NCBI GenBank assembly: GCA_001577635.1 | Contig: LSBP01000024.1 | Span: 1-53,998, forward strand | Origin: Halomonadaceae bacterium T82-2 | GTDB taxonomy: Bacteria; Pseudomonadota; Gammaproteobacteria; Pseudomonadales; Halomonadaceae | Direction of reading: 5' to 3' | DNA length: 53,998 nucleotides | Shown: piece after piece, positions 1 to 53,998 of the stretch | Numbering within the stretch: position 1 is the first letter of the stretch | Layout: each line of letters opens with the position of its first letter | Made by a program: the position numbers and the translations under genes | The notes under the pieces: generated by a model | Database searches by the model: none | Told to the model about the DNA's origin: nothing | What the model saw: only the letters and a program-made list of their open reading frames with translations

Positions 1-92
1 TGGCCGGCGATCTCGTCCTGGGTGCGTCCGCCCACGTAGGAGAGCCAGGCGGCGCGCGCCGCCTGGTCGAGCTTGCGTTCGTACTTGTCCAT
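1..92 (-). CDS. SorC/DeoR-family sugar-binding transcriptional regulator (N-terminus only)
   Basis: About 30 codons are visible before the window edge, from an ATG at 92 reading leftwards. The start MDKYERKLDQAARAAW followed by VGGRTQDEIAG resembles the N-terminal helix-turn-helix of SorC/DeoR-type regulators, which bind a phosphorylated sugar through a C-terminal domain and control a nearby carbohydrate operon. The effector domain and target genes lie outside the window, so the family call rests on the HTH start alone. Confidence 0.6.
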   Translation of the reverse strand, partial: MDKYERKLDQAARAAWLSYVGGRTQDEIAG

Positions 93-169
93 GCTGCAGA
101 GAATCCTTCTGGCCAGTCACTTCGATCATCCGGCTGCCGATGCGGCGATACCATACACGGTGCGTGACG

Positions 170-1542
170 TCAGCGCCGCCCCGGCGCTCGCCCGCCGGGC
201 AGCACGGCCCGGGCCGCCAGGCCGCCGAGCGAGGCCGTCTCGAGGCTCAGCGAACCGCCGTAGAGACCCATCAGGTCCTCGACGATCGCCAGGCCCAGCC
301 CCGAGCCCGAGCGGTGCTCGTCGAGGCGGGCACCACGGGCCAGGGCCGCGCGACGCTGTTCGGCGGTCATTCCCGGGCCGTCGTCCTCGATGCACAGTAC
401 CACCGTGCCGGCCTCCTCGTGCAGGCTCAGCCGCACCCGCGAACGCGCCCAGCGCAGGGCATTGTCGAGCAGGTTGCCGACCAGCTCCTGCAGGTCCTGC
501 GGGTCCATGCGCACCGTCAGTTCGGGATCGAGCTCGCGCTCGAGGGCGATCCCGCGACGACCGGCCAGCCGTGCCAGGCCGTCGACCACCGGGGCGACCG
601 CCTCGCCGACCCGGACCCGGCCGGTGAGTGTCGAGCCACCCGCCGCCGAGGCTCGGGCAAGATGGTGGCGTACCGCCTCGTCGATGCGCCCCAGCTCGTC
701 GTGCACCTGGCGGCGCTGGGCCTCGGGCAGGCGCTCGGAGACGGTCCTGAGCACGCTGACCGGGGTCTTCAGGGCATGCGCCAGGTTGCCGGCGGCACTG
801 CGGCCGCGCTCGATCAAGCGGCGATCGCGCTCGAGCACCTCGTTCATGGCCCCGGCCAGTTCGCTGAGTTCGCCGGGCAGACGGGTATCCAGACGCTCGC
901 CGGCGCCGGACTCGACGCGCTCGAGATCCGCATGCAGGCGCCGCAACGGCGCCAGTCCCCAGCGAATCTGCAGCGCCAGCCCGCCGAGCAGCAGCGCCCC
1001 CAGCGCCAGCAGCGACAGGCCCAGCAGCCACTCGAAGCGCGCCACCTCGGCATCGAGTTCCTCGCGGGAGACGGCCACGCTGACGTGCAGCGGGCGCGGC
1101 CAGCCCGGCAGCCGCACATCGCGCTCGATGACCCGCAGCAGTTCGCCGCGCGGCCCCCGGATATTGCGCACACTGACCCCGTCGACCGTCGTCACCGGCA
1201 GCCGCTGGTCCCACAGCGAGCGCGAGACCAGCGCGGTGTCGTGGCGGTCGGTGACCTGCCAGTACCAGCCGGAGAACACCCGCTCGAAGCGCGCATCGCC
1301 CAGCGAGCGCGTCATCGTCAGCTGGTCGTGCTGGGCATCGTAGCCAAGGTCCGCCAGCACCACCTGCAGCAGCGAGGAGAGCCGCTGATCGAAGGCGGCG
1401 GTCGCCGATTCGCGGAAGTTGTAGGCCAGCCCCAGTCCGGCCAACGGCAGCACCACCAGCACCAGCGCCAGCGCCGCGGCGAGCAGCCGCTGGCCCAGCG
1501 TCCAGCCGGCCGGACGGGTCAGCCAGGCGCGCAGGCGTGCCT

Positions 1543-1546
<4 letters not shown>
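170..1546 (-). CDS. PhoQ-like sensor histidine kinase
   Basis: This is a 458-aa inner-membrane histidine kinase. A first membrane segment lies at about 19-42, a periplasmic sensor region of about 130 residues follows, and a second membrane segment is at about 173-195 with a HAMP-like stretch after it. The phospho-acceptor box reads NLAHALKTP (His257), the PhoQ/QseC type. The ATPase domain shows an N box (NLLDNALRWA), a G1 box (DDGPGM) and a G2 box (GSGLGLAI). Its start overlaps the response regulator gene by 4 nt, so the two form a translationally coupled pair. The signal is unknown; PhoQ relatives sense divalent cations, antimicrobial peptides or acid, but this sensor region has no feature that decides between them. 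Confidence 0.9.
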
Positions 1547-2214
<668 letters not shown>

Positions 2215-2221
2215 GATGAGT

Positions 2222-2560
2222 TCAACGCCGCTTCATGGCTTCGATATCCTGTCCCCTGCTGTCGATCAGCTCGCCGGTGGCGGCGTCGAAGACGAACTCG
2301 ACCACCTGGCCGCCGGGGCCGATCATCTCGATATCGTAACGGATAGCCTCGTCCTCGTGCTCGAGCTCGACCTCGAGAACCTGCCCCGCATAGCGCTGCT
2401 GCAGCCAGTCGAGCACGCCGGGCAGCGCCACCAGCCGCCCGGCGCGAACGGCATCGTGCAGGCCGTGCCAGTCGTCGCCGGTATCGGCCGGGGCCGCCGT
2501 TGCCAACATCGTGCCCAGCACGACGAGACCGGTTGTCAGGATGCGATTGCGTGCGTTCAT
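2222..2560 (-). CDS. Periplasmic PepSY-domain protein, first gene of the two-component operon
   Basis: The start at MNARNRIL was chosen because a hydrophobic signal peptide ending near TAAPADT follows directly. The 112-aa product has one PepSY-like domain: an amphipathic helix (VLDWLQQRYAGQVLEVELE) followed by strand signatures (YDIEMIGPGGQVVEFVFDAATGELI). Such small PepSY proteins often sit with PhoPQ-like systems and are thought to modulate the sensor or periplasmic proteases. The gene is 7 nt upstream of the response regulator, which supports co-transcription. The modulatory role is inferred. Confidence 0.8.
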   Translation of the reverse strand: MNARNRILTTGLVVLGTMLATAAPADTGDDWHGLHDAVRAGRLVALPGVLDWLQQRYAGQVLEVELEHEDEAIRYDIEMIGPGGQVVEFVFDAATGELIDSRGQDIEAMKRR

Positions 2561-2733
2561 GCGTCTACCCTGCCAGCGCCTGCCTGAACGCATCATGAAT
2601 CGCCCCGGCGGATGAACCCACCATGAACGCATTCTTCAGCTCACGGCAAGGTGGCGCGGCGTAAAACGGGTCATGACGCCGACGCCCGATGGCCCGGCGA
2701 ACCGGCATCCGTTGCACGACAAGGAGACTTGCC

Positions 2734-3144
2734 ATGACACCGCTACGCCTGATGATGCTCCCCGTCGCCTTCACCGGTGGATTTTCCGGTCTGGCCCTGG
2801 CCGACGAGGGCGGCCTTTCTTCCAACAGGCTCGACGCCCTGCTCGCCCGAGGCGATCTTCAGGGCGGTATCGCCTATCGCCAGCTCGATGCCCGCCCCGG
2901 CCATCTGGCGCTGGAGGGGCGGCGCGACGACGCCTGGCAGGCCTCGACCGAGCGGCTGGTGCGCGATGGTTCGCTGACCGGCCAGGTCGACGGCATCGCC
3001 GGCTGGCAGCTGTCCGGCACCGAATTCACCCGCGCCCTCGACGCGACCCGTCACGCCGTCGTGCAACAATTGGCGTCTCTCGCTGTCGATTCCACGGGGC
3101 ATGCCGAATTCGATGGCCCGACACCTTCCGTTGACGCGGCCTGA
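2734..3144 (+). CDS. Predicted periplasmic protein of unknown function
   Basis: An AAGGAGA Shine-Dalgarno at about 2721 precedes the ATG at 2734, giving 136 aa. A signal peptide (MTPLRLMMLPVAF to LALADEGG) is visible, and the mature part is polar without a domain I recognise. The gene is divergent from the PepSY/two-component operon with about 170 bp between them, so it could belong to its regulon. Function unknown. Confidence 0.65.
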   Translation: MTPLRLMMLPVAFTGGFSGLALADEGGLSSNRLDALLARGDLQGGIAYRQLDARPGHLALEGRRDDAWQASTERLVRDGSLTGQVDGIAGWQLSGTEFTRALDATRHAVVQQLASLAVDSTGHAEFDGPTPSVDAA

Positions 3145-3183
3145 CCCGCGCCTCGCCCTCCTTACCGGCTACCGGAGTGAACC

Positions 3184-3558
3184 ATGACGGACCATCACGA
3201 CACCCTCAACGCACGCAGCCGCCGCCACAATGCCGCCTGGCAGGCGGCACGCAACTGGCAGCAGCGGGCGCACCGCGCCCGCCCGTCGTCGGCCGCCGGC
3301 GGCATCCGGCTGGTCGTCACCTGGCTGCTGTTCGGCGCCCTGATGGTGCTGGGCTCTCTGCTGGGGCTGTTCCTGCTGGTGGCGGGCTGGCTGATGATGC
3401 CGCTGATTCGCCATCGCCTGAAGAAACAGGCCGAGGCCTACCGGGCCGGCCATGCCCGCGATATCGGCGGCAATACCGCCTCCCGTCATGACGCCGACAG
3501 CGGCGGGAGCCACCAGGTTCTCGAGGGTGACTACCGGGTACGGGAGCCGCGCGACTGA
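3184..3558 (+). CDS. Small membrane protein of unknown function
   Basis: This 124-aa protein has a basic, Trp/Arg-rich N-terminus, one long hydrophobic stretch (about 43-72) that could be one or two closely spaced membrane segments, and a charged C-terminal tail. It follows the periplasmic gene by 39 nt on the same strand and is probably co-transcribed with it. No family is recognised. Confidence 0.6.
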   Translation: MTDHHDTLNARSRRHNAAWQAARNWQQRAHRARPSSAAGGIRLVVTWLLFGALMVLGSLLGLFLLVAGWLMMPLIRHRLKKQAEAYRAGHARDIGGNTASRHDADSGGSHQVLEGDYRVREPRD

Positions 3559-3612
3559 GCGCACACTGCGAGTGTCGCTACCGGCCCGGGCAGCGCGACG
3601 GCGCGAGGTGGC

Positions 3613-3643
3613 AAAAAAGGCCCGCGCAGGGGATGCGCGGGCC
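3613..3643 (-). terminator. Rho-independent terminator downstream of the ion channel gene
   Basis: A perfect 10-bp stem (3619-3628 with 3634-3643, GGCCCGCGCA arm) with a 5-nt loop is followed on the minus strand by six T (3618-3613). It lies about 135 nt beyond the minus-strand channel gene and could also limit read-through from the plus-strand gene ending at 3558. The rest of 3559-3777 shows no gene. Confidence 0.75.
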
Positions 3644-3777
3644 GAGGCACAGGGAAGCGGATGCCGTTGGAAACGCCATCCGGACGTCCGGCGTGACTTC
3701 CGGACCCGACCAATCTACGCTCGCCCTTGCCCATAGTGCCAATATATTGCTGCGATCAGAGCAATAGTTCTTTACTG

Positions 3778-4641
3778 TCACGAACGATGCGGGGTATCCG
3801 ACGTCGCCACCGACTCGTCGGGCGTCTCCGCGGATGACGTCCCGTCCCCTGTCGCGTCCGCGTCCGGGGGATCCGGCGGCGCCATTTCCGGGTAGCGCCG
3901 CGCCAGCATCTCCCGCAGGGTCCGGACCTCCTCGTTGAGCGTCGTCACCTGCTGGTTGAGATGGCGCATCATCTCGCGGTCCGCGCGGTGCTGGCGCGAT
4001 TCGCGCTCGCCCTGGTCGGCGACGAACAGCGAGCTGATGTAGGCGGCAAAACTGCCGAACAGCCCCACCCCGCAGACCATCAGCAACACCGCCACGACCC
4101 GCCCCAGCGTCGTCACCGGATAGTAGTCGCCGTAGCCTACCGTGGTCACCGTGACGATCGCCCACCACAGCGCCTCCTCGGCGGTGTCGATCGGGCTGTC
4201 GGGATTGGGGCTCTCGACCAGCAGCATGGTCAGCGCGCCGAACGCCACCAGCAGCAGCGTCGCCGTGGCCGCCGAGGCGAAGAAGCCCTTGGCGCGATTG
4301 CGGAAAAGGATCCGCCAGATCAGCTGCATCGACTTCAGCGCTCGCAGCAGCCGAATCAGCTGCACCACACGGAACGCCTTGGCCCCCATCAGCCAGCCGG
4401 CGGGGACGCTCGCCAGCAGGTCGATCCACCCCCAGCGCATGTAGTGCCACTTGTTCTTCGCCGCGCGAAAGCGCAGGCAGAAGTCGATGAAGAAGCACAC
4501 GCAGACCAGCAGGTCGATGTACTGCAGCAGGCGCGAGACTTCCGGCGAAAGCGTGAAGAAGGTATCGGCGATCAGCGCGCCGAGCACGTAGAAGGACAGG
4601 ACCAGGATGAACAGCTGAAACGGCGTGATGCGATCTTCCAT
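3778..4641 (-). CDS. Voltage-gated potassium channel (ion transport family)
   Basis: The 287-aa inner-membrane protein has six-helix voltage-gated channel architecture. An S4-like helix with repeated arginines (FRVVQLIRLLRALKS, about 90-104) precedes the pore domain, and the selectivity filter is TVGYGD (167-172), which indicates K+ selectivity. A cytoplasmic tail contains a likely coiled coil (about 215-250, REMMRHLNQQVTTLNEEVRTL) followed by an acidic, disordered Asp/Pro-rich end. No RCK/TrkA-N domain is present, unlike E. coli Kch. A role in K+ flux or membrane potential is inferred from the family. Confidence 0.88.
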   Translation of the reverse strand: MEDRITPFQLFILVLSFYVLGALIADTFFTLSPEVSRLLQYIDLLVCVCFFIDFCLRFRAAKNKWHYMRWGWIDLLASVPAGWLMGAKAFRVVQLIRLLRALKSMQLIWRILFRNRAKGFFASAATATLLLVAFGALTMLLVESPNPDSPIDTAEEALWWAIVTVTTVGYGDYYPVTTLGRVVAVLLMVCGVGLFGSFAAYISSLFVADQGERESRQHRADREMMRHLNQQVTTLNEEVRTLREMLARRYPEMAPPDPPDADATGDGTSSAETPDESVATSDTPHRS

Positions 4642-4773
4642 GGGCGGCGCAAGCGACTCCGGGGCGAGTGATCGAGGGTCCGGGCATGTTCGCAGGATAC
4701 CCCCGTCGCCCGCCCCTGACGACCCGCCGGCCCGGCTGCCGGCGAATCGGAAGCGCCATGCCTGCCCTCCTGG

Positions 4774-6125
<1,352 letters not shown>

Positions 6126-7010
6126 ATGCAGAACTCGCCGGACGACCGCGTCCCCGTCTTTCAACTCTACGGCGAAACCGGCCGCTGGCCGACGCCCGAC
6201 CTGCTGCACTGCGAGTCGATCGCCGCGCGCAGCCGCCTGCACGACTGGCACATCAAGCCGCACCGCCATGCCGATCTGCTGCACCTGCTGCACATCCGCC
6301 ACGGCGAGGTACGCCTCACCCTCGAGGAGGACGAACGCCGCCTCGACGGCCCGCAGGTCATCATCGTGCCGCCGGTGGTGATCCACGGCTTTCGCTTCTC
6401 GACGGACACCGACGGGCACATCATCAGCCTGGCGCCGCCGCTGGCCGGCCACCTGCGCGAGCGCCTGGCAGCACTCGGCGAGGTCTTCTCGCGGGCGGCT
6501 CACTACCCACTGGCCGACCAGCCGGAGGCGAGCCCCATCGCCACGCTGATCGAGACCCTCGTCGGCGAGTATCACCGCCCGGCCCCCGGGCGCGAGCCGC
6601 TGCTGCATGCCCTGATGCAGGCACTGGCGGTACAGGTGGCCCGACGCGCGTCACGGCGGCGCACGCGGCACGCCACACTGCGTCAGGACCGGGGGCGGGC
6701 GCACCTCGAACAGTTCCTGGCACTGATCGACGACCACTACGCCGAGCAGCCCACCATCGACGACCTCGCGGCCCGGGTGGGCATCACCAGTGCGCACCTC
6801 AACACCCTGTGCCGCCGCCTGGCGGGGCGCAGCGCCCTGCAGCTGCTGCACGAACGCCTGCTGCTCGAGGCCAAGCGCCAGCTGACCTACACCAACATGA
6901 CCATCGGCCAGATCGCCGACCAGCTGGGCTTTTCCGAGCCGGCCTACTTCACGCGCTTCTTCAAGCGCCTGAGCGGGCAATCGCCCAAGGCCTTCCGACA
7001 GTCGCGTTGA
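6126..7010 (+). CDS. pobR: AraC-family activator of pobA
   Basis: The 294-aa regulator has an N-terminal cupin-like effector domain (HIKPHRHADLLHLLHI, then VPPVVIHGF) and a C-terminal pair of helix-turn-helix motifs. The second HTH carries the AraC signature IGQIADQLGFSEPAYFTRFFKR. It is divergent from pobA. In Pseudomonas and Azotobacter the AraC-type PobR activates pobA in response to 4-hydroxybenzoate, and the position here supports the same job. Confidence 0.88.
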   Translation: MQNSPDDRVPVFQLYGETGRWPTPDLLHCESIAARSRLHDWHIKPHRHADLLHLLHIRHGEVRLTLEEDERRLDGPQVIIVPPVVIHGFRFSTDTDGHIISLAPPLAGHLRERLAALGEVFSRAAHYPLADQPEASPIATLIETLVGEYHRPAPGREPLLHALMQALAVQVARRASRRRTRHATLRQDRGRAHLEQFLALIDDHYAEQPTIDDLAARVGITSAHLNTLCRRLAGRSALQLLHERLLLEAKRQLTYTNMTIGQIADQLGFSEPAYFTRFFKRLSGQSPKAFRQSR

Positions 7011-7138
7011 ATGGCAAATTTGCGGATCGCCAAGGAGTGCCGCCTTGTGGCCGACCTCTTTGAGAAAACAGGACGCGGCGATATCGTTGGCTCACCCCAT
7101 CCCCCGCTTTCTCGACGCATTTCCAGGAGTGACCGTTC

Positions 7139-8581
7139 ATGATGTTGACACGCCGATCCTTCCTTGCTGCAACGTCTCTGGCAGGAGGTGCTGCATTGGT
7201 GGGCCCTTTTGCCTGGCGCCAGGCAATAGCCAACGAGCCCAGCGAGCTGAAGATTCCCGAGCTGATTGATGCTCGCAATCACGGCCAATCGATTTCACTG
7301 AAGGCGCAACCGGGGAAAACCTCGTTCTATCCTGGGCGAGAAAGCGAGACGCTTGGCTATAACGGAAGCTATCTTGGCCCGACGCTACGCGTCCATCGTG
7401 GCGATGACGTCGAGGTCGCCGTCAGCAATACCCTGGGTGAGGATACCACCGTTCATTGGCATGGCTTGCTGATTCCCGGCGAGCTGGATGGCGGCCCCCA
7501 CCAGCCCATCGCGAATGGAGCTACCTGGCGGCCGGTACTGCCTATCCGTCAGCCGGCCGCAACCCTGTGGTATCACTCGCATGCCTATGGCCGCACTGCG
7601 GAGCAGGTCTATGCCGGTCTGGCCGGCCTCATGATCGTGACCGATGACGAGGAAAAGGCCTTGGGGCTTCCCTCGGAATATGGCATCGATGATATTCCCC
7701 TGGTACTTCAGGACCGGCAGTTCGAGGATGGCGTCCTTACGATTCCACAGGGCATGATGACGATGATGCATGGGCGTCAAGGCAACACCCTGGTGGTGAA
7801 TGGAACGGTCAACCCATTTGCCCGAGTCCCTCGCCGGCTGGTGCGGCTGCGTCTGCTGAACGGGGCCAATGCAAGGTTCTTCAACCTGTCCTTCTCGGAC
7901 GGCCGATCCTTTCACTGGGTGGCTTCCGAAGCTGGCCTGCTTGAGAACTCCGTCGAGTTGCGCTCACTACACCTGGCACCAGGCGAGCGGGCTGAAATCC
8001 TGGTCGACTTCTCCGATGGGCGTCCTACGACTCTGGAGACAGGACAGAACAGCAGTACCTCCATGATGAGGTCACGCAGCGCCGGCGCCGAAAAAGAGGC
8101 CGTTGTCAGATTCGAACCCCAGGGCGCTGAAGCCTCCCCCATCCAGATTCCAGAACAGCTCTCGAGCCATGCACACCTCGAGGCCTCCCAGGCCATCCGG
8201 CGGCGCCACTTCGAAATGACCATGGACATGAGACAAATGATGAGCGGCAGATCGGGAAGTTTCGGCATCAATGGGCGCTCTTTCGACAGGGGACGGATCG
8301 ATCAGCGCATCGGCCTCGGCGATGTAGAAATCTGGGAAGTCTCATCAGCGATGATGGTGCACCCGTTCCACATTCATGGCGTGCACTTTACCGTTCTGAG
8401 CCGAAACGGCTCGCTTCCGGATGTTCGAGACCAGGGCCTCAGGGACACCATCGTGGTTCAGGAACCCGTCGAACTGCTCGTGAAATTTACACAGCCGGCG
8501 GAAACCCTCCCCTTCATGTATCACTGCCATATCCTTGAGCACGAGGATAACGGGATGATGGGGCAGTTCTCCGTAAGCTGA
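7139..8581 (+). CDS. Tat-exported multicopper oxidase (CueO-like)
   Basis: This 480-aa periplasmic multicopper oxidase begins with a twin-arginine signal (TRRSFLAATSLAGG). All copper ligand motifs are present: HWHG (106-109), HSH (146-148), HPFHIHG (408-414) and HCHILEHEDNGMM (462-474, with the type 1 Cys, His and Met). Intact type 1 and type 2/3 ligands exclude the copper-free FtsP/SufI relative. A short Met-rich patch (MTMDMRQMM) precedes the third domain where CueO has its Met-rich copper loop, but it is much smaller. The probable role is Cu(I) oxidation and copper tolerance. No cueR, copA or other copper gene adjoins it, and the gene is visibly AT-richer than its neighbours, which hints at transfer. 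An AGGAGTG Shine-Dalgarno supports the start. Confidence 0.9.
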   Translation: MMLTRRSFLAATSLAGGAALVGPFAWRQAIANEPSELKIPELIDARNHGQSISLKAQPGKTSFYPGRESETLGYNGSYLGPTLRVHRGDDVEVAVSNTLGEDTTVHWHGLLIPGELDGGPHQPIANGATWRPVLPIRQPAATLWYHSHAYGRTAEQVYAGLAGLMIVTDDEEKALGLPSEYGIDDIPLVLQDRQFEDGVLTIPQGMMTMMHGRQGNTLVVNGTVNPFARVPRRLVRLRLLNGANARFFNLSFSDGRSFHWVASEAGLLENSVELRSLHLAPGERAEILVDFSDGRPTTLETGQNSSTSMMRSRSAGAEKEAVVRFEPQGAEASPIQIPEQLSSHAHLEASQAIRRRHFEMTMDMRQMMSGRSGSFGINGRSFDRGRIDQRIGLGDVEIWEVSSAMMVHPFHIHGVHFTVLSRNGSLPDVRDQGLRDTIVVQEPVELLVKFTQPAETLPFMYHCHILEHEDNGMMGQFSVS

Positions 8582-8640
8582 AGCTGCTCGAGGCCGGCCG
8601 TTCAAGACTGGTCGGCCCATGGATCACGGCAGATACAGCA

Positions 8641-8671
8641 CCGCCGCCCCACTCCTGAGGCGGGGCGGCGG
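8641..8671. terminator. Hairpin between convergent oxidase and fghA genes
   Basis: A perfect 10-bp GC stem (CCGCCGCCCC at 8641-8650 with 8662-8671) with an 11-nt loop lies between the convergent stop codons. There is no T-run on either strand, so it is probably a weak bidirectional terminator or an mRNA 3'-end stabiliser. Confidence 0.5.
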
Positions 8672-8693
8672 TTCGACAATCACGCGAGGGCAA

Positions 8694-9548
8694 TCAGTGG
8701 CGCTTGAGATGCTCGGCGTGATAGCGCAGGTGATCGTCGATGAAGGTGGCGATGAAGAAGTAGCTGTGGTCGTAGCCCGGATGGCGGCGCAGGGTCAGCG
8801 GGTGGTCGTGCTTCTCGCACACCGCCTCGAGCCGCTCGGGACGGAGCTGTTCCTCGAGGAAGCCGTCGGCCTCGCCCTGATCGATGAACAGCTTCTGGCG
8901 CGAGACACCCTTGGCGACCAGCTCGCAGGCATCGTACTGGGTCCACAGGCCGTGATCGTCGCCCAGGTAGTTGGCGAATGCCTTCTGCCCCCAGGGCACC
9001 ACGCTGGGATTGACGATCGGCGCGAAGGCCGACACCGAGGCGAAACGGCCCGGCTGGCGCAGCGCCAGCACCAGCGCACCGTGGCCGCCCATCGAATGGC
9101 CGCTGATCGACTCGCGGCCGTTGACCGGGAAGTGCTGGCGCACCACCGACGGCAACTCGTCGTTGACGTAGTCGTACATCCGGTAGTGCCGTGACCACGG
9201 CTCGCTCTTGGCGTTGACGTAGAAACCGGCGCCGGAACCGAAGTCGTAGCTGTCGTGCTCACCCGGCAGGTCGAGCCCGCGCGGGCTGGTGTCGGGGCAG
9301 ACGATCGCCAGCCCCAGCTCGGCGGCGAGCCGCTGGGCACCGGCCTTCTGCATGAAGTTCTCGTCGGTGCAGGTCAGCCCCGACAGCCACCACAGCAGCG
9401 GCACCTTGCCTTCTTCCGCCTGCGGCGGCAGGTAGATGGCGAAGACCATCTCGCAATCGAGCGAGCGGGCGTGGTGCTTGTAACGCTTGAGCCAGCCGCC
9501 GAAGGACTTGGTGGCGGAAACCAGCTCCAGCGATTCGGACATGGTCAT
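8694..9548 (-). CDS. fghA: S-formylglutathione hydrolase
   Basis: This 284-aa serine esterase of the alpha/beta-hydrolase fold hydrolyses S-formylglutathione to formate and glutathione, the second step of glutathione-dependent formaldehyde oxidation. It has the nucleophile elbow GHSMGG, the family block LSGLTCTDENF and the C-terminal catalytic His in PGYDHSYFF. Start chosen at the first of two near ATGs because GAGGAG lies at proper spacing; MSESLELVS two codons on is the alternative. It follows frmA by 53 nt on the same strand. Confidence 0.95.
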   Translation of the reverse strand: MTMSESLELVSATKSFGGWLKRYKHHARSLDCEMVFAIYLPPQAEEGKVPLLWWLSGLTCTDENFMQKAGAQRLAAELGLAIVCPDTSPRGLDLPGEHDSYDFGSGAGFYVNAKSEPWSRHYRMYDYVNDELPSVVRQHFPVNGRESISGHSMGGHGALVLALRQPGRFASVSAFAPIVNPSVVPWGQKAFANYLGDDHGLWTQYDACELVAKGVSRQKLFIDQGEADGFLEEQLRPERLEAVCEKHDHPLTLRRHPGYDHSYFFIATFIDDHLRYHAEHLKRH

Positions 9549-9570
9549 GCGCTCTCCTCGTGTCGTGGGC

Positions 9571-9593
9571 GGCGGACGCCGGCTGCGTCCGCC
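9571..9593 (-). other. Intercistronic hairpin between frmA and fghA
   Basis: A 9-bp perfect stem (GGCGGACGC at 9571-9579 with 9585-9593) and a 5-nt loop lie in the short gap after frmA. Without a T-tract it is more likely an RNA-processing or partial-termination structure that lowers fghA expression relative to frmA. Confidence 0.4.
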
Positions 9594-9601
9594 GAACGGG
9601 C

Positions 9602-10765
<1,164 letters not shown>

Positions 10766-10852
10766 TCATGGACCTTGGGACTCCCAGTCTAGGCACTGCC
10801 GGACGCCCGATAAACGCCGTCACCGTCACAAGATTATTGCCAGGGAGCAACA

Positions 10853-11728
10853 ATGCAGCGCTGGGATCGCATCGAAGCCTTCGTCGAGGTGGTTCGCCAG
10901 GGCAGTTTTTCCGCGGCCGCCCGCCACCTCAAGGTCTCCAGCTCCCACGTCAGCCGCCTGGTGGCGCAGCTGGAGAGCAGCCTGGACACCCAGCTGCTCT
11001 ACCGCACCACGCGGCGACTCAGCCTCACCGACGCCGGCACCCTCTACTACGATCGCTGCCGCCACCTGCTCGACGGCTTCCGCGAGGCGGAAACCGCGCT
11101 CAACGACTTCCAGGCCCGGCCGCGCGGCACCCTGCGACTGACCAGCGCCACCACCTTCGGCGAGCGCTACATCGCGCCGCTGGTCAACGACTTCCAGCGC
11201 CTGCACCCGCAGCTCGAGGTGCAAATGCACTTCACCAACCGCCAGGTGGACCTGATCGACGAGGGCTACGACGTGGCGGTCCGGCTGGGCATCCTCAAGG
11301 ACTCGAGCCTGATCGCCCGGCGGCTCGGCGAGCGCCGCGAATATGTGGTCGGCTCCCGCGACTACTTCGAGCGCATGCCGCGACCGCACAGCCTGGCCGA
11401 GCTGGCCAGCCACAACTGCCTGCTCGGCTCCCGCGACAGCTGGCTGTTCAGCGTCGACGGGGCGCGCCGCGAGGTGCGGGTCAGCGGCCGCTGGCAGGCC
11501 AACTCCGGCCCGGCGCTGCTGGATGCCGCTCTCAAGGGGCTGGGGCTGGCGCAACTGCCGGAGTATTACGTCGCCCCTCACCTGCGCAGCGGCGAGCTGA
11601 TCTCGGTGCTCGACCGCCACCAGTTCACCGACACGGCGGTGTGGGCGGTCTACCCGCGCCACCGGCACCTGTCCGCCAAGGTGCGCCAGTTCGTCGACTT
11701 CCTGGTGGAGCGGCTGGCCGCCGACTGA
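10853..11728 (+). CDS. LysR-family regulator divergent from frmA
   Basis: The 291-aa protein has an N-terminal winged HTH (GSFSAAARHLKVSSSHVSRLVAQLE, about 18-42) and a LysR substrate-binding domain of the CrgA-like subgroup (YDVAVRLG at about 140). It is transcribed away from frmA with about 140 bp between the starts, so regulation of the formaldehyde operon is likely but inferred. Confidence 0.85.
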   Translation: MQRWDRIEAFVEVVRQGSFSAAARHLKVSSSHVSRLVAQLESSLDTQLLYRTTRRLSLTDAGTLYYDRCRHLLDGFREAETALNDFQARPRGTLRLTSATTFGERYIAPLVNDFQRLHPQLEVQMHFTNRQVDLIDEGYDVAVRLGILKDSSLIARRLGERREYVVGSRDYFERMPRPHSLAELASHNCLLGSRDSWLFSVDGARREVRVSGRWQANSGPALLDAALKGLGLAQLPEYYVAPHLRSGELISVLDRHQFTDTAVWAVYPRHRHLSAKVRQFVDFLVERLAAD

Positions 11729-11747
11729 CCCACCGGGCCGGTCATTG

Positions 11748-12536
11748 TCAGGTCTTGAGCGCCGCCGCGCCGTTGGACGGACGCATGGCGGCGGCATCCT
11801 CCTCGAGGAAGATCGGTCGCACGCTGTCGTTGAGATAGCAGGCATCGAATTCGGCGACATTCGCCAGTGCCTCGGGGTCGGGCAACGTCACCTTGTGGCG
11901 CTCGCGCAGCACCAGCTCTTCCTCGCGGAAGGCCGAGAAGGTACGACTGACATGCACGGCGCTCAGGCCCAGGGTGTCGGCCAGCTGCTCCTGGGACAGC
12001 GGCAGACGGAAGCGGCCATCGGTGGCGGCGCCGGTCTGGTCGAGACGCACGTACATCTCGTAGAGGAAATGCGCCAGCTTCTGGTGGGCGGTGCGACGCG
12101 CCAGGTTCACCAACCGTTCGGTGAGCAGCGCCTGCTGGCGGCTCGAGATCGAGAACAGCACGGCGGTCAGGGTGGTCGACTGGCGAAAAATGTCGAGCAA
12201 CCGGCGGTGCGGGAAGTGGCAGACGACCCCGTCGTCGATCATCGCGACCCCGGCCAGGCGCTGGGAAAAGGCGAATTCGCGCAGGCCGATGATGTCGCCG
12301 GGCAAAAAGACCTCGAGGATCTGGCGGCTACCGTCCCCGAGGTTGCGATAGGAATACGCCCAGCCGCGGCTGACGGTGCAGAACTCGGTGGCCTGTTCGT
12401 TCTCCTGCCACAGCACCTCGCCCGCCCTGACGTCCCGCGGGCTTTCCTCGAGTTCATGAAGCAGCGCCTTGTCCTGCTCCGAGAGCCGGCAGTAGTGGCT
12501 GAAATGGCGAATGATACAACTGTCGTGATTAGTCAC
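11748..12536 (-). CDS. Crp/Fnr-family transcriptional regulator
   Basis: A GTG start at 12536 is preferred because GGGAG lies 9-11 nt upstream; this gives 262 aa beginning VTNHDSCIIRHFSHYC. A cyclic-nucleotide-binding fold (about 35-125, FLPGDIIGLREFAF) precedes the dimer helix and the C-terminal winged HTH (LSQEQLADTLGLSAVHVSRTF). The FNR pattern C-x2-C-x5-C is absent, as only two N-terminal cysteines are present, so a classical oxygen-sensing [4Fe-4S] cluster is doubtful. It is convergent with the LysR gene (19-nt gap). Ligand and targets are unknown. Confidence 0.85.
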   Translation of the reverse strand: MTNHDSCIIRHFSHYCRLSEQDKALLHELEESPRDVRAGEVLWQENEQATEFCTVSRGWAYSYRNLGDGSRQILEVFLPGDIIGLREFAFSQRLAGVAMIDDGVVCHFPHRRLLDIFRQSTTLTAVLFSISSRQQALLTERLVNLARRTAHQKLAHFLYEMYVRLDQTGAATDGRFRLPLSQEQLADTLGLSAVHVSRTFSAFREEELVLRERHKVTLPDPEALANVAEFDACYLNDSVRPIFLEEDAAAMRPSNGAAALKT

Positions 12537-12754
12537 GGTGTTACGCTCTCCCGTTATCCAGCGTATCGCGGCATGTTCTTCTTGGCGGGCCGGTGCGAGT
12601 CGCCCGGCCCGTGCCGTCAGACAGCGCGCCACATGGTGGCCCGTCACACCCCGGATCGCCGATAACTCAGGTTATCGTCACCCGAGCGCGATCACGGCAG
12701 GGAGAGAGGGCCCGGCAGCCAGTCATTTCTTACTAGCAGCCGAAGCCCGGGATA

Positions 12755-12784
12755 CGCAAGCGTCGACCAATGGCGACGCTTGCG
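12755..12784 (-). terminator. Hairpin terminator after sdaA
   Basis: An 11-bp perfect stem (12755-12765 with 12774-12784, CGCAAGCGTCG arm) and an 8-nt loop sit 5 nt beyond the sdaA stop codon. No clear T-tract follows. It separates sdaA from the Crp/Fnr gene, whose promoter must lie in 12537-12750; nothing else is seen in that stretch. Confidence 0.6.
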
Positions 12785-12789
12785 GCCAT

Positions 12790-14169
12790 TCAGCACTCGA
12801 TGGCATTGACGGCAAGGCCGCCGCGGGAGGTTTCCTTGTACTTGTCCTGCATGTCGGCGCCGGTATCGCGCATGGTGCGAATCGCCTTGTCGAGCGAGAT
12901 GAAGTGCTCGCCGTCACCGCGCAGCGCCATCTGGGCGGCGTTGATCGCCTTCACCGAGGCGATGGCGTTGCGCTCGATGCAGGGCACCTGCACCAGGCCA
13001 CCGACGGGATCGCAGGTCAGCCCCAGGTTATGCTCGAGGCCGATCTCGGCGGCGTTCTCGACCTGGGCGGGCGTGGCCCCCATCACCTCGGCGAGACCGG
13101 CGGCGGCCATCGCGCAGGCCGAGCCGACCTCGCCCTGGCAGCCCACCTCGGCACCGGAGATCGAGGCGTTCTTCTTGCACAGGATGCCCACCGCGCCGGC
13201 GGCCAGCATGAAGTCCACCACATCGCGCTCGCTGGCCCCGGGCTGGAACTTCATGTAGTAGTGCAGCACGGCCGGAATGATACCTGCCGCGCCGTTGGTA
13301 GGCGCGGTGACCATGCGCCCGCCGGCGGCGTTCTCTTCATTGACGGCCAGGGCGAAGACGTTGACCCAGTCCATCGCCGAGAAGGTCGAGGCGATCAGGC
13401 AGGGGTTGTCCTCGGCGGCCAGCAGCCGCTCGTGCAGACGCTTGGCGCGACGCTTGACGTTGAGCCCGCCGGGCAGCACGCCCTCGTGGCTCAGGCCGTT
13501 GTCGACGCACTCCTGCATCGCCTCCCAGATCGCCCACAGCCCGCCGCGGATCTCGGCCTCGTCGCGCCAGGCGGTCTCGTTGGCCAGCATCAGCTCGCTG
13601 ATGCGCAGGCCGTGCAGGCGGCACAGGGCCAGCAGCTCGCCGGCGCTGTTGAAGTCGTAGGGCAGCGGCGTGGTATCGACATCCAGCTGCCCCTCGCTGG
13701 CCTGCTGCTCGTCGATGACGAAGCCACCGCCCACCGAATAGTAGGTGTTCTGGTACAGCTCGTCGCTGTGGCCATGGGCGATCAGGCGCATGGCATTGGG
13801 GTGGTGCGGCAGGTTCTCGTCGTGCAGCTGCATGTCCCGCGCCCACAGAAAGGCGATGGCCAGCCGGCCGTCGAGCATCAGGGTCTGCGCCTCGAGCAGC
13901 TCCTCGATGCAGGGCGTGATGATCGTCGGATCGATGCGGTCGGGACGCTCGCCCATCAACCCCATGATCACGGCGCGGTCGGTGCCGTGGCCGATGCCGG
14001 TCGCCGACAGCGACCCGAACAGCTGCACCTCGATGCGCGCGACACGCTCGAGCAGGTCCCGGGCGCGCAGCGACTCGACGAAGTCATGGGCAGCCTGCAT
14101 CGGCCCCACGGTGTGCGAACTCGACGGCCCGACGCCGATCTTGAACAGGTCGAATACACTGATGGCCAC
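12790..14169 (-). CDS. sdaA: L-serine ammonia-lyase (iron-sulfur L-serine dehydratase)
   Basis: This 459-aa single-chain bacterial L-serine dehydratase deaminates serine to pyruvate and ammonia. The N-terminal beta domain has the SSSHTVGPM signature, and the C-terminal alpha domain holds the cluster cysteines in [16 protein letters not shown] and LTCDPVGG. The chain ends in Cys (AVNAIEC), matching the tail-in-mouth ligand known for L-serine dehydratases of this class. It is divergent from a LysR regulator starting at 14314. Confidence 0.95.
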
Positions 14170-14313
14170 GTTGCCTCCCTTGTCGTCGCGACAGTCGGAT
14201 GAATCAGATTGGCTAAACCCGGCGCCAAAGCACCGCCATTGACTCTAGGTTGCGCGGCGTTTATACGGAGGACAACGGAGAATTCCTGGCCACCCCTTTA
14301 GAAACACTAAATC

Positions 14314-15249
14314 ATGAGCCGTACCCTCAACGCCCAGACCCACGCCTGGCTGAAGGTCTTCGCGGTCAGCGCCCGCCACCTGTCCTTCACCCGCGCCGCC
14401 GAGGAGCTGCACGTCACCACCGGCGCGGTCAGCCAGCAGATCAAGCAGCTCGAGGAGCGCCTGGGCTTCAAGCTGTTTCGCCGCCTGCCGCGGCGTCTCG
14501 AGCTCACCGATGAAGGCCGGCGCCTGGCCGGCGTGGTGGACGACGCCTACCAGGCGGTGGGTCAGGAGGTGCGCCGCCTGCGCTCGGGGCTGATGAGCGG
14601 CGTGCTGCGCCTGCGCTGCGTGCCGTCCTTCCTGACCAAGTGGCTGATGCCGCGCCTGCCACGGCTGCAGGCGCGCTTTCCCGACATCGAGATGCACGTC
14701 AGCGCCGAGGACAGCAACCTGTCGCTGCGCGACGGCGACTTCGACCTGGCCATCGACCTCAACGACGGCCACTACCCGGGGCTGGCCATCACCCCGCTGA
14801 TGGACGAGGTGATCTTTCCGGTCTGCGCACCGGGGCTGATGCGCGGCCGCCCGCCGCTGCGCCGCGCCGAGGATCTCGCCTGGTACCCGCTGCTGCACGA
14901 CGTGACCGCCTGGCGCGGCAGCCACGACTACGCCGAGTGGGAGCACTACCTCACCGCGATCGCCGCGCCGCACATCAACGTGCGCCGCGGCTACACCTTC
15001 AACCGCAACCAGCTGACCATGGAAGCCGCCATCAGCGGCATGGGCGTGGCCATCGCCCGACGCACGCTGATCACCACCGAGCTCAAGACCGGGGCGCTGA
15101 TCGCGCCCTTCCCGGAGCAGGTGGCCACCGACAAGCGCTACGGCATCGTGCATGCCCCCGGGGCGCTGGACGACCGTCGCCTGCGCGCCGTGCACGACTG
15201 GCTGGTCGAGGAGGCCCGGCGCCACCAGGACGCCACCGGCCGCCCATGA
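14314..15249 (+). CDS. GcvA-like LysR-family regulator
   Basis: The 311-aa protein has a GcvA-type HTH (SFTRAAEELHVTTGAVSQQIKQ, about 24-45, then ERLGFKLFRR) and a PBP2-type effector domain. It is divergent from sdaA across 144 bp, and GcvA-like regulators often control glycine/serine genes, so it may regulate sdaA. The 144-bp gap contains an AT-rich stretch near the gene start but no symmetry I can call an operator. Confidence 0.85.
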   Translation: MSRTLNAQTHAWLKVFAVSARHLSFTRAAEELHVTTGAVSQQIKQLEERLGFKLFRRLPRRLELTDEGRRLAGVVDDAYQAVGQEVRRLRSGLMSGVLRLRCVPSFLTKWLMPRLPRLQARFPDIEMHVSAEDSNLSLRDGDFDLAIDLNDGHYPGLAITPLMDEVIFPVCAPGLMRGRPPLRRAEDLAWYPLLHDVTAWRGSHDYAEWEHYLTAIAAPHINVRRGYTFNRNQLTMEAAISGMGVAIARRTLITTELKTGALIAPFPEQVATDKRYGIVHAPGALDDRRLRAVHDWLVEEARRHQDATGRP

Positions 15250-15251
15250 AA

Positions 15252-15280
15252 GACGCCCGCGAGACAGGCTCGCGGGCGTC
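15252..15280. terminator. Bidirectional hairpin between LysR gene and rpoD
   Basis: A perfect 12-bp GC stem (15252-15263 with 15269-15280) with a 5-nt ACAGG loop lies between convergent genes, 3 nt after the LysR stop and 33 nt after the rpoD stop. Only a short TTT follows on the minus strand. Confidence 0.6.
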
Positions 15281-15312
15281 GGGGGTGGCGTCGGCGGCAT
15301 GCGCCGCGGGCG

Positions 15313-17175
<1,863 letters not shown>

Positions 17176-17246
17176 AGAAACCCTATATCGACGAAGAAGA
17201 ATGGAGCACCTGAACGAAAAGGCGGTGAAAATCGAGTAAGCCCGCT

Positions 17247-17275
17247 AGTATAGCGGAATAGCGCCTTGCCCCGCC
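17247..17275 (-). promoter_or_regulatory. Candidate rpoD promoter
   Basis: On the minus strand TATACT (17252-17247) sits about 70 nt before the rpoD start, inside the small palindrome CCGCTA-TAC-TAGCGG (17242-17256). No good -35 is seen at 17 bp, so this could need an activator or be a minor promoter. The dnaG-rpoD gap (17176-17408) holds no gene. Confidence 0.4.
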
Positions 17276-17408
17276 ACTTTTTCTATTTGCGCCGCAATTC
17301 AGGTGTGTTAGTTTGTCCGGTTACGTTGCCGTTTGCTTTCCTCTTAGATGGGGGAGCCGGGCAATAATTCAACCCCCGCCCGCGCGACTGTCGCGTTCGC
17401 GGCGCCGC

Positions 17409-19229
17409 TCACCGATTGAGCGACATCAGCAGCTCCATGAGCCGCTGCTTCTCTTCCCGTGACAACCGCTCACCGCCCCGCTCCTTGGCCAGCAGTGCCG
17501 CATACTCGCTTTCCGGCGTCTGCCGCGAGCGTCGACGCTGAAAGTGCGCGACCAGCCCCTCGAGCTCGGTGGCGCGGGCGTCGCGCGGAATCAACAGCTC
17601 ACGGCGCGCCAGCGCTTCCAGCCGCTGACCCTCCTGCGTGCCGTGGAAATGCGCCAGCAGCACCTGGGGGCTGCGATAGCGCCCGGCCCGAAGCAGCTCG
17701 ATCACGTCCCGGCACAGCACCACGTCACCTTCATCGTCGGCGCACCAATCGAGATCGTCCGGCAGATGCTCGACCAGCGCCGGCTCATGCACCAGCAGCT
17801 GCAGCACCCGATCGATCATCGACAGCGCCCCGGCCAGCCGAGGTGCCGGCCGGGGCATCGCCGCCCCGGGCTCCGCCGCAGCTTCGGGGGGCTCGTCCAC
17901 CACTGCCTCGGCAGCGGGCGCCGGCGCATCCGCCATCAGCGCCGTGAAACGCGCCTGATCGATACCGGTACGCTTCGACAGCTCACCGAGCAGCAGCGAC
18001 TTCAGCACGCCCTCCGGAAGACGCTTCAACGCCGCCAGCACCGTGCTGGCGAAACGCTCGCGCTCCTCGATGTGCTGCAGGTCGCGCCCCTCGGCCGCCT
18101 GCTCGAACAGAAACTCCGACAGCGGCATGGCACAGGTAATGCGGTCGCGGAACGCCTGCGCCCCCTCGCGTCGCACCAGGCTGTCGGGGTCCTCGCCGTC
18201 GGGCAGGAACAGGAAGCGCACCTGGCGCCCGTCGATCATCTGCGGCAGCACCGCCTCCAGCGCACGCCGTGCGGCCTGACGACCGGCGTTATCGCCGTCG
18301 AAGCAGAACACCACCTCGCCGACCAGCCGGAACAGCCGCTGCACATGCTCCTCGGTGACCGAGGTACCGAGCGTGGCGCAGGCATTGCGAATATCGAACT
18401 GCGCCAGCGCCACCACATCCATGTAGCCTTCCACCACCAGCAGCCGCTCGAGCCGGCGATTGGCCTGGCGCGCCTCGTGAAGACCGTAGAGTTCGCGCCC
18501 CTTGTGGAAGACCGGCGTTTCCGGCGAGTTGAGGTACTTGGGCTTGGCATCGCCCAGCACGCGCCCGCCGAATCCCAGGGTGCGCCCCTTCCAGTCGCGG
18601 ATCGGGAACATCACCCGGTCGCGGAAGCGATCATAGACGCGCCCGCTGTCCTCGCGCTGCACGAGCAGTCCGTACTCGACCTGCACGGCGTCATTGATGC
18701 CCTGGTCGTGAAGATGGCGCCGCAGCGCCTCCCAGCCGTCGGGGGCATAGCCGATCGCGAAATCGCGCAGCACCTCGGACGAGAGCCCGCGGCGTTCAAG
18801 ATACTCGCGCCCGGCACGCCCCTCGCTCATGGCCAACCGTTCGCGGAAGAAGCGCGTCGCCAGCTCCAGCAGATTGACCCCTTCGCGACGCTGACGTTCC
18901 CGAGCCTGGGCACGCGGATCATCCTGCCCCTCGCGTGGTACCTCCAGCCCCAGACGCGAGGCCAGCTGCTCGACCGCCTCGGGAAAGCGCAGGTTGTCGT
19001 ATTCCATCAGAAAGCGTAGCGCATTGCCGTGTGCGCCACAGCCGAAGCAATGGTAGAACTGCTTGTCCTGACTGACGGTGAACGAGGGCGACTTTTCCTG
19101 ATGGAAGGGGCAGAGCCCGGCGTGATTGCGCCCTGCCTTCTTCAGCTGGACACGTTCACCGACCACATCGACGATATCGACGCGTGCCAGCAGGTCATCG
19201 AGAAAGCGCTGAGGAATGGGTCCGGCCAT
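17409..19229 (-). CDS. dnaG: DNA primase
   Basis: The 606-aa primase synthesises RNA primers at the replication fork. The start MAGPIPQRFLDDLL was chosen over an upstream in-frame ATG because it matches the family N-terminus. The zinc-binding domain shows CPFHQEKSPSF and FYHCFGCGAHG (about 40-65). The TOPRIM core shows VVEGYMDVVAL and CFDGDNAGRQAA. A C-terminal helicase-binding domain follows an Ala/Pro/Glu-rich linker (about 430-460). It lies between rpsU and rpoD in the conserved operon. Confidence 0.97.
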   Translation of the reverse strand: MAGPIPQRFLDDLLARVDIVDVVGERVQLKKAGRNHAGLCPFHQEKSPSFTVSQDKQFYHCFGCGAHGNALRFLMEYDNLRFPEAVEQLASRLGLEVPREGQDDPRAQARERQRREGVNLLELATRFFRERLAMSEGRAGREYLERRGLSSEVLRDFAIGYAPDGWEALRRHLHDQGINDAVQVEYGLLVQREDSGRVYDRFRDRVMFPIRDWKGRTLGFGGRVLGDAKPKYLNSPETPVFHKGRELYGLHEARQANRRLERLLVVEGYMDVVALAQFDIRNACATLGTSVTEEHVQRLFRLVGEVVFCFDGDNAGRQAARRALEAVLPQMIDGRQVRFLFLPDGEDPDSLVRREGAQAFRDRITCAMPLSEFLFEQAAEGRDLQHIEERERFASTVLAALKRLPEGVLKSLLLGELSKRTGIDQARFTALMADAPAPAAEAVVDEPPEAAAEPGAAMPRPAPRLAGALSMIDRVLQLLVHEPALVEHLPDDLDWCADDEGDVVLCRDVIELLRAGRYRSPQVLLAHFHGTQEGQRLEALARRELLIPRDARATELEGLVAHFQRRRSRQTPESEYAALLAKERGGERLSREEKQRLMELLMSLNR

Positions 19230-19292
19230 GCACGCACTCTCGAAAGCAGCCAATGCCGACAGGCTCCGCCCAGGGCGGCCGGCCCGTCTCGC

Positions 19293-19323
19293 ACAAAAAC
19301 AAACGGCCACCGAGTGGCGGCCG
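19293..19323 (-). terminator. Terminator/attenuator between rpsU and dnaG
   Basis: On the minus strand a small hairpin (GCCAC-TCG-GTGGC, 19318-19306, with the alternative longer pair GGCCG/CGGCC) runs into a T-rich tract GTTTGTTTTTGT (to 19293). A second hairpin GAGGCAG-AAG..CTGCCTC (19338-19354) lies between it and the rpsU stop. In E. coli a terminator in this same gap lets S21 be made in large excess over primase; these elements probably do the same. Confidence 0.65.
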
Positions 19324-19363
19324 CTTGGCGTCCCTCTGAGGCAGAAGCTGCCTCAAGTACGGA

Positions 19364-19579
19364 TCAATACAACCGTTCGAAGCGCTTGCGCTCACGCTGC
19401 AGCTTCTTGGCGTGACGCTTCACGGCCGCTGCTGCCTTGCGCTTGCGAACCGCGGTCGGCTTCTCGTAGCTCTCGCGACGACGCACTTCGGACAGAACGC
19501 CGGCTTTTTCGCAGGAACGCTTGAAGCGACGCAGAGCGACGTCGAACGGCTCGTTATCACGTACTTTGACAGAAGGCAT
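19364..19579 (-). CDS. rpsU: Small ribosomal subunit protein bS21
   Basis: The 71-aa basic protein begins [21 protein letters not shown] and ends in a Lys/Arg-rich tail ([23 protein letters not shown] in part), the family pattern and usual length. An AGGTGAG Shine-Dalgarno precedes the ATG at 19579. It is the first gene of the macromolecular synthesis operon, with its own strong promoter about 150 nt upstream. Confidence 0.98.
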
Positions 19580-19730
19580 TAAGCACTCACCTACCTTGGA
19601 ATCATGAGTTCGGTTTGAACGCACGCCCCATGATCTGACGCATACCGTGGCAATGCATGCCAGGCACTAAGCTGGCACAACCGGCTATCGTCGGGAATCG
19701 GGCGCACGACCCAGTCTTGCAGAGTCGGAT

Positions 19731-19759
19731 ATTCTAGTGACGAACCACCAGCTTTGCAA
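19731..19759 (-). promoter_or_regulatory. Sigma70 promoter of the rpsU-dnaG-rpoD operon
   Basis: On the minus strand TTGCAA (19759-19754) and TAGAAT (19736-19731) are separated by exactly 17 bp, a near-consensus sigma70 promoter. It predicts a leader of about 145 nt before the rpsU start at 19579, whose role is unclear. Confidence 0.7.
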
Positions 19760-19814
19760 ACGTCGCCGCTCGCGCCCCAGAGCAATCGCAGTTGGCTTCG
19801 ACGAGGGCGCCGGG

Positions 19815-19899
19815 GGCAGGTTGGAGAGGAGGTCCGATGCCAAGGATGGCATCGGTAGCGCCCAGGGAAGGGTTTACAGCGCCTCCTCGCAGGCCTGCC
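19815..19899. repeat. Structured intergenic element with three nested helices
   Basis: Within the 433-bp gap between rpsU and tsaD, three nested inverted repeats are visible: GGCAGG/CCTGCC (19815-19820 with 19894-19899), GAGGAGG/CCTCCTC (19826-19832 with 19882-19888), and a perfect 9-bp stem CCGATGCCA/TGGCATCGG (19834-19842 with 19847-19855) closed by an AGGA tetraloop. It has no coding potential. It could be a dispersed palindromic repeat or a structured RNA. It sits behind the rpsU promoter and in front of a possible tsaD -10 (TAGAAT, 19978-19983). No second copy is seen in the window. Confidence 0.55.
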
Positions 19900-20012
19900 G
19901 TCGGCTCAGCCCAAGCCATGTTTCAGCTATCTGCAATAGCCTTGGCTCGCGCCCTGCCGGGGGATCGCCGAACGGGTTAGAATGGCCCTTTCACCGATCG
20001 ACGAGCCGAACC

Positions 20013-21050
20013 ATGCGCGTACTGGGGATCGAAACCTCCTGCGACGAAACCGGTGTCGCCCTCTACGACACCAAGAACGGCCTGCTGGCCGACGCCCTCT
20101 ACAGCCAGATCGCGATGCACGCCGACTTCGGCGGTGTCGTGCCGGAACTCGCCTCCCGCGATCACACGCGCAAGCTGCTGCCGCTGATCCAGCAGGTGCT
20201 CGACGACGCCCACCTGACCCGCGGCGACCTCGACGGCATCGCCTATACCGCCGGCCCCGGGTTGGTCGGCGCACTGATGGTCGGCGCCGCCACCGCCCAC
20301 GGCCTGGCCCGCGCCCTGGGCCGCCCGGTGCTCGGCGTGCACCACATGGAAGGCCACCTGCTGGCACCGATGCTCGAGGCCGACCCGCCCGCCTTTCCCT
20401 TCGTCGCCCTGCTGGTCTCCGGCGGCCACACGCAACTGGTGGCGGTGAACGGCCTCGGCGACTACCGGCTGCTCGGCGAGTCAGTCGACGACGCCGCCGG
20501 CGAGGCCTTCGACAAGGCCGCCAAGATGCTCGACCTGCCCTACCCCGGCGGCCCGCAGGTGGCGAAGCTGGCCGAATCCGGCGACCCCGCGCGCTTTCGC
20601 TTTCCGCGACCGATGACCGACCGCCCCGGGCTCGACTTCAGCTTCTCGGGACTCAAGACCCACACCCTGACCACCGCCCGCGCCCTGCGCGACGCCGGCG
20701 AGCTCGACGACCAGGGGCGCGCCGACATCGCCCGGGCCTTCGAGGATGCGGTGGTCGACACCCTGGTGATCAAGTGCCGCCGCGCGCTCGACGAGACGGG
20801 GCTGAAGCGGCTGGTGGTGGCCGGCGGGGTGAGCGCCAATGTGCGCCTGCGCGAACGGCTCGACGCCGAGCTGCGCAAGCGCAACGCCCGCGCCTACTAT
20901 CCCCGGGGCCGCTTCTGCACCGACAACGGCGCGATGATCGCCTACGTGGGCGCCCAGCGCCTACTGGCCGGCGAGCGTGACGGCGAGGCCATGCGGGCCG
21001 TGCCGCGCTGGCCGCTGACCGAGTTGACCGCCCCGGCCATTGCGTCCTGA
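20013..21050 (+). CDS. tsaD: tRNA N6-threonylcarbamoyladenosine transferase subunit
   Basis: This 345-aa ASKHA-fold protein transfers the threonylcarbamoyl group to A37 of ANN-decoding tRNAs together with TsaB and TsaE. The start [14 protein letters not shown] is the family N-terminus, and the metal-binding HMEGH motif lies in [11 protein letters not shown] (about 110). Later blocks include DFSFSGLKT and [13 protein letters not shown]. The last 28 codons exist a second time just downstream as a degraded copy (21086-21186), so the present C-terminus (ELTAPAIAS) may have been acquired by recombination. Confidence 0.96.
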
Positions 21051-21085
21051 AACGACAGGCGATGATCGCGCTCTCCATAACTCCA

Positions 21086-21186
21086 GCGCCCAGCGCCTGC
21101 TGGCCGGCGAGCGTGACGGCGAGGCCATGCGGGCCGTGCCGCGCTGGCCGCTGGCCGAGCTGACGCCGCCCCGCGGCGGGCGCTGA
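21086..21186 (+). pseudogene. Duplicated 3' fragment of tsaD
   Basis: 21086-21169 repeats 20950-21033 of tsaD with only a few mismatches (offset 136 bp). Read in register it encodes [18 protein letters not shown] and on to a different ending, ELTPPRGGR, with its own TGA at 21184-21186. The copy is out of frame with tsaD (136 is not a multiple of three) and has no start codon, so it is a remnant. It probably marks a recombination or integration event that replaced the gene end and left the older end behind. Confidence 0.8.
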
Positions 21187-21193
21187 GCCTCTC

Positions 21194-21790
21194 TCAGCGC
21201 CCGCCCAGATCGGGGCCATTACGCCCCAGGCGGCGAATGTTCCAGGCATGGCGCAGCCATACCAGCGCCGCCAGCACACCGATCACGCCGGCATACTCGG
21301 GCGCCAGCCACAGCCCGAGCAGCGGCGCAGCCAGGGCGCTGGTCAGCGACGCCACGGCCGCAGTGCGCACACGCCAGGCCAGCAGCGCCCAGAGCGTCGC
21401 ACAGCTCAGCGCCACCCAGGGGGCCAGCACCAGCAGCACGCCGAAGGCACTGGCCACGGCCTTGCCGCCGCGAAAGCCGTACCATAGCGGATAGCTGTGC
21501 CCCAGCAGCACCCCGAAGCCGACCACGCCCTGCGCCCAGGGCGGCAGCTCGGCGGCCCGGGCCAGCCACAGCACCGGCATGCCCTTGGCGGCGTCGACGG
21601 ACAGCGTCGCCAGGGCGAGCCGCGCGCCGTGCAGGCGCAGCACGTTGGAGAAGCCGGGGTTGCCCGAGCCCGAGACACGGGGGTCCGCGACACCGGCCAG
21701 CCGGCAGACCCACACCGCGCCCAGCAGGGTGCCGCAGACATAGCCCAGCCCGGCGAGAACGACGAGGGCGAGAACGAAATCATCAGGCAT
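21194..21790 (-). CDS. plsY: Acyl-phosphate:glycerol-3-phosphate acyltransferase
   Basis: The 198-aa integral membrane enzyme moves the acyl group from acyl-phosphate to glycerol-3-phosphate, the first step of phospholipid synthesis. Five or more hydrophobic segments are visible. Family motifs are SGSGNPGFSN (about 40-49) and GHSYPLWYGFRGGKAVA (about 95-111). The start MPDDFVLAL matches the usual N-terminal membrane segment. It is convergent with tsaD and its remnant, with a 7-nt gap, and divergent from folB. Confidence 0.93.
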   Translation of the reverse strand: MPDDFVLALVVLAGLGYVCGTLLGAVWVCRLAGVADPRVSGSGNPGFSNVLRLHGARLALATLSVDAAKGMPVLWLARAAELPPWAQGVVGFGVLLGHSYPLWYGFRGGKAVASAFGVLLVLAPWVALSCATLWALLAWRVRTAAVASLTSALAAPLLGLWLAPEYAGVIGVLAALVWLRHAWNIRRLGRNGPDLGGR

Positions 21791-21878
21791 GGCGGCAATC
21801 CGGAACACGGTGGCACCCCGAGATTCTGCCATGCCGATTCGGTACAATCGACGCTTTACCCATCAGCGGGAGAACGAC

Positions 21879-22232
21879 GTGGATCGCGTGCTGATCGAAG
21901 GGCTGACGGTGGAGACGGTGATCGGCGTCTACGACTGGGAGCGCACCATCCGCCAGCGCCTCGAACTCGACCTGGAGCTGGCCACCGACATCCGCCCCGC
22001 CGCGGCGGACGACGACCTGACCCACACCCTCGACTACGCCGCCATCTGCGAGGCCATCGCCCGCTTCGCCGAGGCGAGTCATTTCGGTCTGGTCGAGACC
22101 TTCGCCGAGCGCCTCGCCGCGCACCTGCGCGAGGCCTTCGGCATCACCGGGCTGCGCCTTACCGTGCGCAAGCCCGGCGCCGTCGCCGCCGCCCGTGCGG
22201 TGGGGGTGAGCATCGAGCGGGGCGCCCTCTGA
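21879..22232 (+). CDS. folB: Dihydroneopterin aldolase
   Basis: A GTG start at 21879 with GGGAGAA upstream gives 117 aa beginning VDRVLIEGLTVETVIGVYDWER, the FolB N-terminus. It converts dihydroneopterin to 6-hydroxymethyl-dihydropterin in folate synthesis. Conserved features are YDWER, LDYAAI and the catalytic Lys in TVRKPGA. A TACAAT (21843-21848) upstream is a plausible -10. Its TGA overlaps the folK ATG. Confidence 0.94.
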   Translation: MDRVLIEGLTVETVIGVYDWERTIRQRLELDLELATDIRPAAADDDLTHTLDYAAICEAIARFAEASHFGLVETFAERLAAHLREAFGITGLRLTVRKPGAVAAARAVGVSIERGAL

Positions 22233-22771
22233 TGGCGCGCGTGGTGGTCAGCATCGGCAGCAACATCGAGCGCGAGCACCATGTGCGCCGTTGCCTGGAC
22301 GCGCTGGACGCCGATTTCACCGGCCTGCGCCTCTCGCGCGTGTTCGAGAGCGAGCCGGTCGGGTTCGAGGATGGGCGCAACTTCTACAACCTGGTCGCGG
22401 CCTTCGACAGCGAGGCCACGGTGGGCGAGCTGCAGGCCTGGTGCAAGCGCCTGGAGTTCGCCCACGGCCGCCGCCCGGATAGCCCCAAGTACAGCGCCCG
22501 GCGTCTCGATGTCGACCTGCTCACGGTGGGCGAGCTGACCGGGTGCATCGACGGCGTCGACCTGCCCCGCGACGAGATCCTGACCAGCGCCTTCGTGCTG
22601 CAGCCGCTCGCCGAGCTGCTGCCGGAGGCGCGCCACCCGACCCGTGGCGAGCGCTACACCGACCTCTGGGCCCGCTTCGACGCCGACGACCAGCCATTGT
22701 GGCCGGTCGCCTTCACCTGGCGCGGCCGGGCCATTTCATCGCCCGACACGGCGCCCACCTCCGGGCGGTGA
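22232..22771 (+). CDS. folK: 2-amino-4-hydroxy-6-hydroxymethyldihydropteridine pyrophosphokinase
   Basis: This 179-aa enzyme follows FolB in folate synthesis and transfers pyrophosphate from ATP to the pterin. It has SIGSNIEREHHVRRCLDAL at the N-terminus, SEPVGFEDGRNFYN and the Mg/ATP motif RRLDVDLL (Asp-x-Asp). The ATG shares an A with the folB stop (TGATG-type junction), indicating coupled translation. Confidence 0.94.
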   Translation: MARVVVSIGSNIEREHHVRRCLDALDADFTGLRLSRVFESEPVGFEDGRNFYNLVAAFDSEATVGELQAWCKRLEFAHGRRPDSPKYSARRLDVDLLTVGELTGCIDGVDLPRDEILTSAFVLQPLAELLPEARHPTRGERYTDLWARFDADDQPLWPVAFTWRGRAISSPDTAPTSGR

Positions 22772-22786
22772 TGCCAACGACTCGGT

Positions 22787-23929
22787 TCACGCCGCGTCCA
22801 GCGCCGCGGCGATCGCCGCCTGCCGCCGCCGTGCGAGCTCCGCGCCCAGGGCCCCACCCTTGAAACCCTCGTCGAGCAGGACCCGCGGCGATACCGCCGC
22901 CGCGGCCCGCCAGGCTCGCGAGACGGGCTCGGCCAACGCAGGGTGTTCGCGCTCGAGCAGGGCCAGCAGCGGCGCTACACGTTCGCTGCGCCGCCAGGCA
23001 TCGATGCCGTCGAACCAGGCGCGAAGCCGCTCGGCAGTCAGCACCTGCAGTGTCGACGCCTCCCGCCATAGTCGCCGGGTCAGCGCCACCTGACGGGACA
23101 GGTTCGTATAGACATTGGGCACCTTGAGCCGTGCCTGCAGCGTCTCCCGTGCCGGGTCGTCGAGATGCTCGCAGAGCCGTGCCCAGCGCCACTGGGCCGG
23201 CGTGCCGACCTCGGTTCCCGGCAGACGCTCGAGTCGCGCCAGCGCCGCCTCGAGCGCGGCCCGGTCGGCGGCCAGTTCGGGCATCAGCATGGCGAGCGCA
23301 CCGCAGTCCATCAGGCAGGCGAAATAGGCCGCCGCGTCCTGCTCACCCAGTGCCTTCTCGGTTTCGACCCACACCCGTTCGGCGACCAGGTGGGCAAGCT
23401 CGCCGCTCTCGGCCAGCCGGCGCATCAGTATCAGCGTGTCGTCGGCGACGCGAAAGCCCAGCGAACGATAGCGGGCCAGGAACCGCGCCGTGCGCAGCAC
23501 CCGCAGCGGGTCCTCGACGAAGGCCGGGGAGACATGGCGCAACAACCGTGCCTCGAGGTCGACGCGGCCGTGGAAGGGATCGACCAGCTCACCCTCGGGT
23601 GACTCGGCCATGGCATTGATGGTCAGATCGCGTCGCTCGAGGTCCTCCTCGAGCGTCACCGACGGGTCGGCATGCACCACGAAGCCGGTATAGCCATGGC
23701 CCTGCTTGCGCTCGGTACGGGCCAGGGCGTATTCCTCGTGGGTCTCGGGGTGCAGGAACACCGGAAAGTCGCGCCCCACCGGCTTGAAGCCGCGCCGGAT
23801 CATGGCGTCCGGCGTGGCGCCGACCACCACCCAGTCCTGATCGACCACCGGCCGGCCGAGCAGTGCATCACGCACCGCGCCGCCCACCCGGTAGACCGCG
23901 AGCCCGACGAGACGTGGGTCGCGGGTCAT
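22787..23929 (-). CDS. cca: CCA-adding tRNA nucleotidyltransferase
   Basis: The 380-aa class II CCA enzyme adds or repairs the tRNA 3' CCA end without a template. It shows [10 protein letters not shown] with the catalytic DQDWVVVG, the [10 protein letters not shown] motif and the [14 protein letters not shown] nucleotide-selecting block. The C-terminal HD phosphohydrolase domain of E. coli Cca is not recognisable, as its HD motifs are missing, so only nucleotidyltransferase activity is expected. The ATG overlaps the glpE stop (ATGA). Confidence 0.94.
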
Positions 23930-24255
23930 CGCTCGACCCGCTGCGGGTGGCGGTGCTCCCAATCGGTGAAGCCGCCGTCCAGGCTGTAGACGCGCTCGAA
24001 GCCCTGCCCGGCCAGCCAGCTTGCGGCCTGCTGGCTGGAGTGGCCGTGGTAGCAGACCACCACCAGGGTCGCGTCACGCGGCGTGGCGTCGATCAGCTCG
24101 CCGACGGTGGCGTTGTCGACGTGGCGGCTGCCGGGGATGTGCCCGCGCGAGAAGCTCAGCGGGTCGCGGATGTCGACCAGGGTCACGGCGGTGCCGTCAT
24201 CCAGCCAGCGAGTCAGAGTGGCGTGATCGAGGTGTTCGAAGGCGGGTTGCGTCAT
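23926..24255 (-). CDS. glpE: Single-domain rhodanese (thiosulfate sulfurtransferase)
   Basis: The 109-aa rhodanese transfers sulfane sulfur from thiosulfate to thiols or cyanide. The active-site loop CYHGHSS with Cys68 is of the GlpE type (E. coli CYHGNSS). The domain ends with the LDGGFTDW motif. It lies between apaH and cca on one strand and overlaps cca by 4 nt. Confidence 0.9.
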
Positions 24256-24288
24256 GCAGACCTCCCGGGAAAGTGTGCGGGCGACGCG

Positions 24289-25116
24289 TCAGCGCCGCGT
24301 GGTGCAGGGTACGCTGACCCGCGTGCCGTCGGCCAGGTCCAGGGCGGTGAGAGAGCCGCCCCACACGCAGCCGGTGTCCAGCGCCTCGACCCGCACCGCG
24401 GCCTGAGGCGTCCGGCCTTCCAGCGCCGCCCAGTGGCCGAACAGGATGCGCGGGTCGTCGTCGCGGGCATAGCGGAACCAGGGCGCGAAGCCCGGCGGTG
24501 CCGAGTCCAGCCCCTCCTTGGCGTCGAAGTCCAGGGTGCCGTCGGCGGCGATGAAGCGCATGCGGGTAAAGACGTTGACGATCGCCCGCAGGCGATCGAC
24601 GCCCGCCAGATCGTCGCGCCAGCGCGCCGGGGTGTTGCCGTAGAGCTGGGCGAGAAACTCGCCGGCCCGTTCGCCGCACAGGCAGGCGGTGACCTCGTCG
24701 GCCAGCGCCCGGGCCTGGTCCAGCCCCCAGTGCGGCAGCAGCCCGGCATGGGTCATCAGGGTGCGGTCGGCGGTGCCGCGGCCGTCGTCGACCCACAGCG
24801 GACAGCCCTGCAGCCAGTCGAGCAGTGCCGCGCCGTCCGGCGCCTCGAGAATCGGCGCCAGGGTGTCCTTGCGCTTGAGCGCCTGCCCGCCGCGCGCCAC
24901 GGCCAGCAGGTGCAGGTCGTGATTGCCCAGCACCACGCGCGCGGCATCGCCCAGCGCGGCCACTTCACGCAGGCAGGCCAGCGACCCCGGGCCGCGGTTG
25001 ACCAGGTCGCCGGCCACCCACAGGGTGTCGCGGCGCGGGTCGAAGCTCAGCCGCTCGAGCAGGGCGACGAACTCGGCATGGCAGCCCTGCAGGTCTCCGA
25101 TGGCATAGGTCGGCAT
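24289..25116 (-). CDS. apaH: Symmetrical diadenosine tetraphosphatase
   Basis: This 275-aa metallophosphoesterase splits Ap4A to two ADP and also removes Np4A caps from RNA. Metal ligands lie in GDLQGC (7-12), GDLVNRGPGS and GNHDLHLL. It follows apaG by 30 nt in the conserved rsmA-apaG-apaH run. Confidence 0.96.
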   Translation of the reverse strand: MPTYAIGDLQGCHAEFVALLERLSFDPRRDTLWVAGDLVNRGPGSLACLREVAALGDAARVVLGNHDLHLLAVARGGQALKRKDTLAPILEAPDGAALLDWLQGCPLWVDDGRGTADRTLMTHAGLLPHWGLDQARALADEVTACLCGERAGEFLAQLYGNTPARWRDDLAGVDRLRAIVNVFTRMRFIAADGTLDFDAKEGLDSAPPGFAPWFRYARDDDPRILFGHWAALEGRTPQAAVRVEALDTGCVWGGSLTALDLADGTRVSVPCTTRR

Positions 25117-25146
25117 GAAATCCTCGCACTCGGGTCGGTGAAGCCG

Positions 25147-25533
25147 TCAGTGAACCTGGTTGGGGCCGGCCAGGCGGAACGGCGCGATGGGTACCTCGAA
25201 GGGGCGGCGGGCGGCCGTGTCCAGGCAGGTATAGGCCCCTTCCATGACCCCCACCGGCGCCTCCATGACGGCCCGGCTGGTGTAGCGGAAGGTCTGCCCC
25301 GGGGCGATCATCGGCTGCTTGCCGACCACCCCCTTGCCGCGCACTTCCCGCACCTGACCGCTGCCCTGGGTGATCCGCCAGTAGCGCGCCAGCAGCTGAA
25401 TCGACTGCGACGAATGGTTGTGCACGGTGATGGTGTAGCTGAAGACGTAGCGCTGCTCGGCGGGCGATGACTCCTCGGCCCGGTACTGCGGCACCACGTC
25501 GACATGCACGGCCTCGCTCAACGCCTCGATCAC
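25147..25533 (-). CDS. apaG: ApaG/DUF525 protein
   Basis: The 128-aa single ApaG-type beta-sandwich has the block [20 protein letters not shown] and the [11 protein letters not shown] and GVMEGAY motifs. The start is GTG, overlapping the rsmA stop (GTGA), with GGGAGAAG as Shine-Dalgarno. The biochemical role is poorly known; it may act with ApaH on dinucleotide polyphosphates. Confidence 0.94.
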
Positions 25534-26351
25534 GACGCTTCTCCCGCCAGGTGGTTGGTGATGGTGACCAGTTCGGCCACGCTCAGGGTCTGCGGCCGCC
25601 GCGAGGGGTCGATGCCCAGCGCCTCGAGCGCCTCGCCGGACAGCCGCCCCTTGAGGTTGTTGCGCAGCGTCTTGCGCCGCTGATTGAAGGCCTCGCGCAC
25701 CACGTCGGCGAACAGCGCCTCGTCGCGGGCCAGATGCGGCAGCTCGGCGTGAGGCTCCAGCCGCACGATCGCGGAGTCCACCTTGGGCCGCGGCGTGAAC
25801 GCCTCGGGCGGCACGGTGAACAGCGCCGTCACGCGGCAGTGGTACTGGGCCATGATCGACAGCCGGCCCCAGTCGGCGCTGCCGGGCGTGGCGGCCAGCC
25901 GGTCCACCACCTCCTTCTGCAGCATGAAGTGCATGTCGGCGATCGCCGCACGCGACGCGAGCAGATGGAAGATCAGCGGCGTGGAGATGTTGTAAGGCAG
26001 GTTGCCCACCACCCGCAGTGGCTCGCCGTCACCCCGCAGCGCCGTGAAGTCCAGGGTCAGGGCGTCCCCTTCGTGAATCACGAACTCGGGGTGATTGAAG
26101 AACTGCACGCGCAACCCGGGAATCAGGTCGCGGTCCAGCTCGATCACCTCCATCACACCGTCGGTCGCCTCGACCAGCGGTTCGGTCAACGCCCCCTGGC
26201 CGGGGCCGATCTCGACGAGACGCTGCCCGGGGCGCGGCGCGATGGCGCGCACGATGCGCGAGATGACACCCGGGTCGCGCAGGAAATTCTGGCCGAAGCG
26301 CTTGCGGGCGCGGTGCCGGGGCGGCCGGGTATCGGTGGAGCGTGAAGGCAT
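25530..26351 (-). CDS. rsmA: 16S rRNA (A1518/A1519) N6-dimethyltransferase
   Basis: This 273-aa SAM-dependent methyltransferase (KsgA) dimethylates two adenines near the 16S rRNA 3' end late in 30S assembly. It shows [10 protein letters not shown], the SAM loop [11 protein letters not shown] and the catalytic NLPYNIS motif. It is downstream of pdxA (48-nt gap) and overlaps apaG. Confidence 0.97.
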
Positions 26352-26399
26352 CGAAGATGAATTCCTTGGATATGACGAACGTTGGGCGAACCGGTCGGG

Positions 26400-27434
26400 T
26401 CAGCGACGGGACTCGCGGGCTCGCGCCATGTCGGCGGCCATGCTCAGCGCAACCTGAAGGCTGCCCGGGTCGGCGCGACCGCTGCCGGCCAGGTCGAGCG
26501 CCGTGCCGTGATCCACCGAGGTGCGGATGATCGGCAGCCCCAGCGTGATGTTGGCGGCGCGACCGAACCCCGCATACTTGAGCACCGGCAGGCCCTGGTC
26601 ATGATACATCGCCAGCACCGCATCGATCCCCTGCAGGTGGCGCGGGGTGAACAGGGTGTCCGCCGGCAGCGGGCCGACGAGATCGAGACCGGCTTCGCGC
26701 AACCGCGCCAGGGTCGGCTCGATGACCTCGATCTCCTCACGCCCCAGGTGCCCGCCCTCGCCGGCGTGAGGATTCAGACCGCACACCGCGATACGCGGCC
26801 GGGCGATGCCGAAATGGCGCCTGAGGTCGGCATCGAGGATGGCCAGCACGCGGCCCAGCCCCCCGGCGTCGATGGCGTCGGCCACCTCGCGCAGCGGCAG
26901 GTGCGTGGTGGCCAGGGCGACGCGCAGCGCCCGGCCGGCATCGTCATCGCCGTGAGCGAGCCGGGTGGCGAGCATCATCACCACGTCGTCGACGCCGCAG
27001 GCGTCGCGCAGGTACTCGGTATGCCCGGTGAAGCCGGCGTGACCGCCGTCGATGATCACGCCCTTGTGCAGCGGCGCGGTGACCATGGCCTGGGCGCGGT
27101 CGTCACGACAGGCGGCGATGGCCACGTCGAGCGTCTCGAGCACATAGCCAGCGTTAGCCGGATCGAGCACGCCCGGCTCGGCGGGCGCCGCCAGCGCCAC
27201 CGGCCAGACCGGCAGCACGCCGGGGCGCGGCGCGGGCAGCGCCGCGGCAGGGTCGCAGGTCTCGAGCTCGATATCGAGGCCCAGTTGCCGGGCACGATCG
27301 ACGAGCAGCGCCGGATCGCCGATGGCGACGACCCGACCGGGCAGCGCCGGTGCCGCGGCGGCCAGCTGCAGCGTCAGGTCAGGGCCGACGCCGGCCGGCT
27401 CGCCGGTGGTCAGGGCCAGAACGGGCACGGCCAT
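26400..27434 (-). CDS. pdxA: 4-hydroxythreonine-4-phosphate dehydrogenase
   Basis: This 344-aa metal- and NAD-dependent enzyme of pyridoxal phosphate synthesis oxidises 4-phosphohydroxy-threonine. It has TGEPAGVGPDL at the N-terminus, GGHAGFTGHTEYL and GLNPHAGEGGHLG with metal-binding histidines, and YHDQGLPVLK. The ATG at 27434 overlaps the surA stop (TGATG); an in-frame GTG one codon upstream is possible. Confidence 0.96.
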   Translation of the reverse strand: MAVPVLALTTGEPAGVGPDLTLQLAAAAPALPGRVVAIGDPALLVDRARQLGLDIELETCDPAAALPAPRPGVLPVWPVALAAPAEPGVLDPANAGYVLETLDVAIAACRDDRAQAMVTAPLHKGVIIDGGHAGFTGHTEYLRDACGVDDVVMMLATRLAHGDDDAGRALRVALATTHLPLREVADAIDAGGLGRVLAILDADLRRHFGIARPRIAVCGLNPHAGEGGHLGREEIEVIEPTLARLREAGLDLVGPLPADTLFTPRHLQGIDAVLAMYHDQGLPVLKYAGFGRAANITLGLPIIRTSVDHGTALDLAGSGRADPGSLQVALSMAADMARARESRR

Positions 27435-28735
27435 CACGAATCCTGGTCGAGGCGTTCGTCAACATAGGCCTCGGCGCGGATCTGCTGCTGCCAGGCCTCG
27501 AGCTCATCGTTGACCTTGCGCTGGAACAGCGTCTGGCGAACCTTGTCACGACGCGACTCGTCGCTCACGTCGCGCTGGCGCCGGTCCTCGACCTGAATGA
27601 TGTGGTAGCCGTAGCGCGAGCGTACCGGCTGGCTGACCTCGCCGACCGCCAGGCGGCTGGCGGCGTCCTCGAAGGCCGGGACCATCTGCCCCGGGCGCAC
27701 CCAGCCCAGCTCGCCGCCGTTGAGCGCGCTGCCGCGATCGTCGCTGACCTGCTGGGCGACGCTGGCGAAGTCCTCGCCGCCCATGATGCGCGCCCGGGCC
27801 TTCTCGGCGAGCCGGCGGGCCTGATCGGCATCGCGGTTGGGGTTGGTCTGGATCAGGATGTGGCGGATCTTCTGCTCCTGGACCAGCGTCGGCTTTTGGT
27901 CCTGGCCGCCCTTGCGCTCGAGCAGCTTGACCAGATGGAAGCCGCTGGGGCTGCGCAGCGGCTGGCTGACATCGCCCACCGCCAGCGTCGGCACCACATC
28001 GGCGAATACCGAGGGCAGCTCGGCACCGCTGCGCCAGCCCAGGTCGCCCCCCTGCAGGGCGTTGGCGCCATCGGATTTGGCGGCCGCCAGCTCGGCGAAG
28101 TCGGCGCCGTCCTGCAGGCGCTGATGGAGCGCCTCGGCCTGCTGCTGCGCCTGACGCACCTGATCCGGCGACGGCGACTGGGGCAGCGCCACCAGGATGT
28201 GCCCCAGGTGATAGCGAACATTGGCATCGGCGCCCTGCTGCGCCAGGGTGCGGTCGACCTCCTGATCGGAAATCTTGACCTGGCTGGCCACGCGGCGCTC
28301 CTGAAGCTGGCGGATCAGCATCTGGCGACGCACCTGATCGCGCACGTCGGCCAGCGTCAGGCCGTCCTTCTTCAGGGCCTCGGCGAACTGGTCAAGGCTC
28401 ATGCCATTGTTCCTGGCGACCGAACGCACGGCCCGGTTGAGCTCGGTATCGTCCACCGTCAGGTTGGCCTTCTTCGCCATCTGCAGCTGGATCTGCTCGA
28501 GCACCATGCGGTCGAGCACCTGCTGGCGCAGCACCGAATCCGGCGGCTGGTCGATGTTGCGCTTCGCCAGCTGGCTGCGCGCCTGGGCCACCCGGTCGGC
28601 GAGTTCGCTGGCCATGATGGCGTCGTCGTTGACCACCGCGACGATCCGGTCGAGCGGCTGCTCGGCGGCCGACGCCACGCCGGAGACGGCCAGCACCAGC
28701 GCCAGACCGAGCGATGCAAACAGACCTCTGCGCAT
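27434..28735 (-). CDS. surA: Periplasmic chaperone and peptidyl-prolyl isomerase SurA
   Basis: The 433-aa protein has a signal peptide (cleavage near VASAAEQPLD), an N-terminal SurA chaperone domain (AVVNDDAIMASEL) and two parvulin domains: VRYHLGHILV with LGWRSGAELP, and IRHILIQTNP with LGWVRPGQMVP. It escorts outer-membrane proteins to the Bam complex, including LptD encoded 17 nt upstream. The C-terminus carries the final chaperone helix. Confidence 0.96.
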   Translation of the reverse strand: MRRGLFASLGLALVLAVSGVASAAEQPLDRIVAVVNDDAIMASELADRVAQARSQLAKRNIDQPPDSVLRQQVLDRMVLEQIQLQMAKKANLTVDDTELNRAVRSVARNNGMSLDQFAEALKKDGLTLADVRDQVRRQMLIRQLQERRVASQVKISDQEVDRTLAQQGADANVRYHLGHILVALPQSPSPDQVRQAQQQAEALHQRLQDGADFAELAAAKSDGANALQGGDLGWRSGAELPSVFADVVPTLAVGDVSQPLRSPSGFHLVKLLERKGGQDQKPTLVQEQKIRHILIQTNPNRDADQARRLAEKARARIMGGEDFASVAQQVSDDRGSALNGGELGWVRPGQMVPAFEDAASRLAVGEVSQPVRSRYGYHIIQVEDRRQRDVSDESRRDKVRQTLFQRKVNDELEAWQQQIRAEAYVDERLDQDS

Positions 28736-28752
28736 GAAAAACCTCGTTACGT

Positions 28753-31170
28753 TCAGAATCGGGTCGGTTGATAACCGGGAATGGACTGCGCGAAGACGTT
28801 GTCGGTTCCCTGGCCGACGCCCCCGAGCCCCTTGAGCACGAATCGCAGGAACAGCCCGCGATCGGTGTAATCATCGGCGATGGTATTGGCGGTGTCGTTG
28901 TCCTCGACCCATTCGCGCCAGGCCACCTGAACACCGTAACAGCAGTCGTTCCACTGCACGCCGAACAGCTTGTCCAGCGACCGGCGGTTGGTGTTGTCGT
29001 AGGTGTAGCGGCCGATCAGGTCGAGCTGCGCGCCGGCCTTGTAGGCGAAGGACATGTCGAAGTCCTCGCGGTTGTAGCCCAGCTGGTCCTGGGGGTCGCC
29101 GGAGGGATCGAAGCCCTCGAGCTCCCAGCGATAGCCCAGGTTGAGGACATGCCCCGCCGGATGCCGATAGCGCAGGTAGGCGGCGCTGCGCTCGGTCAGC
29201 TGGCGGTGCGCATCATAGAGCCACTCGTAGCGGGTGCTCCAGCGCTCGCTGAGTTGCCAGTCGAGACGCGTGACCACCGGCGAATGATCCCGCGTGGCAT
29301 CGTACCAGCGGGCCGGCTGGGTCTGGCGATCCGGCAGCGCCAGATCACCCTCCATGCCGATGACCCGGTCGTCGAAGTAGGTGCTCCGGCCGACGCTCAG
29401 CGCGAAGCGCTCGCGGCCGCTGTCATCCTCGAGAAAGCGCGTGCTCACCCCATAGGAAACCTTGTTGACGTCGCCCACCCGGTCGCTGCCGACGAAGCGG
29501 TACGGCGACCACAGCCGGTCGTAGGAGAACGCCCGGGCGTCGGTGTCGAAGTCGGGAAACTCGCTCTGGTCGCGCGCCGGCACATAGGCGTAGTAGAGGC
29601 GCGGCTCCAGCGTCTGCCGCCAGGCCTCGCCGAACAGCTGCGCATCGCGCTCGAAAACCAGCCCGGCATCCACGGAAGAGACCGGCACAGTGCGACTCAG
29701 CGAGGTGTCTCGCGGGGTGTCGAGTTCCTGGTAGTCGAGCTGGTAGCGAGTATCGCGCAACGTGAAGCGCGGCTCGAGAAAGCCCCACGGGCGCTCGAAG
29801 CGCCAGCCCACCGTCGGCGCCAGATCCAGCCGGGTGCCCACGGCCGCCTCGCGGATCGGCACCTTGCGCGCGTCCACGTCACGCCAGAAATAGGTCACAT
29901 TGGACCGCCACTGCGTGTAGAAACCACCAGGCTGACTCCAGCGCGCATTGGCGGTCAGACTGGGCAGCCGATAGAAGGGCTTGTCGCTATCGAGCAGCGG
30001 GTAGTCGAGCTTCTGGTAACCCTGGGCCCTGGCCTGGAGATCCCAGGTCGTGCCGTTGTAGTCGATCTGCGCCAGTCGCGGCAGGTAGTCGGTGCCCATC
30101 TCGGCGAAGCTGCGGCCGAAGTCATCGAAGTAGCGGCCGTCGCTGGCGGCGCCGTAGCGCAGCCGGTACGGCGTGCGCGACGAGAAGCGCCCGGCGTGTC
30201 GATAGTCGATGTACCAGCGGTCCTGCCCCTCGAAGGCATTGTCGGGGTCGTTGGGATTGGCGCTGCTGCCGCCCTGATCGTTGGCCAGGTAGGCGCCCTC
30301 GAGCTGGCCGGCATCCTCGCCGAACAGGTAGCGGAACTGGCCGCCGAGCATCATGCCGTGATTGCTGATCCAGCGCGGCGTCAGGGTGGCGTCGTAGTTG
30401 GGCGCCAGATTCAGGTAATAGGGCTGGGCATAGTCGAGCCCGCCGCCGGTGAAGCCAAACGTCGGCCACAGGAAGCCGGACTGACGGCGATCGTCGAGCG
30501 GGAAACGGATCCACGGCCAGTAGAAGACCGGCACATGGCCGACCTCCAGCCGAGCGTGCCTCGCCGTGCCGTAGCCCGCCTGGCGGTTGAGTATCACGTC
30601 GTTGCCCACCACCCGCCACAGCTGACTGCCGGGCTCACAGGTGGTGAAAGAGGCTTCGCGCAGGCGATAGCGACCATCCTCGAGGCGCGCCAGCCTCACC
30701 GCATCGCCCCGCAGGCGCTGACCGTGAAGTACGTAGTGGGCCGTATCGATGCTCGCGGCGTCACTGTTCAGGGACAACTGGCCGGCATCGCCGCGCACCA
30801 GCACTCCCTGGTCGCGCAGCGTCAGGGGGCCGTCGGCGAAGGCGGTGTCACGCGCCGCGTTGACCCGTACTCGCGGCGCCTCGAGCTGGCTGCTGTCGCG
30901 GCGCAGCACCACCTCGCCGCGCAGGATCGTCTCGCCGGAATCGCCGTACTCGGCCTCGTCGGAGGTTGAACGCACCTCGCGCGGGGTATCCCCCGGGGGC
31001 AAGCGATAGGCCGGCATCACGTAACGGCCGCGACAGACGGCACCGGCAGGGGCATCGTCGCCCCACGGCTGCCAGTCGAGCTGTGCCGCCGGCAGGGGGG
31101 CCGGCGGCGCGGCCTGGGCACCGTGGGCGACCAGGCCGGCCAGGGCAGTCCACAACAATCGCTTGCCCAT
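28753..31170 (-). CDS. lptD: LPS-assembly outer-membrane protein LptD
   Basis: The 805-aa protein inserts lipopolysaccharide into the outer leaflet with LptE. A signal peptide (LVAHGAQAAPPA), an OstA/LptA-like N-terminal jellyroll (about 75-210, ILRGEVVLRRDSSQLEAPR) and a beta barrel follow. The disulfide cysteines are present: two in the N-terminal region (AVCRGRY, TTCEPGS) and the adjacent pair NDCCYG near the C-terminus. The C-terminal residue is Phe, as usual for barrels. First gene of the lptD-surA-pdxA-rsmA-apaGH run. Confidence 0.97.
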   Translation of the reverse strand: MGKRLLWTALAGLVAHGAQAAPPAPLPAAQLDWQPWGDDAPAGAVCRGRYVMPAYRLPPGDTPREVRSTSDEAEYGDSGETILRGEVVLRRDSSQLEAPRVRVNAARDTAFADGPLTLRDQGVLVRGDAGQLSLNSDAASIDTAHYVLHGQRLRGDAVRLARLEDGRYRLREASFTTCEPGSQLWRVVGNDVILNRQAGYGTARHARLEVGHVPVFYWPWIRFPLDDRRQSGFLWPTFGFTGGGLDYAQPYYLNLAPNYDATLTPRWISNHGMMLGGQFRYLFGEDAGQLEGAYLANDQGGSSANPNDPDNAFEGQDRWYIDYRHAGRFSSRTPYRLRYGAASDGRYFDDFGRSFAEMGTDYLPRLAQIDYNGTTWDLQARAQGYQKLDYPLLDSDKPFYRLPSLTANARWSQPGGFYTQWRSNVTYFWRDVDARKVPIREAAVGTRLDLAPTVGWRFERPWGFLEPRFTLRDTRYQLDYQELDTPRDTSLSRTVPVSSVDAGLVFERDAQLFGEAWRQTLEPRLYYAYVPARDQSEFPDFDTDARAFSYDRLWSPYRFVGSDRVGDVNKVSYGVSTRFLEDDSGRERFALSVGRSTYFDDRVIGMEGDLALPDRQTQPARWYDATRDHSPVVTRLDWQLSERWSTRYEWLYDAHRQLTERSAAYLRYRHPAGHVLNLGYRWELEGFDPSGDPQDQLGYNREDFDMSFAYKAGAQLDLIGRYTYDNTNRRSLDKLFGVQWNDCCYGVQVAWREWVEDNDTANTIADDYTDRGLFLRFVLKGLGGVGQGTDNVFAQSIPGYQPTRF

Positions 31171-31202
31171 GGGTCCTCGTGTCCTTGGCGTTTGGAATCG
31201 GT

Positions 31203-33002
<1,800 letters not shown>

Positions 33003-33055
33003 TCTTTTCGTCGCCGACACACTCCCACCGACTCACGACACAGGAGCCCGCTTTC

Positions 33056-33481
33056 ATGAAAGCCCACGTCAAATGGACCGATGGCCGCCAGTTCGTCGCC
33101 GAATCCGGCAGTGGCCACAGCGTGGTCATCGACGGCCCGCCCGATCACGGCGGCCGCGACACTGGCCCGCGCCCCATGGAGATGCTGCTGATGGGCATGG
33201 GAGCCTGCACGTCCTTCGACGTGCTGGAGATCCTCGAGAAATCCCGCGCGCCGGTGAGCGACTGCGTCGCCGCCCTCGAAGCCGAGCGGGCCGACAGCGT
33301 GCCGAGCGTGTTCACCAGGATCCACGTGCACTTCACGGTCACCGGCCGGGGCCTCAAGGACAAGCAGGTCAAGCGTGCCGTGGAGCTGTCCGCCGACAAG
33401 TACTGCAGCGCCTCGATCATGCTCGCCCAGGGCGGCGTGGAGATCACCCACTCCTACGAGATCGTCGAGGAAGACACCTGA
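33056..33481 (+). CDS. OsmC-family protein
   Basis: The 141-aa OsmC-like protein has two conserved cysteines, in MGACTSFDV and DKYCSASIM, the positions of the peroxidatic and resolving Cys of OsmC/Ohr. The longer strand pattern and RPMEMLLMGMGAC place it near the YhfA subgroup, whose peroxidase role is less certain. It is a single gene convergent with coq7. Confidence 0.88.
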   Translation: MKAHVKWTDGRQFVAESGSGHSVVIDGPPDHGGRDTGPRPMEMLLMGMGACTSFDVLEILEKSRAPVSDCVAALEAERADSVPSVFTRIHVHFTVTGRGLKDKQVKRAVELSADKYCSASIMLAQGGVEITHSYEIVEEDT

Positions 33482-33508
33482 CCCCAGCGTCTCGACGTCA
33501 CCGCGAAC

Positions 33509-33542
33509 CCGCCGCCCGCCCCGTCACCGGGGCGGGCGGCGG
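33509..33542. terminator. Bidirectional GC hairpin between osmC-like gene and coq7
   Basis: A perfect 14-bp GC stem (33509-33522 with 33529-33542) and a 6-nt loop lie between the convergent stop codons. No T-tract is present, but its stability suggests a shared transcript end. Confidence 0.6.
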
Positions 33543-33546
33543 CGTT

Positions 33547-34188
33547 TCACAGCCGGTAGACGCTCTTGGTCATCACCTTCGACATCAACGCCATGCCGAA
33601 CTTCACCGGCGCCGGGAAGGGCGTGCCGCCGGCCTCCAGCGCCCAGCGGGCATGATGCGCCTCGTCCTCGCGCATCTGCTCGAGCACCGCGCGGGAGCGA
33701 TTGTCGCCCCGGGGCAGCTTGCCCAGATGCGCCTCGAGGTGCTTGCCGACCTGCTCCTCGGTGGCGTTGACGAAGCCGAGGCTGACATGGTCGCCGACCG
33801 CCCCGGCCACCGCGCCCATGCCGAAGGAAGCCGCATAGAACAGCGGGTTGAGGTAGCTGGTACGGCTGTCGAGCTCCACCAGACGAGCATCGCACCAGGC
33901 CAGATGGTCGATCTCCTCCTGGGCGGCCTGCTCCATCTGCGCCCGGGTATCGGCCAGCCGGGCGGTCATGCCCTGCCCCTGATAGAGCGCCTGGGCGCAG
34001 ACCTCGCCGGTGTGATTGATGCGCATCAGCCCGGCGGCATGGTGGCGCGCCGCGTCGTCGAGGGGCTCGTCGCGGATGTCGTCGGCCGGCGAGGGGCGCG
34101 AGGGCTGGGCCGCGTGAGGGACCAGGGTGCGCAGCACGGTGTCGAATTGATGAATCAGCTGGTCGGTTCGCGTCAACTTGCGAAGCAT
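33547..34188 (-). CDS. coq7: 3-demethoxyubiquinol 3-hydroxylase
   Basis: The 213-aa diiron oxygenase performs the last ring hydroxylation of ubiquinone synthesis. The metal ligands lie in [21 protein letters not shown] and [10 protein letters not shown]. Many gammaproteobacteria use the flavoenzyme UbiF instead; here the Coq7 type is present. Monocistronic by position. Confidence 0.94.
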
Positions 34189-34256
34189 GCGGCAATTCCT
34201 GTGATCGTCAGCGAGTCACGGCGGGAAGATGGAACAAGACGTCCGTCCGGGCGGCG

Positions 34257-34286
34257 AGAAAACCGCCCGCGACGGCTGTCGCGAGC
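34257..34286 (-). terminator. Rho-independent terminator after hinT
   Basis: On the minus strand a 9-bp stem with one G-U pair (34286-34278 with 34273-34265) and an AGCC tetraloop is followed by GGTTTTC. It ends the purD-thioesterase-prkB-hinT operon about 55 nt after hinT. Confidence 0.65.
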
Positions 34287-34341
34287 GGCCCCATGCACCG
34301 GTGGCGTCGCGCCTGCGAGAGAGAGGCCATCAGGCCGCCGG

Positions 34342-34683
34342 CTAACCGGCCGGCCAGGTAAAGCGGCGACCGCCCATCAAGTGCATGTGGATATGGTAGA
34401 CCGTCTGCCCGCCCTGTTCATTGCAGTTCATCACCACCCGGTAGCCGTCGTCGGCGAAGCCGAACTTGCGGGCCAGCTGGGCGGCGGTGTACTGCAGTCG
34501 GCCGACCAGTGCCAGGTCGTCGCCATCGATGTCGTTGAGGGTGGCGATGTGCTTCTTGGGCACGATCAGCACATGGGTCGGGGCCTGGGGATTGATATCG
34601 CGGAAGGCCAGCACGTGCTCGTCCTCGTGAACGACGTCGGGCTCGATCTCGCGATTGACCATCTTGCAGAACAAACAGTCCAT
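34342..34683 (-). CDS. hinT: HIT-family purine nucleoside phosphoramidase
   Basis: The 113-aa histidine-triad protein hydrolyses adenosine phosphoramidates and acyl-adenylates. The triad is HIHMHLMGGR at the C-terminal end, and CLFCKMVNREI is the typical N-terminus. It is the last gene of the purD operon, 36 nt after prkB. Confidence 0.93.
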   Translation of the reverse strand: MDCLFCKMVNREIEPDVVHEDEHVLAFRDINPQAPTHVLIVPKKHIATLNDIDGDDLALVGRLQYTAAQLARKFGFADDGYRVVMNCNEQGGQTVYHIHMHLMGGRRFTWPAG

Positions 34684-34719
34684 GCGTCACCTCGTGTAGC
34701 GAATTGCGATGCCGAGCCG

Positions 34720-35592
34720 TCAGCGAAAGCGGCGCTGCGCCAGCAGGTGGCGCACCAGCGGTGCCAGGATCAGCTCCATCGCCAGCGACAGGCGCGCCCC
34801 GGGCACCACCAGGGTGTGCGGACGGCTCATGAAGGCATCGTGAATCATTGCCAGCAGGTAGGGAAAGTCCACCGTCGAGGGATCACGGAAACGGATCACC
34901 ACGAACGACTCGGCGTCAGTGGGAATGTCCTGGATCTCGAAGGGGTTCGAGGTGTCCACGGTGGGCACCCGCTGGAAGTTGATATGGGTCCGCGAGAACT
35001 GCGGCTGGATGTAGCGCACGTAGTCGTGCATCCGACCGAGGATGGTGTCGATCACCGCTTCCTGGGAGTAGCCGCGCAGCTTGGTGTCGCGGTCGATCTT
35101 CTGGATCCACTCCAGGTTCATGGTCGGCGCCACGCCGATCAGCAGGTCGACGTGCCGGGCGATGTCGTGATCGGCCGTGACCAGGCCGCCATGCAGTCCC
35201 TCGTAGAACAGCAGGTCGGTGCCCATCGGCAGCGCCTGCCACTCCGTGAAGGTGCCGACCCGGTAGCCGGCCTCGATCATGCGCTTGTCCTCGGCATGAA
35301 TGTAGTGCCGGGAGGTGCCGGTGCCGTGCTCGCCGTACTCCTGGAACAGCGCCTCGAGGTCGTCGAGAAGGTTGGCCTCGACCGCGAAATGGGAGAGCTC
35401 GTCGGTGCGCTCGGGCTCCTCGCGGAAGATCCGCGTCAGCTCGTCCTTGGTGTAGCGATGGAAGGCGTCGCCGTCGACGAGAGCGGCATGCACGTCCTCG
35501 CGCTGGAACATGCGCTCGAAGGTGCGTCGCACGGTGGTGGTGCCGGCCCCGGAGGAACCGGTCACGGCGACGATCGGGTATTCCCTGGACAT
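34720..35592 (-). CDS. prkB: Phosphoribulokinase-family kinase PrkB
   Basis: The 290-aa P-loop kinase has GSSGAGTTT (11-19), DGDAFHRY and LFYEGLHGG, matching the phosphoribulokinase family that includes E. coli PrkB. No Calvin-cycle gene is nearby, and heterotrophic gammaproteobacteria carry prkB without RuBisCO. Its true substrate is unknown. Position between an acyl-CoA thioesterase (2-nt gap) and hinT in the purD operon suggests a nucleotide- or ribose-phosphate-related role, which is inference. Confidence 0.9.
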   Translation of the reverse strand: MSREYPIVAVTGSSGAGTTTVRRTFERMFQREDVHAALVDGDAFHRYTKDELTRIFREEPERTDELSHFAVEANLLDDLEALFQEYGEHGTGTSRHYIHAEDKRMIEAGYRVGTFTEWQALPMGTDLLFYEGLHGGLVTADHDIARHVDLLIGVAPTMNLEWIQKIDRDTKLRGYSQEAVIDTILGRMHDYVRYIQPQFSRTHINFQRVPTVDTSNPFEIQDIPTDAESFVVIRFRDPSTVDFPYLLAMIHDAFMSRPHTLVVPGARLSLAMELILAPLVRHLLAQRRFR

Positions 35593-35593
35593 C

Positions 35594-36037
35594 TCAGTCG
35601 CTCCCCTGCGCTCGAATACGCTGCACCGCCTGCGTCAGTACCGGCGGCACGGCGATCGGCCGATGCGTGACGGGGTCCAGCCACAGCAGGGTGACGCAGG
35701 CCACGGCAACGGTGCACCCATCCGCCTCGCGCACCAGCCGCTGATGGACCGGCATGCCCTTGCCCACGGGCGCCGGCAGCGCCGTCTCGGCGATCAGCAC
35801 ATCCTGCCAGTGCGCCTCGGCCCGATACTGCACCGTCAGCTCGGCCACCACGCTCGGCGAGCCGGCGACATCGGCCTCGCTGAAACCCAGGGCCGCGATG
35901 GCCCCGGCGCGCGCCTCGTGGAGCAGCGTGACCAGGGCATCGTGTCCCAGATGCCGGCCATAGTTGATGTCACCGAGGCGGACCGTCAGTGTCTGGCGAT
36001 GAATGCAATCCGCCTCGGGAAACACGAGTCGCTGCAT
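35594..36037 (-). CDS. Hotdog-fold acyl-CoA thioesterase
   Basis: The 147-aa 4HBT-type thioesterase shows a DINYGRHLGHDALVTLLHEAR active-site block, in which the usual catalytic Asp of YbgC-like enzymes lies in GDINYGRH. It is 28 nt downstream of purD and 2 nt upstream of prkB. The acyl substrate cannot be read from sequence. Confidence 0.85.
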   Translation of the reverse strand: MQRLVFPEADCIHRQTLTVRLGDINYGRHLGHDALVTLLHEARAGAIAALGFSEADVAGSPSVVAELTVQYRAEAHWQDVLIAETALPAPVGKGMPVHQRLVREADGCTVAVACVTLLWLDPVTHRPIAVPPVLTQAVQRIRAQGSD

Positions 36038-36065
36038 GGCTTCTACTCCGGGCGCCGTGGCGCGC

Positions 36066-37352
36066 TCAGGCCTCGCGGGCGACGGCCCGGTAGGCGATGT
36101 CGCGGCGGTAGAGGACGTCGTCCCAGCGGATCGCCGCCACGCCGTCGTAGGCGCGATCGCGGGCCCGGGAGACGCGCTCGCCCAGCGCCGTCACGCACAG
36201 CACGCGGCCGCCGCTGGTGACGACGCGCCCCTGGGCGTCCTCGGCGGTGCCGGCATGGAACACCTTGCAGCCGGCGGCCTGGGCCGCATCCAGCCCGTCG
36301 ATGACGTCACCCTTGCGATAGCTGCCGGGATAGCCGCCGGCGGCCATGACCACGCCGACCGCCGCCCGCGGATCCCACTCGCACGTCTCGCGGTCCAGCT
36401 GCCCGTCGACGGCGGCCAGGCACAGCTTGACCAGGTCGCTCTTCAGGCGCATCAGGATCGGCTGGGTTTCCGGGTCACCGAAGCGGCAGTTGTACTCGAT
36501 TACCTTCGGCGCGCCCTGGGCGTCGATCATCAGCCCGGCATACAGGAAGCCGGTATAGGGCGTGCCCTCCTCGGCCATGCCGCGCACCGTGGGCAGGATC
36601 ACCTCGTCGAGAATGCGCTGGTGAACCGCCTCGGTGACTACCGGCGCCGGCGAATAGGCACCCATGCCGCCGGTATTGGGGCCGGTGTCGCCGTCGCCGA
36701 CGCGCTTGTGGTCCTGACTGGTGGCCATGGGCAGCACGTGCTCGCCGTCGACCATGACGATGAAGCTGGCCTCCTCGCCCTCGAGATACTCCTCGATCAC
36801 CACCCGGGCACCGGCATCGCCGAAGGCGTTGGCCTCGAGCATGTCGCGGATGGCCGCCTCGGCCTCGGTCTCGGTCATGGCGACGATCACGCCCTTGCCT
36901 GCCGCCAGGCCATCGGCCTTGATGACGATCGGCGCGCCCTGCTCGGCGAGATAGGCCAGCGCGGCGTCGACCTCGCTGAAGGTGGCATAGGCCGCGGTGG
37001 GGATACGATGACGGGCCAGAAAGTCCTTGGAGAAGGCCTTGGAGCCCTCGAGCCGGGCGGCATCGCGGGTCGGGCCGAAGGCCTTGAGCCCGGCCGCGCG
37101 GAACCGATCGACCACCCCGGCGACCAGCGGCGCCTCGGGACCGACGATGGTCAGGCCCACCGCCTGCTCACGGGCGAAGGTCACCAGGCCCTCCAGGTCA
37201 TCGGCGGCGATGTCGACGTTGGTCAGCTTGGACTCGCGCGCCGTGCCGGCATTGCCGGGGGCCACATAGACGGTTTCCACATAGGGCGACTGCGCCGCCT
37301 TCCAGGCCAGGGCGTGTTCGCGGCCACCGCCGCCGATGATCAGAACCTTCAT
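36066..37352 (-). CDS. purD: Phosphoribosylamine-glycine ligase
   Basis: The 428-aa ATP-grasp ligase makes glycinamide ribonucleotide in purine synthesis. The start at MKVLIIGGGGREHALAWK matches the family; the upstream in-frame extension does not. ATP-grasp features include VIKADGLAAGKGV and the metal site EYNCRFGDPETQ. First gene of the four-gene operon. Confidence 0.97.
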   Translation of the reverse strand: MKVLIIGGGGREHALAWKAAQSPYVETVYVAPGNAGTARESKLTNVDIAADDLEGLVTFAREQAVGLTIVGPEAPLVAGVVDRFRAAGLKAFGPTRDAARLEGSKAFSKDFLARHRIPTAAYATFSEVDAALAYLAEQGAPIVIKADGLAAGKGVIVAMTETEAEAAIRDMLEANAFGDAGARVVIEEYLEGEEASFIVMVDGEHVLPMATSQDHKRVGDGDTGPNTGGMGAYSPAPVVTEAVHQRILDEVILPTVRGMAEEGTPYTGFLYAGLMIDAQGAPKVIEYNCRFGDPETQPILMRLKSDLVKLCLAAVDGQLDRETCEWDPRAAVGVVMAAGGYPGSYRKGDVIDGLDAAQAAGCKVFHAGTAEDAQGRVVTSGGRVLCVTALGERVSRARDRAYDGVAAIRWDDVLYRRDIAYRAVAREA

Positions 37353-37448
37353 GGGCAAACCTTGCTCGAAAGTGGGGTATCGACTGGCCGGCATTATGTC
37401 AGAAAGCGCGCGTCGCCGCTGCACGGCGCGCCATCCCGGACCGGCCGG

Positions 37449-37901
37449 TCAACGCGACTCGTCGTCCTCGTCGTTGCCGCGCGGGGTCATGGTCTTCTGC
37501 CAGAAGCGCATGTTCTCCTCGGCCATCTCGCGCATCATCTCCATCGGCGAATGGCGCATCGCCTGCTGCCACTGGTCCTGGAAGCGCTTCTGTTGTTCCA
37601 TCATCAGGTGGGTGCCCTGCTCCAGATAGCGGGCCAGCGGCAGCGGCTGGGCCATATCGTAGACGCGGATGAACTGGGCCAGCAGGTCGTTGGAAAAGAC
37701 CTCGGCGCCCCCAGCGGCCTGTTCCTGCTCGATGATGATCGACAGCAGGATGGTCCGGGTCAGGTCCTCGCCGCTCTTGGCATCCTCGACCCGGAACGGC
37801 TCGTCCTCGAGCACCAGGCGCCGCAGATCCTCGAGCGTGACATAGCGACTCTGCTGGGTGTCGTAGAGTCGACGGTTGGCATACTTGCGTATCACTCGCA
37901 C
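37449..37901 (-). CDS. phaR: Polyhydroxyalkanoate synthesis regulator PhaR
   Basis: The product starts VRVIRKYANRRLYDTQQSRYVT, the PHB/PHA accumulation DNA-binding domain, followed by a PhaR repeat region rich in Met/Gln/Glu. PhaR represses phasin and PHA genes and binds PHA granules. A GTG start at 37901 (150 aa) is preferred because AGAGGAA lies 9 nt upstream; an upstream ATG (37928, 159 aa) lacks a Shine-Dalgarno. No pha synthase is in the window. It is divergent from rsmE. Confidence 0.88.
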   Translation of the reverse strand: MRVIRKYANRRLYDTQQSRYVTLEDLRRLVLEDEPFRVEDAKSGEDLTRTILLSIIIEQEQAAGGAEVFSNDLLAQFIRVYDMAQPLPLARYLEQGTHLMMEQQKRFQDQWQQAMRHSPMEMMREMAEENMRFWQKTMTPRGNDEDDESR

Positions 37902-38019
37902 GGCGCTGTTCCTCTCGTTTGTCGGCATGCCTGCATTGTGCATTGCCCCCCGGGGGTTGCAAACCACTGTCACCGCCCGCCGGGTCGGCTATCATGGCGG
38001 CCTGCAGCCTGGAGAGCCC

Positions 38020-38733
38020 ATGAACCTGATTCTGCTCGAACCCGGCGACTGCGGTCCCGACGGCCGCGTCCGCCTCACCGACCCGCGCCGCCTGCGCCAC
38101 CTCCACGAGGTTCACCGGGCCGAGGCGGGCGACACCCTGACCGTGGGGGTGCGCGACGGCCTGCGCGGGCGCGCCCGGCTCGACCGCTTCGAGCCCGACG
38201 CGGCCTGCTTCACGCTGCTCGACCTCGATCAGCCGCCTCCGGCGCCGCTGCCGGTGCACCTGGTGCTGGCGCTGCCCCGGCCGCGCATGCTGGCGCGAAC
38301 CCTCGAGCATGTCACCGCCCTGGGCGTCAAGCAACTGACCCTGCTGCACACCCGCCGGGTCGAGAAGAGCTACTGGCAGTCGCCGGAGCTCGACCCCGCC
38401 CGGATTCGCGAGCATCTGGTGCTGGGCCTCGAGCAGGCCGGCGACACCCGGCTGCCGACGGTGACGGTCGAACGCCGCTTCCGGCCCTTCGTCGAGGACC
38501 GGCTGCCGGCGCTGCTCGCCGGGCGCCGCGGCCTGCTCGCCCACCCCGGCATGCCCGCCCCCTGCCCGCGCGGACTCGACGAACCCTGCACGCTGCTGGT
38601 CGGCCCCGAGGGCGGCTTCATTCCCTACGAGGTGGAGCGCCTGCGCGAGGCCGGCTGCGAGGGCATCCACCTCGGCGAGCGCATCCTGCGTGTGGAGACC
38701 GCCGTGACCGCCCTGCTGGCCCGCCTGTTCTAG
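38020..38733 (+). CDS. rsmE: 16S rRNA (m3U1498) methyltransferase
   Basis: The 237-aa SPOUT-fold methyltransferase modifies U1498 of 16S rRNA. It has an N-terminal PUA-like domain (RRLRHLHEVHRAEAGDTL) and the knot motifs LLVGPEGGFIPYEVE and HLGERILRVETA. GGAGAG precedes the ATG at 38020. It is divergent from phaR. Confidence 0.95.
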   Translation: MNLILLEPGDCGPDGRVRLTDPRRLRHLHEVHRAEAGDTLTVGVRDGLRGRARLDRFEPDAACFTLLDLDQPPPAPLPVHLVLALPRPRMLARTLEHVTALGVKQLTLLHTRRVEKSYWQSPELDPARIREHLVLGLEQAGDTRLPTVTVERRFRPFVEDRLPALLAGRRGLLAHPGMPAPCPRGLDEPCTLLVGPEGGFIPYEVERLREAGCEGIHLGERILRVETAVTALLARLF

Positions 38734-38837
38734 ACACCGCCACACGCCGGCGCTTCCTTCACCCCCTTCCCGTCGCCGTTATTCGGACGCCTCCTCCCGG
38801 CGCCCGGACGACGGCGCGTAGCGTTGAATAGCCGTTT

Positions 38838-38876
38838 TGCGCTCCACAAGTTGGACAAAGTATACTTTTTGTATAA
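38838..38876 (+). promoter_or_regulatory. AT-rich promoter with perfect palindrome before the chemoreceptor
   Basis: An unusual AT-rich island upstream of the receptor gene contains TTGCGC, an 18-bp gap and TATACT, and overlapping it TTGGAC, 15 bp, TATAAC. The perfect 12-bp palindrome AAAGTATACTTT (38857-38868) covers the -10 region and may be a repressor or activator site. The remaining 38734-38967 holds no gene. Confidence 0.45.
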
Positions 38877-38967
38877 CTCTTATCCAAGACGCCGGTCATC
38901 CACGCGGCGTCGCCTGGCCCCTTCCCGTATCCCACGGGGCCGTCACCGCCAGCACACGGAGTCCTGC

Positions 38968-40341
38968 ATGCCCTTCTCCAGTACCGCTCGACGGCACGCC
39001 GCCATCATCGATGCGCTTCACCGCTCCCAGGCGATGGTCGAATTCGCCCCCGACGGCACCCTCCTCGAGGCCAATGACCGCTTCCTGGAAGCCAGCGGCT
39101 ACCGCCTCGAGGAGCTCCGGGGACAGCACCATCGCCGGCTCTGCGACCCCGGCTACGCCGCCGGCCCCGAATACCGCGATTTCTGGGCGCAATTGAACGC
39201 CGGCAGGAGCATCAGCGGGCGCTTTCGTCGCTTCGACCGGTCGGGGCGGGAGCTCTGGCTCGAGGCCACTTACAGTCCGGTACTCGACCGCGCGGGACGG
39301 GTACGGCGCATCGTCAAGCTCGCCAGCGTCATCACCGAGAAGGTGCAGCGGGAACAGGACATGCGCAGCCGTCTCGACGCGCTGGATCGCTCCACGGCGA
39401 TCGTCGAGTTCACGCCGGACGGCCATATCCTGACCGCCAACGACAACTTCCTGGCCACCGTGGGCTACGACCGGGAGGCCCTGACCGGGGCCCATCACCG
39501 GATGCTCTGCGACCCCGAATATGCGGCCAGCGCCGACTATCGCGACTTCTGGGCGCGACTCAACGCCGGCGAGTTCTTCTCCGGGCAGTTCCGGCGCGTC
39601 GACAGCCGGGGGCGCGAGCTGTGGCTGGAGGCCACCTACAACCCGGTCTTCGACACCCAGGGGCGCCTGTACAAGGTGATCAAGTTCGCCAGCGACATCA
39701 CCCCGCGCATCCAGCAGCACCGGGCCGAGGCGAACAGCGCCCGAGTCGCCTATCGCATCTCGGCGGCGACGGAGATCAGCGCCAACGACGGCTCGCGCAT
39801 CATCGGCGACGCCATCAGCGAGATCCGCCACATCGCCGAGGCGATCGGCCAGGCCTCCGGAGTCATCGACGAGCTGGCCGAGCGCTCCCAGGACATCACC
39901 CGGGTGATCGAGAGCATCCATCACATCGCCGAACAGACCAACCTGCTGGCGCTCAACGCCGCCATTGAGGCCGCCCGCGCCGGCGAACACGGCCGCGGCT
40001 TCGCCGTGGTCTCCCACGAGGTGCGCCAGCTCTCGGTCAGCACCACCGAGGCGACCCGCGACATCGTCGCCACCATCGACACCCTGCGCACGCTCGGCCA
40101 GCAGGCTCACGAAAGCATGCAGACCTGCCTGGCTCGCGCGGACAGCGGCGTGCAACTGGCAGGTACCGCCGGCGAGACGATCCAGCGTATCCGCGAGGGC
40201 GCCAACGATGCCGTACTGGCCATCGAACGCTTCTCCGCGACCCTGGCCGACGATGACGCCCTCGACACGGCGACCGATGCCGACCTGTCGGCGCTGGCCC
40301 CGCCGACAGCGGCCCGCGCCCCGGCGCTGGCCGCGGGCTGA
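38968..40341 (+). CDS. Soluble two-PAS methyl-accepting chemotaxis protein (BdlA-like)
   Basis: The 457-aa protein has two tandem PAS domains (about 15-125 and 135-245) that are near copies of each other: [24 protein letters not shown] and [16 protein letters not shown], each followed by EYRDFW or DYRDFW. A methyl-accepting signalling domain follows, with the hairpin tip [20 protein letters not shown]. There is no membrane segment and the cytoplasmic arms are short. This architecture matches P. aeruginosa BdlA, a soluble receptor that controls biofilm dispersal, and energy-taxis receptors. The ligand (heme, flavin or none) is not decided by sequence. Confidence 0.9.
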
Positions 40342-40344
40342 CGC

Positions 40345-41622
40345 TCAGGACGACGGGAGCAGGCGCTCGAGCAGGTCGCGGGTGACGAAGCCGTCCGGAA
40401 TCTCGCCCTGCTGGCGCTGGTAGTCACGTACGCCGCTGCGGGTGGCGGGGCCGATCACGCCGTCCGGCGTGCCGGTGTCGAAGCCCCGTGCGTTGAGGGC
40501 CTGCTGCAGCTGGCGGATCTGGGCATGCGACAGGGCGGCCTGATCCCGGGGCCAGTCGGTCTGCACCCCCGGCCGCCCCGCCAGGCGATCGGCCAGCAGT
40601 CCCACGGCCAGGGCGTAGCTTGTCGAGGCGTTGTAGCGCAGGATCACCCGGAAATTGTGGCCGACCAGGAACGCCGGCCCTTGGGCACCGGCCGGGGCGA
40701 TCACCGAGGCGGCCTCGAAGGTCGGCAGGGCATCGCCGCCTACCGTCGTCACGCCGCGCCCGGCCCAGTCCGAGCTCGGCGCGCGCACGTCGAGCTCCGT
40801 CCGCGCATAGTCGAACCCGCGGGGCAGACGCACCTCGACGCCCCAGGGCTCGCCTCGGCGCCAGCCGGCCTCAGCCAGGTAATCGGCAGTGGAGGCCATG
40901 ACATCGGGAATGCTGCCCCAGATGTCGCGGCGCCCGTCACCGTCGGCGTCCCGGGCGTGCCGCTCGAAGCTCGACGGCAGGAACTGGGTGTGCCCCATGG
41001 CGCCGGCCCAGGAGCCGCGCATGTGCGCCCGGTCGATGTCGCCCCGGGCGAGGATGCGCAGCGCCGCCATCAACTCGCGCCGCGCGAAGTCCGGCCGCCG
41101 CCCGTCGTAGCCCAGGGTGGCCAGGGCATCGATGGTCGAGACGTCCCCGAAGTGCTCGCCGTAGCTGCTCTCGATGCCCCAGATCGCCACCAGGATCGGC
41201 GCCGGCACGCCGGTGCGCGTCGCGGCGGCCTCGATGACCGACCGATGGGCCTGCCAGCGGTCGTGCCCCCGGCGGATGCGGGCCGGCGAGACCGCGCCGT
41301 CCAGATAGGTCCATACCCGGCGGGAAAACTCCGGCTGGGCGCGATCACGGCGGATGACCTCGGGCAGGTAGGTGGCGTCGTCGAAGGCTGCCGCCAGGGT
41401 CGCGGCGTCGATGCCGGCGGCCGCCGCCTCGCGACGGAAATCGGCCACCCAGGCGGCGAAGCTGGGCGCCGTCGGGCGCGCCGGCGCCATGGACGCGGCA
41501 TCGCGCGAAGGCGTGCCGGCGGCGTCAGCGGCGGGAGATGCGGCGCCGGGGCCGCTCTGGCACCCCCACAAGGGCAGCAGCACAACGGACAATAGGCACA
41601 GGCGACGGACGGAGAGGCTCAT
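40345..41622 (-). CDS. mltB: Membrane-bound lytic murein transglycosylase B
   Basis: The 425-aa lipoprotein cleaves peptidoglycan to 1,6-anhydro-MurNAc ends. A lipobox LPLWGCQSG is followed by an Ala/Pro-rich linker, and the SLT/MltB catalytic domain carries the catalytic Glu in IWGIESSYGEHFGD and GAMGHTQFLPSSF. A C-terminal peptidoglycan-binding domain (GFDTGTPDGVIGPATRSGVRD in part) is present, as in the MltB-2 type. Its anhydro-sugar products would feed the amgK-murU route. It is convergent with the receptor gene, 3 nt apart. Confidence 0.93.
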   Translation of the reverse strand: MSLSVRRLCLLSVVLLPLWGCQSGPGAASPAADAAGTPSRDAASMAPARPTAPSFAAWVADFRREAAAAGIDAATLAAAFDDATYLPEVIRRDRAQPEFSRRVWTYLDGAVSPARIRRGHDRWQAHRSVIEAAATRTGVPAPILVAIWGIESSYGEHFGDVSTIDALATLGYDGRRPDFARRELMAALRILARGDIDRAHMRGSWAGAMGHTQFLPSSFERHARDADGDGRRDIWGSIPDVMASTADYLAEAGWRRGEPWGVEVRLPRGFDYARTELDVRAPSSDWAGRGVTTVGGDALPTFEAASVIAPAGAQGPAFLVGHNFRVILRYNASTSYALAVGLLADRLAGRPGVQTDWPRDQAALSHAQIRQLQQALNARGFDTGTPDGVIGPATRSGVRDYQRQQGEIPDGFVTRDLLERLLPSS

Positions 41623-41762
41623 GAGGGGTCCTTGCGTACAGGGGCGGCGTGACGCTTGCCGATGACGAACAAGCGCGCCCATCTTGTCGCAAGCCGCCCC
41701 TTGAATCCACGCCCTTTCACCCGCATTGATAGGGCAAATTCGCAGCTATCAAGGCCATCATC

Positions 41763-42692
41763 ATGCCGATCGTCGATCCCCGCACCGGAGCGCCGCTGAC
41801 GTCGTCCGAATCCCAGTCCAGCCAGGGCGAGTCGATCGACCCGTCCCGCTACATCGTCGACGTCGACATGTCGAACTTCCAGCAGGTGGTGCTGGAAGGT
41901 TCCCTCGAGATTCCGGTGGTGCTGGACTGCTGGGCACCGTGGTGCGAGCCCTGCAAGAACCTGATGCCGATTCTCGAGAAGCTGGCCACGGAATATGCCG
42001 GCGCCTTCGTGCTGGCCAAGCTCAACATCGAGGACAATCAGCAGATCGCCGCCCAGTTGGGCATCCGTTCGGTGCCGGACGTCAAGCTGATCATGCAGGG
42101 GCAGCTCTACGATCAGTTCCAGGGCGCCCTGCCGGAACGCCAGATCCGCGAGTGGCTGGCCAAGTACCTGGAAGCCCCGGCCGAGGCCTCGGCGAGCCCC
42201 GAGGAGCAGGCCGAGGCGGCGCTGGCCGCCGGCGATGCCGCCACCGCCAAGGCGATCTATCAGGAGCTGATCCAGGCCTATCCGGATTACCCGGACTACC
42301 CGATCGGCCTGGCCAGTGCGCTGGTCGGCGAGGGCCAGGGCGACCAGGCCCGCGAGATTCTCGACAACCTGCCGCCGGAACATCGCGACGGCGCCAAGGC
42401 CCGCGGCGTGCGGGCGCGCATCGAGTTCGGCGAGGAAGCGCCGGGCCGCGAGGAACTCGCCGCGCTGGAAGGTCGCGACGACAGCGAGGCCCGCTTCAAG
42501 CGCGCCCTGCGCCAGGTCGCCGACGGCGACTACGAGAACGGCCTGGAAGGCCTGCTGGCGCTGCTCAGGCAGGATCGCGGCTACGGCGACGACATCGCCC
42601 GCAAGACCCTCCTGCGGGTCTTCGACGCCCTGGGCGCCGATCATCCGCTGACCGTGGCCTATCGCCGCAAGCTCTTCGCCCTGCTCTACTGA
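41763..42692 (+). CDS. cnoX: Thioredoxin-TPR chaperone (CnoX/YbbN-like)
   Basis: The 309-aa protein has an N-terminal thioredoxin domain (about 30-145) and a C-terminal TPR-like helical domain (about 150-305). Unlike E. coli CnoX, which lacks the motif, it keeps a full active site WCEPC (Cys61, Cys64). CnoX proteins hold unfolded clients and pass them to GroEL or DnaK under stress. With CxxC intact it may also be redox-active, as reported for other bacterial CnoX proteins. It is divergent from mltB. Confidence 0.88.
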   Translation: MPIVDPRTGAPLTSSESQSSQGESIDPSRYIVDVDMSNFQQVVLEGSLEIPVVLDCWAPWCEPCKNLMPILEKLATEYAGAFVLAKLNIEDNQQIAAQLGIRSVPDVKLIMQGQLYDQFQGALPERQIREWLAKYLEAPAEASASPEEQAEAALAAGDAATAKAIYQELIQAYPDYPDYPIGLASALVGEGQGDQAREILDNLPPEHRDGAKARGVRARIEFGEEAPGREELAALEGRDDSEARFKRALRQVADGDYENGLEGLLALLRQDRGYGDDIARKTLLRVFDALGADHPLTVAYRRKLFALLY

Positions 42693-42741
42693 GCCCGCGG
42701 CCGTCGGGGCCTCCGGCCCCCCCGCTGCCCCAGTCCCAGCG

Positions 42742-42776
42742 GCGCCCGTGCCTGTCACCCGGCACGGGCGCTTTTT
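42742..42776 (+). terminator. Rho-independent terminator after cnoX
   Basis: A perfect 11-bp stem (42742-42752 with 42761-42771, GCGCCCGTGCC arm) with an 8-nt loop is followed by TTTTT. The T-tract touches the stop codon of the convergent aminotransferase gene. Confidence 0.85.
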
Positions 42777-43930
42777 CATGTCCGCCCGCCGAGCACCCCG
42801 TCCAGCCGTTCCAGCGCCGCGTCGAGCACGCTCGCCGGGGTGCCGAAGTTCACGCGCACGAAGCCCGGCCAGCCGAAGTCGGCGCCATCGGACAGCGCCA
42901 CCCGGGCGTCCTCGAGCAGCCGCTGCTGGGGCGAGTCACCCAGGCCCGCCTCGCGCAGGTCGAGCCAAGCCAGATAGGTCGCCTCGGGCGGCGTGGCGCG
43001 GACGCCCGGCCAGCCTTCCACCGCCGCGAACAGCCGCCGGCGATTGTCGCGCAGCACGGCCAGCAGCGCCTGCCGCCAGGGCTCGCCGTCGGTATAGGCC
43101 ACCTCGGCGGCCAGCATGCCCAGCACGTTGACATCGGGCATCGCCCCGCGCATCGCCGCCCGCCAGCGCTCGCGCAGTGCCGGGTCGGGAATCACCGCAC
43201 AGGCGCAGCCCAGCCCGGCCACGTTGAAGGTCTTCGACGGCGCCCACAGGGTGACGATGCGCGCCGCCAGCTCCGGAAAGAGCGCCGCCAGCGGGCGGTG
43301 CGGGGCATCGTCGAGGATCAGGTCGCAGTGCAGCTCGTCGGAGACGATCGTCAGGTCGTGGCGCTCGGCCAGCTCGGCGAGCAACGCCAGCTCGGCGAGG
43401 GTCCATACCCGCCCGGTAGGGTTGTGCGGGTGGCACCACAGCAGCAGCCGGGTCTCGGGGGTGATCGCCGCCTCCAGCGCCTCGCGCTCGAGCCGCCAGG
43501 GCTCGCCGGACGCCGCCGGTTCGCCGAGCGCCAGCGTCTGCGCGAGCCGACCGTGCTGCTCGGCCACCTTGAGAAACGGCGGATAGATCGGCGTGACCGT
43601 CAGCACGCCCTCGCCCGGCTCGGTGAGCAGCCGACAGGCCAGGTGCAGCGCCGGCACCACGCCGGGCAGCCAGACCTGCCACGCGGGGTCGATGGGCCAG
43701 TCGTAGTGCGTGGCACTCCAGCGACACAGGGCCTCGCGCAGGCTGTCGGGCGTGGTACCGTAGCCGAACACGCCATGCGCCACCCGCGCCTCGAGCGCCT
43801 CGACGATCGCCGGGGGCGAGACGAAGTCCATGTCGGCCACCCACAGCGGCAGCACGTCCGGCGCGTAGCGGTGCCATTTCTGCGACGGATGCCGGCGACG
43901 GTCGATGGGCGTGGCAAAATCGAAGGACAT
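42776..43930 (-). CDS. patB: PatB/MalY-type PLP C-S lyase (cystathionine beta-lyase-like aminotransferase)
   Basis: The 384-aa fold-type I PLP enzyme is of the MalY/PatB class, which splits cystathionine or cysteine conjugates at the beta carbon. It has LPLWVADMDF, GVFGYGT, the NPTGRVW motif, SDELHCDL and the PLP lysine in APSKTFNVAGL. The Shine-Dalgarno GGGAGG precedes the start at MSFDFATPID. It is divergent from the small gene at 43983 with 52 bp between the starts. Confidence 0.9.
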   Translation of the reverse strand: MSFDFATPIDRRRHPSQKWHRYAPDVLPLWVADMDFVSPPAIVEALEARVAHGVFGYGTTPDSLREALCRWSATHYDWPIDPAWQVWLPGVVPALHLACRLLTEPGEGVLTVTPIYPPFLKVAEQHGRLAQTLALGEPAASGEPWRLEREALEAAITPETRLLLWCHPHNPTGRVWTLAELALLAELAERHDLTIVSDELHCDLILDDAPHRPLAALFPELAARIVTLWAPSKTFNVAGLGCACAVIPDPALRERWRAAMRGAMPDVNVLGMLAAEVAYTDGEPWRQALLAVLRDNRRRLFAAVEGWPGVRATPPEATYLAWLDLREAGLGDSPQQRLLEDARVALSDGADFGWPGFVRVNFGTPASVLDAALERLDGVLGGRT

Positions 43931-43982
43931 GAAACCTCCCGAGACGGATGGATCCTGCAAAAAACGGACACGTGACGCGAAC

Positions 43983-44408
43983 ATGCCCGATTCCCTCTTC
44001 TATGCCAAGGCCATGCGCGGCGCCTCGCGCCTGGTCGACCACTGGCTGCAGATCGGCCAGGCCGCCCCCGACCGCCTGGCGATGATCCTCGCCGATACCG
44101 CACGCCTGGCCGGACTCGGCGAGCCCGAAGACACCCCCGACGGCGCCACCCTGCACGCCTGGAGCCGCGATCAGCGCCCGCCGCTGTGGGCGGCACGCAC
44201 GGCGCTGTTCCTGCTGGTGCAGATGCCCTCGCGCCCCGTGCCGCGCGACGCCTACGAGGGCTGCGCCTGGGCCTACTGCTGGCTGCGCAACCGCGAGTTC
44301 GCCTCGCTCGAGGCGGCCCGCGACGCCCTGCCCGAGCACCTCCGGGACACGCTGGAGGCGCCGCTGGCCGAGGCCTGGGCCGACCAGCGCGGCCGGCGCC
44401 TCGTCTAG
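43983..44408 (+). CDS. Conserved small protein of unknown function
   Basis: The 141-aa mostly helical protein is rich in Ala, Leu, Trp and Arg. It has no signal peptide, membrane helix or recognised domain. It is divergent from patB, and its TAG stop is immediately followed by a 139-bp palindromic repeat. Function unknown. Confidence 0.65.
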   Translation: MPDSLFYAKAMRGASRLVDHWLQIGQAAPDRLAMILADTARLAGLGEPEDTPDGATLHAWSRDQRPPLWAARTALFLLVQMPSRPVPRDAYEGCAWAYCWLRNREFASLEAARDALPEHLRDTLEAPLAEAWADQRGRRLV

Positions 44409-44547
44409 GGTTTGTCCGAAAAGTCGGCGAGCGACGATCAGGCAAGGCAAAAATCAGCGAAAAAGCGGAGTTTACAGGGTGTAAATGAGCATTTTGAGCT
44501 GATTTTTAACGCCGCATGGTCGAGCGCAGCCAGTTTTCAGACAAAGC
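44409..44547 (+). repeat. 139-bp palindromic MITE-like element, copy A
   Basis: The element is an imperfect palindrome centred on 44478. Its ends are inverted repeats (GGTTTGTCCGAAAA against GCTTTGTCTGAAAA), internal arms are AAAAATCAGC (44449-44458) and GCTGATTTTT (44498-44507), and the tip is TTTACA-GGG-TGTAAA. It is flanked on both sides by CTAG (44405-44408 and 44548-44551), a likely target-site duplication. It is AT-rich against its surroundings and encodes nothing. Copy B in opposite orientation is at 49019-49157. Confidence 0.9.
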
Positions 44548-44601
44548 CTAGTGCAGGAGAGATGCCCCGACAGCTCGGGCCCTGAAGGGAGGCGTGCGGG
44601 A

Positions 44602-44664
44602 GAGGATTCATCCTCGACTGCGGCGGCCCGGTGGCGGATTCATCGCGACTGAAGTCGCTCCCAC
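44602..44664 (-). repeat. REP-like palindromic doublet
   Basis: Two short palindromes, GAGGAT-TC-ATCCTC (44602-44615) and GCGACT-GA-AGTCGC (44645-44658), sit in a paired arrangement. On the minus strand the second reads GGGAGCGACTTCAGTCGC, a form typical of repetitive extragenic palindromes in Pseudomonas-like genomes. It lies in the 401-bp gap 44409-44809 together with copy A of the 139-bp element; the rest of the gap has no gene. Confidence 0.55.
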
Positions 44665-44809
44665 GGCCTGGCTCCGGGCGTCCCCCTGTCGAGCGATCAC
44701 ACCCCAGGGTATCCAGCCTAAAGGGGAATGGCGGCACGGCCGCACTGCCTCTAGCGTAGAGGGCTTTTGTGCCGCCGAGGGCGCGGCCTTACGGGTTTCG
44801 AGGAGAGCG

Positions 44810-45625
44810 ATGGACGTCTCGTTGTTGCTGCAGGTCAGCAAGCTGCTGGTGTCGATCGGCGTGGTGCTCGGGCTGTCGCTGGTCGCCGAGCGCCTGAGCA
44901 CCCGCGTGGCCGGGCTGCTGTCCGGCTACCCGCTGGGCACCGCCATCGCGCTGTTCTTCATCGGCGTGGAGATCGGTCCGGGCTTCGCCGCCGAGAGCGC
45001 CGTGCATACCCTGGCCGGCTTCACCGCGACCCTGGCGCTGGGCGGCGGCTACCTGCTGTGCGGCCGCCGCGACGGCCTGCCCGGCGTGCTGCTGGGCACC
45101 GCTGGCGGCCTCGTCGCCTGGCTGGCCGCCAGTGCCGTGCTGGCGGCCATCGACTTCACCCGGGTGAGCGGCACGCTGACCACCCTGGTGGCCATCGCGC
45201 TGTTCATCGGCCTCTACCGGGGCATCCCCGAGCGTCCCGCCACCGGCCGGCGCGCCTTCTCGTGGGCGGCGCTGGCGTTTCGCGCCGGGCTCGCCGCCGC
45301 CATCATCTTCCTCATCACCGGCCTGGCGCACGTGCTGCCGGCGGCCTGGGCCGGGCTGCTCTCGGCCTTCCCGGTGACCATGTTCCCGTTCCTGGTGATC
45401 CTGCACCTGACCCACGGCGCCGGCCCCACCGCCACGGTCATCAAGCACTACCCGGCGGGCCTGGGCTCGCTGCTCAGCTATGCGCTGTGCGTGTCGCTGA
45501 CCTACGACGACTGGGGGCTCGCCGCCGGCACCCTGGCCGGCTTCGCCGCGGCCACCCTGTGGCTGCTGGTCTGGACGCGCCTGCAGGCGCTGCATCGGCG
45601 CCGGCAGCTGGGCGAGGCGGCTTGA
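44810..45625 (+). CDS. Polytopic membrane protein with internal repeat
   Basis: The 271-aa protein has about eight hydrophobic helices and AGGAGAG before the ATG at 44810. Two halves echo each other: AGLLSGYPLG (34-43) and AGLLSAFPVT (181-190), each followed by a hydrophobic helix and a Gly-rich turn. This implies an ancestral duplication with inverted or parallel two-fold symmetry, as in many small transporters. Substrate unknown. First gene of a seven-gene co-directional run. Confidence 0.75.
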   Translation: MDVSLLLQVSKLLVSIGVVLGLSLVAERLSTRVAGLLSGYPLGTAIALFFIGVEIGPGFAAESAVHTLAGFTATLALGGGYLLCGRRDGLPGVLLGTAGGLVAWLAASAVLAAIDFTRVSGTLTTLVAIALFIGLYRGIPERPATGRRAFSWAALAFRAGLAAAIIFLITGLAHVLPAAWAGLLSAFPVTMFPFLVILHLTHGAGPTATVIKHYPAGLGSLLSYALCVSLTYDDWGLAAGTLAGFAAATLWLLVWTRLQALHRRRQLGEAA

Positions 45626-45673
45626 CCGCACCCGCCGCGGGATGGATGCTGAGCCGTCGACAAGGAGTTCGCC

Positions 45674-46084
45674 ATGTTTACCCAGACCCTGACGCCGACC
45701 TTCAGCGACACCGATGCGCTCGGCCATATCAACAACACCCGGATTCCGGTGTGGTTCGAGCTGGGCCGCAACGACGTCTGCCGCCTGTTCACCCCGGACC
45801 TGGACCCGCGCCACTGGGTGCTGATCCTGGCCCGCATGGAGATCGAGTACCGCGCCGAGCTGTTCTTCAATGCGCCGATCGAGATGCGCACCGGCATCGC
45901 GCGCATCGGCACCAGCTCGTTCACCGTCGAGCAGACGCTGCACCAGCATGGCCGCCTCGGGGCCGAGGGGCGCACGGTGATGATCCATTTCGACCACGCC
46001 GCCAAGCAGGCCCGGCCGATTCCCGAGGCGATCCGCGAGGCCCTGGAGGCCCACCGCATCACCGCCGCCGAGGCGGCCACGTGA
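45674..46084 (+). CDS. YbgC/FadM-like hotdog thioesterase
   Basis: The 136-aa 4HBT enzyme has the active-site block FSDTDALGHINNTRIPVWFE with the catalytic Asp in TDALGH, then LARMEIEYRAELFF. An AAGGAG precedes the ATG. Its stop overlaps the GTG of ybaK (GTGA). Confidence 0.88.
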   Translation: MFTQTLTPTFSDTDALGHINNTRIPVWFELGRNDVCRLFTPDLDPRHWVLILARMEIEYRAELFFNAPIEMRTGIARIGTSSFTVEQTLHQHGRLGAEGRTVMIHFDHAAKQARPIPEAIREALEAHRITAAEAAT

Positions 46085-46551
46085 CCCCGGCCATCCGCCG
46101 GCTCGAGCAGGCCGGGGTCGCCTTCGCGGTGCACGAGTACGCCCACGATCCCGCGACACCGGCCTACGGCCAGGAGGCCGCCGAGGCGCTGGGCCTGTCG
46201 CCCGACACGGTCTTCAAGACCCTGCTCGCCCGGCTCGACGGGCAGCGCCTGGCGGTGGCGATCGTGCCGGTCTCCGCCAGCCTGGACCTCAAGGCGCTGG
46301 CGCGGGCCGCCGGAGCCAAGAAGGCCGCCATGGCCGAGGTCGCCGACGCCCAGCGCGCCACCGGCTACGTGGTCGGCGGCATCAGCCCGCTGGGCCAGAA
46401 GCAGCGCCTGGCGACCTTCCTCGATGCCAGCGCCGAGACCCTGGGCCGCCTCCACGTCAGCGGCGGGCGCCGGGGCCTGGAGATCGCCCTGGCCCCCGCC
46501 GACCTGCAGCGCCTCACCGGGGCACGCCTGGTCACCATCGCGCGTCGCTGA
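46081..46551 (+). CDS. ybaK: Cys-tRNA(Pro)/Cys-tRNA(Cys) deacylase YbaK
   Basis: The 156-aa trans-editing factor removes cysteine mis-attached to tRNA(Pro). It has AVHEYAHDP, VFKTLLARLDG with the key Lys, the GYVVGGISPLGQK block and LHVSGGRRGLEI. The start is GTG overlapping the thioesterase stop. Confidence 0.93.
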   Translation: MTPAIRRLEQAGVAFAVHEYAHDPATPAYGQEAAEALGLSPDTVFKTLLARLDGQRLAVAIVPVSASLDLKALARAAGAKKAAMAEVADAQRATGYVVGGISPLGQKQRLATFLDASAETLGRLHVSGGRRGLEIALAPADLQRLTGARLVTIARR

Positions 46552-46577
46552 GCCGCACCCCGACCGGGAGCTTTCCC

Positions 46578-46907
46578 ATGGCAATCCGTTACGACCTGTG
46601 GCTCTTCCCCGACGACGTCGAGCGCCACCGTCGGGTGGAGGGCGAGCTCGAGCGCTACTTCCTCGAGCGCTTCGCCGACTATCCGCACATCCGCTTGTTC
46701 GACGCCGACCCCTACGATTATGATGCGCCGTTCAATCGCCTTTACGATGCCCTGATCGCCCGCGCCACCGACTATTGCGCACGGGAGTGGGCCTACACGC
46801 CGACCCCCGCGCAGCTCAACCAGGCCTTCTTTCGCGCGGTGGCGCGCTCGACCAAATTCCTGCGGAACCCCAGTGATGCTGATCCGAACCGACGTCCCCC
46901 CCGATGA
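46578..46907 (+). CDS. Conserved small protein of unknown function
   Basis: The 109-aa soluble protein is rich in Tyr, Asp and Arg (YDLWLFPDD, DADPYDYDAPF) with no recognised domain or signal. Good Shine-Dalgarno GGGAG. Its 3' end overlaps the DUF501 gene by 32 nt in another frame, implying coupled translation of the two. Confidence 0.65.
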   Translation: MAIRYDLWLFPDDVERHRRVEGELERYFLERFADYPHIRLFDADPYDYDAPFNRLYDALIARATDYCAREWAYTPTPAQLNQAFFRAVARSTKFLRNPSDADPNRRPPR

Positions 46908-47397
46908 GCGGCAACTGGCGATCATCGCCGAGCAACTCGGCCGCGCCCCGCGCGGCATCCAGGCCGTCACCGCCACCGATGGCGAAGGCACCCCGCTGGT
47001 GCTGCGCATGGAGTCGATCGTCGACGACAAGCCCTTCCCCACCCTCTACTGGCTGTGCTCCGAGCGCCTCAAGATCGAGCTGTCGCGGATCGAGGCGGCC
47101 GGGGTGATCAAGCAGCTCGAGGCGCGCCTGCAGGACGACGCCGAGTTCCTCGCCGCCTATCGCCGCAGTCACGAGGACTATGTCGCGCGGCGCTGGGCGA
47201 GCATGCACCCCGAGCACCGCCGCCTGGCCGCCGAGCGCGGCTACGAGACGCTCTTCCGCGAGCGCGGCATCGGCGGCATCGCCAACTGGAACCAGGTGCG
47301 CTGTCTGCATACCCAGTACGCCCATCATCTGGCCGGCGACAACGTGATCGGCCAGTGGCTCGACCGGGAGTACGGCGTGATCGACTGCCTGCCCTGA
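46876..47397 (+). CDS. DUF501-family protein
   Basis: The 173-aa protein resembles the DUF501 family: RAPRGIQAV, ESIVDDKPFPTLYWLCS, then RGIGGIANWNQVRCLHTQYAHHLAGDN in part, with Cys and His residues that could bind metal. Function unknown. An adjacent in-frame GTG at 46873 is possible. It overlaps the preceding gene by 32 nt. Confidence 0.8.
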   Translation: MLIRTDVPPDERQLAIIAEQLGRAPRGIQAVTATDGEGTPLVLRMESIVDDKPFPTLYWLCSERLKIELSRIEAAGVIKQLEARLQDDAEFLAAYRRSHEDYVARRWASMHPEHRRLAAERGYETLFRERGIGGIANWNQVRCLHTQYAHHLAGDNVIGQWLDREYGVIDCLP

Positions 47398-47421
47398 CCC
47401 CGCCGCCTCAAGGAGTTCTGC

Positions 47422-47976
47422 ATGCCCAACGTCTGTGTCTATCTGGGATCCCGCGAGGGCAAGGCCCCGCATTTTCGCGACGCCGCGATCGCGCTGGGCC
47501 GGGCGATCGCCGAGCGCGGCTGGGGGCTGGTCTACGGCGGCGCCCGGGTCGGCCTGATGGGGGCCGTCGCCGATGCCGCCCTGGCCGCCGGCGGCCGGGT
47601 CATCGGCGTGATTCCGCATCACCTGGTCGATCGCGAGATGGCCCACGAGGGGCTGAGCGAGCTGATCCGGGTCGACGACATGCACGAGCGCAAGGCCGCC
47701 ATGGCCGCCCAGGCCGATGGCTTCGTCGCCCTGCCCGGCGGGATCGGCACCCTCGAGGAGCTGTTCGAGGCATGGACCTGGCAGTACCTGGGGCTGCACG
47801 ACAAGCCGGTGGGCGTGCTCGACGTCGACGGCTTCTACCGGCCGCTGCTGCACTTCCTCGACCATGCCGTCGACTGCGGCTTCCTCAACGCCGAGACCCG
47901 TGCCCGTCTCGTCGCCGCCGAGACCCCACCGGCACTGCTCGACCGTCTGCTGCCTGCCGACGCCCGCCTGTCGTGA
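47422..47976 (+). CDS. LOG-family nucleoside monophosphate phosphoribohydrolase
   Basis: The 184-aa Rossmann-fold protein has the LOG signatures [16 protein letters not shown] and [16 protein letters not shown]. The family releases the base from (cytokinin) nucleoside 5'-monophosphates; in non-plant bacteria it probably salvages AMP or damaged nucleotides. AAGGAG precedes the start. Confidence 0.92.
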
Positions 47977-48031
47977 CGACGGCCGCCTCGCTTGGGTAGA
48001 GTGGAACGTCCCCAACAGCGAGGAGAGACGC

Positions 48032-49018
48032 ATGTTCGCCATCGCCATCGATGACCAGCAGGGGTTGAACTGGCAGGAACAGGAGGCACCGCCGCGGCCC
48101 GGCCCCGGAGACGTGCGGATTCAGGTGGCCTGGGCCGGCATGAATCGCGCCGACCTGATGCAGCGGGCGGGCCACTACCCGCCGCCGCCGGGCGTGACCG
48201 ACACCCTCGGCCTGGAAATCAGCGGCACGGTGGTCGAGGCCGGCCCGCGCGTCGAACGGCTGCGCCCGGGCGACAAGGTCTGCGCCCTGCTGGCCGGCGG
48301 CGGCTACGCCGAGGAGGTGGTCGTCGACGCCGCCCAGGTGCTGCCGCTGCCCGCGGGCCTGGGGCTGCGGGAGGCCGCGGCCCTGCCCGAGGTCTTCGCC
48401 ACGGCCTGGCTCAACCTGTTCATGGAGGGCGGGCTGCGCCACGTCGACGGCAGGCCCGAGCGGGTTCTGCTGCATGCCGGGGCCAGCGGCGTGGGGACCG
48501 CCGCGATCCAGCTCTGCAAGGCCTTCGACTACCCCTGCTTCGTGACGGTGGGCAGCGAGGCCAAGGTGGAGGCCTGCCGCCGCCTCGGTGCCGAGGCGGG
48601 CTGGAATCGCCACGACGGCAGCTTCGTCGACGCGGTCCGCGACTGGGGCGGTGCGGATGTCATCCTCGACCCGGTGGGGGCCGGCTACCTGGCGGACAAT
48701 CAGCGCGTGCTGAACCAGGACGGCCGGCTGGTGCTGATCGGCCTGATGGGCGGGCGCACCGCCGAGCTGGACATGGGCCGCATGCTCATGAAACGCCAGC
48801 GCTTCATCGGTTCCACCCTGCGCAGCAAGTCGCCGCGCGCCAAGGGGGCCATTCTCGACAGCCTGCACACCCACGTCTGGCCGCGTCTGAGCCGTGGCGA
48901 GATACGCCCGCTGATCGACCGCGACTGGCCGATCCAGCAGGCGGAGGCCGCGATGGCCTATCTGGAAAGCAACGAAAGCACCGGCAAGGTGCTGCTGGCG
49001 GTCAGCGGCGAGGGCTAA
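48032..49018 (+). CDS. PIG3-type NAD(P)H quinone oxidoreductase
   Basis: The 328-aa medium-chain dehydrogenase lacks zinc ligands and has ADLMQRAGHYPPPPG, TLGLEISGTVVE and the nucleotide loop AGASGVGTAAIQ. This is the quinone oxidoreductase PIG3 subgroup, which reduces quinones by one electron with NADPH. The TAA stop is followed at once by copy B of the 139-bp repeat. Confidence 0.9.
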   Translation: MFAIAIDDQQGLNWQEQEAPPRPGPGDVRIQVAWAGMNRADLMQRAGHYPPPPGVTDTLGLEISGTVVEAGPRVERLRPGDKVCALLAGGGYAEEVVVDAAQVLPLPAGLGLREAAALPEVFATAWLNLFMEGGLRHVDGRPERVLLHAGASGVGTAAIQLCKAFDYPCFVTVGSEAKVEACRRLGAEAGWNRHDGSFVDAVRDWGGADVILDPVGAGYLADNQRVLNQDGRLVLIGLMGGRTAELDMGRMLMKRQRFIGSTLRSKSPRAKGAILDSLHTHVWPRLSRGEIRPLIDRDWPIQQAEAAMAYLESNESTGKVLLAVSGEG

Positions 49019-49157
49019 GCTTTGTCTGAAAACTGGCTGTGCTCGATCATACTGCGTTAAAAATCAGCTCAAAATGCTCATTTACACCTCGTAAACTCCG
49101 CTTTTTCGCTGATTTTTGCCTTGCCTGATCTTCGCTCGCCGACTTTTCGGACAAACC
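49019..49157 (-). repeat. 139-bp palindromic MITE-like element, copy B
   Basis: The copy is the same length as copy A, in opposite orientation, with about 7 differences in 139 positions. The left flank is CTAA (49015-49018), the stop codon of the quinone reductase plus one base; the right flank is TTGG, so no intact target duplication is visible here. Terminal repeats and central TTTAC..GTAAA hairpin are conserved. Confidence 0.9.
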
Positions 49158-49179
49158 TTGGTGCCCTGCCGGAATCGCC

Positions 49180-49698
49180 TCAGGGAGGCGCGTCGCGGCG
49201 CATCGTCTCGACCGCCTCCCGGGTGCGCAGGTAGGTCAGCTGCAGCAGGCGGGCATCCTCGCCGGCGCGGTGGCGCTGGATGCCACGCTCCCGGATCAGG
49301 GCTTCCTTGGTGCGCTTCCAGGCCGCCAGCTGCGCATCGCACAGCAGGGAGCGCAGCGCCTCGAGGCGAAAGCGGGGCAGCATCCCGGCGTGGTGGAACA
49401 GCAGCGACAGCCAGGTATTGTCGTAGCCCCAGCTGTCGCTGTAGGCGATGCCCGCCTCGCTCAGTTCGTCGTTGAGCCAGCGCGCCACTTCCTTCACCGG
49501 GTAGCCCTCGCGGGCCAGGCGATCGCGGCTGATGCCGTGCAGCAGCTCCGCCTTGGGATCCCAGTGCGTCCATTCCGCCTGCGGCTGGATCAGGAAGGCA
49601 CAGACGCTGCCGTCGCCCCGGGCCAGGCCGATCTCGATGGGATAGCTGCCGCGGCCAAAGCCGGACGCTTCGATATCGAGGAGAATGGGCAGCGTCAC
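49180..49698 (-). CDS. DEDD-type 3'-5' exonuclease
   Basis: The 172-aa RNase T/DnaQ-like exonuclease has motif I LLDIEASGFG, HGISRDRLA, a motif II Asp region SDSWGYDNTWL and motif III HRAGEDARLL, so all acidic residues and the His of the DEDDh class are present. Substrate (DNA or RNA) is not decided. The region 49158-49179 is a short spacer to copy B. Confidence 0.85.
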   Translation of the reverse strand: MTLPILLDIEASGFGRGSYPIEIGLARGDGSVCAFLIQPQAEWTHWDPKAELLHGISRDRLAREGYPVKEVARWLNDELSEAGIAYSDSWGYDNTWLSLLFHHAGMLPRFRLEALRSLLCDAQLAAWKRTKEALIRERGIQRHRAGEDARLLQLTYLRTREAVETMRRDAPP

Positions 49699-49873
49699 AT
49701 CAGCGGTCCTTTGTCATTGACGAACGATGCCCGGCCCGGAGTCGGGACGTTCCGGAGCGCGAGCAGACGAGCGCGCCGGTGACTGCCGCCCGGGGCGCAG
49801 TCACCGGCTCTCGCCAGCTATCTAGCCTAAGGGGTTGTGGCCTCGGGGGCGAGCCCCGGGAGCCGAATTCCCG

Positions 49874-50383
49874 TCAGTGGGTCAGCGCACCGGGCTCGGC
49901 GTGAGTCTCGCCGAGCTGGTGGCGCTCGGCCAGCGCCTGCCACTGGGCGGCCCGCCGCGGGTCCACGGACAGGCCCAGCTCGCCACGCCGATAGGCCTCC
50001 GCCAGGCGCCGGGCCGCCGGGGCATAACCGGCCTCGCCGGCACGGGCATACCAGGTCACGGCATGGTCGTCGCGGCGCGGATACTGCGCGCAGCCATGCT
50101 CGTAGATGGAGGCCGCCTGGTACTGGGCCTGGACATCGCCGGTCTGGGCGGCCTGCAACACGTAACGGGCGCCCTTGGCCTTGTCCTGGGGGGAGATGCC
50201 GCGCTGGAAGAGCATGTGCCCGTAGACGGAAAGCGCGGTGATGTGACCGGCCTCGGCACAACGCTGGAACAGGCGCATCGTCAGACGCTGGGTACGCGGC
50301 GAACGCGGCAGCCAGCGAGTATGGAAGAGTTGTTCGGCCAGCCGAAATTCGAGCCGGGTGAACAGGGAAGATGCCTGCGGCAT
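49874..50383 (-). CDS. Sel1-like repeat protein
   Basis: The 169-aa protein has about three Sel1/TPR-like repeats of 36-38 residues: AEAGHITALSVYGHMLFQRG, AAQTGDVQAQYQAASIYEHG and AGEAGYAPAARRLAEAYRRG. The start MPQASSLF was chosen over an Arg-rich in-frame extension. Such repeats mediate protein contacts; no signal peptide is seen. The gap 50384-50603 holds the promoter side of this gene and the next and shows nothing else. Confidence 0.75.
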   Translation of the reverse strand: MPQASSLFTRLEFRLAEQLFHTRWLPRSPRTQRLTMRLFQRCAEAGHITALSVYGHMLFQRGISPQDKAKGARYVLQAAQTGDVQAQYQAASIYEHGCAQYPRRDDHAVTWYARAGEAGYAPAARRLAEAYRRGELGLSVDPRRAAQWQALAERHQLGETHAEPGALTH

Positions 50384-50603
50384 GGCGATAGACCTTGATC
50401 GAGTTTGCCTTGGGTGACGACGCCGACCTTGCTCCACCCCTGAGCCCAGTCCACGCCTCATCTCCTGACTGCCAACCGTCCGGACCTCCGCCGGAGCGAC
50501 GGGGCGCAAGCATACGCCCACCTCAGGCCCGACTCAACCCCCGTTTGCCGCCCTTTTCGCCCCCCGTTACCATGCGTTTTTCCCCACTTCACGGAGTCCT
50601 CAT

Positions 50604-51635
50604 ATGGAGTACCGTCCGCTAGGCAACACGGGCCTCGATGTCAGCCGTCTGTGCCTGGGCACGATGACGTTCGGCGAGCAGAACAGCGAGGCCGACGCCC
50701 ACCAGCAGCTCGACCGCGCCGTCGCGTTCGGCATCAACTTCATCGACACGGCCGAGATGTACCCGGTGCCGCCCCGGGCCGAGACCCAGGGACTCACCGA
50801 GGCCTACATCGGCACCTGGCTCAAGGCCCGCGGCAAGCGCGATGACGTGCTCCTTGCCACCAAGGCCGCCGGCCCGCGTCTCGCGCATATCCGCGGCGGC
50901 CCGCGCTTCACCCGCGAGCACCTGCACGCCGCGGTCGACGACAGCCTGGCCCGGCTGCAGACCGACTATGTCGACCTCTACCAGCTGCACTGGCCGGACC
51001 GCAGCACCAACACCTTCGGCAAGCTCGGCTACACACCCGACCCCGACGAGGACGTCACGCCGCTGGAGGAGACCCTGGCCGCGCTCAAGGAGCTGGTGGA
51101 CGCCGGCAAGATCCGCGCCATCGGGCTGTCCAACGAGACGCCCTGGGGCGTGATGCGCTGTCTGCAGCTGGCCGAGACGCAGGGCCTGCCGCGAGTCGCC
51201 AGCATCCAGAACCCCTACAGTCTGCTCAACCGCAGCTTCGAGGTGGGGCTGGCGGAGATCGCCCACCGCGAGAACGTCGGTCTGCTGGCCTACTCGCCGC
51301 TGGCCTTCGGTGTGCTGTCGGGCAAGTATCTCGACGGCGCCCGCCCGCCGCAGGGCCGGTTGACCCTGTTCGAGCGCTTCCAGCGCTACACGTCCGATGT
51401 CGCCGAGGAGGCGACCCGCGCCTACGTCGACATTGCACGTCGCCACGGCCTTGATCCAGCGCAGATGGCGCTGGCCTTCGTCAACTCGCGCCCCTTCCTG
51501 ACCAGCAACATCATCGGCGCCACGACCCTGGAACAGCTCGAGAGCAATCTGGCGAGCGAGTCCCTGTCGCTCGACAGTGCCGTGCTCGAGGAGATCGAGG
51601 CCGTCCACCGGCGGATCTCCAACCCCTGCCCGTGA
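50604..51635 (+). CDS. Tas-like aldo/keto reductase
   Basis: The 343-aa NADPH-dependent (beta/alpha)8 enzyme has LGTMTFGEQNSEADAHQQLD, INFIDTAEMYP with the catalytic Asp-Tyr pair, DLYQLHWPDRSTNTFG and the cofactor block NIIGATTLEQLESNL. These match E. coli Tas. The physiological substrate is unknown. Confidence 0.92.
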   Translation: MEYRPLGNTGLDVSRLCLGTMTFGEQNSEADAHQQLDRAVAFGINFIDTAEMYPVPPRAETQGLTEAYIGTWLKARGKRDDVLLATKAAGPRLAHIRGGPRFTREHLHAAVDDSLARLQTDYVDLYQLHWPDRSTNTFGKLGYTPDPDEDVTPLEETLAALKELVDAGKIRAIGLSNETPWGVMRCLQLAETQGLPRVASIQNPYSLLNRSFEVGLAEIAHRENVGLLAYSPLAFGVLSGKYLDGARPPQGRLTLFERFQRYTSDVAEEATRAYVDIARRHGLDPAQMALAFVNSRPFLTSNIIGATTLEQLESNLASESLSLDSAVLEEIEAVHRRISNPCP

Positions 51636-51651
51636 GGCTATGAGGCCGATA

Positions 51652-51674
51652 GCGGGGGCCGTATCGGCCCCCGC
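51652..51674 (+). terminator. Hairpin after the aldo/keto reductase gene
   Basis: A perfect 10-bp stem (GCGGGGGCCG, 51652-51661, with 51665-51674) and a TAT loop lie 17 nt after the stop codon. No T-tract follows, so termination is uncertain. A TATACT (51687-51692) just beyond is a likely yaaA -10. Confidence 0.5.
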
Positions 51675-51728
51675 CGCCACGCTTGGTATACTCGCCGACC
51701 TGAACCCGCGCCGCTTCAGGAGCCCCGC

Positions 51729-52511
51729 ATGCTGAGCGTGATTTCTCCGGCCAAGACGCTGGATTTCGACACCCCGCCGACCACGGCGCACTACACCCAG
51801 CCGGACTATCTGGAACACAGCCAGACGCTGATCGATATCCTGCGCGAGTACTCGCCGCAGCAGCTGGCCGAACTCATGGGCATCAGCGACAAGCTGGCCG
51901 GTCTCAACGCCGCCCGCTATGGCGAGTGGCAACCGCCCTTCACGCCCGACAACGCCAAGCCTGCCGCCCAGGCCTTCCAGGGCGATGTGTATGTGGGGCT
52001 GGATGCGCCCGGCTTCAGCGAGGCCGACAATGCCTTCGCCCAGGACCATCTGCGCATCCTCTCGGGGCTCTACGGCCTGCTGCGTCCGCTGGACCTGATC
52101 CAGCCCTATCGCCTGGAGATGGGGACGCGCCTGTCCAATCCGGCCGGCAAGGACCTCTACGCCTTCTGGAAGGCGCGCCTGACCGCGGATCTGGACGCGG
52201 CCGTGGCCGCCAGCGGCACGCCGGTGCTGGTCAACCTCGCCTCCAACGAGTACTTCAAGGCCATCGATACCCGACGGCTTGCGGCCCGGGTCATCTCGCC
52301 GGTGTTCAAGGACGCCAAGAACGGCCAGTACAAGATCATCAGCTTCTACGCCAAGAAGGCCCGCGGGCTGATGAGCGCCTGGCTGATTCGGGAGCGCATC
52401 GACGACCCCGAGGCGCTGAAGGCCTTCGACGTGGCGGGCTACCATTATTCGGCGGAGCAGTCGAAGGAAAACGCGCCGGTCTTCGTGCGCGAGGAACAGG
52501 CGCGCGCCTGA
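51729..52511 (+). CDS. yaaA: Peroxide-stress protein YaaA (UPF0246)
   Basis: The 260-aa YaaA protein lowers free iron and DNA damage under H2O2 stress in E. coli. Family blocks are [46 protein letters not shown] and [14 protein letters not shown]. It is full-length, with its own upstream -10. Confidence 0.95.
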
Positions 52512-52515
52512 CCGG

Positions 52516-52540
52516 CCATCGGCGGCCAGAGCCGCCGATT
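52516..52540 (+). terminator. Rho-independent terminator after yaaA
   Basis: A 9-bp perfect stem (ATCGGCGGC, 52516-52524, with 52529-52537) with a CAGA loop is followed by TTT, 4 nt after the yaaA stop. Confidence 0.7.
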
Positions 52541-52618
52541 TTCCGCACTGCGGTTCACGCCATGTTCAGTCAGAGCCGGTAGAATGGGTAGGCTGTTTCA
52601 CCCTTCTGGAGACTGTCC

Positions 52619-53449
52619 ATGCGTAACCTGTTCGTCATGCTGCTGGTCGGCCTGCTCGGCTTCGGACTGGCGGTTGATCACGCCGAGGCGCGCCGCCTGG
52701 GAGGCGGCAAGAGCATCGGCTCCTATTCCCGCTCCACCAGCAGCCACAGCACTACCACCCAGCGCAGCACCGGCACCACTCACAGCAAGCCGTCCAAGGG
52801 GCTGTCGCGCTTTGCCGGCCCGCTGGCCGGCATGCTCGCCGGCGGCCTGCTGGCCTCGCTGTTCTTCGGCGGCGCCTTCGATGGCTTCCGCTTCATGGAT
52901 ATCCTGCTGATCGCGCTGATCGCCTGGCTGGCCTTCCGCTTCCTGCGGGCACGCCGGGCCGCGACCGCCAGTGGCCCGCATCATCAGGCCCGCAACACCC
53001 ACACGTTCGGCAATGGCAATGACGATAGCGCGCCCGGCCCCTTCGGCACTGCCGGCGGCGTCGGTGGTGGCGCGGCGAGCACGCCGAGCTGGTTCAACAA
53101 GGAGCGTTTTCTCAACGAGGCCAAGCAGCACTTCATGGAGCTGCAGCGGGCCTGGGACAACAACGACCTGCCCAAGATCCAGGACTATGTGACGCCCTCG
53201 CTCTACAATCTGCTGCGTGAACAGCGCGCCAACGAACCGGCAAACAACCGCACCGAGATCGTGCGTTTGTTCGTCGAACTCGGCGATGTGCGCGAGCACG
53301 GCACGCAGGCCGAAGCCTCGGTGATCTTCCACGGCATCATGGACGAGAACGGGGAACACAACGAGTTCAACGAGACCTGGCACCTGGTCCGGGAGCTGCG
53401 CGACGGTGCCCCCTGGCACATCCAGGGCATCGAGCAGAACCCGAGCTGA
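52619..53449 (+). CDS. Tim44-like domain membrane-anchored protein
   Basis: The 276-aa protein has a signal sequence (MLLVGLLGFGLAVDHAEARR), a Ser/Thr/His-rich linker, two membrane helices (about 64-100), a Gly/Ala linker and a C-terminal Tim44-like domain (about 160-276, WFNKERFLNEAKQHFMELQRAW). In bacteria such proteins are called Tim44-like or import-associated; their function is unclear. Confidence 0.88.
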   Translation: MRNLFVMLLVGLLGFGLAVDHAEARRLGGGKSIGSYSRSTSSHSTTTQRSTGTTHSKPSKGLSRFAGPLAGMLAGGLLASLFFGGAFDGFRFMDILLIALIAWLAFRFLRARRAATASGPHHQARNTHTFGNGNDDSAPGPFGTAGGVGGGAASTPSWFNKERFLNEAKQHFMELQRAWDNNDLPKIQDYVTPSLYNLLREQRANEPANNRTEIVRLFVELGDVREHGTQAEASVIFHGIMDENGEHNEFNETWHLVRELRDGAPWHIQGIEQNPS

Positions 53450-53468
53450 CCGCCCATCCTGCCAAACG

Positions 53469-53500
53469 CAAAAAGCCAGCCGATGTCGGCTGGCTTTTTT
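53469..53500. terminator. Bidirectional rho-independent terminator
   Basis: A 10-bp stem AGCCAGCCGA/TCGGCTGGCT (53474-53483 with 53486-53495) is flanked by an A-run on the left and six T on the right, so it works on both strands for the Tim44-like gene and the convergent small lipoprotein. Confidence 0.85.
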
Positions 53501-53533
53501 GATGGGCGGAAGCCCCGGCGTTGAGGCGTGGCT

Positions 53534-53731
53534 TCAGTTCTGGGCGTCCTCCGCCGCATTCTGAACATCCTCGCCCATTTCCTCGACGCTGTCGCCGGCG
53601 TTCTCCGCCGCCTGGTCGACGTTCTCGCCGGCTTCCTCGGCAGGGCCGTCATCGTCACAGGCCGCCAGGCCGCCCAGCGTCAGGGCCATCAGCAGAACCA
53701 GTCCCGCCTTGCGCAGCTTGCTTGCGTGCAT
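53534..53731 (-). CDS. Small acidic lipoprotein
   Basis: The 65-aa product has a signal peptide and lipobox (LGGLAAC, Cys25). The mature tail is very acidic, with an amphipathic 11-residue periodicity (ENVDQAAENAGDSVEEMGEDV). Size and layout recall entericidin-like or LEA-like small lipoproteins. GGAGGAG lies upstream of the ATG. Function unknown. Confidence 0.75.
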   Translation of the reverse strand: MHASKLRKAGLVLLMALTLGGLAACDDDGPAEEAGENVDQAAENAGDSVEEMGEDVQNAAEDAQN

Positions 53732-53998
53732 CTTCTCCTCCTGAGAAACGTGTCGGGTTTGCCCTGTCCACCTTAATCGGCTTATCCAAAAAACGCCAAT
53801 ATGCTGGGCGGTGGGGTCCGATCAACCGCATCTCGTTGCCGGGTGGCAGGATTGTCCGGATGGGCGGCATGTCGACGATGGGGGGCGCGTTCCGGCGGTG
53901 CGCGGAGGATGCGGCGCCCGCCGGCAGCCCGGCAGGGCTGCCGGGATCGGCCGAGGGGGAGCCGGCCACATTTCCCGGCCCCAAACGCAAAAACCCCG
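53732..53998. other. Non-coding end region with a hairpin
   Basis: No supported gene lies in this stretch. A perfect 10-bp stem (CCGGCAGCCC, 53921-53930, with 53935-53944, GGCA loop) is the only clear structure. The final bases (AAACGCAAAAACCCC) look like the beginning of a terminator for a gene outside the window. Confidence 0.4.

What the first reader, a model, noticed from the sequence alone, without database searches (positions are those of the whole stretch)
44409..49157. Two 95%-identical 139-bp palindromic elements in inverted orientation
44409-44547 and the reverse complement of 49019-49157 have exactly the same length and differ at about 7 positions. Each is an imperfect palindrome with terminal inverted repeats (GGTTTGTCCGAAAA/GCTTTGTCTGAAAA), internal AAAAATCAGC/GCTGATTTTT arms and a central TTTAC..GTAAA hairpin. 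Copy A is bracketed by CTAG on both sides. The elements carry no gene, so they look like a miniature inverted-repeat element moved by a transposase in trans, with IS5-like YTAR targets.
Basis: partly seen in the sequence, partly recalled or inferred. Interest (0 to 1): 0.72.

Follow-up and report, generated by a model that had tools for sequence, protein, structure and literature searches.

The report
Mobile hairpin elements sharing one core
The two matching palindromes are copies of a small gene-less element that behaves like a jumping element and often sits at gene ends, and its folded core turns up in bacteria of several phyla with quite different outer ends, which suggests that the core itself is kept by selection.

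Summary
In detail: 44409-44547 and the reverse complement of 49019-49157 are 95% identical. Both are absent from the most similar congener searched (G002). A covariance model finds 40 copies in this genome. The duplicated target is probably TA inside CTAG (element 141 bp), not four bases.

They form a folded core whose stems covary (31 of 33 pairs changed on both sides in 58 sequences) while some unpaired bases hardly change. G.U exceeds A.C about fourfold, so one strand is kept foldable. The core occurs in 76 of 185 genomes sampled across the class, and in Bacteroidota, Desulfobacterota and Betaproteobacteria, with several unlike terminal repeats. Enterobacterial ERIC scores as a remote member (moderate evidence).

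So this is a MITE chassis around a widely shared structured core that seems to have used different transposase ends. What the fold does is not shown; contact with a conserved host factor is my inference. I found no description of this superfamily in the open-access library searched.

The parts
44408..44548 (+). Element copy A, 141 bp, flanked by TA (44406-44407 and 44549-44550) within CTAG
   Evidence: empty CTAG site in G002
49018..49158 (-). Element copy B, 141 bp by the same definition; TA 49016-49017 on one side, no TA on the other
   Evidence: absent from G002
44408..44422 (+). Left terminal repeat of copy A, GGGTTTGTCCGAAAA
   Evidence: same type as the ends of the 912-bp IS in G010
44534..44548 (-). 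Right terminal repeat of copy A, GGCTTTGTCTGAAAA, identical to both ends of the IS in G010
44425..44531 (+). Conserved structured core of copy A (model R1 positions 1-107)
   Evidence: 122.5 bits, E 7.5e-35 (copy A is among the sequences R1 was built from)
49035..49141 (-). Conserved structured core of copy B
   Evidence: 121 bits, E 2.3e-34 (copy B is among the sequences R1 was built from)
44449..44458 (+). 5' arm AAAAATCAGC, variable but covarying in the family
44498..44507 (+). 3' arm GCTGATTTTT, pairs with 44449-44458
44459..44497 (+). Apical hairpin GAAAAAGCGGAGTTTAC-loop-GTAAATGAGCATTTTGA with conserved GA/GA mismatches and a conserved G.U pair; the part found unchanged across phyla
43905..44408 (+). 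167-aa ORF whose TAG stop (44406-44408) lies on the left junction of copy A
   Evidence: row L001
47717..49018 (+). ORF as listed (433 aa) whose TAA stop (49016-49018) lies on the junction of copy B; it reads into the right end of the element
   Evidence: row L004

Best explanation
The two palindromes are copies of a non-autonomous miniature transposon. Shown by sequence: it is 141 bp, too short for a transposase gene, many-copied, absent from the same sites in the most similar congener, and its ends match those of an IS5-family insertion sequence in another congener. Inferred: the transposase of that IS, or of a close relative, cuts at the ends and pastes the element at a TA, usually in CTAG and often the TA of a TAG/TAA stop codon, where it does little harm. 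The inner ~107 nt are a separate thing: a structured core kept by selection on the folded form of one strand (covariation, near-fixed unpaired bases, G.U over A.C). It is carried by elements with several unlike terminal repeats in several phyla, so it has probably changed transposase partners (inferred). I think the folded strand meets a widely conserved host factor, as RNA (about 55%) or single-stranded DNA (about 45%), in a way that helps the element spread or be tolerated. ERIC is probably a remote member. The role of the core is inference only.
For: Copies: 35 blastn matches in the own genome; 40 model matches, two of them half copies at contig ends, all E <= 4.5e-12 with none between that and the 0.01 limit; 40 of 58 genomes in the relatives search, own genome included. 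A and B both absent from G002. Matching IS: 912 bp, both ends GGCTTTGTCTGAAAA, at four contig ends of G010, so at least two copies; its two ORFs match the two halves of IS5-family model NF033580, and PF13340 and PF01609. Target: 16 of 27 copies with TA on both sides have unlike 4-mers, and no pair of equal 4-mers other than CTAG was seen among the 27. Core: A1 (28 own copies) 98.3% of cells paired against 86.4% shuffled, 110 covarying cells against 27.3; A2 (58) 31 of 33 pairs, 385 cells against 87.5; A3 (103) 796 against 198.6; none of 500 shuffles reached any of the five measures. G.U against A.C with the constant G.U column left out: 26:4, 78:19, 103:26 in A1, A2, A3. Distribution: 76 of 185 genomes of the class sample, own included; named contigs of Bacteroidota, Desulfobacterota, Betaproteobacteria; R1 E 4e-13 to 2e-11 on the 6 Bacteroidota contigs given. 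Different ends. Stop codons: 31 of 69 copies abut a stop against 1.2% per strand background. ERIC.
Against: Transposition was not observed. The IS with matching ends is in a congener; the own assembly shows no inverted pair of such ends 0.6-3 kb apart. Only this terminal type was tied to an IS; one search found no other autonomous element in the held loci. No function of the core was tested. In the own family the folding strand is antisense to the abutting gene in 26 of 31 cases, which fits poorly with a helpful role in that gene's mRNA, and this bias is absent in the wider set (17 left-only against 23 right-only of 90). Three short palindromes have the ends without the core, so the core is not needed to persist at a site. 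ERIC is not reported by a sequence-only profile and gets only E 2.2 over 27 kb with R1. TA is not clearly marked out as the flank over all end types: TA-anchored repeats in 74 of 218 copies, but AG in 99; and among 138 copies the outermost shared pair is AG in 21 and TA in 20. At site B the G002 sequence is TGA, not TA.
Confidence: 0.68

Rival explanations
1. Ordinary MITE: an internal-deletion remnant of an IS5-family element whose inside has no function; covariation reflects palindrome repair by template switching during replication.
For: Ends match an IS5-family IS; MITE features met. Template switching is known to perfect palindromes (recalled).
Against: The IS shares only about the terminal 25 bp, not the core. 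The same core has other ends elsewhere. Repair would remove mismatches, yet GA/GA and G.U positions are among the most constant of all.
Confidence: 0.13
2. Regulatory RNA of mRNA 3' ends: the element persists because its hairpin in transcripts alters mRNA stability or termination, as reported for ERIC and RNase E in Yersinia.
For: Frequent position at stop codons; G.U over A.C on one strand; ERIC similarity and the reported orientation-dependent RNase E effect of ERIC (PMC10969869 and PMC2229807, passages).
Against: In the own family the folding strand is mostly antisense to the abutting gene (26 of 31). Stop-codon position is also expected from a TA target plus selection against gene disruption.
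Confidence: 0.1
3. Single-stranded DNA hairpin that is a substrate of a recombinase or replication protein, comparable to attC or a primosome assembly site; the outer repeats are secondary.
For: Strand-specific fold with near-fixed unpaired bases; in five genomes of the own family 63 copies run against and 31 along the fork direction.
Against: At site A the element alone is gained at a single CTAG and its ends match a transposase-coding IS. The fork bias is absent in the two other genomes (21:21). That test used 136 of 140 matches (4 on a second contig left out), exact lengths for only two of seven genomes and termini assumed opposite dnaA.
Confidence: 0.07

Closest known systems
MITEPsy1 of Pseudomonas syringae pv. 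phaseolicola (PMC3189936, passages)
   Same: 100 nt, gene-less, IS5-type ends attributed there to ISPsy2, inserts at CTAG or YTAA, reported to transpose in vivo
   Different: Ends GGAAGGTCTGAAAAAGCC differ; 4-nt duplication reported against a probable 2-bp TA here; whether it has this core was not tested
ERIC / IRU / RU-1 of enterobacteria
   Same: 127-bp imperfect palindrome with TA at the ends (PMC2229807, table in a passage); same apical GAG-YTTAC-loop-GTAAR-TGA motif (14 of 16 positions); E 2.2e-5 with model R2 in 644 bp and best hit of 50 kb and of 40 kb of E. coli
   Different: Different ends and arms; not reported by a sequence-only profile
IS5-family insertion sequence (NF033580, two ORFs) in G010
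   Same: Ends GGCTTTGTCTGAAAA identical to the element's right end; TA beside the ends
   Different: 912 bp with transposase ORFs; no core
R178 intergenic repeat of Pseudomonas fluorescens (PMC2718517, passages)
   Same: 101 bp with 11-bp internal inverted repeats, in all three strains compared there; a lead only
   Different: Its sequence is in a supplement that was not read; identity untested
RUP and Correia elements (PMC2229807, passages)
   Same: Small palindromic non-autonomous repeats with TA at the ends
   Different: RUP is tied there to IS630-Spn1; here no PF13358 match is in the own genome and the ends match an IS5-family element

Membership tests
MITE | Short, gene-less, terminal inverted repeats | tested here: met
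   141 bp cannot hold more than 46 codons; 15-bp ends
MITE | Many dispersed copies and presence/absence between relatives | tested here: met
   A and B absent from G002; other copies were not compared site by site
MITE | Autonomous element with the same ends | tested here: met
   IS5-family IS in G010; none seen in the own assembly
MITE | Mobilised in trans by that transposase | not testable with these tools
   needs a transposition assay
IS5-type 4-bp target | 4-bp YTAR duplication | tested here: inconclusive
   of 27 copies with TA on both sides 11 have equal 4-mers (all CTAG) and 16 unequal; flank decay cannot be excluded, but TA alone fits better
IS5-type target | TA-containing target site | tested here: met
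   single CTAG in the empty site of A; 27 of 42 copies of this end type have TA on both sides; site B is TGA in G002
IS630/Tc1-mariner MITE | Ends matching an IS630-type element | tested here: not met
   0 PF13358 matches in the own genome; the IS630 beside the P. amygdali copy has other ends. The ends of the 30 PF13358 loci were scanned only by the script, without a match
ERIC | Sequence match to ERIC | tested here: not met
   nhmmer with a profile of A3 does not report ERIC
ERIC-containing superfamily proposed here | Match of ERIC to the structured core model | tested here: met
   R2 E 2.2e-5 in 644 bp; best of 50 kb (E 0.026) and of 40 kb (E 0.021); Monte Carlo P 5e-4 for the apical motif; weak with R1
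Known Rfam RNA family | Match at gathering score | tested here: not met
   best weak match to copy A E 2
Integron attC site | Gained together with a gene cassette | tested here: not met
   only the element is gained at site A

The most novel reading that the evidence does not exclude
A single ancient structured core, spread over at least Pseudomonadota, Desulfobacterota and Bacteroidota and including ERIC, has repeatedly exchanged its outer ends and so its transposase partner, while its single-strand fold was kept because it engages a conserved host factor. It would be a hyper-parasite of insertion sequences with a function of its own.
Probability: 0.42. Interest if true: 0.85.

Novelty: new variant of a known kind. 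Interest (0 to 1): 0.68.

Why it matters
Bacterial MITEs are usually seen as decayed insertion sequences with an arbitrary inside. Here the inside is the conserved part and the ends are the changeable part. That makes a prediction that can be tested directly: the core should matter for spread or tolerance with any transposase. It also offers a family for ERIC, whose origin and mover I believe to be open (recalled), and a structure model with which such elements can be found in many genomes.

Tried and rejected
IS630 origin: suggested by TA in CTAG and by an IS630 next to the P. amygdali plasmid copy; rejected because that IS has other ends and PF13358 is absent from the own genome. A longer stretch with TAACAGGCTGTTGAAA ends in G179 turned out to be a copy interrupted by other sequence. 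A scan of the held loci for element-type ends in inverted pairs 0.6-3 kb apart gave the G010 IS, that interrupted copy (L188) and one pair in L273 that was not examined. The orientation bias at stop codons (26:5) was not reproduced in 90 copies from named genomes, so no mechanism is built on it. A crude gene-orientation call (38 antisense against 21 sense tandem contexts over three sets, 10:11 in one of them) missed the gene beside copy A and is not relied on. A first flank count (13 copies) required TAG in its pattern; it was redone without that condition. Phage and E. coli collections: no blastn match of copy A; four IMG/VR contigs hold the exact apical pattern. Literature: the listings show no description of this core (listings cut at 6-20 rows); the library lacks most subscription papers, and the main ERIC papers (Hulton 1991, Wilson and Sharp 2006, De Gregorio 2005, Zo 2011) were not read. 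No reversed-sequence control was run for the genome searches with R1.
Full report
Observation. The two stretches are as described. They form the only inverted repeat of 30 nt or more in 44380-49200, 143 nt at 94%. Copy A folds far better than its dinucleotide shuffles.

Copy number and mobility. The own genome (3.42 Mb, 55 contigs) gives 35 blastn matches at E <= 0.01 and 40 matches of covariance model R1, two of them half copies at contig ends. R1 was built from 28 own copies, all found by blastn; 33 copies were aligned and five left out before that (L015 and L016 incomplete; L007, L021 and L028 with inserts). All 40 matches have E <= 4.5e-12 and none lies between that and 0.01. Four own contigs begin or end inside the element. 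G002, the most similar of the 13 congeners searched, lacks copy A, with a single CTAG at the site. It also lacks copy B: there the gene ends in TGA, in the own genome in TAA followed by the element. Insertion in this lineage is the simplest reading; at A the clean single CTAG favours it over loss in G002. The names of the own genome and its relatives are not given; that the family is Halomonadaceae and the class Gammaproteobacteria is my inference from named matches.

Ends and mover. Among 33 places with such ends (one mismatch allowed) the own genome has no inverted pair 0.6-3 kb apart. In congener G010 the pattern TAGGSTTTGTNYGAAAA occurs as four inverted pairs spanning 916 bp, all at contig ends, two with a left and two with a right flank, so at least two copies. 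They enclose a 912-bp IS with two ORFs that match the two halves of the IS5-family model NF033580 and PF13340 and PF01609. Its ends equal the element's right end. The likeness stops after about 25 bp; the core is not in the IS. Target: of 42 copies of this end type, with no flank base imposed, 27 have TA on both sides. In 11 of the 27 the 4-mers agree and all 11 read CTAG; in 16 they differ. The inner base is G on the left in 23 and C on the right in 24 of the 27, while the outer bases vary. The duplicated target is thus most simply TA and the element 141 bp, though flank decay could mimic this. Over all end types TA is not clearly marked out: 74 of 218 copies by a TA-anchored test against 99 for AG.

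The core. Copies in the own genome fall into groups with different ends but one core. RNAalifold gives 33 pairs. Against shuffles: A1 (28 own copies) has 22 pairs changed on both sides and 110 covarying cells against 27.3. A2, 58 copies from the own genome, relatives and the class sample, has 31 pairs and 385 cells against 87.5. A3, 103 matches from 95 loci, has 796 cells against 198.6. Versions slid by 1-3 columns fall to 31-43% paired. A2 and A3 were aligned to the model, which leans towards the structure; A1 was aligned by MAFFT. The tool warns that related sequences can exceed shuffles without structure; the slid versions and the number of pair types speak against that here, but a tree-based test was not run. 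In A2 the positions constant in at least 90% include unpaired ones: in AGGC, around the G/C position before AGT, in TGAG, in GAG before the 3' arm, and AA before C. The same holds in A3, part of which was picked by an exact core pattern. G.U pairs exceed A.C mismatches 26:4, 78:19 and 103:26. The two mismatch kinds are mirror images on the two DNA strands, so a constraint on double-stranded DNA predicts equality. These cells are not independent events, and a covariance model favours G.U when picking matches, but A1 was not picked that way. One strand is being kept foldable, as RNA or as single-stranded DNA.

Spread. blastn finds the element in 40 of 58 genomes of the relatives search, own included. 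R1 finds it in 76 of 185 genomes drawn evenly from the class at E <= 0.001, own included. Of the 80 whose titles were printed, 17 are Alistipes, Rikenellaceae or Bacteroidaceae, 5 Desulfobacterales or Desulfuromusa, 7 Nitrosomonadales, Nitrosomonas or Gallionella, and most of the other 51 gammaproteobacteria by title. The 6 Bacteroidota contigs given to R1 score 47-52 bits, although no such sequence was in R1. One of these classes of contig (L223) carries a SusD-like gene (E 1.4e-10, below the model's own cut-off), as expected of Bacteroidota. Ends differ: besides the type in this window I see TAACAGGCTGTTGAAAAA, CTGTGTCACAAAGC, GGGYGCCTCTAWAAA, GAGGTTGAATAAAAAG, GAGGGTGTTTACAAAA and others. 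The last resembles the ends of ISPsy19, an IS5-family element (GAGGGTGTAGACAAAAT, PMC3189936, passage). The other types are not tied to any IS.

Where it sits. Of 69 copies of the own family (80 loci listed in the script, the rest duplicates or below the core score) 31 abut the stop codon of a gene, against 1.2% per strand for random stretches of the same loci. In 90 copies from the 120 loci (copies near locus ends and duplicates dropped) a stop lies within 30 nt of the expected left end in 35 and of the right end in 41; 9 left and 8 right cases fall on one offset each, with TAG or TAA. Copy A lies on a TAG, copy B on a TAA. A TA target and selection against broken genes would explain this. 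In the own family the gene reads into the right end in 26 cases and into the left end in 5; the wider set shows no such bias (17 left only, 23 right only).

ERIC. The apical part GAG-CTTAC-ATAA-GTAAG-TGA of E. coli ERIC fits the core's GAG-YTTAC-loop-GTAAR-TGA. Model R2, built from A3 without ERIC, places ERIC at E 2.2e-5 in 644 bp, as best hit of 50 kb of K-12 (E 0.026) and of 40 kb around another locus (E 0.021). The two latter copies have the same aligned sequence, so they are not independent. R1 gave only E 2.2 over 27 kb at the right place. A sequence-only profile does not report ERIC. Random palindromes with ERIC's fold reach ERIC's 14 of 16 apical matches in 104 of 200,000. I take relationship as likely (about 0.65), convergence on one motif as the alternative.

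Mechanism. Shown by sequence: a 141-bp gene-less element gained at site A; match of its ends to an IS5-family IS; structural constraint on the core; the same core with other ends. Inferred: movement in trans, change of partner, and a host factor that meets the folded strand. ERIC was reported to destabilise mRNA in one orientation through RNase E (PMC10969869 and PMC2229807, passages); that is a pointer to RNA, not a test here.

Novelty. As an element it is a MITE. The shared core with exchangeable ends is not described in what searches listed, nor in Rfam. I therefore file it as a new variant of a known kind.

Noticed in passing
window 44565-44701: A second, different repeat next to copy A: three further matches of 120-136 bp at 84-86% in G002.
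   Followed up: no
L063 (C20:39096-39143 of the own genome), L097 just before 2694, L098 just before 1939: Three palindromes of about 46 bp made of the element's ends only; the core is gone, apparently between short GAGCG repeats.
   Followed up: partly
L007, L021, L028, L031 cores: Inserts of about 16 nt, such as GACYGGGCTCGCRCGCGAG-like sequence, at similar places of the core stem.
   Followed up: no
L032 2899-4147: On a P. amygdali plasmid an IS630-family element and a core element share one CTAG side by side.
   Followed up: partly
G002, G006, G023, G024, G026 genome-wide: The folding strand runs against the replication fork in 63 of 94 copies of these five genomes, but 21 of 42 in two others (most genome lengths and all termini were assumed).
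   Followed up: partly
own contigs C4, C36, C51, C53 ends: Contigs begin or end inside the element, so the assembly may hide further copies or a full IS.
   Followed up: no
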